From an uncultured bacterium (GTDB lineage: Bacteria > Cyanobacteriota > Vampirovibrionia > Gastranaerophilales > Gastranaerophilaceae), in NCBI GenBank assembly GCA_949291445.1, contig CASEVT010000005.1, positions 1 through 35,284 on the forward strand: a stretch of DNA of 35,284 nt, read 5' to 3'. The translations under genes and the position numbers were made by a program. Shown one piece after another: positions 1-35,284 of this stretch. Under the pieces are notes generated by a model. It had not been told where the DNA came from and searched no databases. It was given only the letters and a program-made list of their open reading frames with translations. Each line of letters begins with the position of its first letter. The first letter of the stretch is position 1.

Positions 1-2
1 AA

Positions 3-680
3 AACTCAATAAATAGTGATACTAAGCTTGTTTGTATAAACAATCCGAATAATCCGACCGGCGCATTGATAGACGTTGACACACTTATGCAAATTGTGGA
101 ACTTGCTGCAAAATATGATGCTTATATATTGTGTGATGAAGTTTACCGTGGACTTGGTAGCGCTACTATGCCGATTTCTATTGCTGATATCTATGAAAAG
201 GGCATTAGTGTTTCAAGTATGTCAAAAATTTTTTCTATGCCTGGATTAAGACTAGGTTGGGTTGCAACCCGTGACAATTACGTTCTTCAAGAATGCTTCA
301 AACATAGAGAGTATAACATGATTAGCTGCTCTATCTTTGATGAATCGGTTGCTGCATTAGCTTTGGATTATGCTGATGAAATTTTGATGCGTAACAACCT
401 AATCCTTTCTAAAAACTTAGAAATTTTAAATAATTGGGTTGAAAAAGAAAAACATTTCTCTTATATCAAACCTTCTGCAGGTACGACTGCTCTTTTATAT
501 TACGATTTTAATATCCCATCAAGAGAGTTTTGTGACATTGCGGCAAAAAAATACGGTATATTTATGACGCCAGGTGAATGCTTTGAAATGGAATATTGTG
601 TCAGGATTGGATTCGGACAACAGAGTGATATTTTTATTTCAGGCTTAAAAAAGTTGTCGGAGTTTGCTGCACAGCTTTAG
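3..680 (+). CDS. PLP-dependent class I/II aminotransferase, 3' part
   Basis: Partial gene that enters from the left edge. The reading frame is open from base 3, so the true start lies outside the window and the internal TTG at 66 is not a start. The visible part begins with the NNPNNPTG loop typical of class I/II aminotransferases. It is followed by CDEVYRG, which holds the Asp and Tyr that contact the pyridine ring of PLP, and by SSMSKIFSMPGLRLGW, which carries the Schiff-base lysine. These are family-level motifs for a cytosolic fold type I enzyme that moves an amino group between an amino acid and a 2-oxo acid. The donor and acceptor cannot be told from this fragment. It ends in TAG one base before the stop codon of the convergent gene. 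Confidence 0.9.
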   Translation, partial: NSINSDTKLVCINNPNNPTGALIDVDTLMQIVELAAKYDAYILCDEVYRGLGSATMPISIADIYEKGISVSSMSKIFSMPGLRLGWVATRDNYVLQECFKHREYNMISCSIFDESVAALALDYADEILMRNNLILSKNLEILNNWVEKEKHFSYIKPSAGTTALLYYDFNIPSREFCDIAAKKYGIFMTPGECFEMEYCVRIGFGQQSDIFISGLKKLSEFAAQL

Positions 681-681
681 T

Positions 682-1545
682 CTAGTAATAAACTTTATAA
701 TTCTTTCTTGGTGTCACAACAGCCTGACCCCCCGGCAACACTCTTAGCAGCGGGACTGCTAAACCAAATAAAAACGGGGTTGTCGCAAGTTCTGCAAGTC
801 CGATCCAAGGAGAAAGAGTGTATCCACTACTGTTTAGGTTGCCGGATAAATTAATGGTTTTTCCATTTGTATCGATTAGTTGAAATTTTTCAATTGTCAT
901 CTCTGCAGGTGCTCCTCCCATTGCTCTTGGTGAAACTTCTCCTATTTTTGCAATAACTCGACTGTTTTTAGGGATAACTACTTTTCCGTCTTTTTTTACG
1001 TCTTTTACTACTCTAAATTCTACTGTCTGACCAAGTTCCGGTAATGAAATTTTGTATGTTTCATCTGTGTTGCTTATTTTTAGACGTGAATTTTTTGTCC
1101 GTATTTTTTTTACGGGTTTTAATACGACTTCCACTCCGGTATCATCTCGTTCTATTCCATTATATACAGGTTTTTTAAAATCTATATTGTTTTCCGTGAA
1201 CACAATTTCTTCATCTTGGATGTATTCTTTTTTATATTTTTTCTTTTGTTCTTTTCTAGTGATTATCTCTTTTGGTAATTCTTCTTTTATCGGGACATTT
1301 TTATATGTTATTTTTGTATATCCTGTTGATTTTAATGTTTTTATTGCTTCATCTTCTATCAGTGGAATTTCAAATTCCTTGTTTTTAACTTTTTTCTTCT
1401 GTTGAGTTATTTTTTTTGTGTAGCTTACATTTCCGTAGTAGCGGTTTTCTTTTTTATTTTTTTTAGGTGCCGCTACTGATTTCACGGTTGCACTAATCAG
1501 TGTAAAAGAAATTATCAAGGCTATACTAAGAAATTTTTTGAACAT
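682..1545 (-). CDS. Secreted or envelope protein of unknown function with C-terminal beta-rich domain
   Basis: A 287-residue protein that I do not recognise as a named family. It opens with a clear signal peptide (MFKKFLSIALIISFTLISAT, then a small-residue cleavage region near VAAP). Residues about 30-150 are very rich in Lys and Glu and look low in structure. The last 120 residues look folded: PKNSRVIAKIGEVSP is followed by TIEKFQLIDTNGKTINLSG and a hydrophobic tail. A similar layout (P-x-x-S-x-V-x-x-K-x-x-E-V, then a beta strand) occurs near the C-terminus of the SLH protein at 14230-16323. The start is one base after the stop of the upstream degenerate-peptidase gene, so the two are probably co-translated. 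Export to the periplasm or outer membrane is inferred. Confidence 0.75.
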   Translation of the reverse strand: MFKKFLSIALIISFTLISATVKSVAAPKKNKKENRYYGNVSYTKKITQQKKKVKNKEFEIPLIEDEAIKTLKSTGYTKITYKNVPIKEELPKEIITRKEQKKKYKKEYIQDEEIVFTENNIDFKKPVYNGIERDDTGVEVVLKPVKKIRTKNSRLKISNTDETYKISLPELGQTVEFRVVKDVKKDGKVVIPKNSRVIAKIGEVSPRAMGGAPAEMTIEKFQLIDTNGKTINLSGNLNSSGYTLSPWIGLAELATTPFLFGLAVPLLRVLPGGQAVVTPRKNYKVYY

Positions 1546-1546
1546 A

Positions 1547-2227
1547 CTACACTTTTTCCTTATTTGTTTTTGATTTTTTCATTTTAACCCGTTCTTTTTG
1601 AATTTTTCGTATTTGTGCACGTTCGGTTTTGCTTGTATGTAAAAAATGTTGGTAGGCATCATTTTTCAGATATTCATTATGTGCCAGATATTGCGGATAT
1701 TTTTCATAAATGTGCTTATATACGTAAGCAACTCTTTCCGAGCCTTTGTAGTGGGTATAATCTATTAATCCTGTTTCAGGTGTCGTTTTATTTATATATG
1801 TAATCATGCCAATCGGGTTGTATCCCGCATTGACCATGTAGTCCACGGCTTTTTTATCTGATTTTTTGTCGTATTTTAATGGTGAAAATCCCATTGTGCA
1901 TAGTCTAAAAAGATTGTGCTTTTTGTCTATTAACAAAGCCAGCTCCTTGCTTATTGCGGCTGCTAATTCGTTTTCATCTTCAATAAAAGGGAGCATTCCC
2001 TTATACAACCTTATAACCGCATCGTGGCTGTGTGTAACTTTGACTTTATTTTCCGGTACGTAGTAAAAAACAACGCGTTTTTCTATATTATTCGCATTTA
2101 GTATTTTTACTCCGGTTTGCATCACATCTTTTTGATAACCTGATTCCTTGTCGAGTATCAGTTCGTCCGCAAATACTTCTGTTGATAGCAGCAATAATGT
2201 TATCAATACCCAACAAATTCTCATCAT
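1547..2227 (-). CDS. Exported M48-like protein with degenerate zinc site (probable pseudo-peptidase)
   Basis: About 226 residues with an N-terminal signal sequence (MMRICWVLITLLLLSTEVFA). The middle resembles periplasmic M48 metallopeptidases: IRLYKGMLPF, then EDENELAAAISKEL, where active members have the HExxH zinc motif. Here the segment reads KELAL (about residues 94-98), so both histidines are missing. The downstream ExxxD element is also altered (KKSDKKAVDYMVNAGYNP; the Glu is lost, the Asp and the AGYNP turn are kept). I infer a catalytically dead relative that keeps the fold. The ATG at 2227 is preferred over the upstream TTG at 2242 because the signal peptide begins cleanly there. It lies about 40 bases downstream of the structured RNA candidate and directly before another exported protein. 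Confidence 0.7.
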   Translation of the reverse strand: MMRICWVLITLLLLSTEVFADELILDKESGYQKDVMQTGVKILNANNIEKRVVFYYVPENKVKVTHSHDAVIRLYKGMLPFIEDENELAAAISKELALLIDKKHNLFRLCTMGFSPLKYDKKSDKKAVDYMVNAGYNPIGMITYINKTTPETGLIDYTHYKGSERVAYVYKHIYEKYPQYLAHNEYLKNDAYQHFLHTSKTERAQIRKIQKERVKMKKSKTNKEKV

Positions 2228-2261
2228 AATTCTTTCATACAAAGTTTAAAATATAATACTG

Positions 2262-2364
2262 AAAAGCTCCTAAGTCATGCCGGACTAGCTGCCTTTATTT
2301 GTGAGGTGGAAGTTTAGCTCCGTACTAATCTGTTGTTCCTCGCAAATTAAGCACGACTTAAGAG
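2262..2364 (-). ncRNA. Candidate structured RNA (sRNA or leader) with nested long-range helices
   Basis: The 14-base arms 2351-2364 and 2267-2280 pair completely in minus-strand RNA, with two G-U wobbles. The same positions are C-A mismatches in plus-strand RNA, which favours the minus strand. A second helix nests inside (2338-2347 with 2297-2306, ten positions, one mismatch), closing a 31-base loop. A consensus promoter at 2396-2367 would start transcription near 2359-2362, at the base of the outer helix. A run of four T follows the 3' arm. A local hairpin (2288-2270, CTAGTC with GACTTAG) would compete with the outer helix. It may be a free small RNA or the leader of the gene starting at 2227. 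I do not recognise a known family. Confidence 0.5.
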
Positions 2365-2366
2365 TA

Positions 2367-2396
2367 ATTATAACTTTGCGAAAATTCTGCTGTCAA
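2367..2396 (-). promoter_or_regulatory. Consensus sigma-70 promoter for the structured RNA / downstream operon
   Basis: On the minus strand the -35 box is a perfect TTGACA (2396-2391) and the -10 box a perfect TATAAT (2372-2367), with an 18-base spacer. It starts right after the stop codon of the TM2 gene and points to the RNA at 2262-2364 and the two exported-protein genes beyond it. Confidence 0.75.
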
Positions 2397-2407
2397 TTAA
2401 ATGTGAT

Positions 2408-2713
2408 TTATTGTAATTTTTTTGCCAAAGAAGAATCTTCTGCATCCTTATATGAACCTGTAAGTATTGAGATTAGGTCAATTAACCACCATATACCCAA
2501 ACCGCCTAAAGTTATGAGTTGCAAAAAACCGATGCCTTTATAACCTGTGTAAAAACGGTGAGCTCCCAGATATCCCAGAAATATGCACAATAAAAGTGTT
2601 GTTGTCCAAGAGTATCTGCCTTGATGCCAAATTGACGGATCAAATGTATGACCGCAGCTTGCGCATTCACTTGTGTATTCTAAAAGTTGCCTTCCGCATT
2701 TTGGACAAAACAT
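2408..2713 (-). CDS. TM2 domain membrane protein with N-terminal zinc ribbon
   Basis: A 101-residue protein. Residues 1-22 form a zinc ribbon with two CxxC pairs (CPKC at 3-6 and CASC at 17-20). Residues about 38-90 are a TM2 domain: two hydrophobic segments around the signature GYLGAHRFYTGYKGIG. TM2 proteins sit in the cytoplasmic membrane and their biochemical role is mostly unknown; the ribbon would face the cytoplasm. It lies 33 bases downstream of the FtsB/DivIC-like gene and probably shares its promoter. Family assignment is secure, function is not. Confidence 0.85.
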   Translation of the reverse strand: MFCPKCGRQLLEYTSECASCGHTFDPSIWHQGRYSWTTTLLLCIFLGYLGAHRFYTGYKGIGFLQLITLGGLGIWWLIDLISILTGSYKDAEDSSLAKKLQ

Positions 2714-2746
2714 ATCATTCTCCTCTTCTAAATTAAATATAATAAG

Positions 2747-3127
2747 TTATTTGTGTTTCTTTTTCGATTTGCTTTTTTCATCAGTAGTTTGTTGCTGTGG
2801 TTTATTAATGATTACCAGAACTTCATCCTCGCCTGCCATTTTCAAATTGTTTCTGGCAATGGCTTCCAAGCTTTTCATTGAGTTAAAGTCTTCCAGCTCT
2901 TCTTTCAACCTCTGGTTCTCTGCGTAAGCCTGTTTATTAAGTTCTTTCATTTTCTTAATTTTGCCGTGATAGCTTATGCTTTTGGTTATATTATTAAACG
3001 CACTTATACCGATTTGAGCAAGACAAATCAGAAGCACTATTGTTAAGAATGAATAATAAAAACGAATTTTGTTTTTACGTTTATTATTCTTCGCCTGAGT
3101 TTTTTGGATTAAGTCAGGTTTTTGCAC
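2747..3127 (-). CDS. FtsB/DivIC-like septum formation initiator
   Basis: A 126-residue bitopic protein with a basic cytoplasmic N-terminus (residues 1-23), one membrane segment (about 24-45, YYSFLTIVLLICLAQIGISA) and a periplasmic coiled coil (about 55-90, KKMKELNKQAYAENQRLKEE). The segment EAIARNNLKMAGEDEVLVII matches the conserved end of the FtsB/DivIC family. In other bacteria these proteins join FtsL and FtsQ/DivIB at the division site and help activate septal peptidoglycan synthesis. The start codon is GTG, preceded by an AGGG-type ribosome site. A promoter at 3212-3184 lies just upstream. The lysine-rich tail after residue 110 is longer than usual. Confidence 0.8.
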   Translation of the reverse strand: MQKPDLIQKTQAKNNKRKNKIRFYYSFLTIVLLICLAQIGISAFNNITKSISYHGKIKKMKELNKQAYAENQRLKEELEDFNSMKSLEAIARNNLKMAGEDEVLVIINKPQQQTTDEKSKSKKKHK

Positions 3128-3183
3128 GATTTCTTTTCCCTATTCCTTCCCCTGCCGGTTACTCCTGAATTAAACACGAAGAC

Positions 3184-3212
3184 ATTATAGCTTCAAAATG
3201 GTGCTTTGTAAA
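3184..3212 (-). promoter_or_regulatory. Sigma-70-type promoter for the FtsB-like / TM2 pair
   Basis: Minus-strand TTTACA (3212-3207), 17-base spacer, then a perfect TATAAT (3189-3184). It lies between the end of the Bax inhibitor-like gene and the GTG start of the FtsB-like gene, giving a leader of about 50 bases. Confidence 0.65.
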
Positions 3213-3222
3213 CCAAGGCGGA

Positions 3223-3960
3223 TTAACGGTCTTTTAATCTCGATAACAATCTTAAAATTTCAAGATATAACCATACCATCGTAACCATTAATCCAAAAGC
3301 ACCATACCATTCAAAGTGCTTGGGTAATAAATTTTCCTCACCTTTAATGATAAAATCAAAATCTAAAATTAGGCTTAATGATGCTACTGCAACGATAACT
3401 ACGCTTATTCCAATGCTTAAAGGTGTTGAGTTATACATAAAAGTAAGCGGATGACCGAATAATGTTGCAATTATGTTAATAAGATATAATCCCATGATAG
3501 AGATTAGCGCGGTCATAATAACGCTTCTAAAACGTTGTGTAGCTTGAATAAGTTTTGTCTTAAACAAAAAAAGCATAACAAAAAGAGCTATGAATGTTCC
3601 TGCAATAGCTTGAAGTGCAATCCCAGGATATTGTGCTTCAAATATCATAGAAATTCCACCAAGAAATGCGCCTTCTGCAAAAGCATATACCGGCGCAAGG
3701 TATGGCGCTGTTTTAGGCTTGAATGATATTATCAATGCAAGAATAAATCCGACAATCAAACCAACGGTTCCGACCATCATAACCTTATCAGCATAGCCCA
3801 TAAATGCTTCATATACGACGGCACCGGCTGATACAGCAAGGATTAGAAACAATATAAACGCTTTGTTTATGGTTCCTGATACACTCATTGGTGCAGTGCC
3901 TATCATCTGGGCGTTATCAAATCTATCTCCTGAAAAAACGGGGTTTGAACTTCTAAACAT
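3223..3960 (-). CDS. Bax inhibitor-1/YccA family integral membrane protein
   Basis: A 245-residue multi-pass membrane protein. The N-terminus MFRSSNPVFSGDRFDN is the soluble lead-in seen in the bacterial Bax inhibitor-1/YccA subfamily. It is followed by about seven hydrophobic segments, with the conserved region YAFAEGAFLGGISMIFE around residues 85-101 and LILDFDFIIKGEE near the C-terminus. Relatives form calcium-leak channels or modulate membrane proteases such as FtsH. The role here cannot be told from sequence. Length and topology are normal for the family. A GAGGAG-type ribosome site precedes the ATG. It appears to be its own transcription unit, since a promoter follows its stop codon. 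Confidence 0.85.
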   Translation of the reverse strand: MFRSSNPVFSGDRFDNAQMIGTAPMSVSGTINKAFILFLILAVSAGAVVYEAFMGYADKVMMVGTVGLIVGFILALIISFKPKTAPYLAPVYAFAEGAFLGGISMIFEAQYPGIALQAIAGTFIALFVMLFLFKTKLIQATQRFRSVIMTALISIMGLYLINIIATLFGHPLTFMYNSTPLSIGISVVIVAVASLSLILDFDFIIKGEENLLPKHFEWYGAFGLMVTMVWLYLEILRLLSRLKDR

Positions 3961-4026
3961 ATTTTACTCCTCTTTTCCCTTTCTGTCATTAAATCTTTAT
4001 CATATATGCGAACAAAAATCAATTCA

Positions 4027-4782
4027 TCAGTCGTTCTGTTGCAAAAAACTGTTGACGACATAATATCCCATATAATATCCGGCTACAGCCGGAACAAAGG
4101 CTGTTGAACCAGGCGTGTACTTTTTGAAGCAAAAATGCTCTCCGTCTTTTGTTTTTATATTTTCTTCATTGCATATTTTTTCAGTACAATTAGGTGATTC
4201 CTCGCTTATTACGGCGGTAATGCCTTCTGTTATCCCTTTTTTTTGCAAGTTATAAAGAACATTCTTACAAAATGTACATTTTGTCTTTCCTATTTCTGAA
4301 ATATCCACAATGTGTAATTTTGTGGGATCTTTTCTATTGCCTGCTCCCATTGATGTTATTACCGGAATGTTATTGTTTTTGCAGTATTCGAGTAGTTCAA
4401 TCTTTGAGCGCATTGTGTCTATTGCATCTACCACAAAATCAGGTTTTATGTTGAATATTTCTTCATTAAGTCTGGAATTGTAAAAATTGTCGAATATACG
4501 GAGGTTTATTCTGGTGTTAATGTCTTCAAGCCGGAGTTTAAACAATTCGGTTTTTTTACTTCCTATTGTGGAGTGTAATGCGATTAGTTGTCTGTTTATG
4601 TTACTTTCTGAAACCTTATCAAAATCTACAAGCGTAAAATTCCCTATACCGGCACGTGCCATAGACTCGACGGCAAATCCCCCGACTCCCCCAAGCCCAA
4701 AAACAAAGATGTGCTTATTTTGCAAGATGGCTTGTCCTTCTTTGCCCCAAATAAGCTCGTTTCTTGAAAATAATTCCGACAT
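4027..4782 (-). CDS. tcdA: TcdA/CsdL-like tRNA threonylcarbamoyladenosine dehydratase (ThiF/E1 family)
   Basis: About 251 residues. An N-terminal adenylation domain carries the nucleotide-binding loop GLGGVGGFAVES (about residues 29-40), followed by VDFDKVSESNINRQ with the Asp and Arg/Asn pair that bind ATP in E1-like enzymes. The order matches TcdA, which adenylates and cyclises t6A to ct6A at tRNA position 37. CTFC and further cysteines near SEESPNC could bind zinc or serve as the reactive cysteine. The ATG at 4782 is chosen because MSELFSRNELIWG is the normal family start and it sits one base after the stop codon of the upstream gene. A more general ThiF/MoeB-like role is the alternative. 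Confidence 0.8.
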   Translation of the reverse strand: MSELFSRNELIWGKEGQAILQNKHIFVFGLGGVGGFAVESMARAGIGNFTLVDFDKVSESNINRQLIALHSTIGSKKTELFKLRLEDINTRINLRIFDNFYNSRLNEEIFNIKPDFVVDAIDTMRSKIELLEYCKNNNIPVITSMGAGNRKDPTKLHIVDISEIGKTKCTFCKNVLYNLQKKGITEGITAVISEESPNCTEKICNEENIKTKDGEHFCFKKYTPGSTAFVPAVAGYYMGYYVVNSFLQQND

Positions 4783-4783
4783 C

Positions 4784-5110
4784 TTAGTCCTTGACCGACA
4801 TGCACAAACCTTCCATAACATGAACGTAATCCGATTCAGGAAGTGTCGAAACCGTTTTCATTGCCATAGAAAGATTTTTATTTCTGTCATACCATCTTCT
4901 GTTTTGATTGGACTGGTACAATCCCAGAACTCTCCTGAGCCCCAAACTTAAGGGTGATTCTGAGTTTTCTTTGTTCACGTTTTTAATTGCTGATGCAACA
5001 TCGAGCATATCTTTTGCTATCTTTTTCTGTGCTTCCGGAGACAATTTTTGCAAAAGCTCCAATGCTCGCTCTGTTTCTATGAACTTGTCATACCAACGTT
5101 TGTTTTCCAA
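4784..5110 (-). CDS. Small protein with an internal RWYD duplication, co-transcribed with tcdA
   Basis: A 108-residue soluble protein that I do not recognise. It contains two related halves: NKRWYDKFIETERALELLQ (near residue 3) and NRRWYDRNKNLSMAMKTV (near residue 70), each followed by an amphipathic helix and LSPE or LPES. The start is TTG at 5110, supported by AGGAG seven bases upstream. The stop codon lies one base before the tcdA start, so expression is probably coupled. No signal peptide or membrane segment is visible. A promoter lies at 5165-5138. Binding to a nucleic acid or protein partner of the neighbouring enzyme would be speculation. Confidence 0.75.
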   Translation of the reverse strand: MENKRWYDKFIETERALELLQKLSPEAQKKIAKDMLDVASAIKNVNKENSESPLSLGLRRVLGLYQSNQNRRWYDRNKNLSMAMKTVSTLPESDYVHVMEGLCMSVKD

Positions 5111-5137
5111 TCGTCTGCTCCTGTTTCCGATAGCAAC

Positions 5138-5165
5138 ATTATAACTTTTTTCTCATAAAAGACAA
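5138..5165 (-). promoter_or_regulatory. Sigma-70-type promoter for the RWYD protein / tcdA operon
   Basis: Minus-strand TTGTCT (5165-5160), 16-base spacer, perfect TATAAT (5143-5138). It lies 14 bases beyond the terminator hairpin that closes the upstream minus-strand unit and about 30 bases before the TTG start. Confidence 0.65.
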
Positions 5166-5178
5166 TGTACTTCTGAAT

Positions 5179-5204
5179 AAAAAAGAGCTGGTTTTCAGCT
5201 CTTT
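5179..5204 (-). terminator. Rho-independent terminator, minus strand
   Basis: Perfect 9-bp stem (5196-5204 with 5182-5190) and a five-base loop, followed on the minus strand by six T. It would end transcription coming from the unknown membrane-protein gene at 5410-6363. The stop codon of the broken small ORF at 5195-5368 falls inside the hairpin. Confidence 0.8.
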
Positions 5205-5368
5205 GATTTGGTTTTGTCCAAATCTCCTCCCAATATATTTTTAAAGTAATTAGCAACTTCGTTTGTCTTGAGTCTATTAAACCATTGAAATCCGGATTTG
5301 TGAAGAGTTTGCGCAGTATTTTTTTTGTAAAAAAAATTAACGATTCATGAAATTTCAGACAGGGACAT
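5195..5368 (-). pseudogene. Possible relic of a small ORF with an in-frame TGA
   Basis: The ATG at 5368 begins MSLSEIS, then an in-frame TGA (5347-5345), then about 49 codons that read like normal protein (including TLHKSGFQWFNRLKTNEV and YFKNILGGDLDK). The frame ends in TGA at 5197, inside the terminator hairpin. No clear ribosome site precedes the ATG, and runs of eight T and eight A lie within the frame. This could be a decayed small gene or a chance open stretch. It fills most of the 299-base gap between 5110 and 5410; nothing else is evident there besides the promoter and terminator. Confidence 0.25.
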
Positions 5369-5409
5369 GGTTTCACATGTATTGAAAAAATTAATATTTG
5401 TTTACAAAT

Positions 5410-6363
5410 CTATTTTAAATGCATGTTGTTTTCAATTTTATTTTCAGCATATTTGCCAATACCCATACCAAAAGCCATACCTAAAAGTGTTGAAAGCGCG
5501 ATAAATGGATATTTTGCATAATCTTTCCATTGTTTTGTTATTGCGGTTGCGATTGATATAAAGAAAGTTGGGACAATAGCGTTGGCTATAAGTGAGTAGG
5601 ATGTTTTTTTGATTCTGTCTGAAAATTCGTTTATCTTATTAATTTCAAACCCTTGTACTGCAGTCATGGGAAAATCCAATGCTCTCATGACCGGTAAAAA
5701 CGATATTGATGCAAAAACCTTGTTTGCCGGATCTTTTGAAAACTCTTTGTTTATGTAGTTGAGATAATTGTAACTCGTTTTTGAATTGACCGGTTGAGAC
5801 TGTGAATGTGATGTTTCAGGTGCAGTCTTTCTCATTTCTTCTTTTTTCTTTTCTATTTCTTCGTTGTTTTGTTTGATTAATGTCCTGCATATAAGTTCAT
5901 TACCTGCAAATGCGGCTATAATCGCACTGATAGTTATGAACGTGGCACTCATGCATTCCTTTACGGCTTTTTCTATGTGAACAAGTGAATTACGCATTAA
6001 TTGCGGTGTGAGTATCGACAATGCAGTACTCTTCGTCTGCGGTTTGATTATTTTCTGATATATAGGAGTAATTTTTTCTTTTACAAATTTCTTGTTTGCA
6101 ATGTTTTTTATACCCTTTGTTATTAATCTTGCCGTATTTTCTACAATTGGTATATTGGGAATCTTTTTTAAAACGGCAATCGAGCCTGCATATCCGGCTG
6201 CTGATGAGAACAAAACGGTTATATCCTTTATCAGAGTTTTATTTTTCTTATCAGGCTCGGCGGACAAGTAGTCAGTGTAAGCTTTTCTGCCCCCTACTGC
6301 TACAAATACAACGGGAGCAAGATATTTCGGCTTTGTTAATGTGGATAATTCTATCGGTTTCAT
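5410..6363 (-). CDS. Multi-pass membrane protein of unknown function
   Basis: A 317-residue protein that I cannot place in a family. Hydrophobic segments lie at about residues 45-68, 133-155, 245-270 and 282-303, with basic stretches between them (ITKGIKNIANKKFVKEKI). A Lys/Glu-rich and Ser/Gln-rich linker follows the second segment (EEIEKKKEEMRK). There is no cleavable signal peptide. Gly-rich helices such as LLGMAFGMGIGKYAE near the C-terminus suggest close helix packing. GGAAG lies upstream of the ATG at a workable distance. It is a single-gene unit closed by the terminator at 5179-5204. It may be specific to this lineage. Confidence 0.65.
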   Translation of the reverse strand: MKPIELSTLTKPKYLAPVVFVAVGGRKAYTDYLSAEPDKKNKTLIKDITVLFSSAAGYAGSIAVLKKIPNIPIVENTARLITKGIKNIANKKFVKEKITPIYQKIIKPQTKSTALSILTPQLMRNSLVHIEKAVKECMSATFITISAIIAAFAGNELICRTLIKQNNEEIEKKKEEMRKTAPETSHSQSQPVNSKTSYNYLNYINKEFSKDPANKVFASISFLPVMRALDFPMTAVQGFEINKINEFSDRIKKTSYSLIANAIVPTFFISIATAITKQWKDYAKYPFIALSTLLGMAFGMGIGKYAENKIENNMHLK

Positions 6364-6486
6364 TTCTGTTCTTCCAAGGATACAATGGCGCTCAAGCTAA
6401 AAAATTGTACCTTTTAAGTTCGTTTTTAATAATAATTTACATCAATTTTATTAAGAATTGTAAATTTAATACTTAAAACTGCAATT

Positions 6487-6515
6487 TTGAAATCATTATA
6501 TACTTTATATATATA
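6487..6515 (+). promoter_or_regulatory. Putative sigma-70 promoter for the C-rich small RNA
   Basis: TTGAAA (6487-6492), 17-base spacer, TATATA (6510-6515). The predicted start near 6522 would give an RNA of about 110 bases ending at the terminator at 6607-6631. The region is AT-rich, so chance matches are likely and confidence is moderate. Confidence 0.4.
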
Positions 6516-6521
6516 CGAGAT

Positions 6522-6631
6522 ATAAAAAGTTTTTTAAATAAGATGAGACTTTCACACTACCTACCTAACTAACTAACTTCCTACCTTCCCTTCCTATTAA
6601 AGTATTGCTCCAGAAAATGGAGCTTTTTTTT
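6522..6631 (+). ncRNA. Candidate small RNA with C-rich unpaired core
   Basis: No plus-strand gene lies between 680 and this point, yet a strong plus-strand terminator sits at 6607-6631 and a promoter-like pair at 6487-6515. Between them, bases about 6553-6597 are almost free of G and built from CCTA/CTAA/CCTT units (for example CTACCTAACTAAC and TTCCTACCTTCCC). Such stretches stay single-stranded and can pair with purine-rich ribosome sites. A nine-codon mini-ORF starts at the ATG at 6543 (MRLSHYLPN) without a visible ribosome site. A leader peptide with attenuation of the downstream gene is therefore an alternative. Confidence 0.45.
6607..6631 (+). terminator. Rho-independent terminator, plus strand
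   Basis: Stem GCTCCA (6607-6612) with TGGAGC (6618-6623), loop of five bases, then eight T (6624-6631). It has no upstream plus-strand protein gene, which supports a small RNA or attenuator here. Confidence 0.75.
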
Positions 6632-6716
6632 ATGTAAATTTAGTGTTTTTATATGATAATACAAAGTGGGCGATGGTAAAGCAGAGATTATAGCTTAACA
6701 AAACTTTATATAAAAT

Positions 6717-6743
6717 TAAAGTTTTTTAAATTTTTGCCGATAT
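6717..6743 (+). promoter_or_regulatory. Sigma-28 (FliA)-type promoter
   Basis: TAAAGTTT (6717-6724), 11-base spacer, GCCGATAT (6736-6743). This matches 15 of 16 positions of the FliA consensus (TAAAGTTT, N11, GCCGATAA) with the exact spacing. It points at the winged-helix gene 41 bases downstream, and a FliA-family sigma gene lies directly beyond that gene. The left arm of an inverted repeat (6700-6708) mirrors the -35 part, so a repressor might also bind here. Confidence 0.75.
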
Positions 6744-6783
6744 ATATAACATACAGGCATAGATATAAAATTATGGCTGGCGT

Positions 6784-7119
6784 ATGATGGTTATGATGGA
6801 TACATATGACATTGATACAGAAGATAAAGAGCTGAAATTCGTCGGACTGGAGTTAATGTTTTTAACTCCGGAGAAATGTTCAAGTGACGATGGGATTTCT
6901 GCTGTTGAATTGTCTAAAATTTTGAAAATGCCGCTGGAAACGGTTAAGAAAAAACTTAAAATACTTTATGACAAAGGGATAGTGCGTGTAAGAGGCATAA
7001 ATCCGAAGCTGTGGAAATTTGACGAGTTTAATTTTCAGCGTATGGATGAAGATGACGAAGTTTATCGTTTGTTATGCAGTTTTGATGACGTTGATTTTGA
7101 CAGGTACTTCACCTATTGA
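6784..7119 (+). CDS. Small winged-helix DNA-binding-like protein, sigma-28-controlled
   Basis: A 111-residue acidic protein. Residues about 38-85 look like a winged helix-turn-helix: ISAVELSKILKMPLETVKKK (helix-turn-recognition helix), then LKILYDKGIVRVRGINPKLW (wing). The flanks are rich in Asp and Glu and lack Cys or His clusters. It resembles MarR/ArsR-like DNA-binding units, but I cannot name a family. Several ATG codons lie close together (6784, 6787, 6796, 6799) and no strong ribosome site picks one. A sigma-28-type promoter sits just upstream. Its stop codon overlaps the end of the convergent sigma-factor gene by seven bases. A regulator of the motility/export programme is a reasonable inference. 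Confidence 0.7.
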   Translation: MMVMMDTYDIDTEDKELKFVGLELMFLTPEKCSSDDGISAVELSKILKMPLETVKKKLKILYDKGIVRVRGINPKLWKFDEFNFQRMDEDDEVYRLLCSFDDVDFDRYFTY

Positions 7120-7940
7120 ACAATACTTTGTAGTATTCTGTCCGATCTGTTGGAGGTCAGAATACTTTTGAGCTTCATGATGGCTTGGGCATGCAGTTGG
7201 CAGACTCTTGATTCTGAAATAGAGATAGCCTCTCCTATTTCTTTTAGGGTCATGTTCTCGTGATAGTAAAGAGCCATTATCATTTTTTCTCGCTCGGGTA
7301 ATCTTCTGAGGGCAACTTGCAGTTCCTGTTTAATGTCTTTGTCAACCATTGCATCAAGAGGATTCATGCTGTTTTCATCTTGAATTGTATCAATGATTTC
7401 AATTCCTTCATCAGCGGGTCCTTTTTTCTCATATATTGAAGAAACTGTTGCGTCATCAGCCATAATCATGCCGATTTTATCTCGTTCAATTCCGCTGGCT
7501 TCTGATATTTCGGTGAGAGTAGCAGGTCTTCCGAGTTTATCTTTTATCTCTTCCGCCACATCTTTTATTTCTTTAATTCTTTTTCTGGTACTTCTTGGAA
7601 CCCAGTCTTGAGAACGTATTTTATCTATGATAGCGCCTCTGATTCTCATAAGTGCATATGTCTCAAAGCGTGCACCCCTGTTGGGCGTGAATCTTTCTAT
7701 TGCCGTAATTAAACCTTCAACTCCGCAGCTTGTAACATCTTCTATCGTGAATGTTGGCGGTAAATTCATTTTTACCCGTCCTATTACATAACGCGTCAGA
7801 TAGATGTATTGAATGATAAGTTTGTCTCTTAATTCTTTTTTTGATTTATCGAGCAGATACTCATTCCACAGTGACTCAAGCTCACTGTCAGAGAGCCTTT
7901 TAATGTTGTTATAGGTGGTGTATTCTAGTTCTTCGCTCAT
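7113..7940 (-). CDS. FliA/WhiG-family (sigma-28-type) RNA polymerase sigma factor
   Basis: About 275 residues, normal for a group 3 sigma-70 factor. Region 2 is clear: IQYIYLTRYVIGRVKM, DVTSCGVEGLITAIERF, ARFETYALMRIRGAIIDKIR and DWVPRSTRKR, all hallmarks of FliA-type factors. Region 3 follows (LGRPATLTEISEASGI), then region 4 with LPEREKMIMALYYHENMTL and the recognition helix ISESRVCQLHAQAIMKLK. It would direct RNA polymerase to TAAA-N15-GCCGATAA-type promoters; one lies at 6717-6743. The ATG at 7940 is chosen over the upstream TTG. Whether it serves motility or another programme, as in WhiG or SigF, is not settled by sequence. Confidence 0.9.
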   Translation of the reverse strand: MSEELEYTTYNNIKRLSDSELESLWNEYLLDKSKKELRDKLIIQYIYLTRYVIGRVKMNLPPTFTIEDVTSCGVEGLITAIERFTPNRGARFETYALMRIRGAIIDKIRSQDWVPRSTRKRIKEIKDVAEEIKDKLGRPATLTEISEASGIERDKIGMIMADDATVSSIYEKKGPADEGIEIIDTIQDENSMNPLDAMVDKDIKQELQVALRRLPEREKMIMALYYHENMTLKEIGEAISISESRVCQLHAQAIMKLKSILTSNRSDRILQSIVQ

Positions 7941-8066
7941 CAAAATATCCACAAATTGCCCCAAGTGAAGGTGCTTATTTTAATTTTACCTGACAGATTG
8001 ATTTTCAAATCATATATTCGTATGACTTTTAGTTTGTATTATTATAATTGTGGTAAAGGAATAAAT

Positions 8067-8849
8067 ATGTTAATTGATACGCACGCACATATAGATATGC
8101 AAAACTATTTGCAAAATTTTGATGAAGTTCTCTCAGCGGCTAAGTTGAATTCTGTTGAAAAAATCATCATTCCGGGAGTTGAACCGTCCGGCTATGAAAG
8201 GATTATTGAGCTTGTCGAAAAATATGACGAACTATACGGGGCATTGGGTGTACATCCCGGTGATTCAAATACTTTCAATGATGAAACTGTTTCAAAACTT
8301 CTTAAATTTGGCTTAAATAAAAAAATTGTCGCTATTGGTGAGATTGGACTTGATTATTATTGGGACAAAAGTTTTGTTAATCTTCAAAAAGAAGTTTTTA
8401 CAAAACAGATCGAAATTGCTAAAGAACTGAAAAAGCCTGTGATTATACATGATCGTGATGCTCATTTTGACTCTTTTCAAATATTAAAAAGCACTGGTGC
8501 AAGCGAGGTTGGTGTTGTTATGCACTGTTTTTCAGGAGCGGTTGAGTTCGCAAAAAGATGTATAGATGAGGGCTTTTATATAGCGCTCGGTGGTGTTGTT
8601 ACTTTTAAAAATGCTAAGAAAATTAAGGAAGTTGCAAAATATGTTCCATTAGACAGGTTGTTGTTGGAGACTGATTCACCTTATCTTACGCCGGAGCCAT
8701 ACAGAGGAAAGGAAAATCGGCCTGCGTATGTAAAATATGTTGCGATGGAGATTGCAAACTTGAAAGATGTACCGTTTGAGTTGGTTGCACAAAAGACTAC
8801 TGAGAATGCTGTTAGGGTATTTAATTTGGATAAGGTTGAAAATGGCTAA
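8067..8849 (+). CDS. tatD: TatD family metal-dependent hydrolase (DNase)
   Basis: A 260-residue TIM-barrel amidohydrolase. It shows the full set of TatD metal ligands: DTHAHID at the N-terminus, GEIGLDYYW, VIIHDRDAH, MHCFSG and LLLETDSPYLTPEPYRG. Family members are cytosolic 3'-5' exonucleases acting on DNA and RNA, implicated in repair of oxidative damage and RNA quality control. The ATG at 8067 is chosen because AAAGGA lies six bases upstream and the N-terminus aligns with the family; the longer frame upstream is not needed. It overlaps the tlyA-like gene by eight bases, so the two are translationally coupled. Confidence 0.9.
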   Translation: MLIDTHAHIDMQNYLQNFDEVLSAAKLNSVEKIIIPGVEPSGYERIIELVEKYDELYGALGVHPGDSNTFNDETVSKLLKFGLNKKIVAIGEIGLDYYWDKSFVNLQKEVFTKQIEIAKELKKPVIIHDRDAHFDSFQILKSTGASEVGVVMHCFSGAVEFAKRCIDEGFYIALGGVVTFKNAKKIKEVAKYVPLDRLLLETDSPYLTPEPYRGKENRPAYVKYVAMEIANLKDVPFELVAQKTTENAVRVFNLDKVENG

Positions 8850-9657
8850 AAAAGAACGTCTTGATAAAATACTTGTTGAAAAAGGTTTTTTTGAAACTAA
8901 AAATAAAGCTCAGGCGGCAATACTTGCCGGAGACGTGAAACTAAACGGAGAAACTGTCACAAAAGCTGCTCATCCTGTTGAGTGGTGTGAGGATACAAAA
9001 ATCGAGATAAAAAGTATGCCGTTTGTTTCTCGCGGCGGATTAAAGCTGCACAAGGCGGTTGAGTCTTTTGGATTGGATTTGTCAGGTAAGATTTGTCTTG
9101 ATGCAGGTGCTTCAACGGGCGGGTTTACTGATTGCATGTTGCAGCGGGGTGCAAAAAAGGTTTATGCCGTGGATGTGGGCTATGGTCAGATTGCTTGGAA
9201 ATTGCGAAACGATCCTCGGGTCAAGGTGGTCGAACGTACTAATATTAAGAATTGTCTCCCGTCTGATATTTACAATACTGATGACGTTCTTCCCGCATTT
9301 TGTGCTATGGATTTGTCGTTTATCTCCATTACCAAGGTTTTGGCTAATATAACAGATTTGATGTCTGATGAGGGCAAAGAGATTGTCGCATTGATAAAAC
9401 CTCAATTTGAAGCGGGTAAGGAGCTTGTTGGTAAAAATGGTGTTGTGAGGGATAAGTCTACTCATCTTAAAGTTATTAATGATGTAATAAATTTTGCTGA
9501 ACAAATTAATTTATATCCGCAAAAGCTTGATTTCTCACCTATAAAGGGGCCGGCAGGTAATATTGAATACTTAATATTACTGGCTTCAAATGCGGCAGAG
9601 TTCGACTGGAACTGTGTATTTGAAATTGTCGATGCTGCACATAACTGTGAATTTTAA
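8842..9657 (+). CDS. tlyA: TlyA family rRNA 2'-O-methyltransferase
   Basis: About 271 residues. Residues 1-60 form an S4 RNA-binding domain (RLDKILVEKGFFETKNKAQA, then GDVKLNGETVTKAA). An FtsJ-type methyltransferase follows, with the SAM-binding loop DAGASTGGFTDCMLQRGA and the DVGYGQIAWKLRNDPRV segment. In TlyA proteins of other bacteria the enzyme methylates ribose at 16S C1409 and/or 23S C1920; the old name hemolysin A is misleading. The start ATG at 8842 lies inside the end of tatD, with AAGG just upstream. It is the last gene of the pair; no terminator is obvious after it. Confidence 0.88.
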   Translation: MAKKERLDKILVEKGFFETKNKAQAAILAGDVKLNGETVTKAAHPVEWCEDTKIEIKSMPFVSRGGLKLHKAVESFGLDLSGKICLDAGASTGGFTDCMLQRGAKKVYAVDVGYGQIAWKLRNDPRVKVVERTNIKNCLPSDIYNTDDVLPAFCAMDLSFISITKVLANITDLMSDEGKEIVALIKPQFEAGKELVGKNGVVRDKSTHLKVINDVINFAEQINLYPQKLDFSPIKGPAGNIEYLILLASNAAEFDWNCVFEIVDAAHNCEF

Positions 9658-9679
9658 TCGTAATTTAATATATCTTTTA

Positions 9680-9711
9680 TATAAAAAACTTTTCACGTAT
9701 AAAAAACTTTT
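9680..9711 (+). repeat. Two direct repeats upstream of the coiled-coil protein gene
   Basis: TATAAAAAACTTTT occurs at 9680-9693 and again at 9698-9711, 18 bases apart, with similar flanks (CAC, GCAC). The spacing of nearly two helical turns would suit tandem binding sites or duplicated promoter elements in the 193-base leader region of the gene at 9851. Confidence 0.5.
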
Positions 9712-9850
9712 GCACTGTAATGCAGATGCAGCCGGTGTTTTAGGTCCAATGTAACGAATTGTAACGATATATACTTTATATGAAATTCGTATATACAAAA
9801 TGTTTTTATATAAGTGTAAGTGAAAATCGTAAATGTAAGGAGACGATAAA

Positions 9851-10471
9851 ATGGGTTTAGCAGCATCACAAGCAAGATTGTTACTCTTGACAGCTAGAAA
9901 ATCAGACTTAGAATTGAGAGCCCAACAAATCACCAATACAGAAATGATTTTGGCAATGCAAACAGAAGCAATCGCAAAGGAATATTCAAATAAATTGTCA
10001 AACAAAGACTTGATGTTAATCACATCAGTAGGTGTATTAAACGGTGAAAGAACCCAAGAAGTTCCTGTATCGTACACATCATTGACAGAAGCAGGATATA
10101 TTCCTTACGAAAACGGTCAACCTGTTCCGGAAGGTAAATACAATGCCGGTGCAATCCAAGAATTAATCAAAAGAGGCATAATTGTTTTACGTCAAAATAT
10201 TACAGACCCTACAACAGGTCAACAAACACTCAGTGACATCATAAACATTACAGGTTCAGAATCATTCTATGACACATATTATACGGCAGATGACGGTGCA
10301 GCAACTGCGGAATATGAATCAAAAATGGCTGAAATCCAAGTAAAAGAAAAACAATTGCAATTAGACCTTCAACAAGTTGAAACTCAACAAAAGGCTTGTG
10401 ATACAGAAATAGATTCAGTCAAGAAGATTATGGATAAAAACATTGAAAGAACATTCAAAGTATTTGCTTAA
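9851..10471 (+). CDS. Unknown coiled-coil protein with strong expression signals
   Basis: A 206-residue protein that I cannot link to a characterised family. The N-terminus MGLAASQARLLLLTARKSDL is helical, and the C-terminal 55 residues form a coiled coil (KMAEIQVKEKQLQLDLQQVE). There is no signal peptide, membrane segment or Trp, and only one Cys. Codon choice is strongly biased to A-ending codons (CAA, ACA, GCA, AGA), unlike its neighbours. The ribosome site AAGGAG is near perfect and a strong terminator follows. I infer an abundant structural or exported protein. The all-helical ends with a small middle domain recall rod-type secretion substrates, but this is only a resemblance. Confidence 0.75.
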   Translation: MGLAASQARLLLLTARKSDLELRAQQITNTEMILAMQTEAIAKEYSNKLSNKDLMLITSVGVLNGERTQEVPVSYTSLTEAGYIPYENGQPVPEGKYNAGAIQELIKRGIIVLRQNITDPTTGQQTLSDIINITGSESFYDTYYTADDGAATAEYESKMAEIQVKEKQLQLDLQQVETQQKACDTEIDSVKKIMDKNIERTFKVFA

Positions 10472-10544
10472 TAAGCTATAAATAAGACTAAATCTAAAAA
10501 GATCAACACGTATAAAGAGACTTGATGATGCAACCCAATTATTA

Positions 10545-10573
10545 AAGCCGTTCCGGTTTAGGACGGCTTTTTT
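10545..10573 (+). terminator. Rho-independent terminator after the coiled-coil protein gene
   Basis: Stem AAGCCGTTCC (10545-10554, one bulged T) with GGACGGCTT (10561-10569), six-base loop, followed by a run of T to 10573. It isolates the upstream gene from valS. Confidence 0.85.
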
Positions 10574-10649
10574 ATTTGCAAATAATACAGTTAAGTGGGT
10601 TAATCTAAGAAACTTTTTTGTTTCACTAATTAAAAAACTTGTTAGATTC

Positions 10650-10655
10650 TATAAT
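10650..10655 (+). promoter_or_regulatory. Probable -10 box of the valS promoter
   Basis: A perfect TATAAT lies about 50 bases before the valS start and after the upstream terminator. No good -35 box is visible at the usual distance. I see no T-box or other riboswitch in the 130-base leader. Confidence 0.4.
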
Positions 10656-10705
10656 GTTTTTATGCTATTTTATAGACATTGAAAAATCAAAGAGGCTATT
10701 ACACG

Positions 10706-13354
10706 ATGGAAACCAAGAATTTTTGTGATTTACCGACGACATATGATTCAAGTTCAACAGAGTCAGAGATATATAAATTTTGGGAGGATAATGAATGTTT
10801 TAAGGCTGATGCAAGTTCACAGAAGCCGCCGTATTCCATAGTGATTCCGCCTCCGAATGTAACCGGTATATTGCATATGGGACATGCCATAGATGAGACA
10901 TTACAGGATTTGTTGATAAGGTATCATCGTATGTCCGGATATGAGGCTTTATGGGTTCCGGGTACAGATCATGCCGGTATTGCAACGCAGAACGTTGTTG
11001 AGAAAAAACTAAGAGAGAAGGGTCAAAATAGGCACCAGTTGGGTCGTGAAAAATTTTTGGAATTAACTTGGAAATGGGCAAATGAACATAAGGGAGCCAT
11101 ATTGGATCAATGTAAGCGTTTGGGTGCATCATTTGACCGTTCAAGAGAGCGTTTTACGCTGGATAAGGGCTGCTCTGACGCAGTAAAAGAAGTTTTTGTA
11201 AGATTATATGAGAAGGGCTTAATATACAAGGGGGCATATATAGTAAACTGGTGTCCACGTTGTCAGTCAGCGATATCTGATGTAGAGACAGAATATGAGA
11301 CTGAAGCCGGACATTTGTGGGAGATTAGCTATCCGCTTAAAGATGAAGCCGGTGCGATTGTGATTGCTACGACCCGACCTGAGACGATGTTCGGGGATGT
11401 TGCGATTGCTGTTAACCCTACAGACTACAAATACAAAGATTTAGTCGGTAAGACGGTTTGTTTGCCATTAACAGGTCGTGAGATTCCGATCATTGCTGAT
11501 GAATATGTCGATAAGAAGTTTGGAACTGGCGCATTGAAGATTACACCGGCGCACGATCCTAACGATTATGAGATAGGTAAGCGTCATAATTTGAAACCGA
11601 TATGGGTAATAGATGGTGAAGGAAAGATGAAGGCTTGTGCTGAGGTGCCGCAGGAATTGCACGGGCTTGACAGATATGAGGCACGTGAAAAGGTTGTTGG
11701 TATGCTCCGTTATCACAATGATTTGATCAGAATAACCGACCACGAGCATAATGTGGGTAAATGCCAGAGATGTCATACTACAATTGAGCCGTTACTTTCA
11801 GAACAGTGGTTTGTGAAGATGGAGCCGTTAGCTAAGGCTGCAATTGAGGCAATTGATAAGGGTGAAATAAAGTTTGTACCTCAAAGATGGACGAAGAATT
11901 ACCTTGGCTGGATGGAGAATATACGAGATTGGTGTATTTCAAGACAGCTGTGGTGGGGACATCAGATTCCTGCATATTATCATAATGTAACCGGTGAAAT
12001 GGTTGTTGCCAAGGAGAATCCGGATCCTGAAAATTATACACAGGAGACGGATGTGTTAGATACTTGGTTTTCATCAGGATTGTGGCCGTTTTCCACAATG
12101 GGCTGGCCTAATACTGAGTCTGAAGACTTTAAAAAATTCTATCCTACATCAGTTTTAGTTACAGGATTTGACATTATATTTTTCTGGGTTGCACGTATGA
12201 TTACTATGGGATATGAGTTTACTAAAAAAGCTCCGTTCCCTGTTGTGTATATACATGGTTTGATACGGGATGAACACGGTCAAAAAATGTCAAAATCTAA
12301 AGGCAATACGGTTGATCCTGTCGGTATTATTGAAAAATATGGTTGTGATGCATTGCGTTTCACATTAACATCTTTGTGTACGTACGGCGGTCAGGATATA
12401 AAAGTTAGTGATGAAAAATTTGAGTATGGCAGAAATTTTGCCAATAAGGTTTGGAATGCCTCCAGATTTGTGCTTATGAATCTTGAGGGTGTTGATGACG
12501 AGAAGATCGATGAATCTGTTTTGACTATTGCAGATAAATGGATTCTTCATAAGTTAAACAGCACAGCAAAAGATGTTAATGAAAATATAAAGAACTACCG
12601 AATAGGCGAGACATCGCATATATTGTATGATTTCTTCTGGAATGATTATTGCGATTGGTATGTAGAGATTGCTAAGATTCAGCTTCGGGACGAAAAATTG
12701 AAACTCAATACACAAAGGGTTTTGAGATATGTTCTTGATATGACGTTGAGAATGCTGCACCCGATAATGCCGTTTATAACAGAGTATATCTGGCAGATGA
12801 TCCCCGGTAAAAAAGAGCAAATTGCAATAATGAAAAGCGATTTTCCGATTTACACTCAGGCTAATGATTATCCTGTGGAGAATACGGAGATGGAATTGGT
12901 TTTTGAGACAATAAAGTCGCTGAGAAATGTTCGACAATCCTTAAATATACCGGTTTCAACTCAGATAGATATAGTTATACAGGCATCAGAAAAAGAGAAA
13001 GAAGTTTTTGAGGCTGTTATTCCGTATTTGCAAAGGCTGGCAAAGGTTCAGGGTGCCGAGTTTGAAGCAGCGAGTGCAAGTATGCCGAAAAAGTCTGCTT
13101 CTGCTGTTGTCGGTAATTCCAAAATAATTATTCCGTTAGAGGGACTTATTGATATAAATGAAGAGATACAGCGTCAAAGTAAGAAGTTGGATAAGCTTAA
13201 TAAAGAAAAAATAAGTTTGGAATCCCGTATACGTAACGAAAAATTTGTTGCAAATGCGCCGGCAGAGGTTATAGAACAGACTAAGTCGAGAATTGAAGAG
13301 TTGAGTGCGCAGGAGGCGGTTATTTCTGAGCTCATCAATTCGTTAAAGGATTAG
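10706..13354 (+). CDS. valS: Valyl-tRNA synthetase
   Basis: About 882 residues, usual length for ValS. It joins valine to tRNA-Val in the cytosol and edits mischarged threonine. The class I signatures are present: PPPNVTGILHMGHA (HIGH-type motif at about 57-60) and QKMSKSKGNTVDP (KMSKS at 527-531). The editing domain includes TTRPETMFGDVAIAVNP. DVLDTWFSSGLWPFS and the anticodon-binding domain (FFWNDYCDWYVEIAK) follow. The C-terminal coiled coil (EEIQRQSKKLDKLNKEK) is typical of bacterial ValS. The ATG at 10706 is preferred over the upstream TTG because METKNFCDLPTTYD fits the family start. The stop codon overlaps that of the convergent gene. Confidence 0.97.
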   Translation: METKNFCDLPTTYDSSSTESEIYKFWEDNECFKADASSQKPPYSIVIPPPNVTGILHMGHAIDETLQDLLIRYHRMSGYEALWVPGTDHAGIATQNVVEKKLREKGQNRHQLGREKFLELTWKWANEHKGAILDQCKRLGASFDRSRERFTLDKGCSDAVKEVFVRLYEKGLIYKGAYIVNWCPRCQSAISDVETEYETEAGHLWEISYPLKDEAGAIVIATTRPETMFGDVAIAVNPTDYKYKDLVGKTVCLPLTGREIPIIADEYVDKKFGTGALKITPAHDPNDYEIGKRHNLKPIWVIDGEGKMKACAEVPQELHGLDRYEAREKVVGMLRYHNDLIRITDHEHNVGKCQRCHTTIEPLLSEQWFVKMEPLAKAAIEAIDKGEIKFVPQRWTKNYLGWMENIRDWCISRQLWWGHQIPAYYHNVTGEMVVAKENPDPENYTQETDVLDTWFSSGLWPFSTMGWPNTESEDFKKFYPTSVLVTGFDIIFFWVARMITMGYEFTKKAPFPVVYIHGLIRDEHGQKMSKSKGNTVDPVGIIEKYGCDALRFTLTSLCTYGGQDIKVSDEKFEYGRNFANKVWNASRFVLMNLEGVDDEKIDESVLTIADKWILHKLNSTAKDVNENIKNYRIGETSHILYDFFWNDYCDWYVEIAKIQLRDEKLKLNTQRVLRYVLDMTLRMLHPIMPFITEYIWQMIPGKKEQIAIMKSDFPIYTQANDYPVENTEMELVFETIKSLRNVRQSLNIPVSTQIDIVIQASEKEKEVFEAVIPYLQRLAKVQGAEFEAASASMPKKSASAVVGNSKIIIPLEGLIDINEEIQRQSKKLDKLNKEKISLESRIRNEKFVANAPAEVIEQTKSRIEELSAQEAVISELINSLKD

Positions 13355-13740
13355 AAGAATTTTTTGACAGTCTTATAAGCAGTTTGGCGGCCTTTTTCAT
13401 CAAAGATAAAGGAAATCCAGTCAAGGTCCAGAAATTCGCAGCCATATTTTTCCAAACGTTCTTTTAGCAAGAAGCGGTTAGATTGTGTGTTAGAGTGTGG
13501 ATTTCTTACCTGATATAGTCTTTCATTCTTACGGAAGTCGACTTTTCTTTCAATCAATCCATTTTGAACTTCTTTGTACTGTTTATCACCATTTTTGAAT
13601 ATGGTTAGAACACTCGCAAGTTTTTTTGTTTCTGAGTCGTATTTTTTAATTAATACGCGCCCGTCTTTTCTGTTTAGGGTTTTTATGTAGCCTTTTTGTG
13701 AATGACGGTGAAATATCGGGTTAAGTGAAGGAAGTTTCAT
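13351..13740 (-). CDS. Small basic protein of unknown function
   Basis: A 129-residue protein that I do not recognise. It is rich in Lys and Arg, has no signal peptide or membrane segment, and alternates short strands and turns (GYIKTLNRKDGRVLIKKYD, then TIFKNGDKQYKEVQNGLIER), which suggests a beta-sheet protein of the repeated YxxG/NGD type. The C-terminus (FLDLDWISFIFDEKGRQTAY) looks like a separate small unit. The ATG at 13740 is chosen because GGAG lies seven bases upstream; the ATG at 13752 lacks a site. Its stop codon overlaps that of valS by four bases. Confidence 0.6.
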   Translation of the reverse strand: MKLPSLNPIFHRHSQKGYIKTLNRKDGRVLIKKYDSETKKLASVLTIFKNGDKQYKEVQNGLIERKVDFRKNERLYQVRNPHSNTQSNRFLLKERLEKYGCEFLDLDWISFIFDEKGRQTAYKTVKKFF

Positions 13741-13821
13741 TATTTTCTCCATTAGTTATGTATTTAACGTCTTGTAGTGGAGTAAAGTGCGAAAAAAAAA
13801 TTTTTTGCGTCTTTCAAAAAA

Positions 13822-14082
13822 TTGATAGTTTTTTTAAATAAAAACGCTTCCATAAGGAAGCGAACACGTTGGGATATTTTGGAAATTTTGATATATATAA
13901 CACAAAGCCTTACTCTTCTTTATTTGACTGCAGCCAATTTTGATGCAATTCCCAAATCGGAATTTATCATTCTTGCACTGGCTATAGCCATAGATCTTCT
14001 TTTTCTTGCACCCCTGAGCAGAAATGCAACTCCGTCTGATATATTACTTGTCGGTTTATTAGTTTTTTTAATCATGTTGTAG
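13822..14082 (+). CDS. Possible small membrane protein
   Basis: An open frame of up to 86 codons on the plus strand. The predicted product has two or three hydrophobic segments (LIYITQSLTLLYLTAANF, then FIILALAIAIDLLFLAPL and ILLVGLLVFLIML), which reads like a real membrane protein rather than random AT-rich translation. Against it: the only upstream starts are TTG codons, none has a good ribosome site, and the 5' part crosses a minus-strand terminator hairpin. The true start, if any, is uncertain. Confidence 0.3.
   Translation: MIVFLNKNASIRKRTRWDILEILIYITQSLTLLYLTAANFDAIPKSEFIILALAIAIDLLFLAPLSRNATPSDILLVGLLVFLIML
13840..13862 (-). terminator. Terminator-like hairpin, minus strand
   Basis: Perfect 7-bp stem (13845-13851 with 13856-13862), four-base loop, followed on the minus strand by five T. 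It could be a second stop for the SLH gene transcript or the end of an unmarked small minus-strand RNA starting after 14167. Confidence 0.6.
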
Positions 14083-14166
14083 GACCTCTTGTGCTCTTAT
14101 ATTATGTATATCGGCATAATTTTGAAAAACTTTAGGAAATTCAGAGTAATATTTACAATTCGTTAC

Positions 14167-14202
14167 AAAAGGATAAGCGTGATAGAAATATCACGCTTAT
14201 CC
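14167..14202 (-). terminator. Strong terminator of the SLH protein gene
   Basis: A perfect 14-bp stem (14171-14184 with 14189-14202) with a four-base loop, followed on the minus strand by four T (14170-14167). It lies 28 bases after the stop codon of the SLH protein gene. Such a long perfect stem also protects the mRNA 3' end and fits a highly expressed gene. Confidence 0.85.
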
Positions 14203-14229
14203 CCGGTATTATATAGCCTGAAAGAGATG

Positions 14230-16323
14230 TTATTTGTTGCAAGCGGAGCAATTAGCATTGCCGAAAGCAACGGTAATTTGTTCTCTTGGGTTGATTTGAG
14301 CGACCTTATTGCCGTTGGGGTCAACGATGTATGCAACATCATCCATAGTAGTTTGGAATAAACCTGCAGTACCGGCAAGTGCTGTTCTGGTAGTATCGAT
14401 AGGAGCTTTTACGATAGTTTTTACACCGTCAAATAAGCTTCTGCCAGCAGCCGGAAGTTGTCCTTGAAGGGTTTGTCCGAACATAAGACCGGCATCGTCC
14501 CCTACACGTTCAACAGCGTTACCCAAAGCCATAACAGCTCCGCCGACAGTTCTGCCGGTAATACCGACTAAACTTCCGACCCAAGTAAATGGAGTTGCAA
14601 CGATTCTAGCCAGAGCATTAGGTTTCTTTTGCTTTTCAACTTGAGCGGTGAGAACTTGTTGTGGCAATTCCGCAGTGCAATTTTTGTACTTAATCTTATT
14701 GAAAGAAAGTTTTATCGCACCGCCGCAGTTATTAGTCGGCCTTTGGACTTCGGTTACTTTGCCGTAAACAGTTGAACCGGCTGGGAAGTTTTGTCCGTTG
14801 ATGCAGCAAGGTTCGCAAGTTTTAGCTGCAAAAAGTTGGTTAACGTTAGCGTGTTTAGCGTTAATTTCGTCGTGGAATTTCAATTTCAATGTAGGAATTT
14901 GTACCACGGTGTCTTGAGCCATAAATGCGGCACCACCTGTACATCCGCAGTCAGCAGAGGCAACATCCTTGTTGGAGTATCCCATAGAAATTCTTACTTG
15001 TTCAAGCATATTAGCTATATCAGCACGGCTTGCATCTTTGTAAGCTTGTATTTCATTCGGGTTGGGTGCATCCTTAAGTGCGCCGGTTTCAATAGTTTTA
15101 GCTATAGGTATTTTAGCCCAGGAAGGAACTTTGTCTCCGTCGCAGAATTTGCTAAGGATTTGTTCAGCTTTACAAGTATCCATTTCGCAAGGTATTCCCT
15201 TTGCCAGTGCAGCCATAGCTTCGGCTCTTGATACAGGTTCATTAGGTTTGAAAGTATTGTTCGGATAGCCAGCCATGATACCGTTAGCAACACTTACGTT
15301 AATAGCTTGGTTTGCCCAGTGGTTTTTAGGTACATCCTTAAATACATGTGCCGGACATTTTTCTTGTGAACGCAAGTTGAAACCGTTTACTAACATGCTG
15401 GCAAGTTCAGCTCTTGATACAGGCAGGTTAGGCTTGAAAGTTCTATCAGGATATCCTGCAACAACTTTGTTTTCGGCAAGTTTATTGATTTCGCAGTTAG
15501 CCCAATAACCTGTTGGAACATCTTCAAAAGAAGAAGCTAAAGGAGCAGCACCACCAGTGATAGGTGCAGAGAAAGGCACGATTGTTCGGTTGATAACGTC
15601 CATGCAAGAGCAGGTCGAAATGTCAATACCGCAAGGTTCTGGTGTGCCGCAAGAAGTGCAAGCAGGGGCAGTGTCACATCCGCATCCTGAAACCGGTGCA
15701 GCAGCGCCTGTTATGCAATCAATCGAAGGTCCTAACACTGGAATATCCATGGGCGCAGCAGCGCCTGTTACACCGTTATCACAAGGACAAGCGCATTGAG
15801 GTTTTACCGCTACAGGAACCCCAGGTGTCGGGCATAATGAGCATCCGCAGCCTTGTCCTTCGCCTATAATAACGTTATTTTCGGTTGTGCCGACTCTTTG
15901 ACTGTCTGAGAAAATAGAGCTCGGGTATGCGTACATTTGTTTTGCTTCGTATTTGCCGTCACACTTTGGCATTACCGTTGCAGAGATAGACGGTTGAGGC
16001 TCACAACAAGGTGCAGGTTCACAGCACGGTGCTGCTGCTCCTGTACATCCGCAAGGATCAGGTTCACATCCGCAAACCGGTGCGGGTTCACATCCACAAG
16101 CCGGTGCAGGTTCACATCCACAATCACAGCTCGGCTGGTTGCAAGTTGGACAGGTTGCTGTGTTTGGTGTCACATCCGGTACACAATCCGAAACCGGACA
16201 AGCGGCAAGTTTCGCCATATCTAAACTGGAAATATCGACATCACTTGCAATCCCCGAGTTAATTGTGCCTGCCATTAGCCCAATTGTCAATGCTGTAGCA
16301 AGCGTTAGTTTGTTAATTGTCAT
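14230..16323 (-). CDS. Cys-rich S-layer-homology (SLH) envelope protein with TGAAAP repeats
   Basis: About 697 residues with a signal peptide (1-26, cleavage near GIAS). Residues 41-240 are extremely Cys-rich, with CGCEPAP-type units. About 47 cysteines occur in all. TGAAAP-like motifs lie at 94, 186, 205, 256 (TGGAAP) and 462 (TGGAAF). Two clear SLH domains follow (265-315, EDVPTGYWA...GYPDRTFKPN; 328-376, KDVPKNHWA...GYPNNTFKPN), then a third weak one (398-444). SLH domains bind cell-wall polymer, so the protein probably anchors the envelope or a surface layer to peptidoglycan. Residues 510-565 carry a beta-rich unit, then a Gly/Ala-rich helical tail. The ATG at 16323 is chosen for its AAGGAGGG ribosome site and the signal peptide. 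Confidence 0.85.
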   Translation of the reverse strand: MTINKLTLATALTIGLMAGTINSGIASDVDISSLDMAKLAACPVSDCVPDVTPNTATCPTCNQPSCDCGCEPAPACGCEPAPVCGCEPDPCGCTGAAAPCCEPAPCCEPQPSISATVMPKCDGKYEAKQMYAYPSSIFSDSQRVGTTENNVIIGEGQGCGCSLCPTPGVPVAVKPQCACPCDNGVTGAAAPMDIPVLGPSIDCITGAAAPVSGCGCDTAPACTSCGTPEPCGIDISTCSCMDVINRTIVPFSAPITGGAAPLASSFEDVPTGYWANCEINKLAENKVVAGYPDRTFKPNLPVSRAELASMLVNGFNLRSQEKCPAHVFKDVPKNHWANQAINVSVANGIMAGYPNNTFKPNEPVSRAEAMAALAKGIPCEMDTCKAEQILSKFCDGDKVPSWAKIPIAKTIETGALKDAPNPNEIQAYKDASRADIANMLEQVRISMGYSNKDVASADCGCTGGAAFMAQDTVVQIPTLKLKFHDEINAKHANVNQLFAAKTCEPCCINGQNFPAGSTVYGKVTEVQRPTNNCGGAIKLSFNKIKYKNCTAELPQQVLTAQVEKQKKPNALARIVATPFTWVGSLVGITGRTVGGAVMALGNAVERVGDDAGLMFGQTLQGQLPAAGRSLFDGVKTIVKAPIDTTRTALAGTAGLFQTTMDDVAYIVDPNGNKVAQINPREQITVAFGNANCSACNK

Positions 16324-16352
16324 CTTTCCCTCCTTAATAAGCAAATTTTTTA

Positions 16353-16374
16353 TTAGATTTGCTCCCAAATCTAA
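16353..16374 (-). promoter_or_regulatory. Hairpin in the leader of the SLH protein gene
   Basis: Perfect 9-bp inverted repeat (TTAGATTTG with CAAATCTAA) with a four-base GGAG loop on the minus strand, about 30 bases before the ATG and not followed by a T-run long enough to be a terminator. Leader hairpins like this often stabilise abundant envelope-protein mRNAs. The GGAG loop could also engage ribosomes; both readings are inference. Confidence 0.5.
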
Positions 16375-16488
16375 CTTTCGAGAATTAACATCTTATGTTG
16401 CATTATTACGGTGAAAAGTTTCAAAAAGCATTACCACAAAAGCTTACCTTGACGGGCTATTTCAATTTTTTTAATAGTTTAAAATTTA

Positions 16489-18018
16489 CTATTCGCAGTA
16501 TCTGTATTTTTGGTGTAGAACAGATGGCGTATTATAGGATTTTAGCAGTGATTTTGGAGAAATAATTCCGGTGTCATAGAGTAATTTAATTTGTGCTTTG
16601 TTATATTCGATTGTTGAATTGATGAGGCTCATTCTCGCCTGAGTTTTTGTTTTTTGAGCTTCAATAATATCTATAAAAGTGTTGTTTCCGACGTCAAACC
16701 CTACAAGCGCAAATCGTACTCCTTCATCTGCTGCTTCTACTTCTTTTTTTCCTGATTCTATTTTTTCTAACGCAGAATGTGAGTTGTAAACGGAATTTAC
16801 TATATATTGTTTGATGTCGCCTTTTAGTTGTCTCAATTCTAATTCAGCGGTGTGTACTTTTGCCGCATCAACTTTTTCCTGTGTAAAAGTACCGACTCCG
16901 AGTTTTTTGCCGACCGGCATTACTGCATTTAAGCTCCAAGTGTGGTTGGGTCTTAGTGTGCTTCCCAGAACTCCGGCACGTCCGTATTCGTAACTTAGGT
17001 TAATTTGTGGTGCAAAATCTGCGTAATTCATGTTTTTAAGATTGTTTAGTGATTTTATTTCTCTTTGTTTTGCTTTTATATCTTCTCTTAGACTCAGTGC
17101 TATGTCATAGAGGTTATCAATTGTGTATTTTGAGGAGATTAGTTCATTGGTTTTTATTGAGGTTTCGATAGGGTAGATTGCTATTGTTACATCTATCCCC
17201 ATTGTATCGGCGAGTGCAGCTTGGCGCAGTCTTAGGGTGTTTAGTGATGTTATTAATTCTTGTTTTGCAATAGCTAACTCTGCCTCTGCTCTCAGTACGT
17301 CAAATTTTGTTCCTACACCGATTTCATGCCTTGCTTGCATTAGTTTGAGTTGTTCTTGTCTGTCTTTTAGGTTGATTATCAGTACGTCTATGTTTAATTT
17401 AGCTTGTAATAGGTCATAGTAATATTGTGAAACATTTAGAAGTAAGTCTTCTCTGGTCTGGTTTATTCTGTGTTGAGAGGCTTTAAGCAGGTTGTGGTTG
17501 CTCGCTGCCGTAAAAATTTGTTTTGCATCTGCCAGTATAGGGTAACTAAAATTGATCCCGCTGTATACCGGATTTGCTTGGATTTGTTGTGCGAAAATTC
17601 CGCCGACAAGAAATTCACCGGTCAGGTATTGTATTTGGTATCTGTAGTACACCTGCGGGAGCAAGAAGGTCATTGAGTTTGCGAATGTCCATTTCGCTTC
17701 GTTTGTTTTTGATTTGCTGATTTTTAACGTGGTACTGTTTTTCAGGGCAATTGTTATGCAGTCTTCAAGGTTTACCGGCAATAAATTTATATCCAGTGCT
17801 TTTTTTACTTCCTCATCCAATTTGCGTTGGCGTTCTAGATTTTTTTGTGGGTTATCTTCTTTGATATATTCTAAAAAATCATCGTTTTTGTAATCCCAAA
17901 TGAGCCCATCTTCACATAGACCGATTAGCGGGGTAAATATGTATATAATTACGCATGTACAAATTGACGTAATTTTTTTCTTATTTAGAAACAAATTACA
18001 AACCATATTACAAAGCAT
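16489..18018 (-). CDS. TolC family outer-membrane efflux/secretion channel
   Basis: A 509-residue protein with a hydrophobic signal segment (about 15-35). Two outer-membrane efflux protein repeats follow: LPVNLEDCITIALKNSTTLK begins the first helical hairpin and IDNLYDIALSLREDIKAKQR the second. Long amphipathic helices (RHEIGVGTKFDVLRAEAELA and GFDVGNNTFIDIIEAQKT) hold the repeated G-x-G/N-x-x-x-D/DV pattern of TolC. Trimers of such proteins form a channel through the outer membrane and a periplasmic tunnel for type I secretion or drug efflux. No inner-membrane partner is in the window. It shows that the cell has an outer membrane. A weak sigma-28-like element lies at 18106-18080. Confidence 0.88.
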   Translation of the reverse strand: MLCNMVCNLFLNKKKITSICTCVIIYIFTPLIGLCEDGLIWDYKNDDFLEYIKEDNPQKNLERQRKLDEEVKKALDINLLPVNLEDCITIALKNSTTLKISKSKTNEAKWTFANSMTFLLPQVYYRYQIQYLTGEFLVGGIFAQQIQANPVYSGINFSYPILADAKQIFTAASNHNLLKASQHRINQTREDLLLNVSQYYYDLLQAKLNIDVLIINLKDRQEQLKLMQARHEIGVGTKFDVLRAEAELAIAKQELITSLNTLRLRQAALADTMGIDVTIAIYPIETSIKTNELISSKYTIDNLYDIALSLREDIKAKQREIKSLNNLKNMNYADFAPQINLSYEYGRAGVLGSTLRPNHTWSLNAVMPVGKKLGVGTFTQEKVDAAKVHTAELELRQLKGDIKQYIVNSVYNSHSALEKIESGKKEVEAADEGVRFALVGFDVGNNTFIDIIEAQKTKTQARMSLINSTIEYNKAQIKLLYDTGIISPKSLLKSYNTPSVLHQKYRYCE

Positions 18019-18126
18019 ATTTGAAAACTCAATAGAAAGTTTAGGTCAAATTTTTAAAATTCTTATAGCCCGATCAAGCTAATCGGCAGGACAACTTCAT
18101 AAATTAAACAGGATACTTTTGCCTGA

Positions 18127-18156
18127 TTGTATTTTGTATTAACTTTCGTTTAAAAT
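18127..18156 (+). promoter_or_regulatory. Putative rimO promoter overlapping an inverted repeat
   Basis: TTGTAT (18127-18132), 18-base spacer, TAAAAT (18151-18156). If used, transcription starts near 18163 and the leader is only about 15 bases. The -10 box lies in the loop of the inverted repeat at 18137-18178, so that repeat could act as a DNA operator. Confidence 0.4.
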
Positions 18157-18178
18157 GAATATGAAACGAAGGTTAATA
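18137..18178 (+). promoter_or_regulatory. Inverted repeat that can mask the rimO ribosome site
   Basis: Arms 18137-18151 and 18164-18178 pair over 15 positions in RNA with a single G-U wobble. The 3' arm contains the AAGG ribosome site and the A of the start codon. In a transcript starting upstream, this hairpin would block translation initiation; with a start near 18163 it would only be a DNA dyad. Confidence 0.55.
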
Positions 18179-19488
18179 TGACAAAAGTTGCTTTAATAAA
18201 TCATGGTTGTGCAAAAAATCTTGTTGATTCCGAGTTGATGCTCGGGATACTTTCTGATGCGGGAATTGAGATTACTCTTGATGACAGTGCGGCTGATATT
18301 GTAATTATTAACACGTGCTCTTTTATTCAGGATGCGGAAAAAGAGTCTGTTCAATCTATTTTGGAGATGATAAATCAGGGTAAAAAGGTTATCATAACTG
18401 GATGTTTACCTCAGAAACACAAGGAAGAATTAAAAAAAGCAATACCCGAAATTGTTGCTATGCTCGGGACAACTGATATCCATAAGATTGTCGAAGTCGT
18501 TAAAAAACTGGACGACGGTCTGACTGATTATATTGAGGAGATTGCTGACAAACCGTTGTACATTTATCCCGAAAGTGTTCATCGCCAGCAGATAACCATT
18601 GGTTCAAGTTCTTATATTAAAATTGCTGACGGTTGCAATTATCATTGTGGGTATTGTATTATACCGACTTTGCGTGGTGCTTATTCTTCAAGAACTATTG
18701 AGAATATCCTTCAAGAAGCCAGAGAGCTTGGTGATAAGGGGGTTAGTGAGATTGTGCTGATCGCTCAGGATACTACAAGCTATGGGATTGATTTGTATAA
18801 AAAACCTTCTTTGGCAAAACTATTGACCGAATTGAACAAAATTGAATCCATAGATTGGATTAGGGTCATGTATACTTACCCTTCAATGATAGATGACGAG
18901 CTGATTGAGGCATTTAGGACTTGTGAAAAGGTTGTGAAGTATATTGATATGCCGTTGCAGCACGCAAGTAAAAAGATTTTAAAATCAATGCGCAGACCTG
19001 TTATGGATTATTGTTCGCTTATTAGAAAATTGAGAGATAATATTGACGGGATTGCTATCAGAACGGCGTTTATTGTCGGGTACCCCGGTGAAACGGAGGA
19101 GGATTTCGAGCTGCTAAAGGAATTTGTTCAAGATATGAAATTTGACAAGCTAGGTGTTTTTGAATTTAGCAAAGAAAAAAATACTGTTGCTTATGAACTG
19201 TCCGGACAGGTGCCGGCTCGTATTAAACATTCAAGAAAAAAAGAACTTTTGAGTATACAACAGTCAATATCTGCTGAGATTAACAATTCATTTGTATCAA
19301 AGAGTATACCCTGTATCATTGAGGCGGTAAGTGATGATTGCGGTGTTGTTGCCCGTTCTTATCGAGATGCTCCGGAGATTGACGGTCTGGTTTATATTGA
19401 GTCTGAAAAACAACTTGTGCCGGGGGATATTGAATCGGTTAGAATACTCTCTGCCGATGAGTATGATTTGTACGGGGTTGTTGAATAG
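18178..19488 (+). CDS. rimO: Ribosomal protein S12 methylthiotransferase RimO
   Basis: A 436-residue radical SAM enzyme of the methylthiotransferase family. The N-terminal domain carries the three cysteines of the auxiliary 4Fe-4S cluster (C11 in HGCAKNLVDSE, C47 in INTCSF, C76 in ITGCLPQ). The radical SAM motif is CNYHCGYC (C153, C157, C160), followed by IPTLRGAYSSR. A C-terminal TRAM domain follows (about 370-436). The NHGCAKNLVDSE start and HCGYCIIPTLRG are typical of RimO rather than MiaB. RimO adds a methylthio group to an Asp of ribosomal protein S12. The gene precedes groESL but is separated from it by 122 bases. Confidence 0.93.
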   Translation: MTKVALINHGCAKNLVDSELMLGILSDAGIEITLDDSAADIVIINTCSFIQDAEKESVQSILEMINQGKKVIITGCLPQKHKEELKKAIPEIVAMLGTTDIHKIVEVVKKLDDGLTDYIEEIADKPLYIYPESVHRQQITIGSSSYIKIADGCNYHCGYCIIPTLRGAYSSRTIENILQEARELGDKGVSEIVLIAQDTTSYGIDLYKKPSLAKLLTELNKIESIDWIRVMYTYPSMIDDELIEAFRTCEKVVKYIDMPLQHASKKILKSMRRPVMDYCSLIRKLRDNIDGIAIRTAFIVGYPGETEEDFELLKEFVQDMKFDKLGVFEFSKEKNTVAYELSGQVPARIKHSRKKELLSIQQSISAEINNSFVSKSIPCIIEAVSDDCGVVARSYRDAPEIDGLVYIESEKQLVPGDIESVRILSADEYDLYGVVE

Positions 19489-19610
19489 ATATTTGTTACA
19501 TATAAATATTAAAAAATAATTAACTTTTTTATTAAAATCTGAATTTCAATGATATAAAAGAATTGTGATAGTGATGATAATTGTACGATGTTAAACAAAG
19601 GAGGAAAATC

Positions 19611-19898
19611 ATGGCAATAAAACCGCTTTCAGACAGAATTGTAATCAAGGTAATTGATGATACAGAACAAACTTCCGGTGGAATATTTATTCCTGATTCT
19701 GCGAAAGAAAAACCGCAAAAAGGTGAAGTTGTAGCTGTTGGACCGGGAAAAACACTTGATGACGGTAAAAAAGAAGAAATGGAAGTTAAAGTCGGTGATA
19801 TAGTTTTATTTGCTAAGTATTCCGGTACTGATATAAAACTCAACGATGAAAACTTAAAGATCTTATCTGTAAAAGATGTATTGGGCATTTTGGTCTAG
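19611..19898 (+). CDS. groES: Co-chaperonin GroES
   Basis: A 95-residue Cpn10. MAIKPLSDRIVIKVIDDTEQ is the standard start, followed by the mobile loop TSGGIFIPDSAKEKPQKGEV that contacts GroEL, and the C-terminal VLFAKYSGTDIKLNDENLKI. The heptamer caps GroEL during folding of cytosolic proteins. The ATG at 19611 is chosen for its strong AAAGGAGG ribosome site; the longer frame upstream is not real. No CIRCE dyad is visible upstream, so control by HrcA in the usual form is unlikely. The groEL gene follows after 64 bases. Confidence 0.98.
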   Translation: MAIKPLSDRIVIKVIDDTEQTSGGIFIPDSAKEKPQKGEVVAVGPGKTLDDGKKEEMEVKVGDIVLFAKYSGTDIKLNDENLKILSVKDVLGILV

Positions 19899-19950
19899 GT
19901 ACCAAAATATAGTTAGTTTGTAATTATTTTGCAAATAGATAATTTTGTAA

Positions 19951-21606
<1,656 letters not shown>

Positions 21607-21639
21607 TTATGCAGCATACACAACATCTGTTATGAAACT

Positions 21640-21667
21640 AAAGGAGCCTTTAGTGGCTCCTTTTTTT
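21640..21667 (+). terminator. Terminator of groES-groEL
   Basis: Perfect 9-bp stem AAAGGAGCC (21640-21648) with GGCTCCTTT (21655-21663), six-base loop, then T to 21667. The reverse strand also has a short T-rich run, so it may stop the convergent transglycosylase transcript too. Confidence 0.9.
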
Positions 21668-21711
21668 ATTTTAAATTTCTTCTTTTTTCGCTTGTTCGCT
21701 GTTTGTTGTTT

Positions 21712-23715
21712 TTAGTACATGTTTAAGTATATCCAGTATGTGCGATATACTTTTTTTACATAATTTTTTGTTTCTTCATAGGGAATGTTTTCTATAAACT
21801 CATCAAGGTTGTTGTAATTAGATTTGTTAGTCCAGCTTTTTACTGCGTTTGGACCGCCGTTATATGATGCTACTGCCAGCAAATCATTGTTATTAAGCTT
21901 GTTTTTAGCATATTTCAGATATGCACATCCTAGGTTTAAATTGTCCTCCGGTATTAGGAGTTCTTGCTTGTTGTAATAGGGCACATTTTCTTTTGCTGCA
22001 ATATAAGTTGCTGTGGATGGCATAATTTGCATTAATCCCCTTGCGCCGGCAGAACTTATTGCAGACGGATTAAAATAACTCTCTTCGCGGATAAGTGCTG
22101 TAACTAAATATGAGTCGAGGTCAAATTTTTCTGAGTATTTGTTGATTAAGTCAGGGTAGTGCAACTGATATGCCAGTCTGTACACGCTGTCTGAAAAATC
22201 GGGTTTTTCTTCTGTTTCTGCCAGCGCATCACGGGCAAGGATTGCTGCTGTTGCGTAGTTACCTTCTTTGTATTGCAGCCAGCTTTGTACAAATTTGTTA
22301 TCTTTCTCTACTTCGTTTAAAAGTTCGTAGTCATCAAGTTTTAAAATTAAATTTACTAAGGCTATGTTGTCGTCGGACATTGTTGTGTGATTAAGCGGGA
22401 ATGGAATGTCCGGTGCGTGTGCGGGCAGATGTCTGTAACTTCTTGTTTTCCAAGGTGAATTTCCTGATAGTATTGAGAGTTTTTTGTTTGCTCTATAGGC
22501 GTAATAATCATCGGGGTATTTTTCAAGAATCCGCTGATAAAACCCTTTTGCTTCATTCTTGCGTCCTTGAATCTCTGAAATTCGTCCCATCCAAAAGTTT
22601 ATTCGCGGGGCGGCAATTGTGTTCGGGTAATCCTTTATGTGCATCCGTCCGATATTAGCTGCTTCAATATAGTTTCTGTTTGTGTATTCTATCCAAAATA
22701 AATTTGACAACGCATCTGAGGCAAAATTGCCATCCGGATATTTTCTGAATATCTCTTTGTAAAAAAATTCTCTCAATGGTTCATCGACAAGTTTTGATAA
22801 CCTGTACATTATGAAGTCTTCGCCTTTGGAGTGATTTTCTTTTGCTATTTCAAGTGCTTTGTACCAGCCAGTTTTCTCAGTTTTGTCGGATGTTTTTGCA
22901 AAACTTTCTATTGTTTTGTAAAGCTCCTTTTCGTCAATTGCGCCGGAGTAATTTTTGTATCCGTTGCTAAAAATTTCCTGTGCTTTTTCTTTTTGTCCGG
23001 CGTTTTGATATATTCTGAACAGATAATGCCAGACGGCTCGCATTTCTGCTCTGTTTAAGTATGGCAATGCGTTTGTGTAATAGCTATTGTGAAAGTATGC
23101 TTGACCGATTATCTGGTTTTCATAGCCGGTTAACTCTGTTTTTAGAGCGGTTATTTCGTTTATGCAGTTTAGGGCAAACCTTCCGTTGGGTGATTCTTTC
23201 AAATATGTAATGAAAAAGCTTTTTGCTCTATCCGGATGTTTTTCTTTGTTTATCAGTCCGAGGTAATAGTTTGCCGCTATTGCGTATTCTTTATCAATCG
23301 GATTCTTTTTCAGGGAGGTAAATATTTTTTCTGCTTTTCTCAGTTCATTTTGTCTGTAATAATTCTGTCCAAGTGCATAATAAGCTTTTGCGGCAAACAT
23401 TGAATCTGGAAATCGCTCTATAAATAAATGGTACTTTTTTACTGCCGTTTCAACATCTTTTAGTTCATCCGCACAGTTCGCTTCTCTTAGCAGTGCTATT
23501 TCATATAATTTTGAGTTGTGTGATATATTTGTGAAGTTGTAGTATGCGTTTTCATAATCTTTTTTCTGAAAAAATTCTACACCTGTTTTATATGTCTTGA
23601 AATCTTTATCAGAGACACTTGTCATTGAAAAAACCTTACAAAATGCAATTATGATAAGTGTGGCAAACGCAGCGGTTATAAGAAAAAATTTTAAATTCCT
23701 CTTAAAGTTTTTCAT
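21712..23715 (-). CDS. Slt-like soluble/anchored lytic transglycosylase with TPR-like helical repeats
   Basis: A 667-residue protein. An N-terminal membrane anchor (FFLITAAFATLIIIAFCKVF, about 9-30) is followed by a long series of TPR-like helices (residues about 35-480; for example EAIARA-like pairs such as AKAYYALGQNYYRQNELRKA). The C-terminal 160 residues form an SLT catalytic domain: ALIREESYFNPSAIS with the catalytic Glu, GARGLMQIMPSTA, LNLGCAYLKY and AVASYNGGPNAVKSW. Such enzymes cleave peptidoglycan between MurNAc and GlcNAc, forming 1,6-anhydro ends, in the periplasm. The layout resembles Slt70, with TPR-like helices in place of the ring. The gene stands alone, with a 7-9-7 dyad about 80 bases upstream. 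Confidence 0.9.
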   Translation of the reverse strand: MKNFKRNLKFFLITAAFATLIIIAFCKVFSMTSVSDKDFKTYKTGVEFFQKKDYENAYYNFTNISHNSKLYEIALLREANCADELKDVETAVKKYHLFIERFPDSMFAAKAYYALGQNYYRQNELRKAEKIFTSLKKNPIDKEYAIAANYYLGLINKEKHPDRAKSFFITYLKESPNGRFALNCINEITALKTELTGYENQIIGQAYFHNSYYTNALPYLNRAEMRAVWHYLFRIYQNAGQKEKAQEIFSNGYKNYSGAIDEKELYKTIESFAKTSDKTEKTGWYKALEIAKENHSKGEDFIMYRLSKLVDEPLREFFYKEIFRKYPDGNFASDALSNLFWIEYTNRNYIEAANIGRMHIKDYPNTIAAPRINFWMGRISEIQGRKNEAKGFYQRILEKYPDDYYAYRANKKLSILSGNSPWKTRSYRHLPAHAPDIPFPLNHTTMSDDNIALVNLILKLDDYELLNEVEKDNKFVQSWLQYKEGNYATAAILARDALAETEEKPDFSDSVYRLAYQLHYPDLINKYSEKFDLDSYLVTALIREESYFNPSAISSAGARGLMQIMPSTATYIAAKENVPYYNKQELLIPEDNLNLGCAYLKYAKNKLNNNDLLAVASYNGGPNAVKSWTNKSNYNNLDEFIENIPYEETKNYVKKVYRTYWIYLNMY

Positions 23716-23794
23716 CTTTTTCTACTTCACCTGCTAATTATTAATATAAGTATCCTCAAAAACCGATAAAAGAGCAAGGATCTTTCTCAATGTT

Positions 23795-23817
23795 GTTTAC
23801 ATAGTATGTTTGTAAAC
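23795..23817. promoter_or_regulatory. Perfect 7-9-7 dyad upstream of the transglycosylase gene
   Basis: GTTTACA (23795-23801) and TGTAAAC (23811-23817) with a nine-base spacer. It lies 80 bases upstream of the transglycosylase start, a normal operator distance. I do not recognise the binding protein. The rest of the 263-base gap shows no gene or clear promoter. Confidence 0.4.
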
Positions 23818-23978
23818 GTTTTGAGTGAGAGCTATGCACAATCAACATGTTAGTTATTTAAATTTAAATATCAAGGAGCTAAGTACGCAAAAAAGCTGTA
23901 AACCTGCAATTAATCTAAAAAGTAGGGGCAAAGTAGTAAAAAACTATGTATTTTATGAATCAGCGGTCAGGATAAAGG

Positions 23979-25415
23979 CTAACTAAAAACTTCCGAAGCC
24001 TGTATGTTTTTGTCAGGCAAAAATATTCTAAATGTTGTTCCTTTTCCAAGTGTTGATTCTACTGTAATATCTCCGTTATGAGCTTGCATTATTTTTTTCG
24101 AGATAAAAAGCCCGAGTCCTGAACCTACTTTTTTAAATTTCTTTGCATTTGTTTCATGTTCTATAAATATTTTTCTTGCTTCGTCCTTTGCTATGCCTGG
24201 TCCGTTATCGGTTACACTTATTATCAGGTTTGAACTGTGCTCTGATATATCAATCTTAATCGATGAGTTTTCGGGTGAATATTCTGATGCGTTTGTTATT
24301 ACGTTGTTGAGCACTCTTGTAATCTCCAGATCATCGTACAAAAGAAATTCAGTTGGTGCATTGTTTTTAATTTTTAATGTTTGATTTTTAGCTTCGAGCA
24401 GATATTTTATATTCTCTGCACACTTTTGTACGGTGGATTTTATTGAGTTAAGCTCTTTGCGCAGGCAAATTTCACCGTTGTCTATTTTATATCGTGTAAG
24501 AAGATTGTCTGTCATTTTTGCCATAAATTTTGATGAGCTGTAAATCTCTTTTACCAGTTCCATCTGCTCATCGGTTAATTTGCCGAAACTACCGCTCATA
24601 AGCAGTTCGAGTGCTCTTGATTCTGCTCTGATAGGTGTTTTTAGATCGTGTGTAAGCGTTGCTATGAATTGCTCTTTCAGATTAATTCGCCTTATATCTT
24701 CTGTTATGTCGCGCAATACTATTAGATAGCCGCTCAAAATATTCTCTGCATTCATTATTTTTGATATTTTTACGTTTGTTATTGTATCTTCAATTTGTAT
24801 TTTAAATGTTGTAGTTCTGCTTTCTGAATTTACAAACTTTGTTAAGGTTTCAATATTTTCGTGTTGTTTGTATTTATCCAAAATTTGTATAAAATTAGAA
24901 TGTTCTTTATGTCCGCCTATGAAAATTCTGTGATTTTTGGAGATTACATCAAAATCCTTGTTCGCTAAAATTATTTCATCACTTGAAAATTCAAAAATGT
25001 TTTCCAGCTGTTCTTTTGCAAAAAATAATTCGTCTTGTAATGATTTAATTTTCAGGATTCTGCCGATTTGTGCACGAATTGTTTTTATATTAAACGGCTT
25101 TTCTATATATGCTATTGAACCTGTGTTGTATCCTTTTATTTTGTTTTCGTCAGAACCGTGTGCACTCACAAATACAAGCGGTGTATTGGGATGTGTTTTT
25201 AAAAATTCTTCTGCCAGTTCAAATCCGTTTAAATTGGGCATTACAACATCAAACAATGCAAGATCAAATTTCTGTTCTTTTGTCTGTTCCAGTGCGTCTA
25301 GCGGATTGCTATATGTTGATACATTCATGTTGAACGGTTTTAGTGTTTCAACAAGCAGATCTATATTTAAGCTGTTGTCATCAACTATTAACAGATTACC
25401 TTTCTTAGTGTTCAT
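23979..25415 (-). CDS. Hybrid response regulator / sensor histidine kinase
   Basis: A 478-residue cytosolic signalling protein. Residues 5-125 form a receiver domain with the acidic pair D12-D13, phospho-acceptor D56 (LALFDVVMP), the conserved Ser/Thr in FVSAHG and Lys at about 106 (IEKPF). A PAS-like segment follows (about 140-235, ending LIVLRDITEDIRR). The HisKA domain has H256 in ATLTHDLKTPIRAESRALE. The HATPase domain shows NVITNASEYSPENS (N box), SVTDNGPGIAKDEARKIF (G1) and GSGLGLFISKKIM (G2). With the receiver first and no membrane segment, it probably receives phosphate from another kinase or senses an internal cue. GGAGG lies just before the ATG. No separate output regulator is next to it. 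Confidence 0.92.
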   Translation of the reverse strand: MNTKKGNLLIVDDNSLNIDLLVETLKPFNMNVSTYSNPLDALEQTKEQKFDLALFDVVMPNLNGFELAEEFLKTHPNTPLVFVSAHGSDENKIKGYNTGSIAYIEKPFNIKTIRAQIGRILKIKSLQDELFFAKEQLENIFEFSSDEIILANKDFDVISKNHRIFIGGHKEHSNFIQILDKYKQHENIETLTKFVNSESRTTTFKIQIEDTITNVKISKIMNAENILSGYLIVLRDITEDIRRINLKEQFIATLTHDLKTPIRAESRALELLMSGSFGKLTDEQMELVKEIYSSSKFMAKMTDNLLTRYKIDNGEICLRKELNSIKSTVQKCAENIKYLLEAKNQTLKIKNNAPTEFLLYDDLEITRVLNNVITNASEYSPENSSIKIDISEHSSNLIISVTDNGPGIAKDEARKIFIEHETNAKKFKKVGSGLGLFISKKIMQAHNGDITVESTLGKGTTFRIFLPDKNIQASEVFS

Positions 25416-25471
25416 TTGCCTCCTTCCAATCTCTAAAAGATTTGAACTCGATTTGTCGGTCTTTCTTTTGC

Positions 25472-25491
25472 TCCTGTAGAAGATTACAGGA
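25472..25491 (-). promoter_or_regulatory. Hairpin at the 5' end of the histidine-kinase transcript
   Basis: Perfect 7-bp inverted repeat TCCTGTA/TACAGGA with a six-base loop. It lies just after the predicted start of transcription (about 25498), so it would form the very 5' end of the mRNA, a position known to slow RNA decay. Confidence 0.45.
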
Positions 25492-25504
25492 TATCATTGT
25501 TAAA

Positions 25505-25533
25505 ATTATATAGACAGTTGTTTAAGTTGTTGA
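25505..25533 (-). promoter_or_regulatory. Putative sigma-70 promoter of the histidine-kinase gene
   Basis: Minus-strand TCAACA (25533-25528, 4 of 6), 17-base spacer, perfect TATAAT (25510-25505), giving a leader of about 83 bases. Confidence 0.5.
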
Positions 25534-25662
25534 TTATATATCAGGTTTACCACTCAGGCTTAGATTTTGTTAAAACAGCACAACTTGAACAGAGTTTAAT
25601 ATTAAAACTATTACCTGTTACATGTAATTAGCCAACTGGGTGATATTTTTTGTGATTATCCA

Positions 25663-25697
25663 ACCCTTGCGCTGAGGTATGTTCAAGGGTATTTTTT
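25663..25697 (+). terminator. Orphan terminator-like hairpin, plus strand
   Basis: Stem ACCCTTG (25663-25669) with CAAGGGT (25684-25690), 14-base loop, then A and six T. No plus-strand gene lies upstream for 4 kb, so it may end an unmarked antisense or small RNA, or be chance. The long loop lowers confidence. Confidence 0.4.
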
Positions 25698-25827
25698 AAT
25701 AATTTAATAAGTACAGTTGTGTGTATGCGCTTAAATATCCTGATACGGGTTAGAGTTTGTCTTAAATCTAAAAGGCTAGTGCAATTAACTGCCATTATTA
25801 GCGCATAGTTTTTTGAAGTAGTCTGGT

Positions 25828-26652
25828 TTATTCTTTAATACTTCCTGCCAGAATATCGTTGATGAAATATTTTTTGCCGACCAGAAATAATGCTATTACC
25901 GGTAGTGAAAGAAGTACAGAACAAGCCATCAATGCACCCCAGTCTGTTATCTCACGAAAACTTCCTCTGAATTGTGCGATAGCGACTGGTAGAGTGGTTA
26001 TATTTTCAGAGTTAGTTACGATAAGCGGCCACATAAAACTGTTCCAGGTTGTTATGAAAGTAAAAATACCTAACGTCATTAATGCCGGTAATGCCAGTGG
26101 TAATGAGATTTTGAAAAAAGTTTCAAAAAAATTGCATCCATCAATTCTTGCTGCATCTTCAATTTCTTGTGAAAAACCGCAAAACCATTGCCTCATCAAA
26201 AATACACCAAATCCTCCGAATACTCCCGGTAAAATCAGTGCTTGATAGGTGTCTATCCAGTTTAGTTCCCGCATTATGAAAAATAACGGGATTATATTTA
26301 CCTGAGGCGGGATCATCATTGTGATCAGAAATATAAAAAATATTATTTCTCTATATCTGAATTTTACTTTTGCAAAAACATATCCGGCCATTGCAGATAT
26401 TATTACTTGAAATATTGTTGTGAGTGATGCAACAAGTAGGCTGTTAAAAAAGTACTTTATGACAGGCATTTTGGTGAGAACTGCGGCGTAATTCTTTAGT
26501 GTGAAAGGCTCGGGTATGAATGTCGGTGCAGATGAAAATATTTGTGATTCTTCCATAAATGAGACTCCAATCATCCAAAGAAACGGCATAACCATCGATA
26601 ATGCCCCAAAGATTAGAAGAACGTAGCCTGAGATAATTACTGCTTTTTTCAT
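25828..26652 (-). CDS. Orphan carbohydrate-type ABC transporter permease (MalG-like)
   Basis: About 274 residues with six membrane segments. It matches the MalG-type permeases of sugar importers: a first helix followed by a periplasmic loop (TLKNYAAVLTKMPVIKYFFN), the core SLLVASLTTIFQVIISAMAG, and the EAA loop EIEDAARIDGCNFFETFFKI that couples to the ATPase. No partner permease, binding protein or ATPase is nearby. It is the last gene of the export operon, starting right after fliR. Neither the ATG at 26652 nor the TTG at 26688 has a ribosome site, so the start is uncertain. It must work with subunits encoded elsewhere. Confidence 0.85.
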   Translation of the reverse strand: MKKAVIISGYVLLIFGALSMVMPFLWMIGVSFMEESQIFSSAPTFIPEPFTLKNYAAVLTKMPVIKYFFNSLLVASLTTIFQVIISAMAGYVFAKVKFRYREIIFFIFLITMMIPPQVNIIPLFFIMRELNWIDTYQALILPGVFGGFGVFLMRQWFCGFSQEIEDAARIDGCNFFETFFKISLPLALPALMTLGIFTFITTWNSFMWPLIVTNSENITTLPVAIAQFRGSFREITDWGALMACSVLLSLPVIALFLVGKKYFINDILAGSIKE

Positions 26653-26691
26653 GTGATTAATTGTAATTCTTATGTGCTCTTTTCGCAATAA

Positions 26692-27474
26692 TTAAAAGAT
26701 TTTTGCAAATGAAAGAAAATAATCGGTTATTACATTGAAAATAATTGGCATAATCCAGACTAATATTGCCGCACCCAAAACAGGTTTGAATAGGAAACTT
26801 AATTGAAATACGTTAACCTGAGGTGCAGTCTTTGATATTATCCCGAGAATTAAGTCCTGACCTAAAGTTGCCAGAAGAACGGGCGATGCGATTTGCAGAC
26901 CTACGTATAAAACATTCGATGTGACCTTGACCAGATAATCCTTATTCACAATCATTTCAATAGGTATAGAAGTTGCATACATGGGAAAAATCTCAAAGCT
27001 TCTGACAAAAGCATTAATAAGCCAGTATATTCCCCCGACATGCATAAATATTATTATAGCGAGTATACCAAAAAGGTTACCGACGATAGATACCTGACTT
27101 TGAGAGGTCGGATCCAATACCATTGCCGAGGACAAACCCATTTGCATATTAATCATATCACCTGCTGCGGCGATGGCTGCAGTGATGCATTGTGCAACAA
27201 ATCCGATAATTGCACCGACAACCATATTCAAAAATAACCCCAATACTAACGATGAATCGTGAGGAATACTCTGCGGTTTCATTGTAAAACACAGTATAAT
27301 TGTAACCATCAGTGCAAAGGTTAATTTTACATATCCCGTGACTTCTTTTCTGTTAAATACAGGAGCAAACCTTATGAATCCCAACATTCTTGCGAAAATG
27401 AATATCCCTGCACCCAGAGCGTTGTTTATCTGTGGAAAATATTTTGGAAACTCATTGAGGATTGTATCAATCAT
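26692..27474 (-). CDS. fliR: FliR/SctT family export-gate protein
   Basis: A 260-residue membrane protein with about six hydrophobic segments. The N-terminal part FIFARMLGFIRFAPVFNRKEV and the region GDMINMQMGLSSAMVLDPTSQSQVS (shortened here) are the strongest FliR signatures. FliR joins FliP and FliQ in the helical export gate of the flagellum or, as SctT, of a type III secretion system. The ATG lies one base after the stop codon of the pilus N-domain gene. FlhB, which often follows fliR, is absent; an ABC permease follows instead. Confidence 0.9.
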   Translation of the reverse strand: MIDTILNEFPKYFPQINNALGAGIFIFARMLGFIRFAPVFNRKEVTGYVKLTFALMVTIILCFTMKPQSIPHDSSLVLGLFLNMVVGAIIGFVAQCITAAIAAAGDMINMQMGLSSAMVLDPTSQSQVSIVGNLFGILAIIIFMHVGGIYWLINAFVRSFEIFPMYATSIPIEMIVNKDYLVKVTSNVLYVGLQIASPVLLATLGQDLILGIISKTAPQVNVFQLSFLFKPVLGAAILVWIMPIIFNVITDYFLSFAKIF

Positions 27475-27475
27475 T

Positions 27476-27820
27476 CTACGACTCCGGCGGTAAATCTATT
27501 TCGAATACTTCGTTACTAATTACGGGATTTTGTTCTACTTTTACTTTTATTGTGTATTGCTTGTTTTTATTGGTTGTTACAAATATGTTGCTGCTGCCTG
27601 TGGAAAATGTGCGTATTACGATCTGGTGTGAAACATTGAATAAATCAGATGATTTTTGTACGCTTAGGACATTCGGTTCTGAAACACTCATTTTTATGGG
27701 GTTTTCATCGATAAATAACATGTAGGATTCATTTTTTTTCAACGTAAGTTCAAGATTATCAAATGCATACACCGGAAGTGTCGAAAAAAGTATAATCAAA
27801 CTGAGAAGAAGTTTTTTCAT
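27476..27820 (-). CDS. Periplasmic protein with pilus/secretin N-terminal-type domain
   Basis: A 114-residue protein with a signal peptide (MKKLLLSLIILFSTLPVYA). The mature part matches the small beta domain found at the N-terminus of CpaC/RcpA-type secretins (the T2SS-T3SS pilus N region): a strand pair ENPIKMSVSEPNVLSVQ, then QIVIRTFSTGSSNIFVTT and a last strand QYTIKVKV. Here it stands alone without a secretin ring domain. Its place between fliQ and fliR, with one-base spacing to fliR, suggests a periplasmic part of the same export machine. The role is unknown. Confidence 0.7.
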   Translation of the reverse strand: MKKLLLSLIILFSTLPVYAFDNLELTLKKNESYMLFIDENPIKMSVSEPNVLSVQKSSDLFNVSHQIVIRTFSTGSSNIFVTTNKNKQYTIKVKVEQNPVISNEVFEIDLPPES

Positions 27821-27825
27821 ATTTT

Positions 27826-28314
27826 TTACCTGTTCATTATTGCGTTACGTTCTATAAGGTTGGGGCTTGGATTCGGCATTCTGTCTGAGGGGTAGTGTTT
27901 GATCTTTTCATTGTGATCAATAAACGGAATTTTACCCGGATGACGCATAATATCGCCTATTTCTTGTTTGTTAAATCTGCTTTCTTTCATCTCTGAGGCA
28001 AATGGGGATGTATATCTGTGGTAATTGGATGGTAATACATAATTGCCGCTTGCAGGAATCTGGTTGAAAGCCAGTGCATAGCCCTCTTGTGTAAGGTTTA
28101 TTAGTAACCTGACATAACCCACACCTAAGATCATTAATACAAGAAATACCGCAAGAATTTTAGGTGCAGCAGCTATTGTTTGCTCCTGTACTTGAGTTAC
28201 GGCTTGTAATATACCGACAACAAGCCCGATAGCAGCTGCCACAAGCACACACGGCATTGATATTAACAGCATTGTTACAAAACCTTTACCCATATATTCA
28301 AGTAATATTTCCAT
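27826..28314 (-). CDS. fliQ: FliQ/SctS family export-gate protein with long C-terminal extension
   Basis: The first 90 residues are a normal FliQ: two membrane hairpins, with GLVVGILQAVTQVQEQTI between them and VLMILGVGYVRLLINLTQ in the second. FliQ normally ends near residue 89. This protein continues for about 72 residues that are hydrophilic and rich in Pro, Asn and His (SNYHRYTSPFASEM, then MPNPSPNLIERN). No domain is recognisable in the extension, which is predicted to leave the membrane near the gate. It starts nine bases after the fliP stop codon and is followed by the pilus N-domain gene. Confidence 0.85.
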   Translation of the reverse strand: MEILLEYMGKGFVTMLLISMPCVLVAAAIGLVVGILQAVTQVQEQTIAAAPKILAVFLVLMILGVGYVRLLINLTQEGYALAFNQIPASGNYVLPSNYHRYTSPFASEMKESRFNKQEIGDIMRHPGKIPFIDHNEKIKHYPSDRMPNPSPNLIERNAIMNR

Positions 28315-28323
28315 AATTTTTCC

Positions 28324-28965
28324 TTAATTAAAACTCGTTACCAGACCGTGCACAATCATCGACCAGCCATCCACTGCTATGAATATCAGAAGTTTAAACG
28401 GCAAAGATATGATAGTGGGTGATAACATAAACATACCTAACGCCAGCAAAACGTTAGCTACAACTAAATCTAGAACGATAAACGGCACAAATATTACGAA
28501 TCCGATTTCAAATGCCGTTTTTAACTCGCTTACGATATAAGCAGGCGCAACTTGCCAGATAGTTATGTCATCAGGTGTTTTAGGGCGTTCTGCGCCTGAA
28601 AGTTCTATGAAGAAAGTCATATCTTCTTGCCTTGTTTGTTTCATCATAAATTCTTTGAGCGGTTTTGACCCTTCCACAATTGCCCCGACCATATCACCGT
28701 TTTTTGTATAAACCGGTTCTCCCATCTCCCACATCTTTTGAAACACCGGATTCATTGTATATATTGTCAGTATCATTGATAAACCGACAAGTACTATTGC
28801 AGGCGGTACTTGTTGAGTTCCCAATGCTTGTTTTAGCATTGAAAATACGATTGTGTATCTTAAAAAACTTGTCATGCAAGTAAATACAAGCGGTAATGCC
28901 GAAAATACCGTCATTACCAAAAGCATTTGTAATACTGGATTCAAGTCCTTTAATATACTGTCCAT
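28324..28965 (-). CDS. fliP: FliP/SctR family export-gate protein
   Basis: A 213-residue membrane protein with about four hydrophobic segments. TSFLRYTIVFSMLKQALGTQ and SELKTAFEIGFVIFVPFIVL, then SLPFKLLIFIAVDGW, are the family signatures. It forms the pentameric core of the export gate with FliQ and FliR. It lacks the N-terminal signal peptide common in flagellar FliP and is short, as SctR proteins are; VANVLLALGM also reads like SctR. The neighbouring fliO argues for a flagellar origin. The gene lies 12 bases after fliO. Confidence 0.92.
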   Translation of the reverse strand: MDSILKDLNPVLQMLLVMTVFSALPLVFTCMTSFLRYTIVFSMLKQALGTQQVPPAIVLVGLSMILTIYTMNPVFQKMWEMGEPVYTKNGDMVGAIVEGSKPLKEFMMKQTRQEDMTFFIELSGAERPKTPDDITIWQVAPAYIVSELKTAFEIGFVIFVPFIVLDLVVANVLLALGMFMLSPTIISLPFKLLIFIAVDGWSMIVHGLVTSFN

Positions 28966-28977
28966 CTTTTATCCCTC

Positions 28978-29412
28978 TTATACGCTTTCTTTGTATATTG
29001 TTGTTGAATTGAGCTTTTTCAGCATTTCTTTCAATACCGGTGATTTATCTTTTTTCAGTGAACTCATTACGTCCGAGTAATCGATTTTTCTTGAATCTTC
29101 TTTTGATTCAAAAGTTTTTTCAGACAGGTTAGTGCTTGTTATGTTCAATGGTTTTTCATTATTATCATTGAGTTTTGACAGAAAAGTCGTTCTTTCCGCG
29201 TCTGCTGCAATTAAAAACTTCTCATCACCGGCTTTAATTACATAAAGAGTTTTTCTTTGGGACAGGTTGAGAGTATTTTCGATTGCCAATTCGTTATTAT
29301 TATTGTTGTTACGGCTGTTTATCATTGTTTTTTTGAAAACCATAAGACACAAAAATATGGCGCCGACCATTGCCATTGTGTAAATACCGAATTGTATAAG
29401 ATAAGTGCTCAT
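28978..29412 (-). CDS. fliO: FliO-like export-gate assembly protein
   Basis: A 144-residue protein with one N-terminal membrane segment (about 8-27) and a cytoplasmic domain. The segment LSQRKTLYVIKAGDEKFLIAADAERTTFLSKL (about 50-81) is the typical FliO core, where a small beta sheet follows the helix. FliO assists FliP assembly in flagella and is usually absent from injectisome-type systems. The C-terminus is rich in Lys, Ser and Glu. It sits between the C-ring gene and fliP, the normal flagellar position. Confidence 0.8.
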   Translation of the reverse strand: MSTYLIQFGIYTMAMVGAIFLCLMVFKKTMINSRNNNNNNELAIENTLNLSQRKTLYVIKAGDEKFLIAADAERTTFLSKLNDNNEKPLNITSTNLSEKTFESKEDSRKIDYSDVMSSLKKDKSPVLKEMLKKLNSTTIYKESV

Positions 29413-29438
29413 GTTATGTTCTCCTGACTGTAGTGTTT

Positions 29439-29873
29439 TTAAAGGTCTTCTTCATCGACGTCAAAATCGCTGTAATCAAAGTCTTCTTCTTTAAATTCAC
29501 TGTCTTGATCTTGTTGTATTGCTTCTTGAGTAACAGGTTGTGAGTGTTGAGGTTGCTGTTGTTGTGCGGGTTGTATAGCGGCTTCTTGATAGTCTGCTAT
29601 TTGTGCATTTTCAGAAGCGTTATTTTTTTCCTCAGTAAATATCTCGTTTATTCTCACACCATATCTATCATTTATAATGACCAATTCGCCGGAGGCAATA
29701 ATTTTGTCCTCAACTTTTAGATCAATTTTGTTTTCATAAACAGAGCCGATATCGACGACAAGTCCTTCCGATATTTGTTTAAGTTCGCCCAATGAAAGCT
29801 TAACTTTCTCAAATTCTGCACCGAGTTCGACTTGTATATTGTCCCACATGACATATAGATCGCTGTTGCTCAT
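29439..29873 (-). CDS. Predicted internal-start product: FliN/SctQ-C-like protein
   Basis: Within the C-ring gene, GGAGG (29885-29881) lies seven bases before an in-frame ATG (29873, Met 269). The product would be about 144 residues: MSNSDLYVMWDNIQVELG, one SpoA domain and the acidic tail, close in layout and size to FliN. In SctQ proteins such as YscQ and SpaO, the same kind of internal start makes a short form needed for C-ring or pod assembly. Use of this site here is inferred from sequence only. Confidence 0.55.
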   Translation of the reverse strand: MSNSDLYVMWDNIQVELGAEFEKVKLSLGELKQISEGLVVDIGSVYENKIDLKVEDKIIASGELVIINDRYGVRINEIFTEEKNNASENAQIADYQEAAIQPAQQQQPQHSQPVTQEAIQQDQDSEFKEEDFDYSDFDVDEEDL

Positions 29874-30677
29874 ATGTGTGCCTCCATTATTTTCGTTCAT
29901 ATTAAAATTTATTATTAAAGCGGGGTTAGGTGCGACGCGGAATTTTTTTCTTTGTCCGTCAAACAAAAGTGTCATTTCACTGGTGTGACTTCTTTCCAAC
30001 AGTACAACATCGTCGATCTCCATCTGTTTTAAGTCGTTCAATCTTATTCTTGTTCTGCCCACTTCTATGTCCACGTCTGCTTTGTAAAAGGTGAAGTTAT
30101 CTATCGAGAAATTCTCCTGCGTAAGTTGCATTGGTTCAGGCCTTATTGCTACTATCGGGATGGTTATTATCAGTTTTCCAAGCGACTGAAATTCGTCTTC
30201 AAAAAAGTATGTCAAATTGCATTCATTGTAATTTGTATTGTTTTTCGGGAGGTCTGCGCCTTTGAGTATTAAATTTGAGAATTTTTTATACAAGTGGTTA
30301 TTAAACTCGGTCAGTATTGTAGCTTCAAGTTCTGTCAATTTTTCAATATTGAATGCCTTCCTGCTCATTCCAAGGCTCGTTTCCAGAAGGTTTTTTACCA
30401 TTTGTTTTGATAATCTTAAAAATACAGAGAGCTCTCTGTTTAGTCTTATTTGAGTAACAAAATATTCATCTGCAACAGCGAGTACATTTACATTTTCATT
30501 AAGAGACACAAGCCTGCAGCCCATTTCTTCATCCCAGAATTCTTTTGAACCTTCAGCTATTTCGTGAGAGAAATTTGAATCGAACCAGCTGAAAGTTAAC
30601 GGTAATTGTTGAGAAAATACCGATGTCTCCTGTTCTTCTTCTGTAAAATCACCTAAGCGCAACTTATTATCCCTCAT
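29439..30677 (-). CDS. C-ring protein with two SpoA domains (SctQ/FliM-FliN-like)
   Basis: A 412-residue cytosolic protein, first gene of the export operon. The N-terminal 190 residues are poorly conserved and lack the FliM start motif that binds CheY. Two SpoA (FliN-like) domains follow: about 199-255 (VDIEVGRTRIRLNDLKQME) and about 275-345 (NIQVELGAEFEKVKLSLGEL). Two SpoA domains in one chain match SctQ of type III systems; flagella usually split them between FliM and FliN. The tail is Gln-rich and then strongly acidic (EDFDYSDFDVDEEDL). An internal ribosome site and ATG at 29873 could yield the second SpoA domain alone. I expect a rotor/sorting-platform role. Confidence 0.85.
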   Translation of the reverse strand: MRDNKLRLGDFTEEEQETSVFSQQLPLTFSWFDSNFSHEIAEGSKEFWDEEMGCRLVSLNENVNVLAVADEYFVTQIRLNRELSVFLRLSKQMVKNLLETSLGMSRKAFNIEKLTELEATILTEFNNHLYKKFSNLILKGADLPKNNTNYNECNLTYFFEDEFQSLGKLIITIPIVAIRPEPMQLTQENFSIDNFTFYKADVDIEVGRTRIRLNDLKQMEIDDVVLLERSHTSEMTLLFDGQRKKFRVAPNPALIINFNMNENNGGTHMSNSDLYVMWDNIQVELGAEFEKVKLSLGELKQISEGLVVDIGSVYENKIDLKVEDKIIASGELVIINDRYGVRINEIFTEEKNNASENAQIADYQEAAIQPAQQQQPQHSQPVTQEAIQQDQDSEFKEEDFDYSDFDVDEEDL

Positions 30678-30924
30678 CCCTGTTGACGATGTTTAGCACA
30701 TCCCCACACATAATATATTAGTAACCGGCTTGTTTTATCACATCATACATTCATATTAGATTTTTAAAATATTTGTTGTTATTTAGTTCTTTAATCGATT
30801 CGTATCTTTTTTCTTTAATGTTTGGTTTAGGATTGTCAAATAATTCTTATAAAAACATGGTTGCGTCAAGATTTTTGAGTTAACATGTTATCAGTAAGTC
30901 TATCGTTAATGAAGGAATGATGTT

Positions 30925-31746
30925 ATGTGGGAATATACCGAGAAAGTAATGGATCATTATAAAAATCCGAGAAATGTCGGAGAAATAAAAGATGCGGATG
31001 CAATCGGCGAAGCAGGTTCATTGGCTTGCGGTGATGCATTGAAATTGTATTTGAAAGTTGACAAAAACGGTATAATTACTGATGCAAAATTTCAGACGTT
31101 CGGTTGCGGCTCTGCTGTTGCAAGTTCAAGTATTCTCACCGAAATGGTTATCGGTAAACATATTGACGAAGCAAAAAAAATTACTAATCAGCAGATTGCA
31201 GATGCATTGGGCGGATTGCCTCCCGAGAAGATGCATTGCTCCGTTATGGGTCATGATGCATTGAATTCCGCTATTGCAAATTATTACGGCGAAGAGTATC
31301 TTGAGCCTGAAGATGACAAAATCCTTTGTCGTTGTTATCACGTTACGGAAAAACACTTAAGGCAGATTATTGAAGAAAATCACCTCAAAGATTTAGAAGA
31401 GGTTATGAATTATGCAAAAGCTGGAGGTGCTTGCGGACAGTGTCATATGGTTATTCAAAAACTGCTTGATGAGTATAATATTGAAAAACCTAAATTGGAT
31501 ATAAATAACATGTCTGCCACTCAGCTTATCCTTAAAGTTAATAATGTTATTGAAAAATATATTTCAAATGAACTTCGCAAAGACGGTGGTGATATTGAAC
31601 TTGTTGATGTCAAAGATAACAAAGTTTATGTCTCGTTGAAAGGAAGTTGCAAGTCGTGTAAATTTTCTTCTAACACATTGAAAAATTTTGTGGAAGCTTC
31701 TTTAAAAGAGCATATTTCACCTGACATAGAAGTTATTGAGGTGTAA
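30925..31746 (+). CDS. nifU: NifU, three-domain Fe-S cluster scaffold
   Basis: A 273-residue full-length NifU. Residues 1-125 form an IscU-type scaffold with C35 and D37 (LACGDALK), C61 (FGCGSA) and C105 (MHCSVMG). Residues 130-178 carry a permanent 2Fe-2S site with C135, C137, C170 and C173 (CRCYHVTE and GGACGQC). The C-terminal Nfu domain has GSCKSC (C242, C245). It assembles Fe-S clusters with sulfur from NifS, the next gene, one base away. No nitrogenase gene is in the window; in many anaerobes NifUS is the general Fe-S system, which is the likely role here. GAAGGA precedes the ATG. Confidence 0.95.
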   Translation: MWEYTEKVMDHYKNPRNVGEIKDADAIGEAGSLACGDALKLYLKVDKNGIITDAKFQTFGCGSAVASSSILTEMVIGKHIDEAKKITNQQIADALGGLPPEKMHCSVMGHDALNSAIANYYGEEYLEPEDDKILCRCYHVTEKHLRQIIEENHLKDLEEVMNYAKAGGACGQCHMVIQKLLDEYNIEKPKLDINNMSATQLILKVNNVIEKYISNELRKDGGDIELVDVKDNKVYVSLKGSCKSCKFSSNTLKNFVEASLKEHISPDIEVIEV

Positions 31747-31747
31747 G

Positions 31748-32947
31748 ATGACTGATAAGATTGTATATTTGGATAATAATGCCACGACAAAGATAGATCC
31801 GATTGTATTTGAGGCAATGGTGCCGTATTTTTGTGAATATTACGGTAATCCGTCGAGCACACACGAGTTTGGCGGTAAGGTTTCTTATGCAATTCGTGAT
31901 GCCAGAGAGTCTGTGAAAGATTTGATGGGGGCATCGGATATGAAGGAGATTATTTTTACCGGCTCCGGCTCTGAAAGTGCAAATACCGCAATCCGTGGGG
32001 TTTTGGAAGCTAACAAGAACAAAAAACATATTATTACAACAAAAGTTGAACATCCTTGTGTTTTGAATCTGTATAAATATTTTGAAAAACAAGGATACGA
32101 AGTCACATACCTCGGTGTCGACAGTGAAGGCAATTTGGATTTAAATGAACTCAGTGAAGCGGTGACGCCTGATACTGCGCTGGTAAGTTTAATGGCAGCG
32201 AATAATGAGACTGGAGTTATCTTTCCATACCAGCGTGCGGCTTCTATTGTAAAAAGCAAAAATCCTAAAACGAAAGTTTTTGTTGATGCTGTGCAGGCTG
32301 CAGGTAAGATACCGCTTGATGTTAAAAATACCGATGTTGATTTAATGGGTATTGCGGGTCACAAGATCCACGCTCCCAAAGGTGTTGGGGCTTTGTATAT
32401 AAAAACCGGAACGCTTCTGCCGGCATTAATCATTGGCGGGCATCAGGAAAGGGGCAAAAGAGCCGGAACTGAAAATGTCACAAGTATTGTCGGATTGGGG
32501 GTTGCTGCCAGACTGGCGAAAGAGTCTTTAAACGATGAAATAACAAGAGTGAAATCGCTTCGTGATAAGCTTGAAAACGGTATCCTTTCATCTATATACA
32601 ATGCCAGAGTCAACGGTTCGAGAAATAATCGTGTTCCGAACACTACCAATATAGGTTTTCAGTACATTGAAGGTGAACTTATATTGTTACATATGAATGA
32701 CCTTGGTATATGTGCAAGTTCCGGCAGTGCTTGTACGTCTGGAAGTCTTGAACCAAGCCATGTACTTAAGGCTATGGGTGTTCCATTTACTGCATTGCAC
32801 GGTAGCATACGATTTAGCTTAAGCAGGTTTACCACATCAGAGCAGATTGATTATACTTTGAAAGTTTTGCCTGATGTTATATTTAAGCTCAACAATATTT
32901 CTCCGTATCAAAAGGAGCTTGCTGAACTGAAAACGGCTAAAAAGTAG
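31748..32947 (+). CDS. nifS: NifS/IscS-type cysteine desulfurase
   Basis: A 399-residue PLP enzyme that removes sulfur from cysteine as an enzyme-bound persulfide for Fe-S assembly. YLDNNATTKID is the family start. The PLP lysine is K206 in GHKIHAPKGVGALY, and the catalytic cysteine is C329 in ICASSGSACTSGS, typical of group I NifS/IscS enzymes. HxxxGxE-type elements such as GGHQERGKRAGTEN are present. The ATG at 31748 follows the nifU stop codon after one base, and its ribosome site lies in the end of nifU, so the two are coupled. RimO and NifU are among its likely beneficiaries. Confidence 0.95.
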   Translation: MTDKIVYLDNNATTKIDPIVFEAMVPYFCEYYGNPSSTHEFGGKVSYAIRDARESVKDLMGASDMKEIIFTGSGSESANTAIRGVLEANKNKKHIITTKVEHPCVLNLYKYFEKQGYEVTYLGVDSEGNLDLNELSEAVTPDTALVSLMAANNETGVIFPYQRAASIVKSKNPKTKVFVDAVQAAGKIPLDVKNTDVDLMGIAGHKIHAPKGVGALYIKTGTLLPALIIGGHQERGKRAGTENVTSIVGLGVAARLAKESLNDEITRVKSLRDKLENGILSSIYNARVNGSRNNRVPNTTNIGFQYIEGELILLHMNDLGICASSGSACTSGSLEPSHVLKAMGVPFTALHGSIRFSLSRFTTSEQIDYTLKVLPDVIFKLNNISPYQKELAELKTAKK

Positions 32948-33024
32948 TTTGGAGCGTTTTATTGTTTTTATTTTGACCTCCTGTGTAGTAATGGTATTTC
33001 ATTAAGAAATATTAAAAAATTGGC

Positions 33025-33387
33025 ATGGTCATGGATTATGCTATCCTTGAATCAGGGGGATATAGCGAAAGCATATTTTGTGCAATGATGCAAAAAATAT
33101 ATATAGACAAGTTACTTCATAATAAAAATTTTATTCGCGAGTTCTTGTTTGAACCGAATGATATGTTGGAGTTGGACTTTACTAACGTAAGAGAAATTAG
33201 ACTCAATGACATTCAAAGGTTGTTAGATTTACAGAAGTTGGCGATTTACAATGAAATTTCGCTTAGAATCAACAATTTGGAGCCTAATATAAGCAAAATA
33301 TTGAAACAAACCGGTCTGTATAAAACATTTAATACAATAGGTGCGACAAGTGTTAAACCTATAAATAAAAGATTGGCTCTTGAATAA
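33025..33387 (+). CDS. STAS-like small protein upstream of rsmI
   Basis: A 120-residue protein. The C-terminal 75 residues follow the pattern of STAS domains (anti-sigma antagonist fold): MLELDFTNVREIRLNDIQRL (strand, then helix start), LQKLAIYNEISLRINNLEP (strand) and ISKILKQTGLYKTF (last helix). In active SpoIIAA-type proteins a phosphorylated Ser follows Asp; here the site reads REIRLND, so this switch is probably lost. It may act as a binding module. The start is uncertain: ATG at 33025 or 33031, both without a good ribosome site. Its stop codon overlaps the rsmI start by one base, so translation is coupled. Confidence 0.6.
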   Translation: MVMDYAILESGGYSESIFCAMMQKIYIDKLLHNKNFIREFLFEPNDMLELDFTNVREIRLNDIQRLLDLQKLAIYNEISLRINNLEPNISKILKQTGLYKTFNTIGATSVKPINKRLALE

Positions 33388-34211
33388 TGAAAAATCCTCG
33401 TTTGTATGTTGTGGCAACACCTATAGGTAATAAATCAGATTTGAGTGCTCGTGCAATAAAAATATTGCAATCGGTTGATCTGATAGCCTGTGAGGATAGT
33501 CGGGTCAGCAAAAAGCTACTGGTGCAATACGATATAGACGCTAAACTCGTAAGTTATCATAAGTTTAATGAAAAACAAAGAACTGAGGAATTGAAAAAAG
33601 TTCTTGATGCCGGTAAAACTGTTGCGTTGATTTCTGATGCCGGTACGCCTTGCATATCTGATCCGGGGAGAATACTAGTTAAGGAATTATTTGAATCCGG
33701 CGTGGAGATTACTTCGATCCCGGGGGCAAGTGCTCTGACAACATTTTTGTCGCAGATCCCGCGCTGTAGTGAGGAGTTTGCTTTTGTCGGATTTTTGCCC
33801 AGAATAAAGTCTCAGCAGCAAGAACTGTTAAAAAAGTTTTCTTTTATAGATACAGTTTTTTATGAGTCGGCTAACAGGCTTTTAGATACATTGCAAAATA
33901 TTCGTGAATGTTTTGGAGATAGTGCAAAGGTTGCAGTTGCACGTGAGTTGACCAAGATATACGAAGAAACTGTCTGCGACTGCATAGGCAATATTATTGA
34001 TTATTATGAGAAGAATACACTCAAAGGTGAAGTTGTTGTGATGTTGTACGCATTAAAAATTTCACAAGAAGATGATGTGGTTCATGAAAAAGTGAAATTG
34101 CTTTCAGAACAGGGATATTCAGCCAAAGATATTTCCGTAATCTTGCATACATTATACGGATACAACAAAAACAATGTATATAAATTGGCACTTTCTTCAA
34201 AACAACAATGA
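33387..34211 (+). CDS. rsmI: 16S rRNA (cytidine-1402-2'-O)-methyltransferase RsmI
   Basis: A 274-residue enzyme of the tetrapyrrole-methylase fold. LYVVATPIGNKSDLSARAI is the standard N-terminus. ACEDSRVSKKLLVQYDI, then LISDAGTPCISDPGRILV and IPGASALTTFLS form the SAM-binding cleft. FVGFLPRIKSQQQELLKKF and VFYESANRLLDTL are also family hallmarks. RsmI methylates the ribose of C1402 in the ribosomal decoding centre, using SAM. The ATG overlaps the stop of the STAS-like gene. The stop codon abuts that of the convergent phosphatase-like gene with no base between. Confidence 0.94.
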   Translation: MKNPRLYVVATPIGNKSDLSARAIKILQSVDLIACEDSRVSKKLLVQYDIDAKLVSYHKFNEKQRTEELKKVLDAGKTVALISDAGTPCISDPGRILVKELFESGVEITSIPGASALTTFLSQIPRCSEEFAFVGFLPRIKSQQQELLKKFSFIDTVFYESANRLLDTLQNIRECFGDSAKVAVARELTKIYEETVCDCIGNIIDYYEKNTLKGEVVVMLYALKISQEDDVVHEKVKLLSEQGYSAKDISVILHTLYGYNKNNVYKLALSSKQQ

Positions 34212-34838
34212 TTAAAACATTGGTATGAATCCGGAGTAAACAAGGCTTTCCCACGATTTATAATAATTAATCTGGCTTGCGCTGCCTGTGGGGATAAAGA
34301 TTCTGTTTTGGTTTTTGTAGGGGATATCCAGAGCGTTTCTTATAGCAGCTTTGATAATGTCCGGATGGGTAACAATTATAATGCGTTTTGTTATGTTTTC
34401 TTCGACAATTTTGTCAACAAATTTTCCGACACGCAGGCTTAATTGGCTGAGTGACTCGCCGCCTTCGGGCCAATAATGTTCAGGATCGTTGTGATAGTTT
34501 TCAAGTTCGGTGGGGTATTTTTCTTCAATTTGGTCAAAACTTAACCCACTCCAAAGTCCGGCTTTTTTGTTTTCGAGTTCGTCTAATATTTCGAAATCTT
34601 TTTGATAACTTTTTGCTATGATGTTCGCAGTTTGTATGCAACGCATTGCGTTGCTCGTAAAAATTTTGTCGACTCTTGGTGAACGACGGATTATCCAGTT
34701 TGCGATATTTTCTATTTCTTCTTTGCCCTTGTCATTGAGCGGCGGATAACTCTCATTGTCGCACAGGCGGTTTTCTTCAGTATATATAGTGGAGCCGTGA
34801 CTTATAAAGGTTATTTTACATTTTCTCTTGAACAACAT
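34212..34838 (-). CDS. Histidine phosphatase (phosphoglycerate mutase-like) superfamily protein with altered RHG motif
   Basis: A 208-residue cytosolic protein. The family's catalytic RHG motif appears as ISHGST (S13-H14-G15): the nucleophilic His is kept but the Arg that binds phosphate is Ser. The second Arg (AMRCIQTANII), the acid/base region (LENKKAGLWSG) and the second His (IVTHPDIIKAAI, about residue 157) are present. EGGESLSQLSLRV is also typical. Known members hydrolyse small phosphate esters such as alpha-ribazole phosphate or sugar phosphates; the substrate here is unknown. AAAGGTGA precedes the ATG. Confidence 0.85.
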   Translation of the reverse strand: MLFKRKCKITFISHGSTIYTEENRLCDNESYPPLNDKGKEEIENIANWIIRRSPRVDKIFTSNAMRCIQTANIIAKSYQKDFEILDELENKKAGLWSGLSFDQIEEKYPTELENYHNDPEHYWPEGGESLSQLSLRVGKFVDKIVEENITKRIIIVTHPDIIKAAIRNALDIPYKNQNRIFIPTGSASQINYYKSWESLVYSGFIPMF

Positions 34839-34912
34839 ATCGTGTCACCTTTCTTATAATCATTATCGACTATAAATTTGGTTTCTTCAATCTTTTTTTC
34901 TAAATTTAATAC

Positions 34913-34938
34913 AAAAAACCGAGATCGACAGACCTCGG
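34913..34938 (-). terminator. Terminator after the edge gene
   Basis: CCGAG/CTCGG stem (34919-34923 with 34934-34938), extended by two pairs beyond one mismatch, followed on the minus strand by six T. It lies 31 bases after the stop of the partial gene. The plus strand also shows five T after the stem, so it may work both ways. Confidence 0.75.
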
Positions 34939-34969
34939 CTTTTTAAATATTGTAAGCACTTAAAAAGAG

Positions 34970-35284
34970 CTACTCGATGATCATACCGTGAATCAAGTCG
35001 ATTCGAATAGGTCTTGTTAGTTGAACATTGACAACTTGTCCGTTGTGATATTCGATAACAGATCCTCTAAATATACGTTTGAAGAATGTTTTCCAAAAAG
35101 CTCGCAAATCGCGCATTTCTAAAACGACGCCTTCAAATCTTGCATTTGGGTTTTTATCCGTACAAATGTTAGTGGTGACGATTTGCATTTTACCGTCTCT
35201 AAAGAAGCATTTTGCGACCTTAACAGATGAAACGTGACCAGTAATAGGACTGTTTTCGACTATAAGCAGATATCTTTCTTTTGT
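34970..35284 (-). CDS. Unknown protein, 3' part, running off the window
   Basis: Only the last 104 codons are visible. The frame stays open to the right edge, so the start lies outside and the ATG at 35188 is probably internal. The visible part is rich in beta-type sequence (RYLLIVENSPITGHVSSVKV, then QIVTTNICTDKNPNARFEG) with an amphipathic basic stretch (AFWKTFFKRIFRG) and a closing segment IRIDLIHGMIIE. I do not recognise a family. A terminator follows 31 bases after the stop codon. Confidence 0.6.
   Translation of the reverse strand, partial: TKERYLLIVENSPITGHVSSVKVAKCFFRDGKMQIVTTNICTDKNPNARFEGVVLEMRDLRAFWKTFFKRIFRGSVIEYHNGQVVNVQLTRPIRIDLIHGMIIE

Follow-up and report, generated by a model that had tools for sequence, protein, structure and literature searches.

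Stems at the 5′ end are known to protect mRNAs, as in the ompA-type stabilising stem-loops, where a stable stem lies at the 5′ end or one to two bases from it. The 6S RNA (RF00013) is likewise a long hairpin, with a closing stem and an interrupted upper stem, located behind a strong promoter. Prokaryotic MITEs are palindromic and lineage-specific, occupy AT-rich intergenic sites, and yield a stem-loop transcript (PMC10969869). Here, we describe a locus that shares traits with each of these systems and departs from each of them. It lies in the window, i.e., the whole 35,284-nucleotide stretch of DNA that was analysed, which is contig C5 of a 1.78-Mb assembly in 134 contigs (G000) from an uncultured Gastranaerophilales-type bacterium. 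The best explanation, to which we give a probability of roughly 70%, is that the 5′ leader of a unit encoding an M48-like protein and its partner was lengthened in one species by a palindromic, G+C-richer insertion of ~112-115 bp, placed downstream of the ancestral -10 box and ahead of the start codon.

The unit lies on the minus strand and comprises an M48-like exported protein (1547-2227) and a second exported protein (682-1545) that is conserved next to the M48-like gene. Upstream of it, a sigma-70 promoter at 2396-2367 matches the consensus at 12 of 12 positions, with the -35 hexamer TTGACA at 2391-2396, a spacer of 18, and the -10 hexamer TATAAT at 2367-2372. As the preliminary description had stated, the promoter is followed on the minus strand by nested helices of 14 and 10 positions around a 31-base loop, an arrangement that we could confirm. 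The outer helix pairs 2364-2351 with 2280-2267 over 14 positions, its arms 70 nt apart, and its 5′ arm begins approximately at the expected +1. The inner helix pairs 2347-2338 with 2306-2297 over 10 positions, with one C-A mismatch, and closes the 31-nt loop (2307-2337), within which the minimum-energy structure forms a further small hairpin. The rest of the leader (2228-2266) is AT-rich and begins with CTTTTC, a weak U tract.

None of 400 dinucleotide shuffles attained the nested-helix statistic of 25 (the highest gave 24), and 3 of 1500 contained an outer helix with 14 pairs or more, from which we conclude that the structure exists and exceeds chance expectation. The minus-strand RNA from 2375 to 2225 has a fold energy of -35.1 kcal/mol (z -2.45), which 1 of 200 shuffles matched, compared to a z of -1.20 for the plus-strand fold (24 of 200 as good), and for the segment itself the energies are -33.7 (minus) versus -29.2 (plus). 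Total energy thus favors the minus strand, and two pairs of the outer helix are G-U in minus RNA (2361-2270 and 2354-2277). The strand argument put forward earlier from such wobble pairs is weaker than proposed, however, because the inner helix has its single odd position (2342-2302) the opposite way round: it would be a G-U wobble on the plus strand and is a C-A mismatch on the minus strand. Fold energy by itself is unremarkable (rank 18 among 3518 folded windows), since some coding stretches also fold; what is remarkable is rather the intergenic, AT-poor context of the fold, with 44.6% G+C in the lineage-specific segment (2264-2364) versus 21.9% in the remaining intergenic region.

Two further structural proposals fared less well. 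The local hairpin at 2288-2270, suggested to compete with the outer helix in a two-fold switch, amounts to -2.1 kcal/mol versus -17.9 kcal/mol for the outer helix alone, and is thus energetically negligible. The outward repeats said to pair beyond the helices are indeed present (CAAAGTT/AACTTTG and TATAAT/ATTATA), but inverted matches of 7 bases or longer occurred in ~590 of 3000 shuffles, which is within chance for such AT-rich flanks. On the plus strand, a -10-like TATAAT at 2252-2257 faces the hairpin from the opposite side and mirrors the minus-strand promoter, with no good -35.

Comparison with relatives clarifies to whom the promoter belongs. The genus sample consisted of three genomes, i.e., the source genome and two congeners (G001 and G002). 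For M48-like loci, the comparison drew on two genes of G001, on paralogs from G000 and G002, and on copies from six more family genomes. In both the window and G002, a TM2 gene is followed by the M48-like gene and its partner. In G002, the promoter (TTGACAGC...TATAATT) has the same TTGACA-N18-TATAAT layout and is identical to that of the window at 25 of 31 aligned bases, the hairpin is absent, and the -10 box stands 25 nt from the ATG. Ten other M48-like loci across genus and family carry TTGACA or TTGACT, a spacer of ~17-18, and TATAAT, followed by leaders of ~21-43 nt, versus 139 nt in the window copy only. Because promoter type and short leaders are shared in this way, the perfect promoter belongs to the M48-like gene by ancestry and not to the hairpin, which therefore sits in the 5′ leader of that gene. 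This bears out the earlier suggestion of a leader of the exported-protein pair. Homologous loci that keep neither pairing nor promoter had been named there as the refuting outcome, and the comparison gives one half of it: the promoter is kept and the pairing is absent. The empty site in the congener also sets the order of events, with the promoter old and the hairpin new. The leaders of the relatives mostly contain a GGAG-type ribosome site (GGGAG/GGAGG), unlike the window copy, where no good Shine-Dalgarno sequence precedes the ATG (2227-2225). In the interval separating the TM2 gene from the M48 promoter, G002 additionally carries an opposite-strand gene of 203 aa (L053:2167-2778, plus strand) whose product resembles a flavodoxin-fold NAD(P)H oxidoreductase; the window has just 11 bases there.

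The M48-like gene had been described as degenerate: the HExxH motif is lost in the window protein (SKELAL) and in its G002 ortholog (SKEIAL), while the paralogs retain HEIAH and are recognised by Pfam M48. Being common to the two orthologs, the loss is older than the hairpin. More broadly, the M48-like proteins (1547-2227, L051, and L054) form a family-wide set present in 110 of 117 genomes, with HEIAH kept in some and lost in others, and copies, which near-consensus promoters precede, often lie in tandem or adjoin the same partner protein. The named relatives of the window protein come from bins of the rumen and other gut sites, and two carry the label Candidatus Gastranaerophilales.

Searches for the element itself yielded no relative. 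Rfam gave no match at gathering or permissive thresholds, and we found no second copy in the source genome's 134 contigs and none in the two congeners; 14 loci surrounding M48-like genes, searched with filters off, lacked the element as well. A covariance model of the kind proposed in the preliminary description retrieved nothing convincing from 239 genomes of the family; the best other match (29.1 bits) has several outer-helix pairs broken and looks coding, and the weak matches L056-L059 are missing several of the pairs in the helices or the greater part of the outer helix. BLASTN against 383 genomes of the order returned no homolog and only AT-rich fragments of 19-30 bases, all at query positions 94-131 in the AT-rich 3′ end, which we took as chance. 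Distant blastn against phages and plasmids and a comparison of three exact 20-mers with viral contigs were likewise without a match. One arm recurs exactly at G000:C6:6949-6962 with its partner arm missing, and none of the arm-pattern matches elsewhere forms a hairpin of this kind. Identity with 6S RNA was rejected: RF00013 has no match in the window, the element is only ~100 nt, and 170-nt candidates scoring 40-43 bits, slightly under the Rfam cut-off of 46.4, are found elsewhere in all three genomes of the genus. The one in the source genome (170 nt, 41.8 bits; L084, G000:C45:2145-2314) is probably the 6S RNA of the genus, and the element is therefore not.

These data bear on two readings in which the hairpin would act as an RNA in its own right. 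A free small RNA of ~100 nt, starting at ~2362 and ending at the CUUUU after the outer helix, would account for the strong promoter directly upstream, the significant minus-strand fold, and the stem that runs at once into CTTTTC. Against this stand the origin of the promoter, which is the old one of the M48-like gene; the presence of 6S candidates elsewhere in the three genomes of the genus; and the lack of any homolog in the source genome, the 239 family genomes (covariance model), and the 383 order genomes (BLASTN). Only four U follow the stem (CUUUUCAG), and a terminator scan called none there, although its loop limit of 8 makes it blind to so long a loop. A free small RNA, as first proposed, is thus mostly unsupported and in our view unlikely. 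A literature search for small RNAs of this bacterial group returned nothing specific. The alternative of a cis-acting leader, i.e., an attenuator or riboswitch-like element controlling the exported pair, fits the position of the hairpin, as well as a 3′ hairpin (AAAGGC...GCTTTT) that can form when the 5′ arm is blocked and could serve in a terminator/antiterminator arrangement. Yet this alternative fold is ~12 kcal/mol worse, the local hairpin contributes little, Rfam does not know the element, and it is absent from every relative searched, even those with the same gene pair. A conserved cis-regulatory RNA or riboswitch would keep its structure through compensatory changes among relatives, but the family genomes (covariance model) and order genomes (BLASTN) yielded no homolog, and we regard such a leader as improbable.

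A mobile origin is suggested by the traits described for prokaryotic MITEs, and the element resembles these as well as Correia, ERIC, and QMITE2 in being a short palindromic insertion at an AT-rich intergenic site, with a predicted stem-loop transcript and the host promoter unchanged. It differs from them in being single copy, G+C-richer than its surroundings, and without clear ends or target duplication. The empty site exists in G002, and 14-pair arms that might represent terminal inverted repeats are present, but the insert lacks sharply defined ends, and a candidate target-site duplication (TTATA at 2373-2369 and 2256-2252) is no better than chance in the AT-rich flanks. With a copy number of one and a duplication within chance, the element is not classifiable as a MITE, and a palindrome belonging to a still active mobile family is unlikely. 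The insert may instead be a dead remnant of a small inverted-repeat (MITE-like) element, or may have arisen de novo. An integron attC site was also considered and rejected, as either strand shows the outer repeats in the order GTT...AAC, whereas attC sites have them the other way round.

Since promoter and gene occur in relatives without the hairpin, the locus looks like a recent single-species insertion into an mRNA leader rather than a conserved regulatory RNA. Loss of the hairpin in G001 and G002 instead of gain is disfavored only by parsimony with the paralogs and other genera, and in a metagenome-type assembly the hairpin may also reflect an assembly error. If inserted as proposed, the hairpin would be transcribed from the old promoter and head the M48-pair mRNA. 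The start expected from the position of TATAAT coincides with the first outer-helix pair or falls no more than a few bases from it, such that the mRNA would begin with a ~14-pair stem. Such a 5′-terminal hairpin would probably affect mRNA stability or translation. The likely effect is a shielding of the 5′ end from RNases, predicted by analogy to the ompA-type stems, from which the hairpin differs in not being conserved. Some premature termination at CUUUU may occur, partial at most given the weak U tract, and translation would be weaker, as the start codon lacks a nearby ribosome site of the usual GGAG type. It is also conceivable, if doubtful, that we are looking at a newborn regulatory RNA, where an inserted hairpin was captured by an old constitutive promoter in one species and acts on a catalytically degenerate M48-like pair, either as a controlling leader or released as a small RNA. 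Overall, the insertion reading implies that what looks convincingly like an RNA gene downstream of a consensus promoter can be the normal leader of a gene into which one lineage has gained an insertion, and, if transcribed, the locus would provide a clean case for the effect of a sudden 5′ hairpin on an mRNA.
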